Below, in pieces: positions 1 to 64,000 of a DNA stretch of 64,000 nt. The position numbers and the translations under genes are program-made. Each line of letters starts with the position of its first letter. Positions within the stretch are counted from its first letter, which is position 1. Below the pieces are notes generated by a model that had not been told where the DNA came from, searched no databases, and was given only the letters and a program-made list of their open reading frames with translations. Source of the stretch: Oceaniferula marina (GTDB lineage: Bacteria > Verrucomicrobiota > Verrucomicrobiia > Verrucomicrobiales > Akkermansiaceae); contig NZ_JACBAZ010000002.1 of NCBI RefSeq assembly GCF_013391475.1, positions 711,837-775,836 on the forward strand, in the 5' to 3' direction.

Positions 1-3
1 TGG

Positions 4-460
4 TGGAGGTGGTTGTGGAGTGCTTTGGTTTTGGTTACCCAAGCCTGCCGACAGCTTGAAAAGCTGTCCTACTTTTGGCACTGGACCCTTGAATGCATCG
101 CTGGATTTGACGGGGGGGATGTAGGACAGGATTGTATCCTGTCGGTCTTTCTTGATGGAGGTGGTTGTGGAGTGCTTTGGTTTTGGTTACCCAAGCCTGC
201 CGACAGCTTGAAAAGCTGTCCTACTTTTGCACTGGACCCTTGAATACATCGCTGGATTTGACGAGGGGAATGTAGGACAGGATTGTACCCTGTCGGTCTT
301 TCTTGGTGGAGGTGGTTGTGGAGTGCTTTGGTTTTGGTTACCCAAGCCTGCCGACAGCTTGAAAAGCTGTCCTACTTTTGGCACTGGACCCTTGAATACA
401 TCGCTGGATTTGACGGGGGGGATGTAGGACAGGATTGTACCCTGTCGCTCTTTCTTGGTG
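4..460. repeat. Three tandem ~152-bp repeats, each with two REP-like hairpins
   Basis: Near-identical units start at 4, 156 and 307 (period 152, then 151 because one G is lost). Each holds two imperfect palindromes: one reads CCGAC-stem-GTCCTAC (48-72, 200-224, 351-375) and the other is the inverse, GTAGGAC-stem-GTCGG (121-145, 272-296, 424-448). Opposite hairpins in one unit resemble BIME arrangements of REP elements. The array may continue beyond the left edge. Open frames across it are repetitive and look non-coding. Confidence 0.9.
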
Positions 461-490
461 AGCCCAATGATGGGAGCCGGATTAGGTACA

Positions 491-546
491 TAAAAAAACA
501 CCGCGCAGTTAGGCATGTAGGATACATGATCTAACCTTGCGGTGTG
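491..546 (-). terminator. Probable terminator of the kdsA-lptCA-lptB-hpf operon
   Basis: On the minus strand an acaccgc...gcggtgt stem, extended by ggttag/ctaac pairing with small bulges, is followed by seven T residues (the A run at 492-498 on the plus strand). It lies about 45 bp past the hpf stop, as expected for an intrinsic terminator. Confidence 0.65.
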
Positions 547-592
547 TGATGGATTGACTGCCGGTTCTATAGTCTAACCGTTAAAGTGGTAT

Positions 593-1186
593 TTACGGTT
601 CAATGACGGCGTAGTCGCCATCTTTGCGCCGATAGAGAATTTGTAGAACGTCACGCCGTTCGTTGTTGAAAACAACAAAGGGTTTTTCCGAGAGTTCAAG
701 TTCCATGATGGCATCCTCTTTGAGCATCGTTTTCAGACGGTAGCTTTCACGGTGGATGATCATGGGTTCCGGATCCTGCTCGAGTTCTTCCTCGTGGTCG
801 AGTTTGTCAAGGAACTCGGATGAGAACACCTTTTCATCAAGGTGCTTGATGGTGTCCTTGCGTCGATTCGGTCGCTGTTTGCGCAGGAGGCGCGTTTTAT
901 GTTTACGCATGCGCCGTGCGATTTTGGAAATGGTGTCGTCGATGGCAGCATACATGTCTTTGCCTTCGGTAGATGCATCAATGGTGATGTGGTTGGCACA
1001 AAAGAGAATGATCTCGACGATGTGTCGGTTCTTTTGTACGTCGAGGATGGCTTTTGCCTCGATGATTTTGGGGTAATCCAGGTGAAGCCCCTGAATGCGT
1101 TTGGTTGCGTAGTCCCGAAGTGAATCGGTGACTTTTTCGTGACGGACGGTCACGGTGATAGGTGTGTTAGCGTTAGCTGTTTGCAT
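593..1186 (-). CDS. hpf: Ribosome hibernation promoting factor, long form
   Basis: A 197-residue long-type HPF, which dimerises 70S ribosomes into inactive 100S particles when growth stops. The N-terminal S30AE domain (about residues 8-105, from ITVTVRHEKVTDSLRDYA) binds the decoding region. An acidic linker follows. The C-terminal dimerisation domain (about 140-197) has the hallmark stretches FVVFNNE and YRRKDGDYAVIEP. The ATG is preceded by an AAAGGAAA ribosome-binding site. It is the last gene of the kdsA-lptCA-lptB-hpf block. In many proteobacteria rpoN sits between lptB and hpf; here the 132-bp gap holds no gene. Confidence 0.95.
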   Translation of the reverse strand: MQTANANTPITVTVRHEKVTDSLRDYATKRIQGLHLDYPKIIEAKAILDVQKNRHIVEIILFCANHITIDASTEGKDMYAAIDDTISKIARRMRKHKTRLLRKQRPNRRKDTIKHLDEKVFSSEFLDKLDHEEELEQDPEPMIIHRESYRLKTMLKEDAIMELELSEKPFVVFNNERRDVLQILYRRKDGDYAVIEP

Positions 1187-1318
1187 CTATGTTTCCTTTC
1201 TTGTTTGGGTTTCGTTCTTTGTTTATTTCCGATCAGATAGGGAGAGTGACTATGGTGAAATATGGCACATGATTTCCGTATTTCTACAATTAAAAATCTA
1301 AAGTGTGTTGGGTAGAAA

Positions 1319-2116
1319 TTAAAGAACAAAATCCTCTCCGAGGTAATGTTTTCTGGCGAGGGGGTCGTTGGCGATATCGGCGGCTTCACCCTCGAGGATG
1401 AGTTTGCCTTCGTAGAGGAGGTAGGCGTGGTCGACGATGTGCAGTGTTTCCCGCACATTGTGGTCTGTGATCAGAATGGAAAGCCCGTCGTTGTCGCGTA
1501 AATCACGGACAATGCTTTGAATATCACCAACGGCGATGGGGTCGACCCCGCTGAAAGGTTCGTCGAGCATCAGTAGGCTGGGGTTGGTGCAGAGGGATCG
1601 GGCCAGAGTGAGTCGGCGTTTTTCTCCGCCAGAGAGGGCGAGGGCTTCGGATTTGCGGATGTGGGTGATGCTGAAGCGTTCGAGCAGTTCGTCGATGCGC
1701 ATGTTCCTCTGCTTCCGGCTGAGGTCCTTACGGGTTTCGAGCACGGCCTTGAGGTTGTTTTCAACACTGAGATGGCGAAAAATGGACTCTTCCTGGGGTA
1801 AGTAGCCCATGCCGAGCCGGGCCCGTTTATGCATGGGTAGGGTGGAGATATCTTTACCGCTGAAGGTGACAACTCCGGCATCGGGTGGGATCAGCCCCGC
1901 GATCATATAGAAACTGGTGGTTTTGCCGGCTCCGTTGGGCCCCAAAAGGCCGACGATTTCGCCTTCGCGCACACTGAGGTGGACGTTGTTGACGACGGTT
2001 CGGCCGCCGTAGGTTTTCATCAGTCCCTGGGCTTCCAATAGCGATGGGGCTACACGACGGGAGTTGGTTCCAACGTGGATAGGGCCGTGGTTTTCTGGGG
2101 CGCTCACTTCAGACAT
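1319..2116 (-). CDS. lptB: LPS export ABC transporter ATP-binding protein LptB
   Basis: Cytoplasmic ATPase that powers LPS extraction from the inner membrane together with LptF/LptG, which are not in this window. Visible motifs in the 265-residue product are Walker A GPNGAGKT (about 59-66), signature LSGGEKRR (about 161), Walker B LLMLDEP with the D-loop GVD, and an H-loop His in ITDHN. It has roughly 25 extra N-terminal residues compared with compact LptB proteins. I chose the ATG at 2116; a TTG two codons upstream is also in frame, and neither has a clear Shine-Dalgarno site. It follows the LptC/LptA-type gene by 45 bp. Confidence 0.92.
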   Translation of the reverse strand: MSEVSAPENHGPIHVGTNSRRVAPSLLEAQGLMKTYGGRTVVNNVHLSVREGEIVGLLGPNGAGKTTSFYMIAGLIPPDAGVVTFSGKDISTLPMHKRARLGMGYLPQEESIFRHLSVENNLKAVLETRKDLSRKQRNMRIDELLERFSITHIRKSEALALSGGEKRRLTLARSLCTNPSLLMLDEPFSGVDPIAVGDIQSIVRDLRDNDGLSILITDHNVRETLHIVDHAYLLYEGKLILEGEAADIANDPLARKHYLGEDFVL

Positions 2117-2161
2117 GGTCAAGGAGGTGGAAATTAAGAATGAGGAATGGGAAATGAGGCC

Positions 2162-3748
2162 TTAGGGTTGGGCCGTTTTTTTAGGGGCTGCCTTTTTATC
2201 TTTGTCTGATGAAAGCTTGGCTTGGCTGGTGTCGATGACCGTGGTGGCTCTCCCTTCAAGCAGGAATTTACCATTTTTCTCGATTTTGATGTACTTGTTG
2301 TCTTCCTCGGATTGGACATATTGGTGTTTTCCGATCTGGATGCGTGGTTTCTTTCCGCGCAGGATCATCTCACCGGTTTTGGCATCGTAGCTGGCTGTCT
2401 CGCTGGTGGCAATGTAGGTCTGTCCTTTTTCGTCTTTTCGAATAATGCGGACGCTGCCGGTAGCGACGATTTTTTTCAGATCGCCAAAGGAGGCTGCAAG
2501 TGAGTTTTCGTCACCTTTTTTTGCCTCTTCCTTGGTTTTGTCGGTCTTGGTTTGCTTGTTGGGAGACTTCGGCTGCTTTGTTTCCGGGGTGTTTGTTGGG
2601 GGGGCGGTTTTCGGTGTTTCGTTCCTAGGTGTTTCGATCTTCGATTTTTTGTTGGACTTGCCTGGTTTTGCCGTTTTGGCCTCCACTTGTTTTTTTTCGA
2701 GGAACACTTTCAGTTCGTCGCTGCAGGTGAGTTCAAAACGAGGCTCTTTGAGGCGAATATTTTTGAGGTAGGCGAGAACGCCGGTGTCGGTGTCAAAATA
2801 GAGACCTCCATCACATTTGACTTCGAGAAGTTGGGGGGGGGCTTCTTTTTTTGTGCTGTTTTTGTTACCTGTGTTTGGCGTGGTGTCTTTTACGTTCACC
2901 TGCGGGGTGGAAGTTGCTTTGGTTGGAGCGGCAGTACTGACCAGCAGTGCTCCCTGACCGATGCTTTCTAGAAACGGGGCCATGGTGTCGTCCGCCGTCT
3001 GCATGAGTTTCCGTTCTTCTTCGAGTGAGCGCGCGGCTTCTTGCTGCTTGTGCTCGATCACTGAGCTTGTTGGTTTTGCAAGTTGATCCAGCTCTCCTAG
3101 TTGTGCTTCTGTTAGTGGGGTGGGAGGTGTGGCAACCGAAACTTGTGTTAGGTTGGTGATTGCGGCGGTAATCGCGAGCGAGGATGTCAGTAGGCGGGGA
3201 TGTGGTTTCAGCTGCATGGCGGAAGATGTGTCGACGGGTTTGCTGAGGAATTCGGTGCTTGCGGGTCCTAACAGGAATCCGCGTTTTTGGTTCCAGTGAA
3301 AAATCAGGCCGGTTCCATTTGCCCGGTAATGTTGTTTTTCTAAATCACCTCTGAGGGTAATGGTTTCACTGGCGTGAAGGGTGGAGTTTTGTTGGTTGTA
3401 GATCGCCTGGGCCATTTCGGTATGGGCCCGGACGGTGCCATCTTTGTCGTAGAGTTCGATGGTGACGTGGTGGCCTTCGATACGGTGTTGGTCGAGCACG
3501 GTGAGGCGGTCGGCCTTAAGCAAGGATTCAGGGTTGTAGTCTTTGTCGTAACGAGGGAGGCGGACCCGCTGGAGGATACTTCCTTCGGGAAGAATATCCA
3601 GGGTGGGAAAGGCGGTGCGTGCCGGGCTTTGGGCCTCTTCCTTTTCTTCCGCCGTGAAAGCGGGCTGGCCATGCAACAGCGAGATCCCCGCAAGAATCCA
3701 GGCTATCCTGTGGGATGGGAGTTTGAATGTGTTCAGAGGTAAAGGCAC
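2162..3748 (-). CDS. Periplasmic LPS-transport protein, LptC/LptA-type fusion
   Basis: A 528-residue exported protein. An N-terminal hydrophobic segment ends near AFTA (about residue 32) and looks like a signal peptide or anchor. Residues about 50-150 resemble LptC (short repeated beta units). A second OstA-like piece begins near 310 (LEVKCDGGLYFDTDTGVLA). After a Lys/Pro-rich linker (about 355-430), a third LptA-like segment carries VATGSVRI and MILRGKKPRI. Its place between kdsA and lptB supports a bridging role in carrying LPS across the periplasm. Classical LptC and LptA are about 190 residues each, so a fusion is the simplest reading. The domain assignment is by eye, not from a profile search. 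Confidence 0.75.
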   Translation of the reverse strand: MPLPLNTFKLPSHRIAWILAGISLLHGQPAFTAEEKEEAQSPARTAFPTLDILPEGSILQRVRLPRYDKDYNPESLLKADRLTVLDQHRIEGHHVTIELYDKDGTVRAHTEMAQAIYNQQNSTLHASETITLRGDLEKQHYRANGTGLIFHWNQKRGFLLGPASTEFLSKPVDTSSAMQLKPHPRLLTSSLAITAAITNLTQVSVATPPTPLTEAQLGELDQLAKPTSSVIEHKQQEAARSLEEERKLMQTADDTMAPFLESIGQGALLVSTAAPTKATSTPQVNVKDTTPNTGNKNSTKKEAPPQLLEVKCDGGLYFDTDTGVLAYLKNIRLKEPRFELTCSDELKVFLEKKQVEAKTAKPGKSNKKSKIETPRNETPKTAPPTNTPETKQPKSPNKQTKTDKTKEEAKKGDENSLAASFGDLKKIVATGSVRIIRKDEKGQTYIATSETASYDAKTGEMILRGKKPRIQIGKHQYVQSEEDNKYIKIEKNGKFLLEGRATTVIDTSQAKLSSDKDKKAAPKKTAQP

Positions 3749-3768
3749 GGCGCTCGGTGCGTCGGGGG

Positions 3769-4584
3769 TTAGATCTTGCCGTGGGCAGCCTGGTGAATCG
3801 CCAAAAGACGAGTCACCGTGGATTCGATCTCGTTGAGCGGAATTTGGTTTGGGCCGTCGGAGAAAGCTTTGTCCGGGTTGACATGGGTTTCCATAAACAG
3901 TCCGTCAACACCGGTGGCAACTGCGGCTCGGGCGAGTACGGGGGCAAGTTCTCCATCGCCTCCTGTGGTGCCACCGAGGCCGCCAGGTCGTTGAACGGCG
4001 TGGGTGGCGTCAAAAATCACTTTCATACCCATGTCTCGCATCCAATGAAGTGAGCGCATATCGGCGACCAGATTATTATAGCCGAATGAGGACCCGCGTT
4101 CGGTGATGTAATAGTGCTCACAGCCGAAATGTTCGAGTTTGGTGGCGATGTTACTGACATCCCAGGGAGCGAGGAATTGTCCTTTTTTGACGTTCAGCGG
4201 CCGGCCTGTTTTAGCACAGGCTTCGAGCAGATCGGTTTGGCGGCAGAGAAATGCCGGGATTTGGAGAAAATCGATTGTTTCGGATGCAATTTCTGCTTCC
4301 TCCGCGGTGTGGACGTCGGTAGTGACGGGAATTTCGAGCTCTTTGCCAATTTCTCCAAGGATGCGGCATCCTTCCTTGACCCCGGGGCCTCGGAAAGAAT
4401 CTACGGATGTCCGGTTGGCCTTGTCGTAGGAGGCCTTGAAGATGAACTGGATGCCAGTGGTTTCGGCGATTTCCTTGAGGGAACGTGCCATTTGCCAGGC
4501 AAAATCTTCAAGTTCGAGGGCGCAGGGACCAAGAATAAAGAAGGGAGAAGATGGATCGATGTGTAGCTTGCCGATTTGACTCAT
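3769..4584 (-). CDS. kdsA: 3-deoxy-8-phosphooctulonate synthase, metal-dependent type
   Basis: Condenses phosphoenolpyruvate with arabinose 5-phosphate to give KDO-8-phosphate for the LPS inner core. Family motifs: FFILGPCALE, FKASYDKANRTS, ITERGSSFGYNN, DATHAVQRPGG and FMETHVNPDKAFSDGPNQ. The Cys of GPCA, with the later His, Glu and Asp, matches the metal-binding set of the metallo-enzyme; the E. coli non-metal enzyme has Asn at the Cys position. I chose the ATG at 4584 because the usual N-terminus starts near there; in-frame ATG 4617 and GTG 4635 are possible, and no start has a clear ribosome-binding site. First gene of the LPS operon, 20 bp before the next. Confidence 0.93.
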   Translation of the reverse strand: MSQIGKLHIDPSSPFFILGPCALELEDFAWQMARSLKEIAETTGIQFIFKASYDKANRTSVDSFRGPGVKEGCRILGEIGKELEIPVTTDVHTAEEAEIASETIDFLQIPAFLCRQTDLLEACAKTGRPLNVKKGQFLAPWDVSNIATKLEHFGCEHYYITERGSSFGYNNLVADMRSLHWMRDMGMKVIFDATHAVQRPGGLGGTTGGDGELAPVLARAAVATGVDGLFMETHVNPDKAFSDGPNQIPLNEIESTVTRLLAIHQAAHGKI

Positions 4585-4932
4585 GAGATAGCGATGATTG
4601 CTACCCAAACTAGGCATGCTCCCGGAATATGGCACGTAAAAATTACGGATAATTGGAAATTTTATCCTGAGGATGGCTTGTCCATGCGGGCTGCGATAGG
4701 AAACGCCCCCCCATCAGGGGATGGGGGTAGCCAGCCTCCCTGATTTGAGTCATCTCCTTTTGATTGGTATTTAAACTGCATCAAATTCGCTAACGCGGTG
4801 AAGAGTTAGGCTCTGATAGGGGGAGGGGCTCGGGCTTGATTGACATGGGCTTAAATCGAAGAATTGATTCCTTGTTTGATTTATATTTGTTCGTATGAAC
4901 ATTCTCTGTGTCGTCAAGCGGACAGTTCCTAA
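4585..4932. other. Intergenic stretch with no recognised gene
   Basis: About 350 bp between kdsA and the open frame of the first PEP-CTERM gene. It should hold the kdsA operon promoter on the minus strand, but I could not pick a convincing -35/-10 pair. A GC-rich patch at about 4706-4740 (cccccatcaggggatggggg) forms a weak hairpin. Nothing else was identified. Confidence 0.5.
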
Positions 4933-4995
4933 GTAGACATTTGTTCCTTTGTCAGCTCATGGCAGCTCCTCCGAATACCTCGCTTCAAAGGCAAG

Positions 4996-5568
4996 TTGCC
5001 AGCAGCCCATCTTTCCTACAACGGAACCAATCATGGCAGCTATTCAGGAGACTTCTCGGCATTGGCTACTAATAACTTTGCGGTTGAGTTCTGGGTAAGA
5101 ACAAGCAACCTGACTCAAAGTGCGATTAGTGTTTTTCAAACAGGGAATAATAATAATGGTAGCCTTAAAATAGGCATTGCTGGTGGAGTTTGGACTGCGA
5201 GTTATCACAACGTAGGTTGGATTGGAGCTACTGATGGAGTCGGTCAAGCCGTCACTTCCGGGACGTGGACCCATTTGGCGGTCATTCGTGATAATGGCAC
5301 ATCCACTTTTTACATTGATGGCGTGGCTCAATCTGGAACTTCAAATGGAACTCCAGTTCACAATGACTCGGCTCACCTCGCAGTAAATCCCGGCGGATTC
5401 GCAGGCAACTGGTTTGAGGGCGACTTGGATGAAATCAATACCTTTACGTTCGTCTCAGGTGTCGATGACCCTGTCGCAGCTCTCAGTATCAATGCAGTCC
5501 CAGAACCCGCATCGACAGCCTTTTTAGGACTCAGCGGTCTCGTCTTCCTTCTGAGGCGCCGCAAATAA
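4996..5568 (+). CDS. LamG-like PEP-CTERM protein lacking its N-terminus
   Basis: A concanavalin/LamG-type beta-sandwich domain (NNFAVEFWVRTSN..., GTWTHLAVIRDNGTSTFYIDG) followed by a C-terminal sorting tag: VPEPAS, a short hydrophobic helix and RRRK. Such proteins are normally exported, and the tag is processed by an exosortase. No signal peptide is encoded. The frame is open from 4933 but contains no ATG, and the first possible start (TTG 4996) enters directly into the LamG fold. The nearest upstream ATG (4959) is in another frame. This is therefore probably a 5'-truncated or frameshifted remnant. The intact relative starts 217 bp downstream. Confidence 0.6.
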   Translation: MPAAHLSYNGTNHGSYSGDFSALATNNFAVEFWVRTSNLTQSAISVFQTGNNNNGSLKIGIAGGVWTASYHNVGWIGATDGVGQAVTSGTWTHLAVIRDNGTSTFYIDGVAQSGTSNGTPVHNDSAHLAVNPGGFAGNWFEGDLDEINTFTFVSGVDDPVAALSINAVPEPASTAFLGLSGLVFLLRRRK

Positions 5569-5785
5569 ATCTCGCTCGGGATACACAGGGTGGGGGTAAT
5601 CCATTCCATTAGGACCATGTTCTGCCCCATGTTCTGCCTAGAGTGTCCCTATTGATGAGGCAACGGTAGCTATTCTCGGCAGGCAGTCATTTTTTCGGTG
5701 TTCGCTTTAATGAGGCAACACGCCGACTGAGCGCCTTTGATTTCTGTCTTTACTGATTCCTAAAAAAAGCTATACGGGTAGAACT

Positions 5786-6565
5786 ATGACTCGATTATGC
5801 CTCCTATTAATCTCCACATTTCTCGCGTCAGCAAGCTATGTCTCAGCAGGCTTGGTCGCTCACTATGACTTCACTGACGGTGACCTTACCGACAATGAAG
5901 TGGGTGCGAATTACACCCTGACCCATGTGCAAAATGGCACAGGAGCAGTCAGCATCAATGCCGATGGTTCGGCAGCATTTCCAGGCAACGACAGCTCAAG
6001 CGGCAACCACGCCTTCTTGGAGACCGCGGCTTATGGAACGACGGGGGTTGCCAACTTCACGGTCTCATTTTGGTGGAAAACAAACAACCTTGCCCAGGGA
6101 AATTACCAAGGGCTCTTTTCCAGCGACGATGCCAACGCAAGCTTCTCTTGGCAACTTGATAACAGTGGCAGCAATATGCGGTTTGTCTCCAACGGAAGCC
6201 CCACCCTGACCTACGCCGAAAGCAACCTCAGCACTGACACCTGGTATCACACGGTCATCCGCAAAGAAACCGGAGCGGGAGATAACTATACTCAAGTTTA
6301 TATCACCAGCGAAGGGGGCGTGACGCCTGTCTTGGTAATGAACCAAAACTCCAACCCCGGAGGGCTGAATGAATTCAGACTTGGCGTCAATCGGAACTCC
6401 GACTCATTGTTTGCCATGGATATGGCTAACGTCAAAATCTACAATGACGCCTCCGTGGACCTTTCCTCCTTACTGGCAGAAGGTCCCGGTTTGGTTCCCG
6501 AGCCCTCATCCACCGCATTGCTCGGTCTTGGTGGATTGGCACTGATCCTACGCCGCAGAAAATAA
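5786..6565 (+). CDS. LamG-like domain PEP-CTERM protein
   Basis: 259 residues with a signal peptide (about 1-21, ending SYVSA), a LamG/concanavalin-like domain (about 23-230; FTVSFWWKTNN, WYHTVIRKETG) and a PEP-CTERM tag VPEPSSTALLGLGGLALILRRRK-like at the end. It is presumably exported, transferred to exosortase and held at the surface or in the exopolysaccharide; no exosortase gene lies in the window. The ligand is unknown. A strong intrinsic terminator follows 33 bp after the stop, so this is likely a single-gene unit. Confidence 0.85.
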   Translation: MTRLCLLLISTFLASASYVSAGLVAHYDFTDGDLTDNEVGANYTLTHVQNGTGAVSINADGSAAFPGNDSSSGNHAFLETAAYGTTGVANFTVSFWWKTNNLAQGNYQGLFSSDDANASFSWQLDNSGSNMRFVSNGSPTLTYAESNLSTDTWYHTVIRKETGAGDNYTQVYITSEGGVTPVLVMNQNSNPGGLNEFRLGVNRNSDSLFAMDMANVKIYNDASVDLSSLLAEGPGLVPEPSSTALLGLGGLALILRRRK

Positions 6566-6598
6566 TTCAAACATATCTGTTTGCCCTAGCGATTACCA

Positions 6599-6631
6599 CC
6601 ACTCTCCCGATAAAGAGAGTGGTTTTTTTTT
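6599..6631 (+). terminator. Intrinsic terminator after the PEP-CTERM gene
   Basis: Eight-bp perfect stem ccactctc/gagagtgg (6599-6606 and 6615-6622), 8-nt loop, then nine T residues (6623-6631). Confidence 0.93.
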
Positions 6632-6721
6632 GTCTGGTTATCTAGCAGTTCCTGAGAACACCGAAGGGCCGAAGCCATTTTCGAGTTCGTACGGAGGGGA
6701 GGCGTTGTTGAAGTTTTGATT

Positions 6722-7369
6722 TTATTGGTTTCTCCTTGAACGGTGGCAGCATGCAAAGCCGATGCTCATGGCAAGCAGGGTTGAGCTGCTTGGTTCAGGG
6801 ACTGTGGTGACATAGGTTTCAAAAATCAGATTCGAAGGTAATACGAAAGGGGTCCATGGTGGTGTTCCTGCGGGTTCGCGGCCGTATTCGCTTTCTCCAT
6901 TTGTAAGCGCGCCAGGCTGAGTGCTGGCTCCGATGGCTACCGTGTTATTTGTCGGGTCGTTAACTCTAAAGGCTAAGACGTCACCAGCTGTGACCGAAAT
7001 GTTGTATGGAGTTAAGTCAACTGCAACAAGGGGGATTCCATGTACTGTGGCTCTCGATGTTATATTCAGAGCTGGGATCGACAAGTTTGCAAGAATGTTA
7101 GGGCCTGTGTCCGCTTCCGTTGGTACACCGCCAACAGTAGTTCTGACATCAAACTCCAAATCCACAGTAGGAGTAACGCCTTGTGTGCTCAGATAGAGGT
7201 GGATTGATGAGAGTGTCCCAGTGTTACTTACCGTAAAGGTTTGGGCTCGTTCGCCGAAAAACCCAATTTCAAGTTGAGGGTAGTGAGAAGTGTCGAGGAC
7301 AACTGCTGCCTGGCTAGTTGCAGGAATCAGCAGAGCGGTTGTAATAAGGGAGAGAATCGATTTTTTCAT
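6722..7369 (-). CDS. PEP-CTERM domain protein, unknown function
   Basis: 215 residues. The signal peptide runs MKKSILSLITTALLIPATSQA, followed by a beta-rich domain of unknown function (FTVSNTGTLSSIHLYLS, NILANLSIPALNI) and a C-terminal tag VPEPSSSTLLAMSIGFACCHRSRRNQ. The tag has the PEP motif, hydrophobic stretch and basic tail, although the tail HRSRRNQ is longer than the usual RRRK. The body resembles the adhesive beta-sandwich anchors common in PEP-CTERM proteins, but I cannot name a specific family. It is convergent with the PEP-CTERM gene at 5786-6565. Confidence 0.8.
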   Translation of the reverse strand: MKKSILSLITTALLIPATSQAAVVLDTSHYPQLEIGFFGERAQTFTVSNTGTLSSIHLYLSTQGVTPTVDLEFDVRTTVGGVPTEADTGPNILANLSIPALNITSRATVHGIPLVAVDLTPYNISVTAGDVLAFRVNDPTNNTVAIGASTQPGALTNGESEYGREPAGTPPWTPFVLPSNLIFETYVTTVPEPSSSTLLAMSIGFACCHRSRRNQ

Positions 7370-7922
7370 GGGAGACGGGTATCTATTCAGATGCCTGATC
7401 TCGAGTCAAATAGGATGTGTGTATGTATTCTCTATGCCCGATGAAAGCATCCCCGAATTCCTCATCTAAAAAGCCAATTCCTAGAAACTCAAGTGACATT
7501 CATGCCGGGCCCTATTTCCCCTCCGCGTTGAAACTGTCGAATGATCGGTGCGACAAAAAAATACATCTGGAATCCCGGTGTATGGAAATCACAGCCCGGA
7601 TAACCCGTTTCGATTCGGATTTGGAATGGGTATGACCAGTGTAACCAGTGACCCTTTTCAGGGCTGTGAAATGCGCAACAATGAGCAAGATAGGCTATTC
7701 TCAAATTCGAAGTGAAGCACTAGGGTGCTAATAGGTAGCTCTTTATGAAAGCAACCTTTACCTCCGTAACCCAAAATAAGTTTCTTACATTGCCCCAGCT
7801 TCCGCTGCGGCCTGGAAAAACTGAAACTATTTGGCCGAGCATTGCGCCAGTTCGTCCGGAAACGGGGTGTCGTGTGCTTTAGCCAATCCAGACAAACCAA
7901 ACATTATAGTACCAATACCATC
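7370..7922. other. Long leader region upstream of the tryptophanase-family gene
   Basis: About 550 bp between a minus-strand PEP-CTERM gene and the lyase. The open frames on both strands have no recognisable product. A 45-codon frame at 7745-7882 lies just ahead of the lyase. No promoter was identified with confidence. Confidence 0.5.
7745..7882 (+). other. Possible leader ORF before the tryptophanase-family gene
   Basis: ATG at 7745, TAG at 7880-7882, 45 codons, ending 40 bp before the lyase ATG. It has a single Trp (residue 30) in ETIWPSIAPVRPE, followed by several prolines. E. coli tnaA is controlled by the leader peptide TnaC, which also has one essential Trp and a proline, but the spacing and ending here differ. 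The ribosome-binding site is weak. This is a speculative regulatory reading. Confidence 0.2.
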
Positions 7923-9377
7923 ATGAGTAACTCATCAGTCCAGTTCGCCAGCGGAGAATTTGTCCCCCTTGAAATGCATAAAGTGCGGGTAGTCCAAAAA
8001 CTCAACCTGCTTCCTGTGGAGGAGCGGGTCAAATCGATCGAAGGCGCAGGTTGCAACACCTTCCTGCTACAAAACAAGGATGTGTTTCTCGATATGCTCA
8101 CGGACAGTGGAACGAATGCCATGAGTGACCAGCAGGTTGCGGCCATGTCGGTGGCAGACGACGCCTATGCGGGTTCGGCATCCTACGAAAAACTCTACAA
8201 CACGATTGTCGATATCCTCGGAACCGAGTATTTCCTGCCAGTACACCAGGGAAGGGCCGCCGAACACATTATCAGTCAGGCGTTTGTAACGAAGGATGGC
8301 GTGGTCCCGATGAACTTCCACTTCACGACCACCAAGGCTCACATTGAATACGCTGGCGGATCCATTGACGAGCTGTTTACCGATGAGGCTCTTAAGATCA
8401 AGAGCAACCATCCCTTCAAGGGCAACATGGACATCGACAAGCTGAAGGCGAAGATAGCAACCGTCGGTAAAGAAAATGTGCCCTACGTGCGTATGGAGGC
8501 GGGAACCAACCTGATTGGCGGTCAGCCGTTCTCAATTGCTAACATGCGGGAGGTGCGCGAGGTCTGTGATACCAACGACCTGCTTATCGTCCTCGATATC
8601 AGTCTGATTGCGGAAAATATCTATTTTATCAAAACTCGTGAAGAGGAATTCAAGGATGCCGACATCAAGACCATCATTCGTGCGATGTGCGACTTGGCGG
8701 ATGTCATTTATTTCTCTGGCCGCAAGGTGAGCTGCACCCGTGGTGGTGGTATTGCAACCAAGAGCAAGGAGCACTATCTCCGCATGCGTGACATGGTGCC
8801 ATTGTTCGAGGGATTCCTCACATACGGTGGCATGTCAGTGCGTGAGATTGAGGCCATGGCAGTAGGTCTTCAGGAAATATTGGATATGAACATGATTAGC
8901 CAGTCGCCCCAGTTTATCAAATATCTGGTCGACGACCTAGATGCGGCCGGTATTCCGGTGGTTACTCCGGCCGGTGGGTTGGGGGCGCACCTCGATGCGA
9001 AGCAGTTCCTGCCACACGTGCCGCAGTTGGAATATTCGGCTGGTGCCCTAGCCGTTGCGCTCTACATCATCTCTGGAATCCGCGGGATGGAACGTGGAAC
9101 CATTTCGATGGACCGTGACGCCGATGGCAATGACGTGGCCTCCGAAGTGGAACTCCTGCGACTTGCCATGCCTCGCCGGGTGTTCACTCTCTCCCAGGTC
9201 AAGTATGTGGCAGACCGAGTCAAGTGGCTCTACAAGAACCGTGATCTGGTTGGAGGGCTCGAGTTCTACGACGAGCCCAAAGTGCTGCGTTTCTTCGTAG
9301 GACGTCTTAAGCCGAACAGCGACTGGACCGAGAAGTTGGTCGCCAAGTTCCGTGAGGATTTTCCTGAGGGACTCTAA
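7923..9377 (+). CDS. Tryptophanase family PLP-dependent beta-eliminating lyase
   Basis: 484 residues, full length for the tryptophanase/tyrosine phenol-lyase family, which releases indole or phenol plus pyruvate and ammonia. PLP-binding Lys268 lies in FSGRKVSCTRGGG, close to Lys270 of E. coli TnaA. Other matching blocks are FLPVHQGRAAEHI, AHIEYAGG and LTYGGMSVREIEAMAVGL. I use the ATG at 7923; a further 27 in-frame codons upstream look non-coding. Sequence alone does not separate Trp from Tyr specificity, so I leave the symbol blank. The gene appears monocistronic, with two hairpins downstream. Confidence 0.88.
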   Translation: MSNSSVQFASGEFVPLEMHKVRVVQKLNLLPVEERVKSIEGAGCNTFLLQNKDVFLDMLTDSGTNAMSDQQVAAMSVADDAYAGSASYEKLYNTIVDILGTEYFLPVHQGRAAEHIISQAFVTKDGVVPMNFHFTTTKAHIEYAGGSIDELFTDEALKIKSNHPFKGNMDIDKLKAKIATVGKENVPYVRMEAGTNLIGGQPFSIANMREVREVCDTNDLLIVLDISLIAENIYFIKTREEEFKDADIKTIIRAMCDLADVIYFSGRKVSCTRGGGIATKSKEHYLRMRDMVPLFEGFLTYGGMSVREIEAMAVGLQEILDMNMISQSPQFIKYLVDDLDAAGIPVVTPAGGLGAHLDAKQFLPHVPQLEYSAGALAVALYIISGIRGMERGTISMDRDADGNDVASEVELLRLAMPRRVFTLSQVKYVADRVKWLYKNRDLVGGLEFYDEPKVLRFFVGRLKPNSDWTEKLVAKFREDFPEGL

Positions 9378-9390
9378 ACCGATCTTCGGT

Positions 9391-9433
9391 AATCAAACCA
9401 TTCTCCCAGTTAAATTGGCAGAATGGTTTGATT
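9391..9433. repeat. Perfect 14-bp inverted repeat after the lyase gene
   Basis: Arms 9391-9404 and 9420-9433 (aatcaaaccattct and its complement) flank a 15-nt loop, starting 14 bp past the stop. No T tract follows, so it may protect the 3' end of the mRNA rather than terminate. Confidence 0.8.
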
Positions 9434-9493
9434 TTAAGATGATGAGTCAGTCAGCTAATTTAACAGATCAAATGGTATCAGACAAAATAATTT

Positions 9494-9530
9494 CAGTCCA
9501 CTTTCACTCGTTGGGAGTGGACTGTTTGTT
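9494..9530 (+). terminator. Intrinsic terminator of the tryptophanase-family gene
   Basis: Nine-bp stem cagtccact/agtggactg (9494-9502, 9516-9524) followed by TTTGTT. The remaining sequence to 9760 holds no gene; a minor ggcgttgaaacgcc hairpin occurs near 9592. Confidence 0.75.
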
Positions 9531-9760
9531 AAGTGGGGCCCGTTAGGAGTCCGCATGGGATGAGTCCGTATGGGGATAGACACCCTTTAGGCGTTGAAAC
9601 GCCCCCTTCTACCATGCATGCATCAGCGCAAACGGTTTAATCCCATTACGGTATTGAACGCTGTCAGTCGATTGAACTCCAGCCCCTGCATCGGCAAGGA
9701 AAGTCTCGGTCGACAATCAGGTGATGCCTGCTGGTGAGGGATGGTCATCAACTCAGTTTG

Positions 9761-9785
9761 TCGACCGATTGGAAATCGGTCCTAC
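9761..9785. repeat. Solitary REP-like hairpin at the 3' end of the ROK gene
   Basis: tCGAC-CGATT-ggaa-ATCG-GTCCTAC followed by TTTT. It has the same conserved flanks as the left-edge repeats but a different self-complementary stem. Read on the minus strand, its GTAGGAC end supplies the TAG stop codon of the ROK kinase. Confidence 0.75.
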
Positions 9786-10729
9786 TTTTCTGCCTGTGCG
9801 TTTTCCAGCCCGAGCGTGGCCGCGCCAATGATGCCGGCGTCGTTGCTGAAGTGGGCGGGGAAGATTTTCAGGTGGCTGTAGAAAGCCGTGGAGAGCTGGG
9901 TGCGGATGAAGGTTTCGAGTGGATCGAAGATCAAGGCTCCGGCCTTGGCGACGCCGCCACCGATAATGATGGCTTCGGGGTTGAGCAGCCAGCAGGCGTT
10001 GACAATGGCGCAAGCCAGTTTTTCCGCGATATTGCGCCAGACATCGATGGCGACGGTGTCGCCCGCCTCGGCAGCGAGTTGCAACTGGTAGGGGCCGCAC
10101 TCTTCTTTGGTTTTGGTGATTCCTTGGTCGGCGTAGGCCACGATGGCATCCGCAGTGATTTCGTTATGGCCGATGTAGTCTTCGAGTGCTCCCAGGTTTC
10201 CGTAAGCTCCTTTACGACCCCGGTAGTGAATGGACGTTTGGCCGAGTTCTCCTGCGGTTGAGTGGCTGCCGTGCAGCAGCATGTTGTTGGAAATGATACC
10301 GCTGCCGACGCCGGTTCCGAGGGTGAGGCAGAGCAGGTGTTCCATGCCTTGCCCGGCTCCGTGTTTCCACTCGGCGTAGGCCATGCAATTGGCATCATTT
10401 TCGATGGTGCATGGAAGACCGGTGAGTGACTGGAGTTGGTCGCGCAGTGGGACATGGACCCATCCGGGGACGTTGGTGAGTTGGTAGACCAACCCCTTTT
10501 CCAAGTTGACAAAACCGGGAACTCCAACGCCGATACCGACGATGCCCGGGTAGTCTTTCTGTAGCTCTTTGACGCTTTCACTGATCGCTTTGATCAGTTG
10601 TGATGGCGTTTCATATTCCGGAGTGAGGATGGGTTTGCAGAAAGTTAGGATTTCGCTGCCGCGGACAACACCAATTTTGATAGAGGTGCCGCCAAAGTCG
10701 ATGCCGAGGGAAAGTGGTGTGTTGGACAT
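9782..10729 (-). CDS. ROK family sugar kinase (glucokinase-like)
   Basis: 315 residues with the ATPase phosphate-1 motif IDFGGTSIKIG near the N-terminus, catalytic Asp in ENDANCMAY, LTLGTGVGSGII, and the adenosine motif IIIGGGVAKAG. ROK kinases phosphorylate glucose, GlcNAc or similar sugars in the cytoplasm. The ROK signature normally contains GELGH plus a CxCGxxGC zinc site; here the region reads GELGQTSIHYRGRKGAYGNLGALE, so the His and all Cys ligands are gone. Substrate is therefore uncertain. It lies 63 bp downstream of coaX on the same strand and may be co-transcribed. Confidence 0.85.
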   Translation of the reverse strand: MSNTPLSLGIDFGGTSIKIGVVRGSEILTFCKPILTPEYETPSQLIKAISESVKELQKDYPGIVGIGVGVPGFVNLEKGLVYQLTNVPGWVHVPLRDQLQSLTGLPCTIENDANCMAYAEWKHGAGQGMEHLLCLTLGTGVGSGIISNNMLLHGSHSTAGELGQTSIHYRGRKGAYGNLGALEDYIGHNEITADAIVAYADQGITKTKEECGPYQLQLAAEAGDTVAIDVWRNIAEKLACAIVNACWLLNPEAIIIGGGVAKAGALIFDPLETFIRTQLSTAFYSHLKIFPAHFSNDAGIIGAATLGLENAQAEK

Positions 10730-10792
10730 GATTCAATAAAAGGGAAAACGTGGCTCAAGGTAAAACCAAAAATGGAATAGGCAAAGGGATTG

Positions 10793-11560
10793 TCAATTAT
10801 TGAGGTCCGCCAGGATGCTCAGCCCCTCGAGAGTCAGCTGGGGGGCGAGGTGTTGAATGTCAGGGAGTCCGCGGGTGATAAGGGGGGCATCGCCGCCAGT
10901 GGCGATGATGATGGGCTCTCCGGGGATTTCTTTGCGAAGTTCCGTGATGATTTCGCGGACCAAGCCCCGATAACCATAGACGGCTCCGGCAAGCATGGCT
11001 TCCTCGGTGGATTTTCCCACGGCCCGCTCAGGTTCTTCGAGTTCGATTTGTGGAAGCAGGGCAGTGCGTCGGGCCAGGCCTTCGGTCATTGCGGCCAGGC
11101 CGGGGGCAATAACGCCGCCACAATACATCGCGGGCGCTGGTTTGGGTGACTGGTGATTGGGGGCGCCTGTTGCAGTGATGACATCGAAGGTGACGGCGGT
11201 GCCGAAATCGAGTACGATGGACGGGCTGCCGTAGAGCACGTGGGCGGCGGCGGCGTTGACCAAGCGGTCGGCTCCGATTTGCTCGGGGTAGGGGTAGTCG
11301 ATGCCAATCGGGAGTTGGCTTTTGTAGCTGACGAGGTGGCAGGGTTTGGCCTTGAGGTATTCCTCGAGGGTCGAGGCTTTGGCGGGAACAACCGAACTAA
11401 TGATGGATCGGTCCCACTGAGTGTTGGCGAGTGTATGGGCCAAGGACTCGGCGGAAATGTCAGCTGTTGGGATGATGGCACGCCAGTCGAGCAGTTGCTT
11501 GTCGTCGGAGAGAGCGAACTTGGTCCGGGTATTGGAGTTGTCGACGAGCAGGGTGCGCAT
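10793..11560 (-). CDS. coaX: Type III pantothenate kinase
   Basis: Catalyses the first step of coenzyme A synthesis, ATP-dependent phosphorylation of pantothenate. At 255 residues it has the usual length. Visible family features: N-terminal phosphate-binding VDNSNTRTKFAL, GADR in IGADRLVNAAAAH, LDFGTAVTFDVI, CGGVIAPGLAAM and a late ATGGDAP. ATG start at 11560. It is followed by the ROK kinase on the same strand. The amt terminator separates it from the ammonium transporter upstream. Confidence 0.92.
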   Translation of the reverse strand: MRTLLVDNSNTRTKFALSDDKQLLDWRAIIPTADISAESLAHTLANTQWDRSIISSVVPAKASTLEEYLKAKPCHLVSYKSQLPIGIDYPYPEQIGADRLVNAAAAHVLYGSPSIVLDFGTAVTFDVITATGAPNHQSPKPAPAMYCGGVIAPGLAAMTEGLARRTALLPQIELEEPERAVGKSTEEAMLAGAVYGYRGLVREIITELRKEIPGEPIIIATGGDAPLITRGLPDIQHLAPQLTLEGLSILADLNN

Positions 11561-11610
11561 AAGGGGAGTTTCGAGTTTTAGCTTTGGGCTGTCAAGGATG
11601 ACGATGGGAA

Positions 11611-11648
11611 CAATAAAAAACCGGGTGAGCTCTGAGGCTCACCCGGTT
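11611..11648 (-). terminator. Terminator of the leftward ammonium transporter gene
   Basis: Perfect 12-bp stem aaccgggtgagc/gctcacccggtt (11619-11630, 11637-11648). On the minus strand it is followed by a run of T residues (the A run at 11615-11620). It lies about 80 bp past the amt stop. Confidence 0.93.
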
Positions 11649-11727
11649 GAGGGGGTTGGTGGGGGGGGAGGGGGTGTTGAGGTTTTTTAGGGGGGGGTTT
11701 TGAGTTATGAAAAAACCGTTTGGCTGA

Positions 11728-13050
11728 TTACTCGTTGTATGCCGGGGCTCCATGCTCGGCAACGTCGAGTCCCTCGTGTTCTTCTTTTTCGTCGACACGC
11801 ACACCCATGATGAGTTTCAGCAGGAAGAAGAGGGCGAAGGAGAAGATAAAGGCAAAGGCGCAAACGGTGATGATACCAATCAACTGAGAGCTGAAGGATG
11901 CACCTCCGAAGAAGGCAACAGCAAGGGTTCCCCAGATACCGCAGACACCGTGCACCGAGATGGCACCGACAGGGTCGTCGATCTTGATTTTGTCGAAGAA
12001 CAGGATGGAGAAGACCACGATCACGCCGGCCACACCACCTGCCACGATGGACATGGTTGGGGAGATGGCGTCGGCTCCGGCGGTGATCCCGACCAGACCG
12101 GCGAGGAATCCGTTGAGGGTCATGGAAAGGTCAGGCTTTTTCAGCACGATCCATGAAGTGGCCATACAGGCAAGGGCTCCGGCGCAGGCGGCGAGGGTGG
12201 TGGTCACAAAGACGGTGGAGACACCCTGGGCGTCAGCGGAGAGGACCGATCCACCGTTGAATCCGAACCAGCCGAGGAAGAGCAGGAAAGCTCCGATGGT
12301 GGCCAGGGGAAGGTTGGATGGCAGGATGGGCTTCAGGCCGTCTTTGGTGTATTTGCCACGGCGGGGTCCGAGCACGATCACACAGGCGAGGGCTGCGAAG
12401 CCGCCGAAGGCGTGAACCACGGTGGATCCAGCAAAGTCGTAGAACCCTTTGTCGGCAAGGAAACCAGTTCCCCAGTGCCAGGAACCGGCGATTGGGTAGG
12501 CAAAGGCAACCAGCAGGGTGGCGAAGATCAGGAAGGAGGTCAGTTTAACGCGCTCGGCAACCGCACCGGAAACGATGGTGGCGGCGGTGGCTGCAAACAT
12601 GGCCTGGAAGATAAAGTCGGACCAGTAGGTGTAGCCTGCGTTGTATTCGGAGGTGAAATTGGCGGCGGTGCCAGGTTCAGCAGCAGCCATGCCACCGATG
12701 CTCAGGAAGCCGTTCCATGCGCTGGGGTCCACTCCACGATCACCGGGATAGTGGGTATTAAAGCCAACGAAGTAGTAGGTCAGCACGCCCATGGCGATGA
12801 TGAAGCAGTTCTTGAACAGGATGTTGACGGTGTTTTTGCGTTGGCAGAGGCCGGATTCAAGACTGGCGAAGCCGAGGTGCATGAGGAAGACAAGAGCTGC
12901 GGAGATCAGGATCCAGAGGTTGTTCAATGCGAACTTCACATATTCTGCGCTCGCCTCGAACTTAGCATATTCGCTGGGTTCGTCTGCTGCAAGTAGCGTG
13001 CCCGCTCCGAGCAGGAGAAGGGAGGCCGGTAGGATGGATTTGATGGTCAT
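11728..13050 (-). CDS. amt: Ammonium transporter (Amt/MEP/Rh), copy 1
   Basis: 440-residue inner-membrane channel moving ammonium into the cell. It has an N-terminal signal-like segment (to about LLAADEP) and the expected 11 hydrophobic helices. The pore twin-His pair is visible in STVVHAFGG and SVHGVCGIWG, with the conserved Asp in YDFAGS. The loop FNTHYPGDRGVDPSAWNGF is longer than in copy 2. No glnK/PII gene adjoins it. It is divergent from copy 2, with a sigma-54-type promoter about 60 bp ahead of the ATG. Confidence 0.93.
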   Translation of the reverse strand: MTIKSILPASLLLLGAGTLLAADEPSEYAKFEASAEYVKFALNNLWILISAALVFLMHLGFASLESGLCQRKNTVNILFKNCFIIAMGVLTYYFVGFNTHYPGDRGVDPSAWNGFLSIGGMAAAEPGTAANFTSEYNAGYTYWSDFIFQAMFAATAATIVSGAVAERVKLTSFLIFATLLVAFAYPIAGSWHWGTGFLADKGFYDFAGSTVVHAFGGFAALACVIVLGPRRGKYTKDGLKPILPSNLPLATIGAFLLFLGWFGFNGGSVLSADAQGVSTVFVTTTLAACAGALACMATSWIVLKKPDLSMTLNGFLAGLVGITAGADAISPTMSIVAGGVAGVIVVFSILFFDKIKIDDPVGAISVHGVCGIWGTLAVAFFGGASFSSQLIGIITVCAFAFIFSFALFFLLKLIMGVRVDEKEEHEGLDVAEHGAPAYNE

Positions 13051-13110
13051 GGGCTGTGTTGTTTTGGTTGTTGGGACCCTCGCGGGTCTGATTTAGACTC
13101 TTGCGGATCT

Positions 13111-13127
13111 AGCACTCCGCGTGCCAA
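13111..13127 (-). promoter_or_regulatory. Sigma-54-type promoter for amt copy 1
   Basis: The minus strand reads TTGGCAC-GCGGA-GTGCT: GG of the -24 box and GC of the -12 box are exactly 10 nt apart. The -24 box is perfect; the -12 box has G in place of the first T of TTGC. Predicted start near 13100, leaving a leader of about 50 nt. Confidence 0.6.
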
Positions 13128-13164
13128 TTCCGATGTCCCCGGGGTAATAATTTTTTTTCGAAGG

Positions 13165-13182
13165 TTGGCATGGCCATTGCTT
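13165..13182 (+). promoter_or_regulatory. Sigma-54-type promoter for amt copy 2
   Basis: TTGGCAT-GGCCA-TTGCTT, with correct 10-nt spacing between GG (13167-13168) and GC (13179-13180). It deviates from consensus only at the last base of the -24 box. Predicted start near 13192, about 87 nt before the ATG. Confidence 0.68.
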
Positions 13183-13278
13183 AAAAATCACGCGCGCGTC
13201 ATTTCATATTGTTTTTTTGATTCCAGAATCGGGCAAAAAAAATTGGGACGGCGAGCAATCAGACAAACCCAAGTGATT

Positions 13279-14565
13279 ATGAGAACATTGAACACATTCC
13301 TACTTTCCGCGGCTGTGATGCTGGCGGGTTCCGTTTCCGTGATGGCCGCAGAGGCCGAAGCGAGTATTGATTCCGGTGATACCGCTTGGATGCTGACTTC
13401 CACCTTGCTGGTGTTGATGATGTGCCTTCCCGGTTTGGCTTTGTTTTACGGCGGGTTGGTCCGTGCGAAAAACGTGTTGAGTATCTTTGTGCAGTGTTTT
13501 GCCATGGCCGGTGTGATGTCTCTGCTCTGGGTGGCCTTTGGTTACGCCGTGGCCGCAGGTGAGGGGGGCAATGCCTTTTTCGGTTGGGATTCCAAGATGT
13601 TGTTCCTCAACCATCTCACGGATGAGTCCGTTTCAGGAAGTATCCCTGAGAGTGTCTGGATTACCTTCCAGATGACCTTCATCATTATCAGTCCCGCAAT
13701 CATTGTCGGGGCCTTTGCCGAGCGAATGAAGTTTGCGGCAGTTTTGATTTTTACGATTCTCTGGACGGTGCTTTCCTATCTGCCGATGTGGCACATGGCC
13801 TGGGGGGGTGGCTTGTTCCATCACTGGGGCGCGATCGACTTTGCCGGAGGTAACGTGGTGCACATCAATGCCGGTATCGCCGGTTTGGTTGCCTGTTTGT
13901 TTGTGGGGAAACGCAAAGGGTTCCCCGGGCCGGCATTGGTGCCTCACAATGTGCCTTATGTCCTGATTGGTGCCGCCTTGCTGTGGGTCGGTTGGTTTGG
14001 ATTCAATGCCGGGTCGGCGGGTGCAGCCAGCGCAAGCGCCGGAATGGCAATGTTGACCACTCAGATTGCGACGGCAGCTGCGGTGGTTGTCTGGATGGCG
14101 CTTGAATGGATTATTTCCAAAAAGCCGACCGCTGTGGGTGCCGCCACAGGTGCCGTTGCTGGTTTGGTTGCGATCACTCCGGCTGCCGGATCCGCGGGCG
14201 TCATGGGAGCCATGGCGATGGGTGCGATTTCAAGTTTGGTGTGTTATTTTGCCGTCACCACGCTGAAGCACAAACTCAACTACGACGACAGCCTGGACGT
14301 TTTTGGCGTGCACGGCATGGGGGGGATTGTTGGGGCTTTGCTGACGGGGGTGTTCATCCGGGGCGAAGACGGTGGCAGTGTGCTGCAGTTTTGGATTCAG
14401 GCGAAGAGCGTGATGGTTACGATCGTCTGGAGTGGCCTTGCTGCAGCCTTTGCGCTGACGGTCGCCAAGGTGCTTTGTGGAGGACTTCGTGTGGCTGAAG
14501 AGGTCGAAGACGGGGGGCTTGACCGGACGGATCACGGTGAGGAAGCCTACAACTGGGAGTCCTGA
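13279..14565 (+). CDS. amt: Ammonium transporter (Amt/MEP/Rh), copy 2
   Basis: 428 residues starting at ATG 13279. There is a signal peptide (about 1-23, ending VMAAEA), then 11 predicted membrane helices. Twin His residues lie in GNVVHINAGIAG and FGVHGMGGIVG, with Asp in IDFAGG. It is closer to classical AmtB (LALFYGGLVRAKN, FQMTFIIISPA) than is copy 1, so the two are distinct paralogues rather than a recent duplication. Thirty-eight extra in-frame upstream codons overlap the sigma-54-type promoter and are not coding. A strong terminator follows. Confidence 0.94.
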   Translation: MRTLNTFLLSAAVMLAGSVSVMAAEAEASIDSGDTAWMLTSTLLVLMMCLPGLALFYGGLVRAKNVLSIFVQCFAMAGVMSLLWVAFGYAVAAGEGGNAFFGWDSKMLFLNHLTDESVSGSIPESVWITFQMTFIIISPAIIVGAFAERMKFAAVLIFTILWTVLSYLPMWHMAWGGGLFHHWGAIDFAGGNVVHINAGIAGLVACLFVGKRKGFPGPALVPHNVPYVLIGAALLWVGWFGFNAGSAGAASASAGMAMLTTQIATAAAVVVWMALEWIISKKPTAVGAATGAVAGLVAITPAAGSAGVMGAMAMGAISSLVCYFAVTTLKHKLNYDDSLDVFGVHGMGGIVGALLTGVFIRGEDGGSVLQFWIQAKSVMVTIVWSGLAAAFALTVAKVLCGGLRVAEEVEDGGLDRTDHGEEAYNWES

Positions 14566-14588
14566 TAGGAGTGAGTGAAACTTATGTT

Positions 14589-14632
14589 AAGGCCGCTTCG
14601 GGTGAATTTCCCCGGGCGGCCTTATTTTTTTT
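14589..14632 (+). terminator. Terminator of amt copy 2, overlapping the sulfatase stop
   Basis: Stem aaggccgc/gcggcctt (14589-14596, 14616-14623), then A and eight T residues. The convergent sulfatase gene ends at 14622, so its stop codon lies in the right arm. Confidence 0.9.
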
Positions 14633-16214
14633 GTTTCCCCTTGTTTTCCGGAACCCCCGATTTTTTTAGACGCGGGGGAGTTTTCCCCGATACCGGAGCA
14701 TTGGTTTTGCCTTTGAGTTGGCCTTTCTTTTTAGCGATCTGGTGCCAGAGTTGAGCCATGGTCTTGACTTTTTCCGGCATGCTGCTGGCGAGATTGTGCA
14801 TTTCCGTGCCGTCGTTGGTGATGTGGTAGAGCTCCCATTGGGAGGCTCGGTGGGTGACGAGTTTGTAGTCGCCTTGGATAATGGCGCGGTTGGAGCTGTA
14901 TCGAAAAAAGAGTTCCTTGTGTCCGGCCCGTTGTTTTCCTTTGAAAATCGGATCCAATGACTTTCCTTCCAGAGCTTGCAGCTCGATGTCGGGCCAGTTG
15001 GTAGGATACTGGGTGTCGGCGAGGTCGATGCAGGTGGCCATGAAGTCGATGAGGTGACCTGGTTGGTGGGTGACGCTTCCGGGTTTGGCTGTGATTCCTT
15101 TTGGCCAGTGGGCGATGAGGGGGGAGGAGATACCTCCGGCGTGTTGGTTTTGTTTGTGTAAGCGGAACGGGGTGTTGCCAACGTGGGACCAACCGGTGTC
15201 GTAACACCAGTAGGACTCCGGGTCCCATGGGTCTTTGTCTTTGCCTTTTGTCCGATCGAAGGGGCAGGCACCATTGTCGGAGCAGATGAGAATCAGAGTG
15301 TTGTCGAACAGTTGGTTTTGTTTGAGATAGTTGACCAGGCTCCCGGTGGTTTGATCGATGCGGTCGACCATGCCGGCGAAGGCCATCATGCGTCGGGTGT
15401 CCCATTGCTTGTCTTCGTCGCTGAGCTTTGACCAGGCGGGAACGAGCTCCGGGCGAGGTGCAAGTTTCCAGCCATCCGGGATGAGTTTCATGTCCCGTTG
15501 CTTTTGGAAACGCTTGGCTCGGATCTTATCCCAGCCCGTATCGTAGATGCCTCGGTATTTATCGTAATCTTCTTTTTTGACCTGAAGCGGGTAGTGTGGA
15601 GCGTTGTGGGCGATGTACAGGAAAAACGGTTTGTCGGGTGACTCTCGGCGGGTTTCATCGAGAAAACGGGTGGCAAAGGTGATGTTGGCATCGGTGGTGT
15701 AGAAGTCGGGGCCGAAATCGTCCCATTTTTGCCCATTCAAGCGGAAGGATTTGTCTCCTTTGAAGAAATTGGTCGCGCCGGAGAGGTGACCAAAATATTT
15801 TTCAAACCCGCGGTCAGTGGGCTCTTTGGTCAGGTGCCATTTGCCGACCATGGCGGTGCGGTACCCCGCTTTGCCAAGGACTTCGGCAATGGTTACACCC
15901 CGGCTTAGCTTGGAATCACCTGCCTGATCGCTGTAGAGACCGGTGAGCAGGGAGACTCGCGATGAGTGGCACTTGGCGGTGTTGTAGAATGAGCTGAACC
16001 TCAGCCCATTGGATGCGAGGCTGTCGATGTTCGGGGTTTGGATTTCGCTTCCGTAGCAGCCGAAGTCCGAGTAGCCGAGGTCGTCCACCATCATGATGAT
16101 GATATTGGGGCGTGTGTCTTGGCGGGCCGTTTTAGCGTGTGTGAGTGACAGGCAAGACAAGGTGGTGAGAAAGATCAGAAGAGTGTGGTGTAAGGTCATG
16201 AGTGGTTGGGCCAT
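14622..16214 (-). CDS. Secreted type I sulfatase (arylsulfatase-like), CxSSR motif
   Basis: 530 residues: an N-terminal hydrophobic segment (signal peptide ending LTHA, about residue 27; M6 is an alternative start), the alkaline-phosphatase-like sulfatase domain, and a Lys-rich tail. Metal ligands are Asp44/Asp45 in MMVDDLGYSDFG. The formylglycine site is Cys82 in KCHSSRVSLLTG, i.e. C-x-S-S-R instead of C-x-P-S-R. Further family motifs are GKWHL and SDNGA. It probably removes sulfate from algal or animal glycans in the periplasm or outside. No formylglycine-generating or anSME maturase is present in this window. Confidence 0.9.
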   Translation of the reverse strand: MAQPLMTLHHTLLIFLTTLSCLSLTHAKTARQDTRPNIIIMMVDDLGYSDFGCYGSEIQTPNIDSLASNGLRFSSFYNTAKCHSSRVSLLTGLYSDQAGDSKLSRGVTIAEVLGKAGYRTAMVGKWHLTKEPTDRGFEKYFGHLSGATNFFKGDKSFRLNGQKWDDFGPDFYTTDANITFATRFLDETRRESPDKPFFLYIAHNAPHYPLQVKKEDYDKYRGIYDTGWDKIRAKRFQKQRDMKLIPDGWKLAPRPELVPAWSKLSDEDKQWDTRRMMAFAGMVDRIDQTTGSLVNYLKQNQLFDNTLILICSDNGACPFDRTKGKDKDPWDPESYWCYDTGWSHVGNTPFRLHKQNQHAGGISSPLIAHWPKGITAKPGSVTHQPGHLIDFMATCIDLADTQYPTNWPDIELQALEGKSLDPIFKGKQRAGHKELFFRYSSNRAIIQGDYKLVTHRASQWELYHITNDGTEMHNLASSMPEKVKTMAQLWHQIAKKKGQLKGKTNAPVSGKTPPRLKKSGVPENKGKQKK

Positions 16215-16346
16215 GATTTTCTATCCATACGCGGATGTGATCATGAATTGTGCAGGCAAACTTCGGGATGAAAAATTGACGATCTGGCGTCGGGATTGTG
16301 CGTTCGAATAATAAAAGGCCAGAAGCATGATGTGGAAATGATACAA

Positions 16347-16363
16347 TTGGCACGGTGTTTGCT
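16347..16363 (+). promoter_or_regulatory. Perfect sigma-54 consensus ahead of the porin gene
   Basis: TTGGCACGGTGTTTGCT matches the -24/-12 consensus TTGGCACG-N4-TTGCT at every specified base. The predicted start (about 16374) is only about 6 nt before the ATG at 16380, leaving no room for the GGAAGG ribosome-binding site in the transcript. Either the message is near-leaderless, or the site acts otherwise. Confidence 0.5.
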
Positions 16364-16379
16364 GGAAGGTGATTTGATT

Positions 16380-17141
16380 ATGAACAAATCAATCCAATCC
16401 ATTATTCTTGGCAGCAGTCTGCTTGTAGCGGCCCCTGCCTTCGCCGGCGTCGCCACTGAAATGCCTCCCGCTCCTGCAGCCGAGTCTCCGTTTGAATTTG
16501 AAATCCACACTGGATACCACTCGATTTATGAGTTCCGTGGTGTTGATTTTGGTGACGACCTCTGGGAAGCGGGTATCGACGGTAGCTATGCCATCTCCGA
16601 CACACTCTCTTTGAGTGGTGGTCTCTGGTATGCCGACAACGTCGACTTCGACGAGCTTGACCTTTACCTTGGCTTGACCAAGAGCTTTGAGCACTTCGAC
16701 CTCAGCGTTGGTTACACCTACTACCTTTTCCCCGGTGACAGCGATGCCGACACCCAGGAGTTCTACGTCGGTGCTTCCACAGAAGTGGCATGGGGAATCG
16801 GCCTTGGACTGACCTATTTTTACGACTTTGATTTGATCGAAGGTGGTTACCTTGAGTTGGAAGCTACCAAGAGCTTCTCTCTGACTGATTGCCTTGGTCT
16901 CGACTTTGCTGTCGGTGCGGCTTGGAGCTTTGACTACAACGGTGACGTTGACGGTGGTGACCTCGACGGGTTCAACCACTGGTATGCCAGTGTCGCCCTT
17001 CCTTGGGAAATCCGTGAAGGTGTAACCCTCGCTCCTTACGCCAAGTTTGTGGGTGCAGGATCTGACCTCAACAATGAATACGACGCCGACGCCAGCGAAG
17101 ACCTCTTCCTCGGTGGTGCCGTCCTTACCGTGACCTTCTAA
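16380..17141 (+). CDS. Outer-membrane beta-barrel protein, TorF/Gcw_chp-like putative porin
   Basis: 253 residues with a clean signal peptide (MNKSIQSIILGSSLLVAAPAFA), a short Pro/Ala linker and alternating amphipathic beta strands ending in the aromatic residue F (LTVTF), typical of outer-membrane barrels. The strand pattern starting YHSIYEFRGVDFG resembles the TorF-family/Gcw_chp proteins. It is strongly acidic, with many D residues in loops. Codons are biased to gac, ctt/ctc and ggt compared with neighbours, suggesting high expression. The start at 16380 is fixed by the signal peptide and an AAGGTGA site. It has its own strong terminator. Confidence 0.8.
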   Translation: MNKSIQSIILGSSLLVAAPAFAGVATEMPPAPAAESPFEFEIHTGYHSIYEFRGVDFGDDLWEAGIDGSYAISDTLSLSGGLWYADNVDFDELDLYLGLTKSFEHFDLSVGYTYYLFPGDSDADTQEFYVGASTEVAWGIGLGLTYFYDFDLIEGGYLELEATKSFSLTDCLGLDFAVGAAWSFDYNGDVDGGDLDGFNHWYASVALPWEIREGVTLAPYAKFVGAGSDLNNEYDADASEDLFLGGAVLTVTF

Positions 17142-17170
17142 TGTGGACACGATGATTTTTAGCTGAATTA

Positions 17171-18685
17171 TTATTCAGTTTGTCTGGAAATTGGGGATTC
17201 GCTTTGGCGGGTCCCCAATTTTTTTGTTGGTCGTTGAAACGACCAGATATCCGTCGAATCATCAGGCTCTGGCTGAACGCGGGAATAGTCTTTTGCGTAG
17301 AGCTTCGCGCTGTAGCCTGTCCAATAGGCGGCGGAAGCAAACATCGGTGGGCGTTCCAGGCTGACTTCCCATTGAAGCCGCTTTTTGAGCAGTTGTTTGA
17401 CGATTTCGGGGTGCTTGTGAATGACGTTGTTGGTTTCTCCAATATCTTGGGCAAGGTTGTAGAGCTGCGGCATGCTGCTGTTGGGAATGAGCAGTTTCCA
17501 GTCGCCTGAGCGGATGGCTGAGCCGCGCAGGACGGTTCGCCAGTGAAGAGTTTGGTGGGGGACTTCTGTGATCTCACCTTTGAAGTGGGGGATTAAGTTG
17601 ACGCTGTCGTAGATGCGGCGTTTTTTCTTTTTTGTTAGTGAGCTGGTCTCGGGAAGTGTGCCTTGAGCTGCGCTGACAAAGGTAGCCATGAAGTCCAGTG
17701 ATATCACCGGTTGGGGGTACACCTTCGGTTGAAGCTGTGCGGGCCAGTGATAAATCGTGGGTACCCGGATACCTCCTTCGAGGAAGGTTCCTTTGCTGCC
17801 ATTCAGCGGGGCATTGACCGCGTGACTCACTTCTACAGACCCTCCGTTGTCGGAGATAAAAACAATCAGAGTGTTTTCGAGCTGTTTGTTTTTTTGAAGA
17901 TGGTCGATGATCTTTCCGATATTTTGATCCATGCAATGCTGCATGGCACAGTAGATGCGGCGGGTTTTTGGCTCGATGTGTTTGTATCGTGCGATGTCTT
18001 CCGGCTTCGCCTGCATTGGTGAGTGCGGGCTGTTGTAAGAGAGATACAAAAACCATGGTTGCTCTTGGTTTGTTGTTTTGGCTTTGCCCTGGCCCTGGAT
18101 GAAATCGAGGGCCTCAAGCGTGAACCAATCCGTGAGGTAAGGGACGCGGATGCTTGATACTTTTTCCCTGTTATACAGGAGTTTGTTCTGATCGCTTGTT
18201 GGAAAGTATGAGTGTCCGCCACCGAGCATGCCAAAAAAGAAATCAAACCCGCGGGCGTTCGGGTGGTGTTCTGGTAGCGCTTCTCCCACATGCCATTTTC
18301 CCACGATGCCGGTGCGATACCCCAGCTTTTTTAAGCGGTCACTGATCAGTGGTTCATCCAGTGGGATTCCGGCAAATTCCGGACGCAGGTAATCAGGTTG
18401 GTGGAGGTTGTGTTCAAAACCAAATCGTGACCCATACCTTCCAGTTAGTAATCCAGCTCTGGACGGGGCACACACAGAGCCTGAGACGTATCCATCGGTA
18501 CAGCGGACGCCATGCGCGGCCAGCCGATCCAAATGTGGTGTGGAAATCTGTTTGGACCCATAACAGGAGAGATCACCGTAGCCCATGTCATCGGCAACGA
18601 TCAGCAGAATGTTGGGGCGGTCATCTGCCTGAACAATGGCGGTGCCACAGGAGATTAATGCGAGAAGGAGTATACGAAAAGTCAT
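17171..18685 (-). CDS. Secreted type I sulfatase, CAPSR motif
   Basis: 504 residues with a signal peptide (about 1-20, ending IVQA) and the sulfatase fold. Asp32/Asp33 in VADDMGYGDLSCYG bind calcium. Cys72 in SVCAPSRAGLLTGRYG is the canonical formylglycine precursor. GKWHVG and ISDNGG complete the active-site set. The protein resembles periplasmic arylsulfatase A-type enzymes acting on sulfated polysaccharides; the substrate cannot be read from sequence. The last residues (about QSESPISRQTE) overlap the porin terminator. It is a distant relative of the other sulfatase rather than a tandem copy. Confidence 0.92.
   Translation of the reverse strand: MTFRILLLALISCGTAIVQADDRPNILLIVADDMGYGDLSCYGSKQISTPHLDRLAAHGVRCTDGYVSGSVCAPSRAGLLTGRYGSRFGFEHNLHQPDYLRPEFAGIPLDEPLISDRLKKLGYRTGIVGKWHVGEALPEHHPNARGFDFFFGMLGGGHSYFPTSDQNKLLYNREKVSSIRVPYLTDWFTLEALDFIQGQGKAKTTNQEQPWFLYLSYNSPHSPMQAKPEDIARYKHIEPKTRRIYCAMQHCMDQNIGKIIDHLQKNKQLENTLIVFISDNGGSVEVSHAVNAPLNGSKGTFLEGGIRVPTIYHWPAQLQPKVYPQPVISLDFMATFVSAAQGTLPETSSLTKKKKRRIYDSVNLIPHFKGEITEVPHQTLHWRTVLRGSAIRSGDWKLLIPNSSMPQLYNLAQDIGETNNVIHKHPEIVKQLLKKRLQWEVSLERPPMFASAAYWTGYSAKLYAKDYSRVQPEPDDSTDIWSFQRPTKKLGTRQSESPISRQTE
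17189..17226 (+). terminator. Terminator of the porin gene, inside the sulfatase 3' end
   Basis: Nine-bp stem aattgggga/tccccaatt (17189-17197, 17212-17220) followed by a T run. The same bases encode the C-terminal residues of the convergent sulfatase (stop at 17171). Confidence 0.9.
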
Positions 18686-18848
18686 AATACCTCATACGGT
18701 TTGTCTGAATGTAAGCTGTCATCACTTACCCGATGTTTTGCTAGGTGTGTCCGGGAGGAGGTGAAGCTGGGGGCAGTAGCAGCATGCCTCATGCCGCCAT
18801 TGATCGATGAGGTGGGCGTGGCTCGGGCTTGCCAAGGCGAGCTCATGT

Positions 18849-20927
18849 CTAAAGCAGCGGGGCGATGACGAGGCTGACAATCGACATCACATTGATCAGG
18901 ATATTCATCGATGGCCCCGAGGTGTCTTTAAACGGATCTCCGACGGTGTCGCCAACCACGCAGCCTTTGTGGGTTTCCGAGTTTTTACCTCCGCAGTGAC
19001 CATCTTCGACGTATTTTTTGGCGTTGTCCCAAGCTCCTCCGGCATTGGACATAAAGAGGGCGAGTAAAATACAAGTTAACAGGGCTCCACAGAGGGTTCC
19101 TGTCAGAGCAATGGCTCCGACACCCCAAAATTTGAACCCGAAACCGACCAGCACCGGGGTTCCGACGGCGAGCAAGGCCGGCAGGATCATACGTTGCATG
19201 GCTGCGCGGGTGGCAATTTCCACGCATTTTTCGGAGTCCGGTTCCGCTTCGCCATCCATCAGGCCGGGGATCTCGCGGAACTGCCTGCGGATTTCTCGAA
19301 TCATGTCGTAGGCTGCATCTCCGACAGCATCCATGGTGATGGCTCCATTCACAAAGGGAACGACGCCTCCGATGAAGAGGCCGACAAAAAAGGTGCGTAA
19401 CACGGAGTCATCGGAAAAATCGAAGTCGTGGCCGACGCCGGATTTCTGGATGAAGGCGGTGATCATGGCGAGAGCTGCGAGACCGGCCGCTCCAATGGCA
19501 AAACCTTTGCCGATGGCGGCGGTGGTGTTGCCCACGGCATCCAAACCGTCCGTGATTTTGCGGGTATTGGGGCCGAGTTTGGCCATTTCTGCGATCCCGC
19601 CCGCGTTATCGGCAACCGGCCCGTAAGCATCGATGGCCATGGTGATGCCCACGGTTCCAAGCATGCCGACTGCGGCCAGACCGACCCCATACAATCCAGC
19701 GAATTCAAAGGAGATAAAGATGATTCCAGCGAGGGTGATTACGGGTATGGCCACGGACTTCATACCTACGGAAAGGCCGGTGATCATCACCGTGGCGACA
19801 CCGGTTTCTCCCGATCGGGCGATGTCCCGAACAGGTTTGCCTCCGGTGAAATACTCGGTGATCAATCCGATGATGATGCCTCCGACGGCTCCAGAGAGCA
19901 CGGCCATCCCCATGCGAGGGCTTAAGCCCCATTGATGGACCAAGGCAAAGGTTGCCAGAATAAAGAGAATGGCCGAGCCAATGGTGCCAAAGCGCAGGGC
20001 GCTGGCAGGATTTTTGGAAGCGGTGGCTTTAACCAAAACAATGCCGAGAATCGAACAAAACAGACCAATGGTTGTTAGTGCCAGTGGCAGATACATCAGT
20101 TCGTTGGCCTTGACCGCGAGTTCCGCCTGGTTGCTTGCGCTGAGACCGATTTTTTCAAGGAGCTCCGTTTGTTCTGAAGCGCGGGCAGCAATGGCCCCGG
20201 CGATGGCGATGGTGGCAATCTGGGCACCACAGTAGGATTCAAAAATGTCGGAGCCCATACCGGCGACATCGCCGACGTTGTCGCCGACATTATCCGCGAT
20301 GACCCCCGGGTTGCGTGGGTCATCTTCCGGGATGCCGGCTTCCACCTTGCCGACCAGGTCGGCCCCGACGTCGGCTGCTTTGGTAAAGATACCTCCACCC
20401 ACCCGGTAGAAGAGGGCCACGAGCGAGGCTCCCATGGCAAAGCCTTCCATGATCTCAGCGACGTGTGGGCTCGACTGAAAAACATAAAACAGTCCTCCGA
20501 GACCAATCAGTCCCATCGAGGCAACGGTGAGGCCCATCACCGAGCCACCACCAAAGGCCACAGTCAGCGCCTTTGACTGCCCATGATGACGGGCGGCAAT
20601 AGTGGTTCGGACGTTGGCCTTGGTGGCCGTAAACATGCCGACAAATCCGGCAAAGGAAGAGGCCAGGCAGCCGAGAAAGAAGGCGAGAGCTTGCTGTTTT
20701 CCATACGCTTCTTTCTGGAAGAAAAACAACAGACAGCCAATGACGATGGCAAACAGGGAGATTAAGGTAAACTCCCGGCGCATGAAAATCATGGCACCAC
20801 GGTGGATTTGTTGGGCTATGTGCCGGATTTTCCCCTCGCCACTCGGTTGTTTGAGAATCTGGCGGAGGATGATCAGGGCGACAGCAAGTCCGATGAGTCC
20901 GGCAATGGGGGTGATGGATGGGTTCAT
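18849..20927 (-). CDS. hppA: Membrane-bound pyrophosphatase, K+-dependent type
   Basis: 692-residue ion pump that uses pyrophosphate hydrolysis to export Na+ or H+. The catalytic signature [11 protein letters not shown]...[16 protein letters not shown] and the late [14 protein letters not shown] are present. The segment [14 protein letters not shown] has Ala where K+-independent pumps have Lys, so K+ dependence is expected; many K+-dependent members pump Na+, plausible for a marine cell. About 16 membrane helices are visible. Monocistronic, with a good promoter 60-90 bp upstream. Confidence 0.93.
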
Positions 20928-20989
20928 GACGTGGGGGTGGTAGATTCTGAAGCCCGATAGCCGAAGATATCGGAATAAGAGATTCTAGC

Positions 20990-21017
20990 ATTATAGAAGA
21001 TCCCGTGGCTGAAACAA
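20990..21017 (-). promoter_or_regulatory. Sigma-70-type promoter for hppA
   Basis: On the minus strand TTGTTT (-35, plus coordinates 21012-21017), a 16-nt spacer and a perfect TATAAT (20990-20995), about 63 bp upstream of the hppA ATG. Confidence 0.5.
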
Positions 21018-21108
21018 GAAAAATTCATATCGCTTAAATATGTCTGACCTTTGGCCGAATATCGTTTGTGTTTCCTAACTTATCGAACGGAATTGTTTTG
21101 TTTCCTCT

Positions 21109-21137
21109 TTGACAGTTGCGGTGACCGTGGATAGATT
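21109..21137 (+). promoter_or_regulatory. Sigma-70-type promoter for the zinc-type dehydrogenase-family gene
   Basis: Perfect TTGACA (21109-21114), 17-nt spacer, TAGATT (21132-21137), 44 bp before the ATG at 21182. Confidence 0.55.
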
Positions 21138-21181
21138 GACCGCTCGACTGTTGTTTTAATAAAGGAAAGGGATGATTTGCG

Positions 21182-22192
21182 ATGAAAGCTGTTGGATACA
21201 CTCAATCACTGGCTGTCGATCAAGCGGATGCTTTGATCGATATGGACCTTCCGAAACCGGAAGCGAAGGGTAGGGATTTGTTGGTCAAGGTGGAGGCTGT
21301 TTCCGTCAACCCGGTGGATACCAAGGTCCGGATGCGCTCTGTGCCGGAGGAAGGCGCATACAAAGTTCTGGGTTGGGATGCCAGTGGGGTGGTTGAAGCG
21401 GTAGGTGATGGGGTGGCGGATTTTCAGGTTGGTGATAAGGTGTGGTATGCTGGAGCATTGGACCGACAGGGGACCAATGCTGAGTATCATTTGGTGGATG
21501 AGCGGATTGTCGGGCAGATGCCGGAGTCGTTGGGGTTTGTGGAGTCCGCAGCGATGCCATTGACGAGTATCACGGCCTGGGAAATGTTGTTTGATCGATT
21601 TGGTTTGACCGAGGACAGCGGAGGCACGCTCCTGATTATCGGAGCTGCCGGTGGAGTGGGCTCAATGATGACCCAGCTTGCCAAACGCCTGACCGGGCTG
21701 ACCGTGATCGGGACGGCATCCAGGGAAAATACGGTTGGGTGGGTGAAATCCTTGGGCGCAGACCATGTGATCAACCATCACCAACCGTTCACCCGGCAGC
21801 TGGAAAAAATAGGCATTTCCTCCGTCGATTATGTGGCGAGCCTAACGCACACCGGTAGTCATGTGGCGGAGATTGTCGAATGTATTTCACCCCAGGGTCA
21901 ATTTGGACTGATTGACGATCCGGATGAGCTGGATGTGATGCCGTTCAAATTGAAAAGCGTGAGCATCCACTGGGAGTTGATGTTTACCCGCTCCTTGTTT
22001 CAAACCGAAGATATGCACCGTCAGGGAGAGCTTCTTAACGCGGTTGCCGAAATGGTTGATGCCGGGGATTTGCAGACGACTCTGGCGGAAAGCTTCGGAT
22101 CCATAAGTGCCTCGAATTTACTCAAAGCCCACGCTTTGTTGGAGTCTGGCAAATCCGTGGGCAAAATTGTCCTTTCCGGCTTTGCCGGATGA
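21182..22192 (+). CDS. Zinc-type alcohol dehydrogenase family / quinone reductase-like protein
   Basis: 336-residue medium-chain reductase. The N-terminal GroES-like domain has VEAVSVNPVDTKVR and VLGWDASGVVEAVG. The Rossmann domain has the NAD(P) motif IIGAAGGVGSMMTQLAK, and SLGADHVINH is typical of the ZADH family. The catalytic zinc ligands of true alcohol dehydrogenases (Cys/His in GHE) are not present, so a zinc-free NADPH:quinone-oxidoreductase-like role is more likely than alcohol oxidation. The physiological substrate is unknown. A strong promoter lies immediately upstream; it is convergent with the next gene. Confidence 0.88.
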   Translation: MKAVGYTQSLAVDQADALIDMDLPKPEAKGRDLLVKVEAVSVNPVDTKVRMRSVPEEGAYKVLGWDASGVVEAVGDGVADFQVGDKVWYAGALDRQGTNAEYHLVDERIVGQMPESLGFVESAAMPLTSITAWEMLFDRFGLTEDSGGTLLIIGAAGGVGSMMTQLAKRLTGLTVIGTASRENTVGWVKSLGADHVINHHQPFTRQLEKIGISSVDYVASLTHTGSHVAEIVECISPQGQFGLIDDPDELDVMPFKLKSVSIHWELMFTRSLFQTEDMHRQGELLNAVAEMVDAGDLQTTLAESFGSISASNLLKAHALLESGKSVGKIVLSGFAG

Positions 22193-22251
22193 ATGGATGT
22201 AGCAGCTTATATCTATCAGCACTTCACAAACGAGATGAAGAAAGATGAAGG

Positions 22252-23733
22252 CTACAGATCGATGACAAATCCACCCCGACTGGTGACAGCCTTGGCGATG
22301 TCAATATGGATCCAGCGCAGCTCATAGCGTTTCCCCCAGGAGTCGCTGACGGCTAGCTCTTCGGTTTCGGGGTTGTATCCGACAATCATACAGATGTGGT
22401 GGTTGGATTCGTTGTTTTCCATGCTTGGAGCTACGCTTTCGGCTTCGGCGGAGATGTCTTGTTTCCAAGCTGCAAAATCATTCACCGCAGCTCGTTCCTT
22501 GGTGCGTTTGTTGGCAATTTGGTTGTAGCTGTCCAGACTGCGCATGCACCAGAGGATCGGCACGCCCTTGTCGATGTAGGTTTTGATCCGGCGGATTTTG
22601 AGGTCTTTTTCCAGGTCCAGGTCTTTGATTCGGCGGGCTTTACTGCGTACGATCCGTTTGCAGCTGTCAGCGAGCAGCATGGTATTGGTTCCTCCGCCCG
22701 GTTGGGTGGCGGCGGTGGCGAGCAAGTACATATCGGCGGGCACCAGCATGTAGCGCATGGCGCGCTCGAAGGTGGCCGGGGCGCAGTATCCTTTGGGGCC
22801 TTGGTCTACCATGGGGATGTTTTTGATCAGGATGTCGCCGTTGCTTTGGGTGACTACATTTTTTTTGACGATTTGTTTGAGGTCGGAGTCTTTGACGAAG
22901 GCGACTTTGCCTTCCAGATCGGCATTGGCTTTGGGGACGATCAGCAGGCTGGTGTATTCCTCGTCCACCTCGGAGAGTAGGAAGGCGTGTTCCCCCATAT
23001 TCCATCTCAGAACGCGCCGGCGGTCCTCTTTTTCTCCGTAGTATTGTTTTTCCGGATCACCGAGGCATTGGGTGAGTGCCGTTGAAATCAGTCGGGCATC
23101 GGTTTCGATGGCTTCCTTTAGCGAGGTGGGTGGTTTGGTTTCCGGGTGGATTTTTTTGAAGTGGTCTTCGCCAAATCCAGCGGTGCTGCCGAAGTCACCC
23201 TTGTTGGCGAAAACGAGTGAAAGGTGGGTGGTGTTGCCATCCTCACCACCATAGAGAGTTGCCGAATACGGGTGGGCACCTAGAAACTGATAATCAGGGC
23301 TGCGGTGCGTGTAAAAACGGAAACTTCTCGATTGATCGGTTTCGGATTCTTTGGGCCACTTCAGTCGTTGGGCGACATCACCCGCGGGTTGATTCCAAAG
23401 TGAGCTTGCTCCTTCGAACAGGGGGTGGGAGACGGCCTTGTTGATTTGTCCATAGGCATCGGCGCTTTTCGCTGCTTGGGCCTCTAGGTGGGATTGGATG
23501 TTTTGCAGGGAGTCCTTGGTGATGGTTTTTGTATCGATGGTATAGCGTTTGCCGTTTTTCGTCTTAAATGTGAGTTGATTGCCCGCGAGATTGATGACCT
23601 CCACCTGAAGGGTTTTCCCTGATTTTTTCTGGGTGACTCCGATGAGGTCTGCAGCCATTGTCAGAGGTGAGAGACTGAGAGTGAGGGCGACGGAAGGCAG
23701 GCATACGATTGTAAAGAAGGACGGATGATTCAC
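22252..23733 (-). CDS. Secreted C39-like cysteine peptidase with N-terminal SHD1-like domain
   Basis: 493 residues from a GTG start. A signal peptide ends near LTMAA (about 27). A short SHD1-like beta domain follows (about 30-82: KTLQVEVINLAGNQLTFKTKNGKRYTID), a module frequent in Planctomycetes and Verrucomicrobia. The middle (about 100-290) is unassigned. The C-terminal papain-like C39 fold has the nucleophile Cys317 in DQGPKGYCAPATFERAMRYM, a His pair 445-446 in NHHICMIVGYN and Asp464 in SDSWG. A complete triad suggests an active periplasmic or extracellular peptidase; the target is unknown. It is not linked to a bacteriocin exporter. Confidence 0.72.
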   Translation of the reverse strand: MNHPSFFTIVCLPSVALTLSLSPLTMAADLIGVTQKKSGKTLQVEVINLAGNQLTFKTKNGKRYTIDTKTITKDSLQNIQSHLEAQAAKSADAYGQINKAVSHPLFEGASSLWNQPAGDVAQRLKWPKESETDQSRSFRFYTHRSPDYQFLGAHPYSATLYGGEDGNTTHLSLVFANKGDFGSTAGFGEDHFKKIHPETKPPTSLKEAIETDARLISTALTQCLGDPEKQYYGEKEDRRRVLRWNMGEHAFLLSEVDEEYTSLLIVPKANADLEGKVAFVKDSDLKQIVKKNVVTQSNGDILIKNIPMVDQGPKGYCAPATFERAMRYMLVPADMYLLATAATQPGGGTNTMLLADSCKRIVRSKARRIKDLDLEKDLKIRRIKTYIDKGVPILWCMRSLDSYNQIANKRTKERAAVNDFAAWKQDISAEAESVAPSMENNESNHHICMIVGYNPETEELAVSDSWGKRYELRWIHIDIAKAVTSRGGFVIDL

Positions 23734-23953
23734 AGGATGGTGGATGCTAGGTGTTCAGCTGGTAAGGTTAGAAAAAAAGGGACGAGTTATTTCCGGTCCC
23801 TTCAGAGGGAGTAGCGAGTAGGAGGTGTGGCTTTGTGTTGATTTTTACGGGATGAAATAAACTTGAGTCAAACGTACCCTCTGCTAACTTCGTGTTTGCC
23901 GAGGCTTCAGGAAGCGAGTCCGGTTATCTCAATCAATTTACATCTTTATTGTT

Positions 23954-24331
23954 ATGTTGGACTACGTTGCTCTAGGAATACTCATCGCAGTGGCGATCAT
24001 CATTTTTTATGGGGTCATTGCTATTCACGATATACCGTATGAAATTGCGCAGCACCGGGGACACCCGCACCAGGATGCCATTCACGTAGCCGGATGGGTG
24101 AGTTTGTTCACCTTGCATGTGCTCTGGCCGTTTCTCTGGATTTGGGCAACGCTTTATCGGAAGGATAGAGGTTGGGGGTTTTTGAGTGCGGATGGGAAGC
24201 CCGAGACTGAGGCAGAGGCTGTCTTGGAGCTTCAGAAACAGATGAAACAAATGCGCAAGGAGATGGATGAGCTGAAAGCCACGGCCTTGCCCAAGAAAGA
24301 AGGCGGAGGAGAGGAAACAGTTGAAGCCTGA
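23954..24331 (+). CDS. DUF3302 inner-membrane protein (YiaW-like)
   Basis: 125 residues: two membrane helices (about 5-25 and 50-68) with PYEIAQHRGHPHQDAIHVAGW between them, then a cytoplasmic coiled-coil tail (about 85-115, LELQKQMKQMRKEMDELKA). This matches the DUF3302 family, whose E. coli members YiaW and YibI are encoded next to HlyD-type proteins YiaV and YibH. The same pairing occurs here, with 39 bp to the next gene. Function is unknown. Confidence 0.85.
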   Translation: MLDYVALGILIAVAIIIFYGVIAIHDIPYEIAQHRGHPHQDAIHVAGWVSLFTLHVLWPFLWIWATLYRKDRGWGFLSADGKPETEAEAVLELQKQMKQMRKEMDELKATALPKKEGGGEETVEA

Positions 24332-24370
24332 GTGAACCGTTTTTATTGTTAAACATTTACACCGACTATT

Positions 24371-25504
24371 ATGGACCTGCTATTGATTCTTACTTACACG
24401 GCACTGTGTGTTGCGATCTTTAAAATATTTAAAATCCCCTTAAACAAGTGGACGGTGCCAACTGCGGTGCTGGGTGGCATTGTTTTGGTAGGCGGATTGG
24501 TATTTTTGATGAACTACAATCATCCACATTCGCGCACTGCGGTGAGGGCGTTTGTATCGACTCCGATCGTTCCCAACGTGAAAGGGATTGTGGTTGAAAT
24601 ACCGGTCAAACCCAATGTGCTTGTTAAAAAAGGCGATGTGCTACTGCGGATTGACCCCGTTCCGTTTCAGGCGATTGTCGATCAGAAACGAGCGATACTT
24701 AATTTGGCCAAAGCCCAGATCAAGCAAATGAACGAGATGGTTGAGCAGGCTCAGTCCGCAGTGGATAAAGCCCAGTCTGAGCGTGACCGGACGTTCCAAT
24801 CTTATGAGCGCTTCACTCAGGCATCGGCTGGCGGTGCTGTTTCTGAAACCAGCCTTGAGAACCGACGTCAGTTCTATATCTCTGCCGAAGCCGTGCTGGC
24901 TGAGCGGAAAGCCAATTTAGCCAGACAGAAGTTGGAATTGGAATCACAGAAAACAGATGTGCTGGTCCAGCTTCAGGCGGAATTGGATCGAGCACAATTT
25001 GATTTGGACAGCACTGTGGTGAAAGCTCCGTCGGATGGTTATGTGACGCACTTGCGTGTCCGTCCGGGGATGATGGCGGCGAGTTTGCCGTTGAGACCGA
25101 CAATGAACTTCATTTCCACCGACAAGGACGATCATTTTATTATCGCCAGTTTTCGGCAGAATGCCACGTTGAGGCTGAAATCCGACTATGATGCTGAGGT
25201 GCTGTTCCCTAGTATCCCGGGAAAGGTGTTTAAAGCCAAGGTCGTACAAACGATGCCAGCTCTCGGGGAAGGTGAGATGCAGGCCGGTGGAACGATGTTG
25301 CGCTCGATGGATATGGTGGCAACCCACCGAGGGTTGATGCCAGTGAAAATAAGGCTTGAGGATGATATCAGTGAGTATCACTTGCCCGACGGTGTGTTTG
25401 CTGAAGTGGCCGTGTATTCCGATAAAATGCACCATGTGGCGATCATGCGGAAAATTTTGCTGCGGATGAAAAGCTGGCAAAATTATATCTACCTGGATCA
25501 CTAA
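24371..25504 (+). CDS. HlyD-family membrane fusion protein (YiaV/YibH-like)
   Basis: 377 residues. Two N-terminal membrane segments (about 1-20 and 29-48) precede a biotinyl-lipoyl-like half (VRAFVSTPIVPNVKGIVVEIPVKPNVLVKKGDVLLRIDP), a coiled-coil hairpin (about 105-205) and the second half (VKAPSDGYVTHLRVRPGMM). This is the periplasmic adaptor of efflux or secretion pumps. No cognate ABC, MFS or AaeB-type pump is adjacent, only the DUF3302 partner, so the transported substrate is unknown. The two genes form an operon. Confidence 0.88.
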   Translation: MDLLLILTYTALCVAIFKIFKIPLNKWTVPTAVLGGIVLVGGLVFLMNYNHPHSRTAVRAFVSTPIVPNVKGIVVEIPVKPNVLVKKGDVLLRIDPVPFQAIVDQKRAILNLAKAQIKQMNEMVEQAQSAVDKAQSERDRTFQSYERFTQASAGGAVSETSLENRRQFYISAEAVLAERKANLARQKLELESQKTDVLVQLQAELDRAQFDLDSTVVKAPSDGYVTHLRVRPGMMAASLPLRPTMNFISTDKDDHFIIASFRQNATLRLKSDYDAEVLFPSIPGKVFKAKVVQTMPALGEGEMQAGGTMLRSMDMVATHRGLMPVKIRLEDDISEYHLPDGVFAEVAVYSDKMHHVAIMRKILLRMKSWQNYIYLDH

Positions 25505-25618
25505 TCCAGTACCTCAAGCCCTGGTTATCTCGCCTGCATGGCGTGATTTTCCTTCGATTGGGCTTGCCCTGAAGGCGATCATGGACGATGTAGCCAGCGA
25601 ACCAACCAAGAATTTCCT

Positions 25619-26941
25619 ATGCCTATTAAAATCGAAATGCCCAAGCTTTCCGACACGATGACGGAAGGAACCCTGCTGAAGTGGAATAAGAAAGTCGGCG
25701 ACGAAGTCGAAATCGGCGATATCATTGCCGAGGTTGAAACCGACAAAGCCACCATGGAAATGGAGGCCTTTGATGAAGGAACCTTGTCTGAGATTTTGGT
25801 GGAAGAAGGAGCTAAAGCGCCTGTTGGTTCGGTTCTCGGCATTCTGCTTGAAGAAGGTGAGTCCGCAGGTGCTCCTGCGGCAGCCCCTGCAGCAGCTCCG
25901 GCTCCTGCCGTCTCTGCCACACCGGCAGCTACAGCTGCCCCCGCTACTCCCGCCCCCGTGGCTCCTGCACCTTCTTCACCACCTGTTACCGCTTCCGGTG
26001 ATCGGGTTAGTGTTTCGCCATTGGCCCGCAAGATCGCCGAGGCCAAAGGGATTGACCTGAGCACCATCGTTGGTTCCGGCCCTGGTGGACGTATCGTCAA
26101 AGCCGATGTGGGAGGCAAAGAGGGTGTCGATATCCCAGCTCCGGCTGCCACACCAAGCCCAGCTGCCGCCAAGCCTGCCCCTGCGGCCTCGACGCCAGCT
26201 CCTGCAGCCTCGGCTCCTGCCCCTGCTGCTATCAGCCCGACCGTTTCCAGTGGTGACAAAACAGTGCCTCTGAGTTCGATGCGTAAGATTATTGCCGACC
26301 GCCTTCTGACCTCGAAGACCACCATCCCTCATTTCTATTTGCATGTGGAAGCGGATGTTGCGCCATTGATGACCTTGCGCAAGCAAGTGAACGCTCAGGC
26401 AGAGCAGACGCACGGCAATAAATACAGTATTAATGATTTTGTGATCAAGGCCGTGATCAATGCCGCTCAGGCAGTTCCAGCCGTGAATGCTTCTTTCAAC
26501 GGTGACAGCATCGTGGAATTTGAAAAAGTCGGTGTCTCCGTGGCTGTGGCCGTGGATGACGGCTTGGTGACTCCTGTGATCAAGGATGCAACGAGTAAGT
26601 CGATGCTGCAGATTTCCAAAGAAGTCAAAGAGATGGCAGGACGGGCCCGTGAAGGCAAATTGCTGCCAAATGAGTTCGACGGAGGAACCATCACTATTTC
26701 CAATCTCGGAGCTTGGGGAATCGAAAGCTTTGATGCGATCGTCAACCCGCCACAGGCTGTGATCCTCAGCATTGGTGCGATTGTCGAAAAAGCCGTGGTT
26801 GTCGATGGTCAGGTTGTGCCTGGCTTGCGGATGAACATCGGCGTCAGTTGTGACCACCGTGTGGTGGACGGCGCCGTGGGTGCTCAGTTCATCAATGAGG
26901 TCAAGAAGTTGATTGAAAACCCGGCATTGATGCTGGTCTAA
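25619..26941 (+). CDS. pdhC: Pyruvate dehydrogenase complex E2 (dihydrolipoamide acetyltransferase)
   Basis: 440 residues. One lipoyl domain has Lys43 in VETDKATMEME (pyruvate-complex type). Ala/Pro linkers follow, then a peripheral-subunit-binding domain (about 131-165, VSPLARKIAEAKGIDLSTI with GSGPGGRIVKADV), a second Ala/Pro linker, and the catalytic acetyltransferase core with active His in CDHRVVDGAVGAQF. It transfers acetyl groups to CoA. E1 and E3 genes are not adjacent. Contrast with the SucB at 46.4 kb, which lacks the binding domain. A terminator hairpin follows. Confidence 0.93.
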   Translation: MPIKIEMPKLSDTMTEGTLLKWNKKVGDEVEIGDIIAEVETDKATMEMEAFDEGTLSEILVEEGAKAPVGSVLGILLEEGESAGAPAAAPAAAPAPAVSATPAATAAPATPAPVAPAPSSPPVTASGDRVSVSPLARKIAEAKGIDLSTIVGSGPGGRIVKADVGGKEGVDIPAPAATPSPAAAKPAPAASTPAPAASAPAPAAISPTVSSGDKTVPLSSMRKIIADRLLTSKTTIPHFYLHVEADVAPLMTLRKQVNAQAEQTHGNKYSINDFVIKAVINAAQAVPAVNASFNGDSIVEFEKVGVSVAVAVDDGLVTPVIKDATSKSMLQISKEVKEMAGRAREGKLLPNEFDGGTITISNLGAWGIESFDAIVNPPQAVILSIGAIVEKAVVVDGQVVPGLRMNIGVSCDHRVVDGAVGAQFINEVKKLIENPALMLV

Positions 26942-27007
26942 GCTATTTGGCTGACACGACCTTACGGCATTTTTTCCAATGCCGGTAGAGACGTACATTA
27001 TTTGAAG

Positions 27008-27043
27008 GCAGGGCGGATTGAGTGCAATTCGCCCTGCTCTTGT
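27008..27043 (+). terminator. Probable terminator after pdhC
   Basis: A 13-bp stem with one imperfect pair, gcagggcggattg/caattcgccctgc (27008-27020 and 27025-27037), then TCTTGT. A smaller cggcatt/aatgccg hairpin lies at 26965-26984. Confidence 0.65.
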
Positions 27044-27203
27044 ACACAACATGGTGTGTTGATGGAGACCGCAGCGTTTGTTTCTCTCGCTGTGGAGGAA
27101 TGGATAATTGATTTTATCAATGGGTGGAGTCTTCGCTGAGCTTGACCTTGTCTGCTGATGCCCCTATCAGAGGGCCTAACCTGAATAAGTAAGAGTGAAA
27201 TTA

Positions 27204-29246
27204 ATGATTGATAAGAGCCTCGGGCTCATCGTGGGCTTTGGAGTTTTGAATGTGCTGGATGCGGAACCGATGCGTGGCCAGTTGGATCCCTTGATCATGA
27301 CGGGGCGTGGGGACTGGGGGGCATGGGGTGAGCGGGATGTGCGTTTGGACGCTCAGAGGCTTCGGGCCACCGATGGAGCCTCTTTACTGGAGCGTAGCCC
27401 GGGGGTAGCGGTGGTGCGGAATGGTGCGCAGACCGGGATTATTCAGATGCGCGGCTTATCTGGAGACCGGGTGAAGGTGCTTCTGGATGGAATGACGATT
27501 TCACCGGCTTGTCCGAACCATATGGATCCTCCGATGCATTATGCTTCGGCGGGTTCGGAGACGGAATTGTTTCTGACTCCCGGTGTGACACCGGTTCGTT
27601 ATGGTGGTGACAGTCTTGCTGGGACGGTGCGTTTGTCCCGCTCTGTTCCTGAGTTTGCGGCAGCAGGTGAGTGCTTGATTTCGGGTGAAGTCACAGCGAA
27701 TTACCTTGGCAGCCATGATGGCTATGGTGCCGGGCTCGAGATGGGGGTGGCGAGTGAGCAGGCTATTTTTTCCTACCGGGGAGGATGGAGTTCCGCGAAT
27801 GATTTGCGCTTCCCCGGCGGCCGGGTAAGAGCGAGTGGATATGACAGCCAGCACAATGAGGTGGATGCCACCTTGCGAACAGGAAATGGTTATTTGGTCT
27901 TGGACGCCGGGCAGTCCCGGACCCGGGATGCGGGGACTCCGGTCTTACCGATGGATATGGTGGAAGCCGACTCCTGGCATGCCGGCTTGCGTCAGGTTGC
28001 TGAGTTGGAGTATCTCAAATGGGAGAACCGGGTCTATGTGCATTCGATTGACCATTTGATGGATAATTATTCGATCCGTCATGAGCCAAGAATGCGGATG
28101 GAGGCTCCATCCAATAGTCGGGATGTGGGGCTGGCGAGCTCGATTGAAATGCCGGTGGGCGAACATGTTTTTCGTGCGGGGCTGGATTGGCATCGGAATG
28201 AGTTTGATGCCACCCAGGTTCAGGTCATGAGTGGGAAGACCCGCGACATGTTTGCCCGTAACCGTCGTCAGCGGACCGGAGTGTTTGCCGAGTGGGAGCA
28301 AGCCTGGTCGGACGAATGGTCGGGGTTGTTTGGGCTGCGGACCGATTATGTGGAGACCCGAGCAGGCCGGGTGGAGTCCGGATTTGGCCCGCCTCCAGTG
28401 GCGGCCGATGCGGCGGCATTCAATGCCGGTGACCGCGAGCACGATGATGTGCTGCTGGATCTTGCCGCGACCTTGGGCTGGGACCAGGACGAGCGGACCC
28501 GCTATGAGCTGTCGGCCGGGGTGAAGAACCGGGCGCCTTCATTGTTGGAGCGGTATCTCTGGACGCCTCTGAGTGCCAGTGCCGGACGAGCTGATGGGCG
28601 GACCTACCTCGGCAATCCGGATTTGGATCCTGAGACTTCCTTTCAAGTGACAGCCAGTGTGAGTCACCGGGAGGAGCGTTGGGAGGTGGCATTTGCACCC
28701 TTCTATCATCAGGTACACGATTATATTGAGGGGTCTCCCATCGCGAGGCTGGATATGGCGGGTCAACCGGTTCTTCAGTTTGAAAATTTGGATGAAGCTG
28801 AGTTGTATGGAGCGGAACTTGCCGGGCGTTATCTGATCTCGGAGCAGTGGGAGTTGGCGGCACAGCTTAGTTATGTCCGCGGCAAAAACAAAGACACGGG
28901 AGATGATCTTTATCGGATTGCGCCATTGCACGGTTTGGTTGATTTGGCATGGCACAAGGGAGACTGGGAGACCCATCTGGAAATGGACTGGGCGGCCTCC
29001 CAGAATGATGTTTCAGAGTTGAATGACGAAGAGCGTTCTTCGGGGTATGTGCTACTCCACTGGCGCGGTATGTACCACATGAAGCCAGGTACCCGGATCG
29101 AGATCGGGGTGGAAAATCTGTTCGACGAAGCGTATTCCCCTCACTTGGCCGGAGTGAACCGCGTGGCGGGGAGTGACGTGGCGGTGGGAGAAAGTATCCC
29201 CGGCGCCGGTCGCTTCTTTTATGCGAATTTGAGTTGGGCATTTTAG
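27204..29246 (+). CDS. TonB-dependent receptor, OprC/NosA-like copper receptor
   Basis: 680 residues from the ATG at 27204 (a GTG three codons upstream is in frame). A short hydrophobic leader, a possible TonB box near DPLIMTG, and a plug domain (about 40-150; SLLERSPGVAVVRNGAQTG, IQMRGLSGDRVKVLLDGM) precede a 22-strand-type barrel ending LSWAF. In the plug, PACPNHMDPPMHYAS contains Cys103 and Met107. A CxxxM pair at this place is the copper site of Pseudomonas OprC, and CPNHMDPP is characteristic of the copper-receptor family. Outer-membrane copper uptake is the best inference. The following SDR gene is nearly contiguous. Confidence 0.82.
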   Translation: MIDKSLGLIVGFGVLNVLDAEPMRGQLDPLIMTGRGDWGAWGERDVRLDAQRLRATDGASLLERSPGVAVVRNGAQTGIIQMRGLSGDRVKVLLDGMTISPACPNHMDPPMHYASAGSETELFLTPGVTPVRYGGDSLAGTVRLSRSVPEFAAAGECLISGEVTANYLGSHDGYGAGLEMGVASEQAIFSYRGGWSSANDLRFPGGRVRASGYDSQHNEVDATLRTGNGYLVLDAGQSRTRDAGTPVLPMDMVEADSWHAGLRQVAELEYLKWENRVYVHSIDHLMDNYSIRHEPRMRMEAPSNSRDVGLASSIEMPVGEHVFRAGLDWHRNEFDATQVQVMSGKTRDMFARNRRQRTGVFAEWEQAWSDEWSGLFGLRTDYVETRAGRVESGFGPPPVAADAAAFNAGDREHDDVLLDLAATLGWDQDERTRYELSAGVKNRAPSLLERYLWTPLSASAGRADGRTYLGNPDLDPETSFQVTASVSHREERWEVAFAPFYHQVHDYIEGSPIARLDMAGQPVLQFENLDEAELYGAELAGRYLISEQWELAAQLSYVRGKNKDTGDDLYRIAPLHGLVDLAWHKGDWETHLEMDWAASQNDVSELNDEERSSGYVLLHWRGMYHMKPGTRIEIGVENLFDEAYSPHLAGVNRVAGSDVAVGESIPGAGRFFYANLSWAF

Positions 29247-29269
29247 TTTGCGGCGTTCACAATACGCTT

Positions 29270-29920
29270 GTGAATCGTCAATCGGCATGGGTAAGCGGTG
29301 GAAAGAATGGCTTGGGTAAAGCCATAGCGGCTGCCTTACGCTCCGCTGGCATGGAGGTGGCTTCCCCGGGGAGTTCCGATTTGGACGTCCGGGATGCCGA
29401 TGCCGTGCAGACCTATGCGGAAGGGATGAACGACCTGGATTTGTTGGTTTGTAATGCCGGCGTGACGGCGGACAAGCCGCTGGCCCGAATGACGGAGGCG
29501 GATTGGGAACAGGTGATGGACGTGAATCTGAACGGCGCATTTCGTTGTGCCCGCGCGGCGGCTCGATCCATGATGAAACGCCGAGGTGGACACATTATTT
29601 TAATTTCAAGTTATTCTGCGGTGCATCCGCCGGCTGGGCAGGCGAACTATGCCGCATCCAAGGCCGCATTGATTGGGATGATGCGATCGATGGCCAAAGA
29701 GTTAGGCCCAAGAAATGTCCGAGTGAATGTGGTGCTCCCCGGTTTTTTGGAAACCCGTATGACCGAAGGTTTGGCCGACTCGGTCAAAGAATCAAGTCGT
29801 TCAAGGCATGTGTTAGGCCGTTATAACACGGTGGAGGCAGTCGGGGATTTTATTTGTTTTTTGCACCGTTCGATGCCTCACACATCCGGCCAGGTGTTCA
29901 ACCTGGATAGCCGGGTATGA
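29270..29920 (+). CDS. Short-chain dehydrogenase/reductase, FabG-like
   Basis: 216 residues from GTG 29270; an in-frame TTG at 29234 overlaps the receptor stop. The Rossmann motif is WVSGGKNGLGKAIA, with CNAGV, catalytic Ser in ISSYSAVHPP, YAASK and PGFLETRMTE, so the catalytic set is complete. It is shorter than typical FabG (about 245 residues), mainly because the N-terminal half is condensed after LRSAG. Probably an oxoacyl reductase-type oxidoreductase. Translational coupling with the receptor is possible, though the two functions are not obviously related. Confidence 0.8.
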   Translation: MNRQSAWVSGGKNGLGKAIAAALRSAGMEVASPGSSDLDVRDADAVQTYAEGMNDLDLLVCNAGVTADKPLARMTEADWEQVMDVNLNGAFRCARAAARSMMKRRGGHIILISSYSAVHPPAGQANYAASKAALIGMMRSMAKELGPRNVRVNVVLPGFLETRMTEGLADSVKESSRSRHVLGRYNTVEAVGDFICFLHRSMPHTSGQVFNLDSRV

Positions 29921-29958
29921 TGGTGGGTGAATGGCGCTTTTTTAGAGTGGCTAGCGAC

Positions 29959-29980
29959 GGCTGATTGAGGCCAATCAGCC
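29959..29980. repeat. Hairpin between the SDR and GH84 genes
   Basis: Eight-bp stem ggctgatt/aatcagcc with a 6-nt loop between convergent genes. No T run follows on either strand, so its role as terminator is uncertain. Confidence 0.5.
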
Positions 29981-30010
29981 CTGCCAATCATTGGTTGATA
30001 CAAGGGGTGG

Positions 30011-32500
30011 TCACCTCCAAAGGATCTCGAAGAGATGGAGCTTGCCTTCTTTGGGGGGTGTGATGGTCACTTGGTTTCCGTTTCTCTTGATGGCGGTTTC
30101 TGGAGCATCGGTGAGGATGTAAGCTTGTTTTGCCTTGGCCGGTCCTGTGAAGGTTTCAGCTTTGTTGATGGTGTAGTAGCTTGTGGGGTCGCCATCGGTA
30201 GCGGCGGAGATGGAATTGCTTTTGGCGTCGGCCGGAACATCGAACTTGAATTTCTCGATGCGGAATTCAAGTGTTGTGCTGGATGGGTTGAGCATGCGGA
30301 AGTAGCGGATCTGCTCGTTGGGGTTCACCGGGTTCTGGAGCTCGCCGTTGCTTTTTCGAGCATTGAAGGTGGTCCATTTTTTTCCATCCTTTGACACCTC
30401 AATGATGCAGGTTTCCGCGGCTTTGGCATCGTTGAGCACAATGTGGATGTAGTTGGCGTGAACTCCTTCGGGAAGAGCCAGACCGATGTGCTTTTTTGGG
30501 GCAAGTTTGACAACTTCCAGAATGCGCTGCAGCGAGACATACTTGCCATCCCGTTCGGCTTGGATCTTGTTTAAGCTGTCGACATTGGAAAAGGCGCGGT
30601 AGATGGAGCTTCCACTGCTGGCTTTTCCTCCGAGCAGTTTGTATGCCTTGGCCCACTCGCTGGTGAAGAGCTCATCGACCAGCGGGCTGAGCACGAGGGT
30701 GGCGACTTTGCATCCTTTGGACCACTTTTTATCGCTTGGGAAGGTTTCTTCAAAGTGGCGTTGCTTCTGAGCATCGGAAAAAGCCTGCTGCCGGGCTTTT
30801 GCTGTGGCGATGGTTGAGAAAAGCGCCATGTGAGAGGGTCCGTTGCCACCGTTGCCGGAGGCGAGTGTGACGGCGGCGGTTCCCGCCTTACCCAGCTCTT
30901 CGAAGGATTTGACCCAGAATTCGATTTCATGCCAGAGCGCGGGGTCGCTGGTGGGCATGTTGCGGATGATGGTTTGTGCGGCTTCGGTGATGCTGGCAAA
31001 TTCCTTGGAAAGTGTCTGGGCTTCGGTTTTACCTAGTTGTTTGGATGAACGGTATTGCTCGAGAGCTTTATCCACGGTGGGCTTGATCGTTACGGATTCC
31101 TCGCGGCGGTATCCGTGCACACTGGGTCCTTGGTCGGAGTTGTGTTGGGAAAAAACAAACATCGGCTTTGCCAGATCACCGTAGAGGCGGGGGAAGGAAG
31201 CCTTCCAAGAAGCCTGGGAGTCGAAGGCGTCAATGTTCCATGCCCAGTTGGCAATACTGAAGAGGGCAATTTTTGAGGCTTCCGGTTTGTCCATGGGGTT
31301 GGACGCAAAGCCGGAAAGTTGGCCTTTGTTTCCTTTGTCCAGGCCGTAGGTTCGGCCGAGCAGAAGGTTGTAGCGGCAGTAGTCGTTGACGGGCCAGTTC
31401 CACCAGATGAAGGGTTTGCGTTGCCAGTGCTCTGAAACGGATTCGACGGAGTCCGCTGGGATATCTGCGCAGATTCGAGGGCCGGTCCACATGATGTCGA
31501 TGTCCTTATCGAGTGCTGCCCCAAGGCTCTTTTTATAATCGCTGCCATGGGCTCCCGCGTAATCGGTCGGGCACATCAGCAGCGGGGTGACATCCTTTTT
31601 CTTCTTGATGAAATCGCGGTTGATTTGGTTGAGCATTTTCGCCTGCATTTCGGCCTTGGCGCCTTCGCCTCCGATATCGTCAAAGAACACGGCAAATGAA
31701 CGAACCCCGAGCTGATACATTGCCTCGAGCTTTTTCTGGGCAGTGATGATGTCGTCGGGAGTTCCATCACCATTTTTATCGTCCCACCGGATCGATGACC
31801 CGGGATGCAGGGCCCAGATGAAATTGACATGGTTTTCACGGGATGTTTTGACCAGCTCCGAGATTTGTTTTGCTTGCTCCGCCGGATAGGGTTCGCGCCA
31901 GAGGTTGGAGTTGAATCCGGAATAGGGGTCGTCTTTCGGCCCGTAGATGTAGGCGTTCATTTTGTATTTCCCGTAGAAGCGGATTTGGCTGAGTCGGCGT
32001 TCGTGTTCCCACGGTTTTCCGTAAAACCCTTCAATTGAGCCTCGGAATGGCATATCCGGCCAGTCGGCGATGCGGCAGCTTGGCAGTTTGCCGTCGGCTG
32101 TGATCATTTGGGCCAGTGTTTGGGTGGCGTAAAATATGCCGGCCTGGTCTGCTGCGGTGATGGTGATTTTCTTTGGCGAGATGGTCAGTAGGTAGGCTCC
32201 GGCAATGGGCTTGATGTGAGCGGCCTTGAGTTGCGTTTTTGCGGCTTCGCCACCGATGGTGGTGATGGGGGTCGTGCCGCTTGGTTTGAGTTTACGCGTA
32301 TTGAATGCTTCGACCAATGCCGGGAATGGTTTGACCGCTTGTGGGGCGAGTTGCTCGGCTGCCATGCCGACCGGTGCTTGCACTTCGGACTTTTGAGGTT
32401 TTGGCCAGACGTCGGTCTCGGGGTTCCCGGCGTGTGCGGGGAGGCAGAGCGTTGAGGTGGCCAATGAAAGAAGTAGGGATGTGTGTGTGATCGCTTTCAT
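30011..32500 (-). CDS. GH84 beta-N-acetylglucosaminidase, secreted
   Basis: 829 residues: signal peptide (about 1-24), an N-terminal GH20b/GH84-type alpha-beta domain (about 35-145), the catalytic barrel from FRGSIEGFYGKPW (about 152) with the catalytic Asp pair 274-275 in FAVFFDDIGGEG, a helical region, and a C-terminal carbohydrate-binding-like domain (about 640-760). It hydrolyses beta-linked GlcNAc by substrate-assisted catalysis. An insert at about 240-251 (DDKNGDGTPDDI) looks like a calcium-binding DxNxDG loop and is not typical for this place. Sits with sulfatases in a glycan-scavenging repertoire. Confidence 0.9.
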   Translation of the reverse strand: MKAITHTSLLLSLATSTLCLPAHAGNPETDVWPKPQKSEVQAPVGMAAEQLAPQAVKPFPALVEAFNTRKLKPSGTTPITTIGGEAAKTQLKAAHIKPIAGAYLLTISPKKITITAADQAGIFYATQTLAQMITADGKLPSCRIADWPDMPFRGSIEGFYGKPWEHERRLSQIRFYGKYKMNAYIYGPKDDPYSGFNSNLWREPYPAEQAKQISELVKTSRENHVNFIWALHPGSSIRWDDKNGDGTPDDIITAQKKLEAMYQLGVRSFAVFFDDIGGEGAKAEMQAKMLNQINRDFIKKKKDVTPLLMCPTDYAGAHGSDYKKSLGAALDKDIDIMWTGPRICADIPADSVESVSEHWQRKPFIWWNWPVNDYCRYNLLLGRTYGLDKGNKGQLSGFASNPMDKPEASKIALFSIANWAWNIDAFDSQASWKASFPRLYGDLAKPMFVFSQHNSDQGPSVHGYRREESVTIKPTVDKALEQYRSSKQLGKTEAQTLSKEFASITEAAQTIIRNMPTSDPALWHEIEFWVKSFEELGKAGTAAVTLASGNGGNGPSHMALFSTIATAKARQQAFSDAQKQRHFEETFPSDKKWSKGCKVATLVLSPLVDELFTSEWAKAYKLLGGKASSGSSIYRAFSNVDSLNKIQAERDGKYVSLQRILEVVKLAPKKHIGLALPEGVHANYIHIVLNDAKAAETCIIEVSKDGKKWTTFNARKSNGELQNPVNPNEQIRYFRMLNPSSTTLEFRIEKFKFDVPADAKSNSISAATDGDPTSYYTINKAETFTGPAKAKQAYILTDAPETAIKRNGNQVTITPPKEGKLHLFEILWR

Positions 32501-32543
32501 TGTGTGTGGTGTATGGTGTATGTGAAAATGTTTTTGAGAGGGC

Positions 32544-33785
32544 TTAGGGCTCGAGGGCGAGTCGGACCAAATCCAGTGCCTTTTGGCTGACTAGCTGTTT
32601 GAAGTTCTCCCGGCCACGCGGGTAATAGGCGTGAACTGCTTTGTTTTGCTTACTCGTGGAAACGGCCAGCCAAACGGTGCCGACGGGTTTGTCTGCGCTT
32701 CCCCCATCCGGGCCGGCGATACCGGTGACGGCGACGGCGATATCAGCACTGGATTTCTCTCTTGCGCCTTGAGCCATGGCCAGAGCGACAGGTTCACTGA
32801 CGGCTCCGAATTGATCAAGCAAGCCCTGCTCGACACCGAGCAATGCTTGTTTGGCTTCGTTGGAGTAGCTGACAAAACCGTGGGTGAAGACGGATGAGGC
32901 ACCGGGGACATCGGTGATCCGGTTGGCAATGCGGCCACCGGTGCAACTTTCTGCGGTGCTGAGCTGTTTTCCCTGTTTGCCGAGGAGTTCGACGACACGC
33001 TCTTCAAGCGACTGGCCGGACTTACTGAAGCATTGTTTTGGAAAAGCTGACCGGGCGAGGTCGGCCGCTTCTTCGATGCTGTTGCGATTGCCGATCAGGC
33101 GTAAATCAAGTTCGCCCGGGCGGGCGCAGTAGCCGATTTCCAAATGGGGGATCTGGGAAAAGGCCCGGTTGAGACGGGCGTGGAAATCACTTTCTCCGAT
33201 GCCAGTAAAACGCAGGGTCTGGATGGACGGTTGGGACCAGGACTCCGATAGGCTATCGGCTTGTTCGAGCAGGCGGGGGATCAGCTCGTTTTCAAACATC
33301 GGGTGCATCTCCCCCGGAGGACCGGGCAGCAGGAAGACGGAGCAGTTTTGTTTGGGGCTCAGCTCCGGAGGGCTGTAGACCCCGGGGGCCGTGCCGTTGT
33401 GGTTGGGTAAGCATGTGCAGCCTTCCGGTTTGAAGGCTTGTTTGTTATTGTCCTCGGCCATGTCTCGGTCGAGACGGGTGAAATAGGCCTGAATCGCTCT
33501 CAGCGCCTCAGGGTCTTCGACCAGTGGGAGGTCCAGAACTTTCGCCAGTGCTTCGCGGCTGAGGTCATCGCTGGTGGGGCCGATACCTCCTGTCACGATG
33601 ACGGCATCGCTCCGGCTCATGGCCTCCTGCAAGGCGCAGGTAATGGCCTCTCCATCGGGCACGGTGTTTTGGCGTTGAACGCGCAGGCCGAGCCTGAACA
33701 ACGCATCTCCGATCCAGGCGCCGTGGGTATTCAGCGTGGCTCCAAGCAGGAGTTCACTGCCGGTGTTGATGATTTCAATCTTCAT
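32544..33785 (-). CDS. cinA: Competence/damage-inducible protein CinA
   Basis: 413 residues, the normal two-domain length. An N-terminal molybdopterin-binding-like domain (about 1-170; EIINTGSELLLG, VIVTGGIGPTSDD) may act in ADP-ribose/NAD recycling. The C-terminal nicotinamide-nucleotide amidohydrolase domain (about 255-410) has STAESCTGGRIANRIT and GIAGPDGGSADKPVGTVW. The pathway is pyridine-nucleotide salvage; a competence link exists in only some species. It ends 43 bp before the GH84 start on the same strand; the two need not be co-transcribed. Confidence 0.95.
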   Translation of the reverse strand: MKIEIINTGSELLLGATLNTHGAWIGDALFRLGLRVQRQNTVPDGEAITCALQEAMSRSDAVIVTGGIGPTSDDLSREALAKVLDLPLVEDPEALRAIQAYFTRLDRDMAEDNNKQAFKPEGCTCLPNHNGTAPGVYSPPELSPKQNCSVFLLPGPPGEMHPMFENELIPRLLEQADSLSESWSQPSIQTLRFTGIGESDFHARLNRAFSQIPHLEIGYCARPGELDLRLIGNRNSIEEAADLARSAFPKQCFSKSGQSLEERVVELLGKQGKQLSTAESCTGGRIANRITDVPGASSVFTHGFVSYSNEAKQALLGVEQGLLDQFGAVSEPVALAMAQGAREKSSADIAVAVTGIAGPDGGSADKPVGTVWLAVSTSKQNKAVHAYYPRGRENFKQLVSQKALDLVRLALEP

Positions 33786-33944
33786 GATTTACCACGGAAT
33801 ACACAATTGGAGCGTAGAGGAGATAGCCAGCCGCAGGCTGCCCGAAGGGCGAGCGCAGTGAGGCAAAATTCACGGAAACAGAGGGTGGGGATTCGATGAG
33901 CTTAGAACTGGCACTTCATTCAGTGTGTTCCGTGGTTTAAAAAC

Positions 33945-34511
33945 TTAATCCAACAGGGTGCTGCGGGAGTAGAGTGAGATGACGGGGATGCCGCGGGCTT
34001 CGATGGCTTCTTTGCCGCCTTCTTCGCGGTCGACGAGAACCAGGGCAAAGGCGATTTTGGCTCCGGACGCTTCAAGCACATCGGCGGCCTTGAGCGTGGA
34101 TCCTCCGGTGGTGATGACGTCATCGACGATGACGATGGTGTCGCCGTCGTTGAAATTACCTTCGATTTGTTTTCCTTTGCCGTGGCCTTTGGGCTCTTTG
34201 CGGACAGTGAACACCTGCAGTGGCTTCTCATCCTGGGCAGAGGTCATGCCGACAGCGAGCGAGATGGGGTCGGCTCCGAGGGTCATGCCACCGATGGCCT
34301 GGACATCGAGCCCTTGTTTTTGGATTTCGGCTTTGACGGTTTCCCATCCGAGTTTTCCGATCAGAGTGGCTCCGACGGGGTCCATTGCCGTGACCCGGCA
34401 GTCGATGTAGAGGTCGGAGGTTTTGCCGGAAGCGAGGGTGAATTCGCCGGTCCGGACGGATTTTTCGAGCAGGAGGGATTTCAGCTGAGAACGTGTATCA
34501 TCGTTGGACAT
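33945..34511 (-). CDS. pyrE: Orotate phosphoribosyltransferase
   Basis: 188 residues. Converts orotate and PRPP to orotidine 5'-phosphate in pyrimidine synthesis. The PRPP-binding motif is TIVIVDDVITTGGSTL. The N-terminal FTLASGKTSDLYIDCR and the flexible-loop block RKEPKGHGKGKQIEG are typical. ATG start at 34511. It lies 159 bp upstream of cinA on the same strand; the gap has a GC-rich gccgcaggctgcccgaagggcgagcg-type patch but no gene. No other pyr genes are nearby. Confidence 0.95.
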   Translation of the reverse strand: MSNDDTRSQLKSLLLEKSVRTGEFTLASGKTSDLYIDCRVTAMDPVGATLIGKLGWETVKAEIQKQGLDVQAIGGMTLGADPISLAVGMTSAQDEKPLQVFTVRKEPKGHGKGKQIEGNFNDGDTIVIVDDVITTGGSTLKAADVLEASGAKIAFALVLVDREEGGKEAIEARGIPVISLYSRSTLLD

Positions 34512-34745
34512 GGCCGGATTCTACGCATCCGGCGCTGAAAACTTCAAACTGAAAACTGGAAACTCCCGGAAGGGTACAAAAAGACTGCCAGGAACTGCGG
34601 CAATGACGGACAAACTGTGGCTGCTACCTTTCGGTCCTGACCAAATTCATCTGCCGGCACTCCACAGCCCTGACAGCGCGGGTTTCTTAATGCTTGCGGG
34701 GGAGATTGCAAGCGAGTAATTCGATTTTCCTGATTCCGTTACCCC

Positions 34746-35078
34746 TCAGGCGGCATTTTCATTTTGTCTGATTTGGTAGAGCAGAGTGAGGGCCCGGGTC
34801 AGTTTCCAGAGGATCAGGCAGCAGCCGGCGGTTAGCAGGATGCCTCCGGTCAGAAAACCAAATCCGCTGGAGCTGCCTGAGTCGATAAACAACCCGACCA
34901 GAGCGCTGATGGTCATCAGGCCGATGCCGGCCAGTCCGAGCCCGAGAATCAGGCTGTAGCTGATCAGGGAGACAAACGGGCCGCTCCAGCGGGAGATGAA
35001 GTTGCTGGTTTTTTGAACGAGTTTGACGTGTTGTTCATTGACCTTGGTATCGTTGTTTTGATGTGGAGTGTGATTCAT
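34746..35078 (-). CDS. Small two-helix membrane protein, unknown
   Basis: 110 residues: a polar N-terminus (about 1-35), two hydrophobic helices (about 36-68 and 77-95) and a short charged tail. No family recognised. The gene has ordinary codon use and an ATG start, and is divergent from the large lipoprotein gene at 35202. The preceding 234 bp (34512-34745) contain no convincing gene. Confidence 0.6.
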   Translation of the reverse strand: MNHTPHQNNDTKVNEQHVKLVQKTSNFISRWSGPFVSLISYSLILGLGLAGIGLMTISALVGLFIDSGSSSGFGFLTGGILLTAGCCLILWKLTRALTLLYQIRQNENAA

Positions 35079-35201
35079 GACGCTGTGGACGATGTCAGAG
35101 CTTCGTGAACCTTTGATGAAGCGAAGATGAAAATTGGATGAAATGATTTTAGAATAGGCGCTGTCGGTTGACGGATGGCTTCCGGGTCGCTAAAAGCGGG
35201 C

Positions 35202-37598
35202 ATGAAACGTTGTTATCTGTGGATGGTGTTGATGATGCTTGGCTTGGTGGCCTGCCAAAAAAAAGAGCCGGCAACGGCTGAGGTCGGGGAGACCGTGGTT
35301 GAAAGTTTGCAGGCTCAAGAGAACCCAGAGGAAGTGGTGAAGGTGCCGGTTTTGGGTGAAGATGCACTGGGCTTCGCCACGCGCCTACCGAAAGAGGTCG
35401 AATTGTATGTCGCTTTGCATCATCCCGGCGACCTGTTCAACGCCTTGATGTCTTTTGATCCGGCCGGGCTATGGATTCAGTACGAGGACGAATCCATGAC
35501 GAAGGAGGAAAAACAAAAGGAGGTGGATAAGATCATGCAGGAGATGAATGAGATGCTGGTAGATAATGCATTTTTTTGTGTGGAAAGCGGTTTGGCCAGT
35601 AATGTGGAGCTAGCCGGAGATGTTTATCAGGATATGAATGCCACCCAGATGAAATTGGGGGTGAAGGTTTTGGCGCATTTGTTAAAAATGGAGAACCCGG
35701 CTTTGTTTGCTGAGGAGTTGCAGATGCAAGAGTGGTTGGGGGAGTGGATGAATGGAATGGACACCGTGGCAAGGGTTGTGGAGAGTGGGGGGGAGGCGGT
35801 TCAAATTCCCAGCATTTATATGGGGTTTGAGCCACCTGACGAGCGTATGCAGGAGTGGTATGAGCATTTTGTCGAGGGACTGGAGGCCGCTGAAGTCGAC
35901 GGTAATGGTGTAAAGCCTCTGAGTTTTGAGAAATACGGGACGGAGTTTCACGGTGTGGAATTGAACCTGAGTCAATGGTTGAATGCGGCGGCGGAGGACG
36001 TTGACCAAGAGAATCTGGGCGAAGACTTGGATGAGGCCTTGGGGGAAGAACTCGGTGAGGATGTCGGTAAAGCGGTGGAGGATCTGGTAGGGACACCGTT
36101 TGAAGGGATGGATTTTAGTAAGGTCATCGAGGAGTGGACAAAAAAATGGGAGTCGATGAGCCTGATTTTCGTGGTTGGCAAAGTGGATGACCATCTGGTG
36201 TTTTTTATGGGAGAGAATGCGGAGGCGTTGCATTTGGTCGATCAGGTGGATGGTTCTCTGGCATCCAATGAGGAATTTTCGGTGCTTGGTGGCGGTCGTC
36301 TGCTCGGGGCCCTCTATGCGAGTGATGAATTAATCCGTTCGGTTCAGACGTGGCGAGGTTCGGAGAAAATCTTCAAGGCATTGGGGAAGGCATTTCAGGA
36401 GGAAACCTTGCCGAATAGTGAGGTGTTGGTTGAGCAATGCTCGGCATTGGCCGCAATGGAGAAGCGGAGGGTCCGGCTTCCGGTGGATGATTATCTCCTG
36501 ATGTGTTTCCGGGATCAGGGGTTGCGTTTTGAATCGGTGGGGGGCACTCGCAATGACGAGCTGGATTATTCGAAGCCATTGCGTATGGTTCCCGTTGCCG
36601 ATGGGCTTGAGGGTAGCTTGTTTTTCCGATGCCATTGGATGGGGAACCAGAAGCGTCAGGCCTTGGAGATGGACTATGCCGAAGCCTTGGTGGGTTTGCT
36701 TGCTGGTATGATCGACGGTGGTTGTCTGGCATTTTTGGAGCGCAGTGAGGAGAGCTCCGGGTGGTATGAGTCATCTAAAAAAATCTATGATGAAGTGGTG
36801 GCTCCCGAGGTGGTTCGGTTCTGGGGTGCGTATCGTAAGCTTTCCTTGCAGGCATTGGATGGTGAAGTGGCGATGTTGATGGACTTCAATGGGGGGATGC
36901 CAAGAGTGCCGGGGCTTCCCGCTCAGGTTATTGCTCAGGGTAAGGTTCCGAGAGTGATGCTTGCCCGCCCGGTGAAGGATCGCGCTGCCTTGAATTCGGC
37001 TTATGATGATGTGGAGACCACCGTGGAAAACGTGCTCGATTATGTATCCATTCTGTCGGAGACAGAGTTGCCGATGCCTGATTTTCTGAGCGCGAGCAAA
37101 GGTGATTTAACCACATGGTTTTACCCATTCCCGACCTTGAGTGATGATTTTGTTCCTGGTGTTTCTGTCAGTGATGAACTGATGATGATCGGGACGTCCA
37201 AGCATTGGGCTGAAGAGGTCTACGATTTATGGGGCGATGGATTGGACTCGCCAACGGTTCATGGTTCCTTGGTTGAACTACGCTTTGATTTGCTCTGGGA
37301 TGCGGCAGAAGCATGGCTTGTGATTGCCGAACAAGAACAGCAACGGGTTCGAGAAGAACAGGAGAAGTTAGAGGAGGAGGCTCGGGCGAACGAGCGTGCT
37401 CTTGCGGCTGATTCATCCGAGGATGACGGAGAACCTGATGGAGAACTCGAATCCTCTGATGAGGGCGATGATCCTCTGGATGTTGAGCAAGTAAGAAAGG
37501 TTCTGAATTATTTGAGAACGTTTGAATCCATTCGTTGGCAGCGCCGGATGGAGCAAGGGCGAGAGCGTGGGACTCTGGAGATCAAGTTGGCTTCTTGA
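35202..37598 (+). CDS. Large acidic lipoprotein, unknown function
   Basis: 798 residues from ATG 35202; the nine in-frame codons before it look non-coding. The signal peptide has a lipobox (LGLVAC, Cys about 18), so the protein is probably lipid-anchored. The body is long, acidic and without recognised domains, with segments LPKEVELYVALHHPGDLF and ARPVKDRAALNSAYDDVE that recall DUF3352-like folds, only as a guess. The C-terminus has a charged coiled coil (about 720-745) and an Asp/Glu/Ser-rich stretch. A ferritin gene starts 31 bp later, so the two may be co-transcribed. Confidence 0.75.
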   Translation: MKRCYLWMVLMMLGLVACQKKEPATAEVGETVVESLQAQENPEEVVKVPVLGEDALGFATRLPKEVELYVALHHPGDLFNALMSFDPAGLWIQYEDESMTKEEKQKEVDKIMQEMNEMLVDNAFFCVESGLASNVELAGDVYQDMNATQMKLGVKVLAHLLKMENPALFAEELQMQEWLGEWMNGMDTVARVVESGGEAVQIPSIYMGFEPPDERMQEWYEHFVEGLEAAEVDGNGVKPLSFEKYGTEFHGVELNLSQWLNAAAEDVDQENLGEDLDEALGEELGEDVGKAVEDLVGTPFEGMDFSKVIEEWTKKWESMSLIFVVGKVDDHLVFFMGENAEALHLVDQVDGSLASNEEFSVLGGGRLLGALYASDELIRSVQTWRGSEKIFKALGKAFQEETLPNSEVLVEQCSALAAMEKRRVRLPVDDYLLMCFRDQGLRFESVGGTRNDELDYSKPLRMVPVADGLEGSLFFRCHWMGNQKRQALEMDYAEALVGLLAGMIDGGCLAFLERSEESSGWYESSKKIYDEVVAPEVVRFWGAYRKLSLQALDGEVAMLMDFNGGMPRVPGLPAQVIAQGKVPRVMLARPVKDRAALNSAYDDVETTVENVLDYVSILSETELPMPDFLSASKGDLTTWFYPFPTLSDDFVPGVSVSDELMMIGTSKHWAEEVYDLWGDGLDSPTVHGSLVELRFDLLWDAAEAWLVIAEQEQQRVREEQEKLEEEARANERALAADSSEDDGEPDGELESSDEGDDPLDVEQVRKVLNYLRTFESIRWQRRMEQGRERGTLEIKLAS

Positions 37599-37629
37599 CA
37601 AGCATGGGCCATGGGTCATGGTATCAGCT

Positions 37630-38142
37630 ATGATTCATCAGAACCTACAAGACGCGATTAATCAGCAGATTAACCAGGAGTTCACTGCTGCTTACAATTA
37701 CCTGGCGATGTCGGCGTATTTTGATACGCAGAACTTGGAGGGCTTTGCGGTTTGGATGCAGCACCAGCATGATGAGGAGCAGGCGCATGGAATGCGATTA
37801 TTGAGGTATTTGCAGGACCGTGGTGGAGAGGTGGTGTTGGAGGGGATCTCTAGCCCACGCCGGGAGTTTTCTTCTCCGCTTGAGGTGTTTCAGGTGTCAC
37901 TGGATATGGAGTGTGAGAACACGGCGTCCATTAACCAACTTTATGAGTTGGCGACCCAGCTGAATGATCATGCCACCAAGAGTCACTTGCAGTGGTTCCT
38001 CGACGAGCAGGTCGAGGAGGAAAAAAGTGTCGAGGATGTGATTGCTTTGCTCGAACGTGTTGGTGACGACACCGCAGGCTTGCTCTATCTGAATGATAAA
38101 ATGGGCGAACGCACGGCGGAAGAAGATGGATCTTCTGCGTAG
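37630..38142 (+). CDS. Non-haem ferritin
   Basis: 170-residue iron-storage subunit of the 24-mer cage. The four-helix fold carries ferroxidase ligands: Glu in NQEFTAAYNYLAM, the EExxH motif in HDEEQAHGMRL, and Glu residues in LDEQVEEEKS. I chose ATG 37630 because the helix starts at MIHQNLQDAINQ; ATG 37618 is also in frame. It oxidises Fe(II) and stores it as a mineral. It follows the large lipoprotein gene closely and is convergent with queA. Confidence 0.92.
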   Translation: MIHQNLQDAINQQINQEFTAAYNYLAMSAYFDTQNLEGFAVWMQHQHDEEQAHGMRLLRYLQDRGGEVVLEGISSPRREFSSPLEVFQVSLDMECENTASINQLYELATQLNDHATKSHLQWFLDEQVEEEKSVEDVIALLERVGDDTAGLLYLNDKMGERTAEEDGSSA

Positions 38143-38168
38143 AAGCGGGAGCAAATCGCATTGACTGA

Positions 38169-39161
38169 TCAGACGATCAGCATGCAATCACCGTAGGAGA
38201 AGAATCGGTATTTTTCTTCTACGGCCTTGGCGTAGGCTTCGAGGATGAGCTCCCGGTTCGCAAAAGCGGAGACCAGCATGATCAGCGTGCTTTGCGGGAG
38301 GTGAAAGTTGGTGAGTAGGGAGTCGACGATTTGAAACTCGAAAGGCGGGTGGATAAAAATGTTGGTTTCACCGGAGATTTCCGTAAGGGTGGCTGATTCT
38401 CGGGCCAGACTTTCGAGGACACGGGTGCAGGTAGTGCCGGTGGAAATAACCTTGCCTGTCGGGGATTGTTTGACGGCGTTGATTCGGTCGGCTGTTTCCT
38501 GATTCAGGGAGTAGCGCTCGGAGTGCATATCGTGGTCTTTGATGTAGTCCGCCTTGACCGGGCGGAACGTGCCGACCCCAACATGCAGGGTGAGGAAGCG
38601 ATGATGGATGCCGGCCAGGATCTCGGGGGTGAAATGCAGTCCGGCTGTGGGCGCTGCAATGGCCCCCTCTTCACGGGCGAAGGTCGTTTGGTAGCGATCG
38701 CGGTCAGCCCGGTCACTTTCCCTGTTCATGTAGTGGGGGAGCGCGAGTTGGCCGTAGGTTTCTTCATCGACCTCGCGGTCCCATCGGATGATGCGGTTGC
38801 CGCTATCGAGGATGGCTTCGACGGTGCCGGTGGCTTCGCCGATTTCCACGGTGCGTCCCGGTTTCATTTTTTTTCCGGGGCGGACGAGGCATTCCCATTC
38901 GAGAGGGCTGAGTTTTTGGGTGCAAACGAGTTCGATTTTATCGTCGTTGGAAAAAAAGCGGGCAGGTGTGACTTTGGTGTCGTTGAGAATCAGGAGGTCG
39001 TCCGGGGTGAGGTAGCTGGAGAAATCAGAGAACATGCGGTGTTCGATGATGCCGCTGTCGCGGTGGATCACCATCATACGGGAGGCCGCCCGGTCATCGA
39101 GCGGGCGGCTCGCGATGAGTTCTTCTGGCAGGTGGTAATCGAAGTCGATGGTGCGGAGCAT
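38169..39161 (-). CDS. queA: tRNA preQ1(34) S-adenosylmethionine ribosyltransferase-isomerase
   Basis: 330 residues. Transfers the ribosyl part of SAM to preQ1 in tRNA to make epoxyqueuosine. Recognised by FDYHLPEELIASRPL, LLILNDTKVTPARFF, AAPTAGLHFTPEIL, LHVGVGTFRPVK and NLFLH-equivalent TNFHLPQSTLIMLVSAF. The family is normally 340-355 residues, so this copy is slightly short but complete. No tgt or other queuosine gene adjoins it. Confidence 0.95.
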   Translation of the reverse strand: MLRTIDFDYHLPEELIASRPLDDRAASRMMVIHRDSGIIEHRMFSDFSSYLTPDDLLILNDTKVTPARFFSNDDKIELVCTQKLSPLEWECLVRPGKKMKPGRTVEIGEATGTVEAILDSGNRIIRWDREVDEETYGQLALPHYMNRESDRADRDRYQTTFAREEGAIAAPTAGLHFTPEILAGIHHRFLTLHVGVGTFRPVKADYIKDHDMHSERYSLNQETADRINAVKQSPTGKVISTGTTCTRVLESLARESATLTEISGETNIFIHPPFEFQIVDSLLTNFHLPQSTLIMLVSAFANRELILEAYAKAVEEKYRFFSYGDCMLIV

Positions 39162-39211
39162 GCAGGTAGTCTCAAGTTTTCAGTTTTCAGTTTCAAGTAT
39201 GAACGCAGAGT

Positions 39212-41437
39212 GTGTATAAGTTTTTTGTGCCGCAGCAACAGGAAACATCGGGGGGATTGGAACGATTGGAGGTGGATGGGAAATTTTTCCGTGCTGCAGG
39301 TAAGCGGGTATTTCTCAAGGCGGTGACCTATGGGCCGTTTCCCGACCCCCAGCCGGATCATGGGCAGGAGATGAAGAGGATCGCCGCTGCGGGATTCAAT
39401 GCAGTTCGTATTTATGGCTCGCCGGACCCCGCGATGTTGGATGCGGCTCATGCACATGGTTTGTGGGTGCTTGTCGGGTTGACCTGGCAGTGGGGGTCTG
39501 ATTTTTTACGTAAATCCAGCCTGTTTGCTGAGGCTCTGGTTGACTTGAGGCAGGGTTTGGCCGAGTGGGGGGCACATCCGGCGGTGGCGATCGTGATGGT
39601 GGCCAACGAAGTCCCTGCCGACATGGTGAGGTGGATGGGGGTGCTTCGGGTCAGGCAGGCAATCGAGCGCTTGATTGACTTGGGGCGGCGTCAGCGACCC
39701 CGGCTTTTGTTTGCTTATGCGAATTACCCGACAACCGAGTATCTTGAGCCGGACAATGCCGATTTTACGGCGATGAATGTTTATTTGGAGCGGAGGGAGG
39801 ATTTTGCCGACTATTTGCCTCGGCTGCACAATGTTGCCGGTGACCGGCCTGTGTTGATTTCTGAGTTTGGTTTGGATTCGTTGCGCGGCAGTGAGCAGAA
39901 GCAGCGTGAGGTTTTACTCTGGCAGTTGGACGAGTGTTTGGCTTCCGGGATGGCGGGAACTACGGTCTATGCGTGGTCTGACCGCTGGTTGAATGGGAAG
40001 AGGATCATGGATGACTGGGCCTTTGGCCTGACCGATGTAAGCGGTCGGGAAAAACCGGCCTATGAAGTCCTGTCAAAACGATTGCCGGCAGTCCTGACAC
40101 CTGAGGATGGTGTTGCTCTGGAATCGGTTCCGAGTTTTTCTGTGGTAGTGTGTACGCACAATGGGGGGCACCGGATGCATGCCTGTTTGTCGGCCATTTG
40201 TGCGATTGACTATCCTGACTATGAGGTGATCGTCGTGAATGACGGCTCAAGCGATGATACGGAGGAAGTGGTTGGCCGTTTTGAAGGCGTGCGCCTGATC
40301 AATGTGGAACATATCGGCTTGAGTGCGGCGCGAAACCGTGGTGCCGAAGAGGCAAGTGGTGAGATCATTGCGTATACTGATGATGATTGTGAGCCTGATG
40401 CTGCCTGGCTGACTTGGTTGGCACGTGCTTTTGTCCGTAGTCAATGGGATGCCTGCGGCGGACCGAATCTGCCTCCGGTTCCCCCACATGCGGATTATTG
40501 GGAGCATGTGGATGAGGCGGTGGTGGCAGCTGCTCCCGGTGCGCCTACCCATGTGTTGTTTGACGATGGGGAGGCAGAGCATTTACCCGGTTGTAATTTG
40601 GTGGTGCGCAAGCGGGCCTTGCAAGCCATCGGAGGATTTCATGCCGACTATCGGGTGGCGGGGGATGATGTGGATTTTTGTTGGCGTCTACGTGCGGCGG
40701 GATTTCGGATGGGTTTCAGTGGAGCCGCCTTTGTGTGGCACCGTCGGCGCACGACCCTGTGGAGGTATTTCAAGCAACAATATGGTTATGGTAAGGCTGA
40801 GGCATTGCTGATGCGTGACCACCCTGAAAAATTTCGGCGATCGGGCGGAGCTCGTTGGATGGGCAGGGTGTATGCCGGGGGGGCGATGTGTGCCGATCCG
40901 GGAAGCGTGATTTATCACGGCGCGATGGGCTTGGCTGCCTATCAGCAGGTGTCATTGACGGTGCAGCCACAGCGGGCATTGCCAAGTGGTTTTGATGGTC
41001 CCATGGCAAGATTCAAGTTGGCGGTGGCTCGGGTCTTGCAACCTCGCATCCGTGGATTTGCGAGGTGGCGTCACAGTCTGCGATGGCGTTGGAATGTCGA
41101 GCGAGTATCGGAGCGCAAGCCGTGGGTGACGCTAAAAGATGCCCATTATGGTGAAGAGGAAGAATCGATCTGGTGGGGAGAAACCGGTATTTACCGGGAG
41201 GATGTTTTGGTCGCTTTGCAGCAGGCGGGATGGGATGTTTGGCATCGGAGTGGAACCAGCGCGGCCCATGAGGATTGGGACCTTGTCAGGGGTGAGTGTC
41301 GTGTGCTGGTTGCGCGTGAGCACCACGAAGGTATGAGTCTGTTGCTCGTGAGGCAGGAGTTTCCAGCTGGCCGCGGGCAGCGGATTCCTAGGCGCATGCT
41401 TGAGGTGATGCATTCTCTGGGGTTGCAGCAGGTGTAG
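39212..41437 (+). CDS. Glycosidase-like domain fused to a family 2 glycosyltransferase
   Basis: 741 residues from a GTG start. Residues about 18-295 form a TIM-barrel glycosidase-like domain (VFLKAVTYGPF, FNAVRIYGSP) with Asn132-Glu133 in VANEVP as the likely acid/base, Glu218 in LISEFGLDS as the likely nucleophile, and YAWSDRW after it, a clan GH-A pattern. Residues about 308-560 are a GT2 domain (SVVVCTHNGG, NDGSSDDT, DDDCEP, AGDDVDFCWRLR). The rest (about 600-741) is unassigned. No signal peptide or membrane helices are evident, so it looks cytoplasmic. Possibly builds and trims a polysaccharide; the substrate is unknown. Confidence 0.72.
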   Translation: MYKFFVPQQQETSGGLERLEVDGKFFRAAGKRVFLKAVTYGPFPDPQPDHGQEMKRIAAAGFNAVRIYGSPDPAMLDAAHAHGLWVLVGLTWQWGSDFLRKSSLFAEALVDLRQGLAEWGAHPAVAIVMVANEVPADMVRWMGVLRVRQAIERLIDLGRRQRPRLLFAYANYPTTEYLEPDNADFTAMNVYLERREDFADYLPRLHNVAGDRPVLISEFGLDSLRGSEQKQREVLLWQLDECLASGMAGTTVYAWSDRWLNGKRIMDDWAFGLTDVSGREKPAYEVLSKRLPAVLTPEDGVALESVPSFSVVVCTHNGGHRMHACLSAICAIDYPDYEVIVVNDGSSDDTEEVVGRFEGVRLINVEHIGLSAARNRGAEEASGEIIAYTDDDCEPDAAWLTWLARAFVRSQWDACGGPNLPPVPPHADYWEHVDEAVVAAAPGAPTHVLFDDGEAEHLPGCNLVVRKRALQAIGGFHADYRVAGDDVDFCWRLRAAGFRMGFSGAAFVWHRRRTTLWRYFKQQYGYGKAEALLMRDHPEKFRRSGGARWMGRVYAGGAMCADPGSVIYHGAMGLAAYQQVSLTVQPQRALPSGFDGPMARFKLAVARVLQPRIRGFARWRHSLRWRWNVERVSERKPWVTLKDAHYGEEEESIWWGETGIYREDVLVALQQAGWDVWHRSGTSAAHEDWDLVRGECRVLVAREHHEGMSLLLVRQEFPAGRGQRIPRRMLEVMHSLGLQQV

Positions 41438-41593
41438 CCTTGGTTTGCTGGCTGCTGAGCCGTGTCACCACGGGTGAGGGCTTGCATTATAATCCATCTG
41501 GATGATTGTAACTGATCCACGAACGATGTCGTGCTTTTCTATCGTTCAAGCAATGAGCGTTTCTCCCTTGAGGAACACTCACAACCCCATAAA

Positions 41594-42031
41594 ATGATGA
41601 CAACAGAACCAGAACCAAATCGTCAGGAGACTTGCTGCGAGAGCTCTCCTGAACCATCAGCTGCAGAGCAGCATGAAACAAAGGAGAAGCGGCACTTTGA
41701 ATCCTGCGGAAATGCATTTCATGCTGGGCGGGAAGATGCCACGGCAAAAGCGAAGCAAGCAGCGCCCCAAGTCAAAGGGGTGATTGCGGATGCTGTCTAT
41801 GATGTGACTTACGGCTTGGCCTATGGCGCATTTTTTGCCGGAGCTTTTGCTAAGGAATTTATTCCGAAGTCCGTTGTGGAGGTGGTGTCTGACGGCGTAT
41901 CGAAGGGCGCAGCAGCCGGAAAGGCTGCGGCAAACCAATGGTGTCAGTCGGACAAATCGACACCGGTAACTCCCGAGGACGACGCCGAGAGAAGCGCTTC
42001 AAGGCCTGCAGCTCTGCCGTCACCTGCGTAA
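41594..42031 (+). CDS. Small protein of unknown function with Ala-rich hydrophobic centre
   Basis: 145 residues from ATG 41594. An acidic N-terminus (EPEPNRQETCCESSPEPSAA) is followed by helical KAKQAAPQVKGVIADAVYDVTY and a moderately hydrophobic stretch GLAYGAFFAGAFAKEFIP, then a polar tail. No domain recognised. The centre looks amphipathic, suggesting membrane association or a phasin-like helix bundle, but nothing supports either strongly. The end lies next to the palindromic element. Confidence 0.5.
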   Translation: MMTTEPEPNRQETCCESSPEPSAAEQHETKEKRHFESCGNAFHAGREDATAKAKQAAPQVKGVIADAVYDVTYGLAYGAFFAGAFAKEFIPKSVVEVVSDGVSKGAAAGKAAANQWCQSDKSTPVTPEDDAERSASRPAALPSPA

Positions 42032-42121
42032 CAGCAGACCATTTCCCCGTCGGGGCCTGATATCGGAGGGTGTTGGATTCCTCAGGGTCTGTGTTGGACT
42101 TGCGGTATCGGGCTTCGGCGG

Positions 42122-42332
42122 GAATTATACCAAGTAACAAAACAGACGGGACGATTGCCGAGATAAATTTCTGTTTAGGCAAGGCGCGACGATGGAATGG
42201 TGCGGGCACCATGACTGAGGAGAAACGCAGCCAGAACAGAAATTTATCCGGAACTCTGGTAGACCACGAAGTGCATTTCCTCACAGCTTTAAAACTTTCA
42301 ATCGTCTCGTCTGTTTTGCGGAGTGGTATTAC
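42122..42332. mobile_element. Nested palindromic (MITE-like) element
   Basis: Outer arms of 18 bp with one mismatch, aaaacagacgggacgatt (42139-42156) and its complement (42300-42317), continue outwards as imperfect pairing to about 42127/42329. Inner perfect 14-bp arms gataaatttctgtt lie at 42162-42175 and 42235-42248. Between 42032 and 42395 there is no recognisable gene. The structure would fold into a long hairpin, as miniature inverted-repeat elements do. No transposase is near. Confidence 0.55.
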
Positions 42333-42395
42333 GGCTCAATGCCGCCTCCGTCGATGCCGAGGTATTTCAAGTTGGCTTCTGACCCTGAACGATAA

Positions 42396-43328
42396 TTAAT
42401 CTTTGCGGGTGAGTTCGACAAAGACGTCTTCCAGGGTCGCCTGGTGGCGATGCAGGGTGCGGATGGGCCATCCATACTGGCTTGCCAGATTGGCAATCCG
42501 CTCGCGGCTATCCGTTCCCGAGTCCACATAGACTGAGAACCGGGTCCACTCATCAGGGGAATCTTCCTGGATGACTTTTTTGACGTGATCGAGTCGGGCG
42601 ATAGCGGCTGAAGTGGTTTCGGCGTCGGCGTGGAGTTCCACGGTGATCTTACCTGCCGCCCGCATTTTTTGGATCAGGTCGTTCGGGGCGCCTGTAGCCT
42701 TGATTTTACCTTCATCGACGATGATGACGTGGTTGCAGGTCATTTCCACCTCATGCAGGATGTGGGTGGAGAGCATGATGGTGTGGTTTTCTCCGAGTTG
42801 TTTGATCAGGTTACGGATGGAGCGGATTTGGTTGGGGTCCAGGCCGTTGGTTGGTTCGTCGAGGATCAGGAGTTCGGGTTTATGAACCAGAGCGTCTGCC
42901 AGGCCGACCCGTTGGCGGTAGCCTTTTGACAGGGTTTTGATCATTTTTCGGCGGACGTGGGAGAGTCCGCAGAGTTCGAGAGCTTCACCGATATAACTGC
43001 GGGCCTGATTGCCGCGCAGGCCTTTCAGGTGGGCGCGGTAGCGTAGGTATTCACGGACACGCATTTCATCGTAAAGTGGCACATTTTCCGGCATGTAACC
43101 GATTTTTTGCCGTGCCTGCAGCGACTCCCGAAAGATGTCGTGGCCTGCGACACGGGCGCTGCCGGAGGTGGCGGGTAGATAGCCGGTGAGCATGCGCAGG
43201 GTGGTGGTTTTTCCGGCACCATTGGGGCCGAGGAACCCGACGATGTTGCCAGCGCTGACGTCGAAGGAGATGTCTTTGACCGCCTGGTGGCGACCGAATC
43301 GTTTACTGAGCTGTTGGACTTCGATCAT
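42396..43328 (-). CDS. ABC transporter ATP-binding protein, GldA-like, orphan
   Basis: 310 residues: Walker A GPNGAGKTT, signature LSKGYRQRV, Walker B LLILDEPTNGLDP, H-loop STHIL, and a C-terminal extension (about 225-310) like that of GldA/CcmA-type exporters. It would be paired with an ABC-2 permease, but the flanks are the palindromic element and sucA, with no permease on either side. Possible cargo includes lipids, polysaccharide or a drug. Divergent from sucA. Confidence 0.88.
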   Translation of the reverse strand: MIEVQQLSKRFGRHQAVKDISFDVSAGNIVGFLGPNGAGKTTTLRMLTGYLPATSGSARVAGHDIFRESLQARQKIGYMPENVPLYDEMRVREYLRYRAHLKGLRGNQARSYIGEALELCGLSHVRRKMIKTLSKGYRQRVGLADALVHKPELLILDEPTNGLDPNQIRSIRNLIKQLGENHTIMLSTHILHEVEMTCNHVIIVDEGKIKATGAPNDLIQKMRAAGKITVELHADAETTSAAIARLDHVKKVIQEDSPDEWTRFSVYVDSGTDSRERIANLASQYGWPIRTLHRHQATLEDVFVELTRKD

Positions 43329-43413
43329 GGATGAAATAATGAGTCAAATTGGATTTGTCGATTGCTGGGGGTGTCCGGACTGGAAAAAATGTCGCAAAAA
43401 GGCACCTTGCGCG

Positions 43414-43442
43414 TTGACTCGACGTGGGCGTGCCAGTAATTA
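43414..43442 (+). promoter_or_regulatory. Sigma-70-type promoter for sucA
   Basis: TTGACT (43414-43419), 17-nt spacer, TAATTA (43437-43442), about 70 bp before the sucA ATG. Confidence 0.5.
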
Positions 43443-43511
43443 CACTCAAGTTTCGGCGCACACCAAGCACGAAAATGCCGCAATCAGAATAATTCCCCAA
43501 TCACACACATT

Positions 43512-46373
43512 ATGAAATCTTCGGTATCTGCTCGTTTTAATGCGGAACTCCTTGAACAACAATACGACCGGTGGTGTGAAGAACCGCAGTCGGTTGATGC
43601 TGACTGGGCCGCTTTTTTCGAAGGTTTTGAACTGGGCGTGGCCCAGCTCAAAAAGCGTGGAGAGGCTCAGGCCAATGGTGCCAACGGTGTGGCGACAACG
43701 GCAAACGAAGCTGCATCGGTGCCCGTATCCACGACCCCGGCTCCTGCGGCACATACGGCCAATCAGTCTCCTATTTCAGTGGATGAACTGGACGAGGAGT
43801 TTTTAAATTTCCGAGGCAAGGTGGTAGGGCTGGTGTATGCCTACCGTGCACTGGGGCACACCCAGGCACATTTGAACCCACTGGATCAGGCTGGACAGGA
43901 GAACCCGGATCTTCTGCTCGCAGAGCACGGGCTTTACGAGGAGGATCTGGAGCGCCTGATTTCGACCCGTTTTTTCCGTAATAACGAGAGAATGACCTTG
44001 CGGGAACTTTATGTTGAGCTCAATGAGATCTACTGTGGATTTGTTGGTTTTGAGTTCATGCATATTCATAACTCGGAGGTGCGCAACTGGTTGCGGTTGC
44101 GGATTGAAAATCGTCCCGAAGAGCAGGAGCAGCTGAGCCTTGATAAGGCGGCGGTTCTGAAGTGGTTGCTTGAGGCTCAGATGTTCGAAGCCTTCTTGGC
44201 CAAAAAGTTCCTTGGGGAGAAACGTTTTTCGCTGGAAGGTGGTGAGTCGGCCATCGTGGTGCTCAATACCATTCTTCAACATTGCCCCGCGCATGAGGTT
44301 CAGGAAATCGAGATGGGAATGGCTCACCGTGGCCGCCTGAACGTGCTGCGCAATTTCCTGCACAAGTCACTGACGACCCTTTTGTATGAGTTTACCCCGA
44401 ACTACGAACCGGATTTGGTTGCGGGTGATGGGGATGTAAAATACCACCTGGGATACGAGGGGGTGCGTAAGCTCGACGACGGTGAGGTGCGTGTCAGCCT
44501 CGCGGCGAACCCGAGCCATTTGGAGGCTGTGAATGCCGTGGTGGAAGGCAAGGCCCGTGCGCGTCAGCGAATCATCGGTGATGATGGAACCCATACTGAT
44601 CGCAAGAAGGTGCTGCCGGTCTTGCTCCACGGTGATGCCGCCTTTGCGGGCCAGGGGTCGGTGGCGGAGGTGTTGAACCTTTCCCAATTGCCCGGTTACC
44701 GAACCGGTGGAACCATTCACTTGATTGTCAACAACCAGATCGGGTTTACCACCATGCCCGAGGATGCCCGTTCTTCTCACTATGCGACGGACGTCGCCAA
44801 AATGATTGAAGCTCCGGTGATTCATGTCAATGGTGAGGAACTCACCGAATTGGTGTGGGCGGCCGTGACAGCGATTGAGTTCCGTCAGAAGTTTGGTCGG
44901 GACATCGTGATCGACATGTATTGTTACCGTCGCCAAGGTCACAACGAAGCGGATCAGGCGGCCTTTACCCAGCCACATACCTATAAGAAGATTAATGCGC
45001 GCAAGCCGGTGGGAGACCTTTACAAAGATCGCTTGGTTGCGGATGGGGACCTGAGCCAGGAGCAGGCGGATGCCGTGCAGCAAGCCATCGCTGACAAGCT
45101 GGATGAGGGGTATGAGCGCATGGTCAAACACATGGACGCCGGTGACCGGACGATTTTCACAGGGTCTACCGCGGAGCCGCAGCCCAAATTCAGTCATGAC
45201 CCGGTGCCTACCGGTATCAGTGAAGAGCGCTTGCAGCACATCGGGAAGTCGTTGACCACGATCCCTGATGGGTTCAATCTGCACCCGACGCTGGCGAAGC
45301 GTTTTATTCCCCGCCGAAAAGAGGCTTTGTCCTCTGGAAGCAACTTCGACTGGGCTTTTGCCGAGTCCCTCGCATGGGGATCTTTGTTGATGGAGGGAAC
45401 GCCGGTTCGTTTGTCCGGTCAGGACGTGCGCCGGGGCACCTTCAGTCATCGCCACTGTGTGTTTTACGATTCCGAAACGCGTGAACGGTACTTCCCGCTG
45501 AAGCACCTTTCGGAGGATCAGGAGCGTTTCTGTGTGTATAACAGTTTGTTGTCCGAGGCCGCCGTGCTTGGATTCGACTATGGTTACTCGCTGGGATGTC
45601 CCGAGATGTTGATTATGTGGGAAGGTCAGTTTGGCGATTTTGCCAATGGTGCCCAGGTGATCATTGACCAGTTTATTTCATCCGCGGAGTCGAAGTGGCA
45701 GACTCCGAGTAGTTTTGTCATGTTGCTTCCGCACGGATATGAAGGCATGGGACCCGAGCACTCGAGTGCCCGACTTGAGCGATTCCTCCAGCTTTGTGCT
45801 GAAAAGAACATCCAGGTGGCCAACCTGACGACACCGGCGCAGTATTTCCACGCCCTGCGCCGTCAGAAAGTGCGTGAGGTGCGGAAGCCATTGATTTTGA
45901 TGACGCCGAAAAGTCTGCTCTCACGTCCTGAAGCGGTTTCTTCGGTGGATGATTTTACCGAGGGCTCATGCTTCCAGGAGATTCTTCCGGATGTGGTGGA
46001 ATTTGAGAAGCCAAACAAGGTGGACCGGATCGTCTTCTGTTCCGGCAAGGTGTTCTACGACTTGGTGCAGTACCGGAAAGATCATGACATTACGAACACG
46101 GCGATCATCCGGGTTGAGCAGCTGTATCCGCTGAACACGGAGATGTTGCAGTTGCTGGCCAGCCAATACCCGAAGGTCAAGCATTGGGTCTGGGCTCAGG
46201 AAGAGCCGTGGAACATGGGAGCTCGCTCCTTTATGACGCCACGTCTTCAGGGCTTGTTTGATATCACGCTGAAGTATGCGGGACGGAAGTCTTCCTCCAG
46301 CCCGGCGGCAGGTTCCAAGGCGATGCATATTCGCGAGCAGAAAAAGCTGCTGGAGCAAGCGTTCAATATTTAA
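43512..46373 (+). CDS. sucA: 2-oxoglutarate dehydrogenase E1 component
   Basis: 953 residues, usual length. The thiamine diphosphate-dependent decarboxylase of the 2-oxoglutarate dehydrogenase complex in the TCA cycle. N-terminal NAELLEQQYDRWCEEPQSVDADW is the E1o-specific extension. Cofactor and active-site blocks include EIEMGMAHRGRLNVL, LHGDAAFAGQGSVAEVLN, NNQIGFTT and SCFQEILPD. An Ala/Thr-rich linker follows the first domain (about 60-85). sucB follows after 45 bp in one operon; no E3 (lpd) is present here. Confidence 0.96.
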   Translation: MKSSVSARFNAELLEQQYDRWCEEPQSVDADWAAFFEGFELGVAQLKKRGEAQANGANGVATTANEAASVPVSTTPAPAAHTANQSPISVDELDEEFLNFRGKVVGLVYAYRALGHTQAHLNPLDQAGQENPDLLLAEHGLYEEDLERLISTRFFRNNERMTLRELYVELNEIYCGFVGFEFMHIHNSEVRNWLRLRIENRPEEQEQLSLDKAAVLKWLLEAQMFEAFLAKKFLGEKRFSLEGGESAIVVLNTILQHCPAHEVQEIEMGMAHRGRLNVLRNFLHKSLTTLLYEFTPNYEPDLVAGDGDVKYHLGYEGVRKLDDGEVRVSLAANPSHLEAVNAVVEGKARARQRIIGDDGTHTDRKKVLPVLLHGDAAFAGQGSVAEVLNLSQLPGYRTGGTIHLIVNNQIGFTTMPEDARSSHYATDVAKMIEAPVIHVNGEELTELVWAAVTAIEFRQKFGRDIVIDMYCYRRQGHNEADQAAFTQPHTYKKINARKPVGDLYKDRLVADGDLSQEQADAVQQAIADKLDEGYERMVKHMDAGDRTIFTGSTAEPQPKFSHDPVPTGISEERLQHIGKSLTTIPDGFNLHPTLAKRFIPRRKEALSSGSNFDWAFAESLAWGSLLMEGTPVRLSGQDVRRGTFSHRHCVFYDSETRERYFPLKHLSEDQERFCVYNSLLSEAAVLGFDYGYSLGCPEMLIMWEGQFGDFANGAQVIIDQFISSAESKWQTPSSFVMLLPHGYEGMGPEHSSARLERFLQLCAEKNIQVANLTTPAQYFHALRRQKVREVRKPLILMTPKSLLSRPEAVSSVDDFTEGSCFQEILPDVVEFEKPNKVDRIVFCSGKVFYDLVQYRKDHDITNTAIIRVEQLYPLNTEMLQLLASQYPKVKHWVWAQEEPWNMGARSFMTPRLQGLFDITLKYAGRKSSSSPAAGSKAMHIREQKKLLEQAFNI

Positions 46374-46418
46374 TCCATAGATTTCCTCTTCTTATTTTAC
46401 CACTAACTATCATACCCC

Positions 46419-47897
46419 ATGGCTACCGAAGTCAAAATTCCTAACGTTGGAGAATCCATTACCACCGCCAATGTCGCACGCTGGCATAAGCAAGATGGCG
46501 AGCACGTTGCCAAAGGTGAAATTGTTCTCACTATTGAAACCGATAAAGTGTCGAACGACCTCGAAGCGGATGTTTCAGGCACGCTGAAAATCCTCGTCCC
46601 TGAGGGGGAAGAGGTATCGATCGGCAGTGTGGTCGCATCCATCGAAGAAGGTGCGGAAACTCCTGATGCAGCAGCTGACACGGCAGCACCGGTCGCTCCT
46701 GCCGAACCATCCGAACCAGCTCCTTCCAGTGATGCTAAGGTGATCGATATCAAAGTTCCCGCTGCCGGGGAGTCGATTACCTCCGCCAATGTTGGCCATT
46801 GGCATGTCGAGAATGGTGCCCAGGTGACGAAAGGTGACGTCTTGGTGACGCTTGAAACCGACAAGGTGTCCAACGATTTGCTGGCTGATGAGGATGGCGT
46901 GTTGAATATCATCGTCCCAGTAGGAGAAGAAGTCGGCATCGGAACCATTATTGCGTCGTTGACCGTGGGAGCCACTTCCTCTGCAGCATCGAAGCCCGCA
47001 ACGCCTGCAGCGGCTCCAGCAGTGAGTGCTGCACCAACTGCGGCGAGTAAGCCAGCCGCTTCACCGGCCAAAACCGTCACGGCAACGCCACGGCCTGCCG
47101 CGAGCCCGTCCCCCACACCGGCAGCGTCCATCCGGCCTGATGCCTCCGTTACGCCATCGACGTCTGAGCGCAGTGGCCAAGCCCAAGTCGAAGACGATGG
47201 GCGGACCACACGACGTAAGATGAGTATGTTGCGCCGGAAGATTTCAACCCACCTGGTGAGTGCCCAGCAGACAGCTGCGATTCTTACCACATTCAACGAG
47301 GTGGACATGACCGCAATTATGGAGCTGCGCAAGGAGGTCCAGAATGACTTTGTGGCCAAACACGGATGCAAGCTCGGCTTTATGTCGTTTTTTGTGAAGG
47401 CTGTGGTTCAGGCTTTGAAGGATGTTCCCGCGGTTAATGGTCGGATTGAAGGCAACGATATCATTGAAAACCATTTCTACGATATCGGGGTAGCGATCGG
47501 AACCGAAAAAGGCCTGGTTGTTCCTGTCCTGCGCGACTGTGAAAAGAAAGGCTTTGCTGAGGTTGAACAAGATATTCTCGATTATGCCGGCAAGGCGAAC
47601 GATGGCTCGATGGAGCTCTCGGACCTTCAAGGTGGCGTCTTTACGATTTCCAACGGAGGCGTTTACGGATCTTTGCTCAGCACTCCGATCCTGAATCCGC
47701 CACAGAGTGGTATTCTTGGGATGCATACCATCCAGCAGCGTCCGGTTGCGGTGAATGGTGAGGTGGTGATTCGTCCGATGATGTATCTTGCTCTGAGCTA
47801 CGACCACCGCTTGGTCGATGGTAAGGAGGCCGTTACATTCCTGATCCGTATCAAGGATTGCTTGGAGAATCCAAGCCGCCTGATGCTGGAGATGTAA
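46419..47897 (+). CDS. sucB: 2-oxoglutarate dehydrogenase E2, two lipoyl domains, no PSBD
   Basis: 492 residues. Two lipoyl domains in tandem have lipoyl lysines Lys43 and Lys149, both in ETDKVSNDL. An Ala/Pro/Thr-rich linker (about 185-255) leads straight to the catalytic core (about 262-492; [33 protein letters not shown]), which ends with active His in [11 protein letters not shown]. The peripheral-subunit-binding motif (as in pdhC, VSPLARKIA...GSGPGGRI) is absent. Succinyltransferase core residues identify SucB rather than pyruvate E2. How E3 docks is therefore unclear. Confidence 0.93.
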
Positions 47898-47907
47898 TGT
47901 TTCGAAA

Positions 47908-48005
47908 GTAGGACAGGTTTCCAACCTGTCGGCAAACTGAGCAATGATCAGCCTAAGCTTGCCAAGGTACTAAGCCTTGCCGACAAGTTAAAAAACTTGT
48001 CTTAC
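47908..48005. repeat. Pair of opposed REP-like hairpins between sucB and the DUF368 gene
   Basis: GTAGGAC-AGG-tttcca-CCT-GTCGG (47908-47932) and the opposite CCGAC-AAGTT-aaaa-AACTT-GTCTTAC (47980-48005). They share the conserved flanks of the left-edge and 9761 elements, but each has a different self-complementary stem. The pair fills the intergenic space. Confidence 0.82.
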
Positions 48006-48026
48006 ATTGAAATTCAACGAACTCTC

Positions 48027-48959
48027 ATGGAATACCTCTTTATCTTCCTCAAAGGTTTTGCCATGGGGGCGGCCAATGTCATTCCCGGTGTTTCGGGGGG
48101 CACGGTGGCATTTATCACCGGGATATATGAACGGTTGATCGATGCCCTAAAGGCTTTTGATTTGAAGGCCGTTCGGATGTTGTTTCAACTCGATATCAAA
48201 GGTTTTGCTTCCCACGTGGATTTGGGGTTTTTGATGGCGCTGGGGTGTGGCGTTTTGTTCAGCGTGTTCACTTTGGCCAAAGTGTTGAAGTGGGCCTTTG
48301 CCGACTACCCGGTCTTGGTCGGAGCTTTTTTCTTTGGCATTATTTTTGCATCGATTTTTTCAGTCGGAAAAATGGTGAACCGCTGGCGGGTCAGTGAAGC
48401 GGTGGCCTTGCTTGTCGGTTTGGCCATTGCGGTTGCTCTTGCGTTTATGAGCCCGGCCGGTGAAAATACGAATCTGGTGTATTTGTTAGTCTGCGGGGTG
48501 GCGAGTATGTGCAGCATGATTATCCCCGGCATTTCCGGATCGTTTATCCTTTTGTTGATGGGGAACTATCAGTTGATTATGATCAAGGCGGTAAACGATC
48601 TTCGCCAGTTGAATTTTGCTGAGTCGCTACCCATTTTGATTCCTGTTGGTTTGGGTGCTTTGTTAGGTCTGGTTGTTTTATCTCACATTCTGAGTTGGTT
48701 GTTCAAACGTTACCACGATACAGCCGTCTCTTTGATTACTGGATTTGTTGCCGGGTCTTTGGTGATCATCTGGCCTTGGAAGTCGGTAGCGGAGTCCGTC
48801 ACGGTGAATGGCAAAGTGAAGATTATTGCCTGGCATCGTGAGTTGCCGGATTTTGCCCAAGGTAGCACCTGGGGAGCTCTTGGCATACTGATGGTGGGTG
48901 TCGGTGCGATTGTATTGATGGAAAAACTCAGCGGGAGTAGGCCCGAGCGTAGCGCTTGA
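48027..48959 (+). CDS. DUF368 membrane protein, undecaprenyl-phosphate transporter family
   Basis: 310 residues from ATG 48027; upstream in-frame codons are repeat sequence. About eight to nine membrane helices. The signature GAANVIPGVSGGTVAFITGIYERLIDAL near the N-terminus and a second IIPGISGSFILLLMGNY are characteristic of DUF368. Members of this family (PopT) have been shown to return undecaprenyl phosphate to the cytoplasmic face of the inner membrane. This gene probably has that role for peptidoglycan and LPS carrier recycling. Confidence 0.88.
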   Translation: MEYLFIFLKGFAMGAANVIPGVSGGTVAFITGIYERLIDALKAFDLKAVRMLFQLDIKGFASHVDLGFLMALGCGVLFSVFTLAKVLKWAFADYPVLVGAFFFGIIFASIFSVGKMVNRWRVSEAVALLVGLAIAVALAFMSPAGENTNLVYLLVCGVASMCSMIIPGISGSFILLLMGNYQLIMIKAVNDLRQLNFAESLPILIPVGLGALLGLVVLSHILSWLFKRYHDTAVSLITGFVAGSLVIIWPWKSVAESVTVNGKVKIIAWHRELPDFAQGSTWGALGILMVGVGAIVLMEKLSGSRPERSA

Positions 48960-48973
48960 TCGGGTGAGTGCAT

Positions 48974-50539
48974 TTAGCGCTTTACCTTGACCTGGTTGAA
49001 CATAAACCGGTTGTCACTGACTCTGACGGGTTTGCCGCTTGCCGTTGTGACGTTCTTGAGGGTGACTTCCTTGGTTTTGATATAAGGGAATTTCTCGATG
49101 TAGTCGGCACTTGTGTAGCGGGGGTTGATATTCGAAAATAGTGCTGGCCCTGGGTAGCTTTTGTGGTGTTTGGCATCTTCAATACGCAAGCCATCGATGC
49201 TGATTTTTCGTGGCATATGGCAGGTGTAGCCGAAGTCGTGTTGTCCGGAATAATGCCCGGTGATGAGTGAGATGCTACGTACACTTCCAGCTGGGATCAG
49301 TTTACAATTGCGGATAATGAATTCACCGTCCCAAGTGCTGCCGTAATCGCTCCGGAGATTGACTAAATTTTGCCTCCCAACGACGGTTGTGTTTTCAAGG
49401 ATCAGTTTGCCGTGGCCAATCGCGTTGATTCCGGCATGGCCAATGATGGAGTTGAGGATCATGGCATTATGCACTCCCTTGTGGGCATCAAAACGTGAGA
49501 GTTCGCAGTGGTCGTAGATCAGGTTTTTGCAATAATTGGACGCCATGATGCCCCATCGGCTGCGATCATGGATGTCATTGATTTGGCGACAATGAATAAA
49601 GGAAATATTCACCGCCTTGCTGATGCTGAGATCGTAGCTGCCCATGCTGACCGGGCGCCCTGCCGAGCCGATGGTCCGGTAGGTTTTGTGACCTGAGAAT
49701 TGAGAGTTTTTCACTTTTACATCGGCGCAGTTAGAGAGGTTGATGAACCCATGATAGGGAGCTCCATGCTCACCTTCGCCTTGGATGATGTGCTTGATGC
49801 TGCTGACAATGACATTGGATCGTCTGATGCTGATGCCTCGGTTGTGGTAGCTGTATTTCGATTCAGCGCGGTTGGCGAGGGTGGTGAATGTGCCCCCGGT
49901 GATCTGCAATGGTTTCAGGTCGATTGGGAGGGCCTTGGCCTGTGTGATTGTTTTGAAGTCCCACAAGATGGGGGTGCGTGCATCAACCTTGCCGTGCCGG
50001 TCCACAAGAAAAATATCGGTTTGAGAGGCCCCCTTGTTCTGGTTTGCACCGTATCGGATGTAGTGTTTTTTGTGTGAGTTGGTGACTTCAACGAGGCAGT
50101 TGCTTGGCAGGGATACGTCGATCTTGGTTTGGCCTTTGTTGAGCGAAGCCATACCCTTCAAGGGAATCGGTCGGTGCTTTGAGCTCACCGTGAAGATACT
50201 GGCCCTGTGATTCTTTAATGCGGTGTCGTCGATGATGAAGCTGGCTGTGTTGAAATCGGTATCTGTCTGAATCACCGCGGTGTTGTTTGTTCCTCCGATG
50301 TAATAGCTGCGCCCTGGGTCCGCGATGACTTTCAAGCCGTGTTGATTGGCGTATGCGTGAGCCTTGGCGATCGCCTCCATATCATCGGTCTTGCCGTCGC
50401 CTTTGGCTCCAAAATCGCTGTAACGGACTGGTTTGCCGGTTTGCGGCTTCGCAGACTTCCTTGTTTCTTCCGCCTGGAGAGTGCCAGACAATAAGAAAGT
50501 GAAAGCCGCCGGGATGAATATTCTGAAGTGAGGCTGCAT
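48974..50539 (-). CDS. Secreted right-handed parallel beta-helix protein
   Basis: 521 residues from ATG 50539 (a longer frame exists, but the signal peptide MQPHFRIFIPAAFTFLLSGTLQA starts here). VRYSDFGAKGDGKTDDMEAIAKAHAYANQ is the N-terminal block of pectate-lyase/GH28-type beta-helix proteins. Repeating short strands follow (IIRNCKLIP, NLSNCADVKVKNSQF, SIISS-type turns), with no clear catalytic Asp/Lys set. It may be a polysaccharide lyase, hydrolase or tail-fibre-like adhesin. Exported glycan degradation is most likely in this genomic setting. Confidence 0.68.
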   Translation of the reverse strand: MQPHFRIFIPAAFTFLLSGTLQAEETRKSAKPQTGKPVRYSDFGAKGDGKTDDMEAIAKAHAYANQHGLKVIADPGRSYYIGGTNNTAVIQTDTDFNTASFIIDDTALKNHRASIFTVSSKHRPIPLKGMASLNKGQTKIDVSLPSNCLVEVTNSHKKHYIRYGANQNKGASQTDIFLVDRHGKVDARTPILWDFKTITQAKALPIDLKPLQITGGTFTTLANRAESKYSYHNRGISIRRSNVIVSSIKHIIQGEGEHGAPYHGFINLSNCADVKVKNSQFSGHKTYRTIGSAGRPVSMGSYDLSISKAVNISFIHCRQINDIHDRSRWGIMASNYCKNLIYDHCELSRFDAHKGVHNAMILNSIIGHAGINAIGHGKLILENTTVVGRQNLVNLRSDYGSTWDGEFIIRNCKLIPAGSVRSISLITGHYSGQHDFGYTCHMPRKISIDGLRIEDAKHHKSYPGPALFSNINPRYTSADYIEKFPYIKTKEVTLKNVTTASGKPVRVSDNRFMFNQVKVKR

Positions 50540-50595
50540 ACCCCTAGTATACCTCACGCTCCGTCCTTTTTTGTCACATGCGTGAGAGTCTGTAT

Positions 50596-51837
50596 TCAAT
50601 CGTTTTCAGTTTGTCCGAGTATGAACTCTTGAAGTCGTTGTTTCTCGCCACGGGCTTTCCAGCGAATCATCAGGCTGGTGGTTCCTTGATAGTTTCCCCA
50701 TTTGTTGTTTTTGGAATCGGCGGGGATGTGGAAGCTATGTTCACCCGATAGCGATTTGGGACTGTTGGCTATTGAGATCGTCTCCTTTGCCGCTTGGACT
50801 TGTCTGGTTTGCTTTTTCTTTTTGAACCAAGCGTATGCATGGTGGACGTCACCCCGGGTGACCGTGAGTTCCAGTTCCCGGTAGCGGCTCACTTTGTTGG
50901 AGCGTCCGAGGAAGAGCCACTGAATGTTGATGGTCATTGGGCCTGCTTGTGGTTGGGCCGGCTTGGCGATGATCAAATAATCCGGTGCTCTTGGCCCGGT
51001 GAGAAGGCGTAGGGTGTTGATGAGGATGCCAATGCCGATCCACTCAAATGGAAGGAGAAAGAAAAATAGGAAAATCGCCATGCCTTCACCTGAGAGAAAC
51101 ATCAGGATCATGACCAAGACGAAGGTTCCGACAATGCCGTTGACAAAACAACAGAGTGCCAGCGAACCAGCTCCAGCGAGACGGTCATCTCCATCGAGGA
51201 AGAGGATGGATTCATTATCGTCGTCGCTCGGATCTCGAAGGCGGTTTGCCAAGTGATGGCAGCCTGCTTTGTCCGCTCGACGGGCTGCGTGTTCTCTGAG
51301 CTGCAGACTTCTTTTGCCAAGATACCCACCAAGAACGGCCCAGCCGATGCCGCAGATTCCGGCGGTAAGGAAGGGGAGGGGAAAGAAAAAGCTCATCCAG
51401 GCAATGGGCTGGACGCTGCGGTCGATGATAGCTTCTTGGTGATCGTCCGGGTTGACCCAAACGGTGACTGCGGTGCCGACCGGGTGGGCCTCTTTTGCTT
51501 GTTCAAGAGATTCGGTGGCAAAGTTCCGGCTTGTTTCGGTGGGGTTGTATTGGTCACTTTCGTAGGTCTTGCCATTGACCTGATAGCGGTAGCGGATCGT
51601 GAGATTTTTTCCTCCCTCATCATCCGAGTCAACGCCGGAGTCGATGATGGTTCCTTCGGCTGCTATCCATGACTGGGCGGCTTGGACTTTGAGGATGGGC
51701 CCCAGTCCGGTGGACCAGAGGATGGCGAGCCCAGCACCACCAAAAAGCAAGCCAATGGCAAGTGCCAGCAGGCGTCCCGACCATGCGATCGATCGACCTG
51801 GAGAGCTGGCTCTGAGAAGTCGATCAATCAGGGTCAT
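50596..51837 (-). CDS. DUF3592 domain membrane protein
   Basis: 413 residues with four to five hydrophobic helices: about 20-42 at the N-terminus, two around 150-175, and a pair around 225-285. The soluble segment between helices 1 and 2 reads AEGTIIDSG...TIRYRYQVNGKTYESDQY and PVGTAVTVWVNPDDHQEAIID, the DUF3592 pattern. The function of this family is unknown. The C-terminal half (about 300-413) is beta-rich and specific. It is followed by the beta-helix gene and preceded by a tiny lipoprotein gene, all leftward. Confidence 0.75.
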   Translation of the reverse strand: MTLIDRLLRASSPGRSIAWSGRLLALAIGLLFGGAGLAILWSTGLGPILKVQAAQSWIAAEGTIIDSGVDSDDEGGKNLTIRYRYQVNGKTYESDQYNPTETSRNFATESLEQAKEAHPVGTAVTVWVNPDDHQEAIIDRSVQPIAWMSFFFPLPFLTAGICGIGWAVLGGYLGKRSLQLREHAARRADKAGCHHLANRLRDPSDDDNESILFLDGDDRLAGAGSLALCCFVNGIVGTFVLVMILMFLSGEGMAIFLFFFLLPFEWIGIGILINTLRLLTGPRAPDYLIIAKPAQPQAGPMTINIQWLFLGRSNKVSRYRELELTVTRGDVHHAYAWFKKKKQTRQVQAAKETISIANSPKSLSGEHSFHIPADSKNNKWGNYQGTTSLMIRWKARGEKQRLQEFILGQTEND

Positions 51838-51839
51838 CG

Positions 51840-52076
51840 TTACCTGGTTTGATCGAGAAGCTCACGGGATTTTTGGGCTCTCTGGTCGTTTTGAGTTCCT
51901 ACACGTCGAGCGGCTTTGTCCGCGGGGATGCCGGTTTCGGGGCGGGCTTCGGGTTGCTTGCTTGAGGAGCGTTTGGCTTTTTCCTGGATGGAGCGCTGAG
52001 TTTCCTCTTTCTTTTGTTCGCAAGAGATGGCGCCCAGCGTGACCAGAAGGGCGAGAGTGATGTGCGTGAATTTCAT
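51840..52076 (-). CDS. Small lipoprotein, unknown
   Basis: 78 residues: signal peptide with lipobox LGAISC (Cys about 19), then a basic and Gln/Glu-rich tail (QKKEETQRSIQEKAKRSSSKQ). No domain. It ends 2 bp from the DUF3592 start, so the two are probably translationally coupled. ispG lies upstream on the same strand. Confidence 0.6.
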   Translation of the reverse strand: MKFTHITLALLVTLGAISCEQKKEETQRSIQEKAKRSSSKQPEARPETGIPADKAARRVGTQNDQRAQKSRELLDQTR

Positions 52077-52103
52077 GGGTAGACAATGCTTATTGGTTGG
52101 CTT

Positions 52104-53897
52104 CTATCCTGATGGAGCGTCGATCCACTTGTCATGTTCCCGGATCAGATCGACCAGGCGTTCGACGGCTTCAGCTTCCGGAATATTGAATTTCACTGCT
52201 TGTTTGCCGACGTAGAGGTTGATCTTCCCTGGAGCACCTCCGACATAACCAAAATCGGCGTCCGCCATTTCGCCGGGGCCATTGACGATGCAACCCATGA
52301 TGGCGATCCGCACACCTTTGAGGTGACCGGTGGCAGCTCGGACTTTCTGGGTGGTCTCTTGAAGGTTGAACAGAGTGCGTCCGCAGGATGGGCAGGCGAC
52401 GTAGTCGGTTTTAAAAATCCGGGACCCCGCAGCTTGCAGGATGTTGTAGCCGAGGCGCAGGCTTTGTTCGGCGTCTTGTTCACCTTGGATCAGAATGGCA
52501 TCGCCGATGCCGTCACAGAGTAGTGAGCCAATGTTACGGGACGCGGTGAGTAGGGCGGGGAGTTTGTCCTCAGACGCCTCCGTTGCTGGAGTGAGAATGT
52601 CCTTCAGTAAGATGGGGTGATGCGCTGCCAATTTGTTCGCGAGTAAGCGGAAGGCGTGGATGTCCGCTGCGTCGTGAGCTCCGTCAGCGACGGTGACCAG
52701 CTGCGGCGTTTCGACGGCATTGATCGCCATGACGGCATCGGTGTCATAAGGATCAACAGAGATGATGGCTGAGTCCTCCACGACAGCTTCAGGATTGAAG
52801 TCGCCAAGTTGGTCAACCTTGTCTCCGAGGCTGTCCCACTTTTCGCGAGAGGTAAACACGCGGATCGTATGGTCGCCGCCTAACTTGTGACCGTTGATTT
52901 CAATTTCATGGCTTTTTCGGCGGGCGTAGCTGAAGGGGTCGTAGCTGAGCGTTCCTCGCTGGGAGCCAGTCGGATCGTGTGGTAGATGAGAATTTTGGAT
53001 GCTTGCCACGATGGCTCGTGCGACTGGGATTTCGTGGACGGCATCTTCGGTGAGAGAGACGCGGATCGTGTCGCCGACTCCGTCTGCCAGCAGGGATCCG
53101 ATCCCGATGGCGGATTTGATCCTGCCGTCTTCGCCGTCACCAGCTTCAGTCACCCCGAGGTGGATCGGGTAATTCCAGTCGGGGCCTTCTTGATCGAGGC
53201 GGGCGACAAGCAGTCGGTAGGCTTCGATCATGACCTTCGGGTTGGAGGCCTTCATCGAAAAACAGAAATTGTGGTAGCCGAGTTCGCGGGCAATCCGGGC
53301 AAATTCGAGCGCGCTTTCCACCATGCCCAGCGGAGTGTCGCCGTAGCGGTTCATGATACGGTCGGAGAGCGAGCCGTGGTTGGTGCCAATCCGCATGGCG
53401 CGTCCCAGCTCTTTGCAAAGTTCGACCAGTGGGGCGAAATCCTCACGGATGCGTTTGAGCTCTTCGGCGTATTGTTCGTCACTATACTCCCTGATTTCGA
53501 ATTTCTTTTTATCGGCGTAATTTCCTGGGTTGACGCGGATTTTTTCGACCCATTTGGCCGCCTCGAAGGCAGCATCGGGTTTGAAATGGATATCGGCGAC
53601 GAGGGGGATGTCACATCCGGCGGCGCGCACGCCGTCTCGGATATTTTCCAGATTTTCCGCGTATTTTTTCGTCTGAGCGGTGACGCGGGCGATTTCGCAG
53701 CCGGCATTCGCGAGCTCGAGAATTTGTTGGACACAGGCTTCAGTGTCGCGGGTGTCGGCCGTGATCATCGACTGCACCCGGATCGGGTTGTCTCCACCAA
53801 TGCCGACGTTTCCTACGATGATCTCGCGGGTCTTGCGGCGGGAGTAGGCAAAATAATCCTGACAGTAGTGAAGCTGGGAGTGGTTGCTGGCGCTCAT
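52104..53897 (-). CDS. ispG: 4-hydroxy-3-methylbut-2-enyl diphosphate synthase, three-domain type
   Basis: 597 residues, the longer chlamydial/Bacteroidetes/plant type with an insert between the TIM barrel and iron-sulfur domain. Converts MEcPP to HMBPP in the MEP isoprenoid pathway. The barrel carries SMITADTRDTEACVQQI, VADIHFKPDAAFEAA and VNPGNY. The extra domain lies about 280-490. The C-terminal [4Fe-4S] domain has CPSCGRTLFN and GCIVNGPGEMADADFGYVG. Start at ATG 53897; it is first in a leftward run that includes the small lipoprotein and DUF3592 genes. Confidence 0.94.
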   Translation of the reverse strand: MSASNHSQLHYCQDYFAYSRRKTREIIVGNVGIGGDNPIRVQSMITADTRDTEACVQQILELANAGCEIARVTAQTKKYAENLENIRDGVRAAGCDIPLVADIHFKPDAAFEAAKWVEKIRVNPGNYADKKKFEIREYSDEQYAEELKRIREDFAPLVELCKELGRAMRIGTNHGSLSDRIMNRYGDTPLGMVESALEFARIARELGYHNFCFSMKASNPKVMIEAYRLLVARLDQEGPDWNYPIHLGVTEAGDGEDGRIKSAIGIGSLLADGVGDTIRVSLTEDAVHEIPVARAIVASIQNSHLPHDPTGSQRGTLSYDPFSYARRKSHEIEINGHKLGGDHTIRVFTSREKWDSLGDKVDQLGDFNPEAVVEDSAIISVDPYDTDAVMAINAVETPQLVTVADGAHDAADIHAFRLLANKLAAHHPILLKDILTPATEASEDKLPALLTASRNIGSLLCDGIGDAILIQGEQDAEQSLRLGYNILQAAGSRIFKTDYVACPSCGRTLFNLQETTQKVRAATGHLKGVRIAIMGCIVNGPGEMADADFGYVGGAPGKINLYVGKQAVKFNIPEAEAVERLVDLIREHDKWIDAPSG

Positions 53898-54091
53898 TAG
53901 GAGAATCTATAGCTTAGATCGGGGCTGGCGTCGATAGCCAGATGGCCTGAGGGGGGGCAAATTTTTCGGCATGGTAATAACAACGCAACATTGGCGTCAA
54001 AATAAGGACTTAGCTCTTTCTGCTAAAGGTTTTCGATGGCGATTTTCGTGCAACAGATTTTTGATGGTATAGTAAAACAATGGGCCTATGA

Positions 54092-54127
54092 TAAAGAAAA
54101 AGCGGAACCGTTACCGGCTCCGCTTTT
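54092..54127 (-). terminator. Terminator after galE
   Basis: Stem aaagcggaaccg/cggctccgcttt (54099-54110, 54115-54126, one G-T pair) with flanking runs of A upstream and T downstream, so it may act on both strands. It lies 31 bp past the galE stop. Confidence 0.85.
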
Positions 54128-54157
54128 TTTGAGAAGGATGTGTGTGGGGTGTAGCCC

Positions 54158-55156
54158 TTAGCCCTTTGGGTCGCCGTAGCCTTCAGGGTGGCTTTGGTGC
54201 CATTTCCAGGCGGTGGCGATCAGGGACTCGACGTCCATGTGCTCCGGTTCCCAGCCGAGTTCTTTCCGCGCCTTGGTGTTGTCGGCGTAGAGGGACGGTG
54301 GGTCGCCTTCGCGGCGTGGGGCCTCTTCGGCAGGAACTGGCAGGCCGGTAACTTTTTCTACGGCGTCCAGGATTTCCCTGACGGACGTGGGTTTACCGGT
54401 GCCGAGGTTGTAGTGGACAAAGGTGTTGGGCTCTTCGAGTTGGTCGAAGACTGCGATATGGGCACGGGAGAGGTCGTCGACGTGGATGTAGTCGCGCAGG
54501 CAGGTGCCGTCGGGTGTCGGGTAATCGGTGCCAAAGATCTTGAGGGCCGGGCGCTGGCCGGTGGCCGCAAAGATGGCGAGAGGGATCAGGTGGGTTTCCG
54601 GGAAGTGGTCTTCACCGATGGAGCCGTCGGCTGCAGCACCCGAGGCGTTGAAGTAGCGGAACACGGCCGATGAAATCTCACCGGATCGGGCGAGGTCCTG
54701 GAGGATGTGTTCGACGTGTAGTTTGGTGGCTCCGTATGGGTTGATGGGTGCCTGGGGAAGGTCTTCGACCAGTGGCAACGTATCGGGCTCGCCGTAGGTG
54801 GCGCAGGTCGAGGAAAAGACAAATTTTTTCACTCCGGCGTCGGACATGGCAAGCAGGAGTTGAATGGTGTTGCCGACATTGTTTTCGTAGTATTTCAACG
54901 GAGCGTGGACCGACTCGCCGACGTTGATGAAAGCGGCGAAGTGCATCACGACGTCGATGTTGTTGTCTTCGAGTATCTTGGCGACCGCTTGACGGTTGCC
55001 AAGGTCTTCGTCGAAAAAGGGGATGTCATCTGCGACCGCCGCACGGTGACCGTAGACGAGGTTGTCGAGAACAAAGGGGGTGTGACCGGCAGCTTGGAGT
55101 TGTCTGACGCAGTGGCTGCCAATGTAGCCTGCGCCTCCGACGACGAGAACGTTCAT
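54158..55156 (-). CDS. galE: UDP-glucose 4-epimerase
   Basis: 332 residues from ATG 55156; fifty further in-frame upstream codons lack family similarity. Interconverts UDP-glucose and UDP-galactose for LPS and exopolysaccharide. The NAD-binding motif VVGGAGYIGSHCVRQL is followed by catalytic FSSTCATYG and YGATKLHVE (YxxxK), and later LRDYIHVDDLSRAH and YNLGTGKPTSVREI. It appears monocistronic and has a strong terminator. Divergent from the next protein gene. Confidence 0.95.
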   Translation of the reverse strand: MNVLVVGGAGYIGSHCVRQLQAAGHTPFVLDNLVYGHRAAVADDIPFFDEDLGNRQAVAKILEDNNIDVVMHFAAFINVGESVHAPLKYYENNVGNTIQLLLAMSDAGVKKFVFSSTCATYGEPDTLPLVEDLPQAPINPYGATKLHVEHILQDLARSGEISSAVFRYFNASGAAADGSIGEDHFPETHLIPLAIFAATGQRPALKIFGTDYPTPDGTCLRDYIHVDDLSRAHIAVFDQLEEPNTFVHYNLGTGKPTSVREILDAVEKVTGLPVPAEEAPRREGDPPSLYADNTKARKELGWEPEHMDVESLIATAWKWHQSHPEGYGDPKG

Positions 55157-55306
55157 GGCTGCAAAATGGGAATGGAACTCTATTTCGTCAAGTGGCAAGG
55201 TTGGCATAGCAAGCTGTGCATGTTGATTGAGAGATGATGAGGATGCTGGGATGGCAAAAAAAACGCGTGTGGATCTTGGTTGGGCGTGTTTAGCTGGGCG
55301 GGTCAC

Positions 55307-56374
55307 ATGATGAGACTATTGAAATCCAATGCGATTCGCCGCTGTCGCCGCTTGCTCTTGCTGGTGTTGTTGGTCTGGGTTCTGGTTTGGTGTATTGCCA
55401 GCTTGGCCGCGCGTGCTGTGGTGGCTGGCATGGTGCCGAGAATTCAGGAAAAGGCAAAGCGTTCGGGTGTAGTCATGGGTGAGGTTCATTACCGGACGGT
55501 CAGGGTTTCTCCCTGGTTGAACGGTATCAGCATTCGTGAGTTATCTCTCGATTTCGATTTAAAACCCACTGACAGGCATGTGTTGCCTTCATCATTCGAG
55601 TGTGAAACCCTCCAGCTTACATTGACGGATTTGTTTGCGATGAAGGGGCGGATCGCGATGGAGGATTTTGAGGTGAATTTCCACAGCTCCGACCGGCCCG
55701 AGCGGATGCCCTTTGATCGATTTGACGACGGACAGCTTGTTTTGGGTGATGTCCCATTCTTGGCTCCCCGGCAGGCGTTTCACGATTTGTTAGCCAATGT
55801 GAAGGATTTGTTTGATGATAACATTGCGACCGGAGCGTTTGAATTTGGCGGAGTGGTGCAGATCAAATTGGGAGGCTCCACTTACCCGGCCCGGATGTTT
55901 ACTGAGCGGGACGGTGAGGCATTTCGTTTGCGATTCAGTAAGGAAGATATCAGAGCATTGTCGCAACGGATGGGCCTTGGCTTGGCTGAAGAGCAAGTCA
56001 AAGTGGTTTCTTTGTATCCGTTGAGGGTTCCGCTGATTGCCTCATTGACGGTTAAGGCCAAACAAATATCCGTCTCGTTTCATCATGGAGATGAATGGAA
56101 GCAGGACGCGTTGCGGCACCTCTCGTGGAGCTATATGCTTACCCAGACCTTTGGTGCTGAGTTTGCCAAGCTGGTGACGGATGCCCAGGAAAGTAAACCA
56201 GGCAATACCCATGATGAGCGATTGATGGATTATAACAACAATGCTGTGGGGCGGGCGTGGGTGGCCGAAAAGGTTAAGATCCAACAGATCCCCCGCATGA
56301 TGTTGGAAGATCGGCGGGTAGTGCTTAGTCCGGAAGATGCCCGATCACGGGGGGAGGCAAACTTATTGCGCTAA
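55307..56374 (+). CDS. Single-span envelope protein, AsmA/DUF748-like in style
   Basis: 355 residues from ATG 55307 (ATG 55310 equally possible). A basic N-terminus and one helix (about 18-38, LLLLVLLVWVLVWCIASLAARAV) anchor the protein, and the remainder is beta-rich and periplasmic: GEVHYRTVRVSPWLNGISIREL recalls AsmA-like repeats. No firm family assignment. It may act in lipid or LPS trafficking, but this is a weak analogy. It is divergent from galE, 150 bp away. Confidence 0.6.
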   Translation: MMRLLKSNAIRRCRRLLLLVLLVWVLVWCIASLAARAVVAGMVPRIQEKAKRSGVVMGEVHYRTVRVSPWLNGISIRELSLDFDLKPTDRHVLPSSFECETLQLTLTDLFAMKGRIAMEDFEVNFHSSDRPERMPFDRFDDGQLVLGDVPFLAPRQAFHDLLANVKDLFDDNIATGAFEFGGVVQIKLGGSTYPARMFTERDGEAFRLRFSKEDIRALSQRMGLGLAEEQVKVVSLYPLRVPLIASLTVKAKQISVSFHHGDEWKQDALRHLSWSYMLTQTFGAEFAKLVTDAQESKPGNTHDERLMDYNNNAVGRAWVAEKVKIQQIPRMMLEDRRVVLSPEDARSRGEANLLR

Positions 56375-56419
56375 GTGTGCGGATCGGGAGATGTTGTGCT
56401 GGTTGGGGTTGCGCGTGGA

Positions 56420-56800
56420 TTAGCGCATCCGTGCGGGGCGAACACTGGGTCGGGGCATGGGCCTGGGAGCCGGGCGGTAGCTCGGCGTGCTGGGACGGGT
56501 GCTAGGGCGAGTGCTGGGGAAGGTATCACGCGGTTGTTTAACCGGTTGGGTGCTTGGCCTGTCCGGTTTGCCGGGTTTTTCGATTGGATGTTCCGGTTTG
56601 GGTGGGCGGTCAGGCCGGTCCGGGTGTTCGGGTGGGTCACAGGGGCGGTAGCCATACCAGTGACGGTGGTACCAGTAGCCGTGGTGGTAGTAGTAGTGAA
56701 CCCCGCCATAGGTCCGTTTTTCATAATCATTGCTTGAGCAAGAGCTCGGAAGGAGCCCCGCCAGCATCGCGATGACCAAGCTAGCCAGTAATTTTTTCAT
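56420..56800 (-). CDS. Tyr/His-rich, Pro/Arg-tailed lipoprotein
   Basis: 126 residues from ATG 56800. Signal peptide with lipobox LLPSSC (Cys about 21), then the YGGVHYYYHHGYWYHRHWYGY stretch and a tail of PDRPD, STRPSTRPS and PRPMPRPSVRP repeats. The low-complexity composition argues for a disordered surface or periplasmic segment, possibly metal- or wall-binding through His/Tyr, but no domain is known. The high C+G content could also make this a spurious frame. Confidence 0.5.
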   Translation of the reverse strand: MKKLLASLVIAMLAGLLPSSCSSNDYEKRTYGGVHYYYHHGYWYHRHWYGYRPCDPPEHPDRPDRPPKPEHPIEKPGKPDRPSTQPVKQPRDTFPSTRPSTRPSTPSYRPAPRPMPRPSVRPARMR

Positions 56801-56895
56801 AGAGAAACAATCAAGCCGAGGCTTGCTGAAAATCAAGAGTTTTTTATAGCCGCGGTGTCGAAGCTGAGCTGGATGGGCGAGGCTGGTTAATGGTG

Positions 56896-57828
56896 TTAGA
56901 CTTTCAGCGTTTCGGGGTAGGCGAGTTTCCAGACTTCCAGAGCTTCTTTGATTTGTTCACTTTTGCGGGTCGGGCTGAGTTCCCAGACGAAGGGTTTTTC
57001 CGGACTGATGTGTTTGAGTAGTGATTTAAAATCGATTTCACCGGTGAGAGGCACCCGGTGGTCACGCTCGGGCCAATAGACATCGTGGACGTGGCAACCA
57101 ATGAGATAGGGGGCCATTTTTTCGAGCCATTGTTCGTGATTGAGCAGGCCGAGGTTGTGCTTGAGTTGGACGTGTCCGAAGTCGTGCCAGTAGCCAACCC
57201 ACGGGTTGTCTTTGAAGTGTTCCTGGAGGAGAACCATTTCGGACTCGCTGGGGACGTCTTCGAAGCGGGAGCGTGACTCAACGGCGAGGGGGACTTTGAG
57301 TTCGGCTGCCTTTTCAGCAAGTTGCTCCAAGGCATCAATTGCGCGGCGATAGTAGAGAGGTGCTATTTTCTCTCTCTTTTGGACAAACTTGAGTTTGGCC
57401 TTGGCGTAGGCAGGGTCGAGTTGGCGTCCTTCTTTGACCATGCGGGTCAGCGGTTTGGTCCATTTTTTACTCGGCATGGGCACGGAGCCCATGTGCATCA
57501 CGACATAGTGAGCATTGAATTCGGCGGCGAGTTCGAGCGTGCGCAGGCTCATTTCCATTGCGCGTTGGCGGTCGTACTCGCGGTGGGAGGTGAACTCGTA
57601 GGCGTCCGGGGCGTCGATCATGACTTCGACGGGTGAAGGGAAGTAGTTGTGAACGCCGGAGCAGCGGAACTTGCCCTCCTGATAGGCTTTGCGAATCCCC
57701 GGAAGTTTGGTGATCGTCATACCATGGCTCAGCTCCATGGTGTCGAATCCAAGGTCGAGGATTTCATCGATCATGGTTTCGCCCTCGGTGTGACGGGCGT
57801 TGTTCCAGCATGTGGAGAAACTGAGCAT
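56896..57828 (-). CDS. Sugar phosphate isomerase/epimerase (xylose isomerase-like TIM barrel)
   Basis: 310 residues. Metal-binding TIM-barrel fold with motifs TMELSHGMTI near the N-terminus, YVVMHMGSVPMP, LAVESRSRFEDVPSE, NPWVGYWHDFGHVQ and LIGCHVHDVYW. The Glu and His residues of these motifs would bind a divalent metal. Typical members isomerise or epimerise keto-sugars or phosphates, or act in inositol catabolism; substrate cannot be named. It is probably in one leftward unit with the L,D-transpeptidase gene, separated by 49 bp. Confidence 0.85.
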   Translation of the reverse strand: MLSFSTCWNNARHTEGETMIDEILDLGFDTMELSHGMTITKLPGIRKAYQEGKFRCSGVHNYFPSPVEVMIDAPDAYEFTSHREYDRQRAMEMSLRTLELAAEFNAHYVVMHMGSVPMPSKKWTKPLTRMVKEGRQLDPAYAKAKLKFVQKREKIAPLYYRRAIDALEQLAEKAAELKVPLAVESRSRFEDVPSESEMVLLQEHFKDNPWVGYWHDFGHVQLKHNLGLLNHEQWLEKMAPYLIGCHVHDVYWPERDHRVPLTGEIDFKSLLKHISPEKPFVWELSPTRKSEQIKEALEVWKLAYPETLKV

Positions 57829-57877
57829 GTTGTTAGCTGAAAGGTAGGGCTAATAGGTTGGATAGGTCAGATGGGAC

Positions 57878-58606
57878 CTATGGCAGTTTCCACTGTTTTT
57901 TGAGCTGCTGGTACTCGGCTTTGGGCAGCAGGACGTAGACCGGGTTTTTGGCGGGATCGATGTTGGCGATGAGTTGTTTGAGTTTGTTTTCCTGCATGGT
58001 GGTGCAGCCTGCGGTTGGGCGGGTGCCGTTGCTCCGCCAGATATGGAAGAAGATGGCGCTGCCCAGTCCGGGGATGGCTTTGCCGCCGAGCATGGCATCG
58101 TTGTGGGCGATGTAGAGCTTGAGTGAGTGGGCGTGGTCGTTTTGCCGCATCTGGGCTTTTTTCTCCCAGGCGGTGGATGCAGGATGGTTGAGGATGATGT
58201 GCCGGTTGTAGTGGGGGGAGTTCCGGTCTTCCACCCAGAGGTCGCTGGTGGTGATTTGGCGGTACGGGAGTTTGGGGTGGTGTTGAACCTTGGCTGCATA
58301 GCCATATGCTCCACCGATTTTGAAGACTCCTGCGGGAGCCTTCCAGTCACCTTCACGTTTGGCTGGGGCCTTCGACTCCGGCGTGCGGTGCAGTCCGCGC
58401 CCCCATGCCAGTCCTTTTTTTCCGAGTCGTGTCTGCCAGCTTTGCCCTTGGTTTTTCCATGAGCGTCCGTGTTTCTGATAGAGTGTGAGCGTGGCGTTTG
58501 TACTGTTCCAATTTTCGGCGATGCCGACTACAACCTGACTACAGTTTTTGGGTATCTGGGCCAGAAGTGGCAGGCAGGAAAGCAATAACAGAGCGAGGGG
58601 GCGCAT
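57878..58606 (-). CDS. L,D-transpeptidase (YkuD family), secreted
   Basis: 242 residues from ATG 58606; the longer frame upstream reads across the next gene. A signal peptide (about 1-17, ending LLAQ) precedes the catalytic domain, with a late core of His in FHIWRSNGTRPTAGCTTM, i.e. the H...SxGC-type motif ending in the nucleophilic Cys. It would form 3-3 crosslinks in peptidoglycan or attach lipoproteins. Thr and Ala stand in place of the usual SHGC. The fold family is confident; the wall-specific role is inferred. Confidence 0.85.
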   Translation of the reverse strand: MRPLALLLLSCLPLLAQIPKNCSQVVVGIAENWNSTNATLTLYQKHGRSWKNQGQSWQTRLGKKGLAWGRGLHRTPESKAPAKREGDWKAPAGVFKIGGAYGYAAKVQHHPKLPYRQITTSDLWVEDRNSPHYNRHIILNHPASTAWEKKAQMRQNDHAHSLKLYIAHNDAMLGGKAIPGLGSAIFFHIWRSNGTRPTAGCTTMQENKLKQLIANIDPAKNPVYVLLPKAEYQQLKKQWKLP

Positions 58607-58646
58607 GGAAATGTGTCGGTTGGTGTTAGGGGGGAGGTTGGGGAGC

Positions 58647-60800
58647 TTAGGCAATGAAGTTTTCGGCGAGTTCTTTGCAGGCCTTGAGGTCCAGTTTTCC
58701 TGAGGCAAGGATGGGGATTTCATCGACGGGGATGAAGAGCTTGGGGCACCAGAGGCTGGGGATTCCCTGATCCATGAGTTGGTAGCGCAGGGCAATGCAT
58801 TCCTGATCCCGGGTTTCTCCGCAGACGGTGGTGAGCAGGGCGATGGCTTCTCCTTTTTGCTCGTCCGGGATGCCGACAACGGCGATTTTGCGTTCGGTTT
58901 CTTTATCGAGTCCGAGTGTTTGGGTGATGGTGGCTTCCACGGTTTCGTGGGGAACCATTTCGCCGGCAATTTTGGAGAATCGGGACAAGCGCCCTTCGAT
59001 GATCAGAAAGCCGTCGTCATCGACCCGGCCGACGTCGCCGGTATTGAACCATTGGTCCTCGAAGATTTCTGCGGTTTTTTCTTGGTTATTGAGGTAGCCG
59101 GAAAAGACATTCGCCCCGCGCAGCCAGATGCTGCCTTGCTCAGAGATTGGGCTTGCTTGGTCGGTGGCAGGATTGGTCATTCGCACGGCAATTCCAGGCA
59201 GGAGTTTGCCTACCGAGCCGCGGCGGTGGGATGAAATCACCGGGGCGTCACCATGGGCAGGAAGTTCGGGTAAGTTGATGTTGGTGGCCGGTGAGGTTTC
59301 GGTTAGGCCAAACCCTTCGAGCACGTCGATCCCGAATTTTTCCTTGAAAGCCTCGGCGAGTGACTGGGGGAGCTTTTCCGCTCCGGTGACGCAGTACTGC
59401 AGGCTGGAAAGTTGCTCGGGGGCGACGCGGCGCATGTAGCCGCGCAAGAAAGTGGGGGTGGCGATGAGGGCCGTCACCTGGTGGATCTTGATGAGTTCGG
59501 CGAGGCGTTTGGTTTCCAGCGGGTTCGGGTAAGTCACCAGATTCAGGCCTTCGAGGCAGGGGTAGAGCATGGTGGCCGTGATGCCAAACGAGTGGAATAG
59601 GGGCAGGCAGCCGAGTAGGCGGGACTCATGACTGAGATTGATGCGGCTGCCAAACTGACAGACGTTGGCCAGTAGGTTGCGGTGAGAGAGGGGCACGCCC
59701 TTGGGTTCTCCGGATGATCCGGAGGTGAACAGCAGGACCGCTTCGTCGTCGCCTCTCGATTTTCCGAGCCCCAGGATTTTGGCAATCATCGGGGTAGGGA
59801 GGATTTTACAGAGGATGAACCAGCGTTTAATGCGTTTTTGCAAATGCGGGAGTGTGCGTTCGATGAAAATCAGGTCACGGTTCGGGGGCCATGGGAAGGA
59901 GGCCACTTTACGGACAAAGGGATCGGCAGTGATAAAGCGGTCGACGTCGGCTTGGCGGATCGAGGATTGCACGGCCTTATGGCTGGCGGTGAAGTTGATA
60001 TTGACCGGGATCTTGCCAGCCAAGAGCACGGCGAGGTTGGCGAGGGTGCCTCCCTTGCCAGGTGGCAGGATGACGCCGACGCGTTTTTTACTGGTGAGCT
60101 CTTTGATCTCCTGGGCAAAGACAATCGCAACCGCTAGCAGTTTGTCGAAGCTCAGTTCGGAGTCATCGGTTCCGTCGTAGAGTGAATTGGATGAGCCGTG
60201 TTTTTTGAGTCCTGCTATCAGGGAGACTGGCAGGGATTCCTGGAGGAAGGATCGGGAGGCAAAGGCTTCTTCTTCCGCTTCGAGCAGGGCCTGACGCCAG
60301 GACGCCACCGAGATTTTGTCTTCAGGGATCAGAGGGGCGAAGGTGAAAACGGATTCGGGAAGGCGGTTGGCATTATCTGAGGAGAGGGCGATCTCCCTGG
60401 GTTTACTGGCAGAGAGGGGTAGGACGGGGAGTCCAAGGGCACAGAGTTGGCGGATGGTTGGTCCGGGGATGTGGCAGCATTCCGCAGTGTGGGCTGATAC
60501 GTAGCCAGGAAAGAAGATGATGATGCCGCCGCCACTCAGGTGTTGGCGTAAGGTGGCTCCAATACTTGCGGGGTCGGCATCGGTGGCATCGAAGGCGATG
60601 GCATTGGTGCCCTCGCGGTCGAGGAAGCTTTCGACGGCGGGTTCCAATTTGACCTTTTCTTCGCAGAGCCAGGTGATCGGGCGCTTGGCAAAGAGTTGCT
60701 CAAGGTGAAGCATTTCATTGAAATCCAGTCGTCCGGGGATGACGAGGGCTCCTTGCTCCGGGATGTTGTTTTTGCCTAGGATTTCAATTTTATTGCTCAT
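58647..60800 (-). CDS. AMP-binding acyl-ACP/CoA synthetase with decayed acyltransferase domain (Aas-like)
   Basis: 717 residues from ATG 60800. Residues about 1-210 resemble PlsC-type acyltransferases, as in bifunctional Aas, but the catalytic H-x4-D is replaced: GRLDFNEML has Arg and Glu instead of His and Asp. The FPEG motif is also altered. The rest is an adenylate-forming enzyme: LLFTSGSSGEPKGVPLSH, GFGLTETSP, GDVGRVDDDGFLIIEGR and a late Lys in SGKLDLKAC. It would activate fatty acids to acyl-AMP and load ACP or CoA. It lies downstream of nusB. Confidence 0.85.
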   Translation of the reverse strand: MSNKIEILGKNNIPEQGALVIPGRLDFNEMLHLEQLFAKRPITWLCEEKVKLEPAVESFLDREGTNAIAFDATDADPASIGATLRQHLSGGGIIIFFPGYVSAHTAECCHIPGPTIRQLCALGLPVLPLSASKPREIALSSDNANRLPESVFTFAPLIPEDKISVASWRQALLEAEEEAFASRSFLQESLPVSLIAGLKKHGSSNSLYDGTDDSELSFDKLLAVAIVFAQEIKELTSKKRVGVILPPGKGGTLANLAVLLAGKIPVNINFTASHKAVQSSIRQADVDRFITADPFVRKVASFPWPPNRDLIFIERTLPHLQKRIKRWFILCKILPTPMIAKILGLGKSRGDDEAVLLFTSGSSGEPKGVPLSHRNLLANVCQFGSRINLSHESRLLGCLPLFHSFGITATMLYPCLEGLNLVTYPNPLETKRLAELIKIHQVTALIATPTFLRGYMRRVAPEQLSSLQYCVTGAEKLPQSLAEAFKEKFGIDVLEGFGLTETSPATNINLPELPAHGDAPVISSHRRGSVGKLLPGIAVRMTNPATDQASPISEQGSIWLRGANVFSGYLNNQEKTAEIFEDQWFNTGDVGRVDDDGFLIIEGRLSRFSKIAGEMVPHETVEATITQTLGLDKETERKIAVVGIPDEQKGEAIALLTTVCGETRDQECIALRYQLMDQGIPSLWCPKLFIPVDEIPILASGKLDLKACKELAENFIA

Positions 60801-60851
60801 AATGCCGATGACTAGCAGGTCTTGGGTGATCCAATCACTTACCATTACGGC

Positions 60852-60872
60852 CTGCAAGCCCTAAGCTTGCAG
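60852..60872. repeat. Hairpin between nusB and the AMP-binding gene
   Basis: Perfect 8-bp stem ctgcaagc/gcttgcag around cctaa. No T tract follows; the role is unknown. It is not of the GTCCTAC family. Confidence 0.6.
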
Positions 60873-60927
60873 AGCAAACATATCTTCACGCCATCTTTCC
60901 CAAGTGGTGATGGGGAAGTGGCGCGTC

Positions 60928-61797
60928 TTACAGTGCGTCAAGGATGCCGTTGATGAATCGCGATGATTCGGTGGTGCCGAAGCGTTTGGCAATTTCGATG
61001 GCTTCGTTGATACTGACGGCGCGCGGGATATCGTCGCAGAGCAGGATTTCGTAGGCTCCGATACGAAGGATGGCACGGTCGACGGGGTCGACCCGGTCCG
61101 GGGAGTAGTTTTCGACAATCTTGGAAAGCTGTTCGTCCAGGTTCTCTTTGTTTGTCAGAACCCCTTGGACCAAGGATTCGGTTTGCTGACGGAACTGCGT
61201 GATTTCCTGACTGCTCGAGTGAAGGTGTTCCGTTCCCGGTTCCGGTGTTTCCGTGGTCTCCAGGCGTTCGATGGCGTCGAAGCGCTTCGAGATGCGCTCG
61301 AGGTGGCTGACCGCAGCTGTGATGGCTTCGAGTTTAGATCTCCAAGCGGGATAATCCTCCAAGCTGAGCTGCCAGGTTCTGCGTGAGTCCTGAACGACGT
61401 GGTTGGCGGTGAATACTTCGCTGAGGCGTTGGGGGATCAGCTCTTCACCGGTCTTGCTCTGCATGGCTGATCTGAGCAGATCGAGTGCGGCATTCAGTTT
61501 GCTTTCCTCTCGGAGCAGACTGCGCAGGCTGGTGCTGAGTGGGCTCAGGTTGCCTGTGGCTTTGATCTCGGCTTGGGCCAGTGGTACGCGCTCACTGAGC
61601 TTGGCCATTCGGCTTTCCCGCCCTTGGGCGATATGCAGAATGGCTTTGGCCTTGGCCTGGTTGAGTTTACGCAGGGAGTTCTCCTGAATGATCTCCCAGA
61701 AGGTATCCTGCATGGCGGAGGGGTCGGCCGCTCCTTCCAGATCAGAAAAATAGAGAAATTGAACCGCGGATTCGCGGATGTCGCGCCGTTTATGCAT
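60928..61797 (-). CDS. nusB: Transcription antitermination factor NusB, with long internal insert
   Basis: 289 residues from ATG 61797 (NusB is usually 130-160). The N-terminal helix MHKRRDIRESAVQFLYFSD and the C-terminal half (about 215-289; LDEQLSKIVENY...VDPVDRAILRIGAYEILLC...AVSINEAIEIAKRFG...RFINGILD) are typical. The middle (about 45-205) is an extra helical, charged segment (LNQAKAKAILHIAQG, LEAITAAVSHLERISKRFDAIERLE). It may serve in rRNA antitermination with NusE. The start overlaps the end of ribH by 8 bp, so the genes are coupled. Confidence 0.9.
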   Translation of the reverse strand: MHKRRDIRESAVQFLYFSDLEGAADPSAMQDTFWEIIQENSLRKLNQAKAKAILHIAQGRESRMAKLSERVPLAQAEIKATGNLSPLSTSLRSLLREESKLNAALDLLRSAMQSKTGEELIPQRLSEVFTANHVVQDSRRTWQLSLEDYPAWRSKLEAITAAVSHLERISKRFDAIERLETTETPEPGTEHLHSSSQEITQFRQQTESLVQGVLTNKENLDEQLSKIVENYSPDRVDPVDRAILRIGAYEILLCDDIPRAVSINEAIEIAKRFGTTESSRFINGILDAL

Positions 61798-62293
61798 TGC
61801 TTGGGAAAACGCGACCAGTGGAGCGTTTGAATTGATTAAAGGTGTCGAGAATCGAGGTGGCGGCGCGGGCGGCTTCGCGACCTCGGTTAAGTTTGCTGCC
61901 GATGCAGCGGGCGTAAGCTTGTTTGTCGTCGTCGACGAGAACCACCTCGTGGATGACGGGCACGGTGTTGCGGACCGCGATCTCTTGGAGCGCATTGGTG
62001 ACACTTTCGGCGACGAGGTCACCATGTGCGGTTTGGCCGCGGATGATCAGTCCGAGGGTGATGACGCATTCCGGTTTGTTTTGCTGGATCAGGGCTTCCA
62101 CGGTGACCGGGACTTCGTAGGCACCGGGGACCCGGATGATGTTGGTCAGGCTGTTTGGCATGAGTTCTTCAAGCTCTTGCTTGCAGTTTTCGACCAATGC
62201 ATCCGTGAATTCCTCATTGTAGGTAGAGGCGACAATCACGATTTGGCTGCGTTGGTTCAGACTCCTGGGCCTGGTGGGAAGTGCCGTGGACAT
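61790..62293 (-). CDS. ribH: 6,7-dimethyl-8-ribityllumazine synthase
   Basis: 167 residues from ATG 62293 (GTG 62302 in frame). Penultimate enzyme of riboflavin synthesis. Family blocks: IVIVASTYNEEFTDALVENC, RVPGAYEVPVTVEAL, GLIIRGQTAHGDLVAESVTNAL (catalytic His), and EVVLVDDDKQAYARCIG with NRGREAARAA. The typical GxTxH segment is slightly variant (RGQTAHGD). It is coupled to nusB by overlap, a common ribH-nusB arrangement in bacteria. Confidence 0.95.
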   Translation of the reverse strand: MSTALPTRPRSLNQRSQIVIVASTYNEEFTDALVENCKQELEELMPNSLTNIIRVPGAYEVPVTVEALIQQNKPECVITLGLIIRGQTAHGDLVAESVTNALQEIAVRNTVPVIHEVVLVDDDKQAYARCIGSKLNRGREAARAATSILDTFNQFKRSTGRVFPSNA

Positions 62294-62391
62294 GCAAATC
62301 ACTTAAGGGGGTGACCGATTTCTTGCAAGGTTGAAGTTTATTGAATCTCAGTGGATGGCGGCTGAGTCAGGGTGGATGGGGCTTGCTTTGT

Positions 62392-63231
62392 TCATTTGCT
62401 GAAGACGGTGAGGGCCGATTTGGTACTGATCTTTTGGTTTTTTGCGTACGCTTTGGCTGCCCGTTGACGCAGTTGTTGTCGGGATTCCCCTTTGAACCAG
62501 CCTTCGAGGGTGTCATGTAGGATAAAGGCCCCAGGATACATATTGGACGCGGTTGTCAGGACGGCATGGTGTTTTCCCTCGCCGAGATGTTTTTGAAAGA
62601 AGCGATCGCTCTGGCAGCAGAGAATGGCGACATCTCCTTGTTGTTTGCGTTTCGGGTTGGCGGGCAGTGCGGGAACGCTGAATTCCATCAGCCCGTTGTG
62701 GCCGATGAAGCAGAGGAAATCCGCACCTCCTCCGATATTGATGGTGTGGCTTCCTTTGGCGTCATTTACGGTGAGGCTTTCGTAGTGCTGTCCGGCGATG
62801 CTTTGGATGAATTGCTCGATGCAGGGTTCGATGGTGGATCCGCGCCAGGCGTCGATCACCAGGATAGCCCGTGTTTCTTGGTGCTGGAAGACCAGACGCT
62901 GCATGATGGCTTGTTGGCCATCCACCTTTCCAGCGGACAGGCGTTTCCATCGTTTACTTTTTTCGAAGTAGGAGCGGGATCCATCCGAGCACCCCCAGTA
63001 GAGGTTGTTGGCCGGGTCATCGCCGTTGCCAATTTTTTCAGGGACTGGAGCGATGCCCTGGGATTTATTATCGCAGAGGGCGACATAGGTGTGGATGATT
63101 TTGGCGTCCCGGGCATGCTCCGCCGGAGGTTCCGGGTTGCTGGCGAGGGCCTCGGATTTTCCTTTTTGGCATGAGGGACCGAAAAAAAGAATCAGACAGC
63201 TGAAGATCGGCAGAAAACAGGGATGGCTCAT
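62392..63231 (-). CDS. Lipoprotein of unknown function with DNKSQGIAPVP motif
   Basis: 279 residues from ATG 63231. The signal peptide is hydrophobic with a lipobox ending FFGPSC (Cys about 21). The start of the mature region contains IIHTYVALCDNKSQGIAPVPEKIGNGDDPANNLYWG, a striking conserved-looking block, followed by VLVIDAWRGSTIEPCIEQF and LEFSVPALPAN-like segments. I do not recognise the family. It lies 34 bp downstream of cls and may be co-transcribed with it. Confidence 0.65.
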   Translation of the reverse strand: MSHPCFLPIFSCLILFFGPSCQKGKSEALASNPEPPAEHARDAKIIHTYVALCDNKSQGIAPVPEKIGNGDDPANNLYWGCSDGSRSYFEKSKRWKRLSAGKVDGQQAIMQRLVFQHQETRAILVIDAWRGSTIEPCIEQFIQSIAGQHYESLTVNDAKGSHTINIGGGADFLCFIGHNGLMEFSVPALPANPKRKQQGDVAILCCQSDRFFQKHLGEGKHHAVLTTASNMYPGAFILHDTLEGWFKGESRQQLRQRAAKAYAKNQKISTKSALTVFSK

Positions 63232-63265
63232 GGTGTGGATGATGATGTTCGGGTGGAGTGGCATA

Positions 63266-64000
63266 TTATTGCACGGGGGCGGTTAGGTAAGATGCTCGGG
63301 AGAGCACTTTGAACCAAGCGGGTTTGTTGGTGACGTCGGCCTGATTCATGAGTCGTGAGTTGGCAAAGTCATCGCGCAGCATGGTTTCGACTTCTGAGAC
63401 GAAGGTATCATCTGCGATGAGTGCGGTGACCTCGAAGTTGAGGCGAAACGAGCGGTTGTCGAAGTTCGCTGTTCCAACACCGGCCATCCGGTCATCGACG
63501 AGGAATACCTTTTGGTGAAGAAATCCAGGCTGGTAGCGGTGGATCTCGACACCTGATTCGATGAGCTCCCCAATGAAGGCGTAGACCGAGTAGTAAACGA
63601 GTTGGTTATCCGGTTCCTCCGGGATGATGATTTTGACATCCACGCCCCGCAGGGCCGCGAGATGCAGTGCAGACATCACACCTTCGTCCGGGACGAAATA
63701 CGGGCTGGCAATCCAAATGCGCTTGCGAGCCGAATGAATCGCTTGTTGATACATCAGGCTGCAGGTTTCGAGTCGGTCTGCCGGCCCGGTGGATAAAATC
63801 AGGATGCTGGCATTGCCAGTTTCTGCGGGAACCGGGTTCCACGACAGGGATAGGTGCTCATCGGTGGCCCAGTTCCAGTCTTCGACGAATGTCATTTGGA
63901 GCTGCAAGCTTGATGGTCCGGTGATTTTCATGTGGGTGTCGCGCCAGTTGGGGTACTTGGGATCCTTGCCGAGATATTCATCACCGACGTTGTGGCCTCC
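63266..64000 (-). CDS. cls: Cardiolipin synthase, C-terminal part (continues beyond window)
   Basis: The frame is open to the right edge, where it reads GGHNVGDEYLG (the usual block after the first HKD site). This fragment therefore holds about 245 C-terminal residues. It contains the second HKD motif in FLHQKVFLVDDRMAGVGTANFDNRSFRLNFE, and ISPYFVPDEGVMSAL-like (IASPYFVPDE) conserved segments. The product condenses phosphatidylglycerol to cardiolipin in the inner membrane. The N-terminal membrane helices and first HKD motif lie outside the window. Confidence 0.92.
   Translation of the reverse strand, partial: GGHNVGDEYLGKDPKYPNWRDTHMKITGPSSLQLQMTFVEDWNWATDEHLSLSWNPVPAETGNASILILSTGPADRLETCSLMYQQAIHSARKRIWIASPYFVPDEGVMSALHLAALRGVDVKIIIPEEPDNQLVYYSVYAFIGELIESGVEIHRYQPGFLHQKVFLVDDRMAGVGTANFDNRSFRLNFEVTALIADDTFVSEVETMLRDDFANSRLMNQADVTNKPAWFKVLSRASYLTAPVQ

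Follow-up and report, generated by a model that had tools for sequence, protein, structure and literature searches.

A conserved putative sigma-54 promoter at leaderless distance from the start codon of an outer-membrane porin gene

We found a sigma-54 core element with a full consensus match 17 bp before the start codon of an outer-membrane porin gene, and comparison with relatives makes it quite probable that this element is a working promoter of the ammonium/PII regulon whose porin mRNA is leaderless or has a leader of 2-7 nt. The window denotes the whole stretch of DNA that was analysed, 64,000 nucleotides of an Oceaniferula marina contig (Table 1). Positions 16347-16363 read TTGGCACGGTGTTTGCT, and the ATG of the TorF/Gcw_chp-like barrel gene is at 16380. 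The -24 GG lies at 16349-16350 and the -12 GC at 16361-16362, with 17 bp between the C of the GC and the A of the ATG, and the element agrees with the core TGGCACG-N4-TTGCW, with GG and GC at -24/-12, at 12/12 positions. This direct reading confirms the preliminary description of this DNA, which had reported a perfect sigma-54 consensus 17 bp before the ATG of a barrel gene. Sigma-54 elements are described at -24 and -12 relative to the transcription start (PMC4842269, PMC11704786). When the C is counted as -12, the nominal +1 would fall at 16374 and leave a 6-nt leader, and if transcription began at the purine 16376 or 16377, 4 or 3 nt would remain. The GGAAGG motif at 16364-16369 is upstream of this nominal +1, in agreement with the earlier claim of a leader of about 6 nt that excludes it.

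Table 1. Positions of the features discussed in the window
Feature	Coordinates	Strand	Remarks
amt1, ammonium transporter	11728..13050	-	top NCBIfam score is for the marine-subtype model, below that model's cut-off
amt1 sigma-54 site	13111..13126	-	11/12, 61 bp from ATG
amt2 sigma-54 site	13166..13181	+	11/12, 98 bp from ATG at 13279
amt2, ammonium transporter	13279..14565	+	profile match
Sulfatase gene between amt2 and porin	14622..16214	-	missing from this place in genus relatives compared
Sigma-54 core promoter (putative), TTGGCACG-N4-TTGCT (N4 = GTGT)	16347..16363	+	-27 to -11, read directly
Shine-Dalgarno-like GGAAGGTGAT (GGAAGG 16364-16369; AAGGTGAT)	16364..16373	+	upstream of predicted +1; not conserved
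Predicted transcription start region	16374..16377	+	from the -24/-12 rule
TorF/Gcw_chp-like outer-membrane porin, 253 aa, signal peptide	16380..17141	+	Pfam PF09694, E 3.6e-8
Second sulfatase gene, directly downstream of porin, convergent	17171..18685	-	profile match
Terminator-like hairpin and T-tract after porin gene	17186..17223	+	scan: 2 such sites in region, 1.3 expected in shuffles

The match alone is modest evidence. The porin element is the sole zero-mismatch TGGCACGNNNNTTGCW in the 64-kb window, in which 14 matches with at most two mismatches were found against 11.8 expected. In the 5.07-Mb genome, there are three perfect matches (the porin site, one inside an open reading frame, and one upstream of a PII-like gene at 45 bp), and the 48 matches with at most one mismatch compare with 36 for the reversed pattern, which indicates that most near matches are noise. 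Because of these numbers, the match alone is not decisive; the chance figure of 0.002 given in the preliminary description is correct for 13 fixed bases of even composition, but it does not settle the matter. Judged by sequence comparison, what chance does not account for is that the site recurs at a constant distance from the start codon.

Homologs were collected from a 145-genome family search in which at least 125 of the 145 genomes matched, and those analysed are the better matches among the matches listed. The 126 rows were handled by one procedure with hand corrections; L056, which has no N-terminus, was dropped, and L073 and L221 (site at 15 bp) were removed by a 150-bp filter, leaving 123 homologs. 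For L066, L069, L071-L074 and L076, the ATG that aligns with the start codon of the window was chosen by hand in place of the automatic choice, an upstream in-frame ATG that lies 8 bp from the element in L069, L071 and L072 and inside it in L066. L070, L212 and one frame of L215 were without a usable ATG. Sites of at least 11/12 within 260 bp were found in 37/123 homologs (at least 150 bp upstream; among the matches listed), and these fall into two groups by the distance from the C to the ATG, 27 at 13-18 bp and 10 at 61-80 bp, with none elsewhere. In L226, which is among the 27, the C of GC is replaced by A. As controls in the same 123 homologs, the reversed pattern gave 0/123, and the antisense strand gave 5/123, scattered, some of which may be true divergent-amt sites. 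The fixed spacing has a binomial p of about 1e-35 under an assumption of gene independence that does not hold. The alternative that the element is a chance match with no role could draw on the genome-wide counts of perfect and near matches, but the recurrence at a fixed distance in six genera and the empty reversed control make it practically negligible.

Lowering the threshold to 10/12 added two sites and gave 29 short-class genes (g1, 10; g9, 8; g10, 5; g16, 3; g6, 2; g14, 1), so that the short layout is present in 6/12 genera scanned. The g14 member, L154, has its site at 16 bp. The remaining genes comprise 17 of the long class, 2 of a middle class (both in g1) and 75 without a site; at the 11/12 threshold, 86/123 homologs have no site, including three paralogs from the window's own genome. 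L092, with a degenerate element at 14 bp as judged by eye, was left out of the counts. In a 121-row tree made by a quick method, short versus long requires at least 3 changes, and short versus all else, site-less genes included, requires 11 changes versus 25.5 in shuffles. The short genes lie in separated parts of this tree: a group with g1 and g14, a g10 group, and a group with g9, g6 and g16. Comparison with close relatives, proposed in the preliminary description as a check with loss of the element as the refuting outcome, showed that the short layout is kept in 10/13 genus loci with enough upstream DNA, and the remaining loci have the site at 37-38 bp (two) or no site (one). None of the 51 homologs (47 loci, among the matches listed) from five further families of the order had the short layout, and their 13 sites of at least 10/12 were all at 64-224 bp. 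Since the sites of the five other families all lie at these longer distances, the short layout looks derived within one Akkermansiaceae-like family. In three loci (L247, L249 and L250), tandem porin copies lie beside amt2, and the short layout, at 14 bp, is confined to the second copy.

The porin spacing was compared with that of amt and PII genes. Where a site was found in the genus, it lies 28-61 bp before amt1 and mostly 93-110 bp before amt2 (one at 58 or 94), a further amt copy (L158) has it at 182 bp, and four PII genes measured have it at 41-45 bp. In other genera, amt sites, where found, are 23-77 bp from the signal-like start; L082 and L102 each have a closer in-frame ATG than the signal-like start that was taken, at 0 and 10 bp, respectively. 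In the loci scanned, the 13-18 bp class contained no amt or PII gene whose start was unambiguous, and several amt loci had no sigma-54 site in the scans. For the porin, spacings of 13-18 bp predict leaders of 2-7 nt, or of 0-5 nt if transcription starts two bases later.

We compared the spacers for ribosome-binding sites. In the window, the duplex energy of the Shine-Dalgarno (SD)-like GGAAGGTGAT is -13.1 kcal/mol for an extended 16S tail, which was assumed, and -5.0 kcal/mol for the CCUCC core; the sequence beats about 99% of shuffles and is well spaced for the ATG. Pairing with the CCUCC core under -4 kcal/mol was found in 3/29 short, 0/17 long and 2/75 site-less genes; thus 26/29 short-class genes have no site pairing CCUCCUUA under -4 kcal/mol, the exceptions being L068, L208 and the window. 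With the assumed extended tail, 28% of the short class pairs under -6 kcal/mol versus 0% of the long class and 1% of the site-less genes, and the spacers of 8/29 short-class genes, all in g1 and g10, beat 90% of shuffles versus about 3 expected. The SD picture is therefore mixed, in that SD-like sequence appears not conserved by the CCUCC core and appears enriched by the assumed extended tail; the SD-like spacers would be accounted for if some species had a minor start further upstream. A rough comparison of the first ATGs of 38 open reading frames in the window with internal ATGs showed no SD excess. The three bases before the ATG read RYY in 24/29 short, 5/17 long and 35/75 site-less genes, a bias that suggests a start at -3 and proves nothing. 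In a genus-weighted profile of the 29 short-class regions, most flanking positions carry less than 1 bit and the element 1.5-2 bits; the rows were chosen by their match to the element, so its own bits are circular and the low flanking conservation is the informative part. A T-rich patch near -40 may derive from terminator tails. The preliminary description had left the choice between a nearly leaderless mRNA and an element that is not a standard promoter, and the former is favoured because six genera retain a spacing of 13-18 bp, whereas the GGAAGG site is not conserved.

The SD-like sequence of the window is strong and well spaced, and some members of g1 and g10 have SD-like spacers as well, which would fit a leadered mRNA that comes from an upstream sigma-70 promoter or from read-through, carries GGAAGGTGAT and is translated, with the sigma-54 site giving a minor or second, leaderless start. 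In the window, about 165 bp lie unoccupied between the divergent sulfatase gene and the porin ATG, so another promoter is possible there, but a scan from 16180 to the ATG found no plus-strand sigma-70 match. In eight genus relatives (L065, L066, L068, L069, L071, L072, L075 and L077), the end of amt2 is followed by a terminator-like hairpin with a T-tract and then by the element, all in the last 105-120 bp or so before the porin ATG. Five of the eight were folded, and four had z-scores of -3.9 to -5.6 versus shuffles, with -1.75 for L065. This layout would leave little room for another promoter in these relatives. A scan of 5800-6100 in L146, from the same species as L066, gave one terminator-like site and no sigma-70 site. 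In addition, there was no -10 excess in the short class, with TANNNT 3-12 nt before the ATG in 7/29 genes versus 7.4 in shuffles, and the best combined sigma-70 score had a mean of 8.0 over the 29 genes versus 7.6 in shuffles. With the SD-like sequence also not conserved, we consider a leadered mRNA of this kind unlikely. A sigma-70 promoter overlapping the element was considered and rejected: by eye, the TTG-like bases around -34 would suit a spacing of 17 bp, but A is missing from the second -10 position and no enrichment was seen.

The sigma-54 holoenzyme is inactive when it binds, and widespread intragenic binding is described in E. coli (PMC4591121), which would be consistent with a silent sigma-54 polymerase at the site that serves as a roadblock or repressor, blocking or tuning transcription, with no start there. 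However, the hairpin upstream of the element in the eight relatives would leave little transcription to block, the site is of full strength, and the neighbouring nitrogen genes have it at a normal distance. Such a role is very unlikely.

The porin gene and its start codon were then considered. The Pfam Gcw_chp model PF09694 scored 34.1 against a cut-off of 24, whereas the NCBIfam model TIGR02001 (TorF family putative porin) scored 40.2, below its cut-off of 47.15, so membership in the TorF family is loose. A structure model built from 13 sequences has 12 long strands and one short strand (pLDDT 75, pTM 0.75; residues 1-34 below 50). Its top structural match in the PDB is the KdgM porin (Z 17.1, rmsd 2.3 over 167 residues), tied with the autotransporter NalP (Z 16.9) and FapF (16.6), and followed by the NanC porin (15.4), with identities of 6-14%; a sequence search of solved structures gave no relative (best E 0.12). 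The model and these matches support an outer-membrane barrel and fix neither its solute nor its family. As read from the sequence, the ATG at 16380 is the sole plausible start. In the window, 98 bp separate the element from the next in-frame ATG, which lies beyond the signal peptide, and no GTG or TTG start is compatible with the signal peptide. The residues after the ATG align across 14 relatives, each row having been begun at its own ATG, so that the matching M is by construction; the ATG start of 29/29 short-class genes is likewise by construction, ATG alone having been considered in start calling. In some relatives, a second ATG 21-24 nt downstream would permit an ordinary transcription start with translation beginning further downstream, behind a normal leader. 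A wrongly chosen start codon of this kind is highly improbable, since in the window, L103 and L104 the signal-peptide region contains no ATG after the start codon, and the later ATG, where present, would cut the positively charged beginning of the signal peptide.

The genes around the porin point to nitrogen. In the window, amt1 and amt2 are divergent, and each has its own sigma-54 site, in line with the earlier claim of a sigma-54-controlled amt pair near the porin. The two sulfatase genes look inserted around the porin, the gene order being otherwise conserved in the relatives compared. The element and ATG are intact as a unit despite these flanking genes. The order amt1-amt2-porin was found, as far as the contig reaches, in nine genus relatives (L065, L066, L068, L069, L071, L072, L075, L077 and L208). 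A pyrophosphatase-like gene lies 3' of the porin in L065, L066, L068, L071 and L075, which are all those reaching far enough, plus L067, L070 and L073. L067, L074 and L076 have amt1 and the porin with no amt2 between them; in these three loci, the absence of amt2 coincides with absence of the short porin layout (37 bp, 38 bp and no site). An amt gene adjoins the porin in loci of seven other genera (g7, g9, g10, g11, g13, g14 and g16), and none was found beside it in L092, L094 and L103, loci of 7-7.5 kb. The genome has one copy of rpoN and 13 Sigma54_activat matches, two strong and 11 weak. One strong match is an enhancer-binding protein that adjoins an NtrB-like kinase and has an apparent C-terminal helix-turn-helix (domains by eye); the other strong activator (L105) is apparently without a DNA-binding end, also by eye. 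No NtrC-type GCAC/GTGC dyad was found before the porin, amt or PII genes, except one overlapping the amt1 sigma-54 site, and a search upstream of the same genes for inverted repeats with exact 6-bp arms gave none that was informative; an enhancer site of another motif or at a greater distance is possible. The amt sites, the perfect site of the PII-like gene, rpoN and the amt-porin adjacency in the genus and in seven other genera favour the nitrogen link that the preliminary description had suggested. Taken together, context and synteny support membership of the porin in the ammonium/PII regulon, and from them we infer the nitrogen response, the activator and the activity of the promoter.

In the reading that we prefer, under nitrogen limitation an enhancer-binding protein, probably the NtrC-like one beside the NtrB-like kinase, would activate the bound sigma-54 polymerase, and transcription would start about 12-14 bp past the C of GC. 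By the nominal rule, this start would be 2-7 nt before the AUG across the family and 6 nt in the window, and therefore the porin mRNA would be leaderless in the usual sense (5' UTR below 8 nt). The 5'-proximal AUG would be used for translation without SD contact, and the barrel product would presumably widen the entry of a small nitrogen solute for the Amt transporters. The element, its recurrence at fixed spacing, the lack of a conserved SD sequence, the regulon context, the synteny and the barrel model were seen directly, and we infer from them the transcript end, the mode of translation and the solute. Counting against this explanation are the well-spaced SD-like sequence of the window, which would be odd if it were never transcribed; the richness of the short class in SD-like sequence with the extended tail (8/29 spacers versus about 3 expected); and the missing NtrC-type dyad, the roughly 165 bp free in the window, the three genus exceptions and the 86/123 site-less homologs. 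It is also conceivable, although rather unlikely, that the gene is purposely locked into leaderless expression, in which case a sigma-54 start 2-7 nt before the AUG would, under nitrogen starvation, route the message to 70S-type leaderless initiation. Starvation would shift the pools of free subunits and initiation factors, and the transcription switch and the mode of translation would form one device, which would have arisen in one family from a 60-80 bp layout and stayed within about 5 bp over deep divergence, the ancestral layout being an ordinary one.

The porin element shares its core with the sigma-54 nitrogen promoters of amt and glnB/glnK, a core present at amt1, amt2 and the PII-like gene of this genome. 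However, those in the genus lie 28-110 bp from the ATG (one amt at 182 bp) and are leadered, whereas the porin element lies at 13-18 bp with a predicted leader below 8 nt. Core promoters abutting the start codon and giving leaderless mRNA are described in Deinococcus-Thermus, where a -10 element is adjacent to open reading frames (PMC12340547); that element is a sigma-70 -10, whereas the one at the porin would be an activator-dependent sigma-54 -12, so far in one gene family. A 5' UTR below 8 nt is termed leaderless in an archaeal context in PMC10783764, where Akkermansia muciniphila is named as SD-scarce. In this bacterium, probably of the same family as the window species, 10% of mapped starts are reported as leaderless versus 0.4% in E. 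coli (PMC4782308), which suggests a probable relative able to translate leaderless messages. That study describes -35/-10 motifs, and the parts consulted name no sigma-54 case; in genus g3, our guess for Akkermansia, the porin has weak matches at best. A start-site study of a bacterium with many leaderless mRNAs lists an AmtB that has a sigma-54 site (PMC5243855). In our reading of these papers, discussion of leaderless mRNAs mostly concerns housekeeping -10 promoters, and the portions consulted name no sigma-54-driven leaderless gene. If our preferred explanation is true, a conserved, activator-dependent sigma-54 promoter this close to the start codon would link translation without an SD sequence to an all-or-none nutrient switch, an uncharacterised porin family would thereby be tied to ammonium uptake, and the genera with long spacing would be natural controls for the leaderless layout.

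Other sigma-54-like sites were noted in the genome and its relatives. The PII gene, also matched by Pfam P-II (G000:C2:439659-439976), has the site TTGGCACGATGCTTGC (L006 1501-1516), which is identical in the ten relatives printed (L188-L200), save for the first T in L192. The names DnaK, pyrophosphatase-like, pantothenate-kinase-like, ROK-like and NtrB/NtrC-like were assigned by eye. The 16-bp sigma-54-like TGGCACCATACTTGCT occurs on two contigs (L128 and L134; C10 and C17) and is possibly a repeat. On the minus strand of L129, an 11/12 sigma-54 site precedes the ATG of a DnaK-like gene by 105 bp, which recalls the sigma-54-controlled chaperone genes of other phyla.
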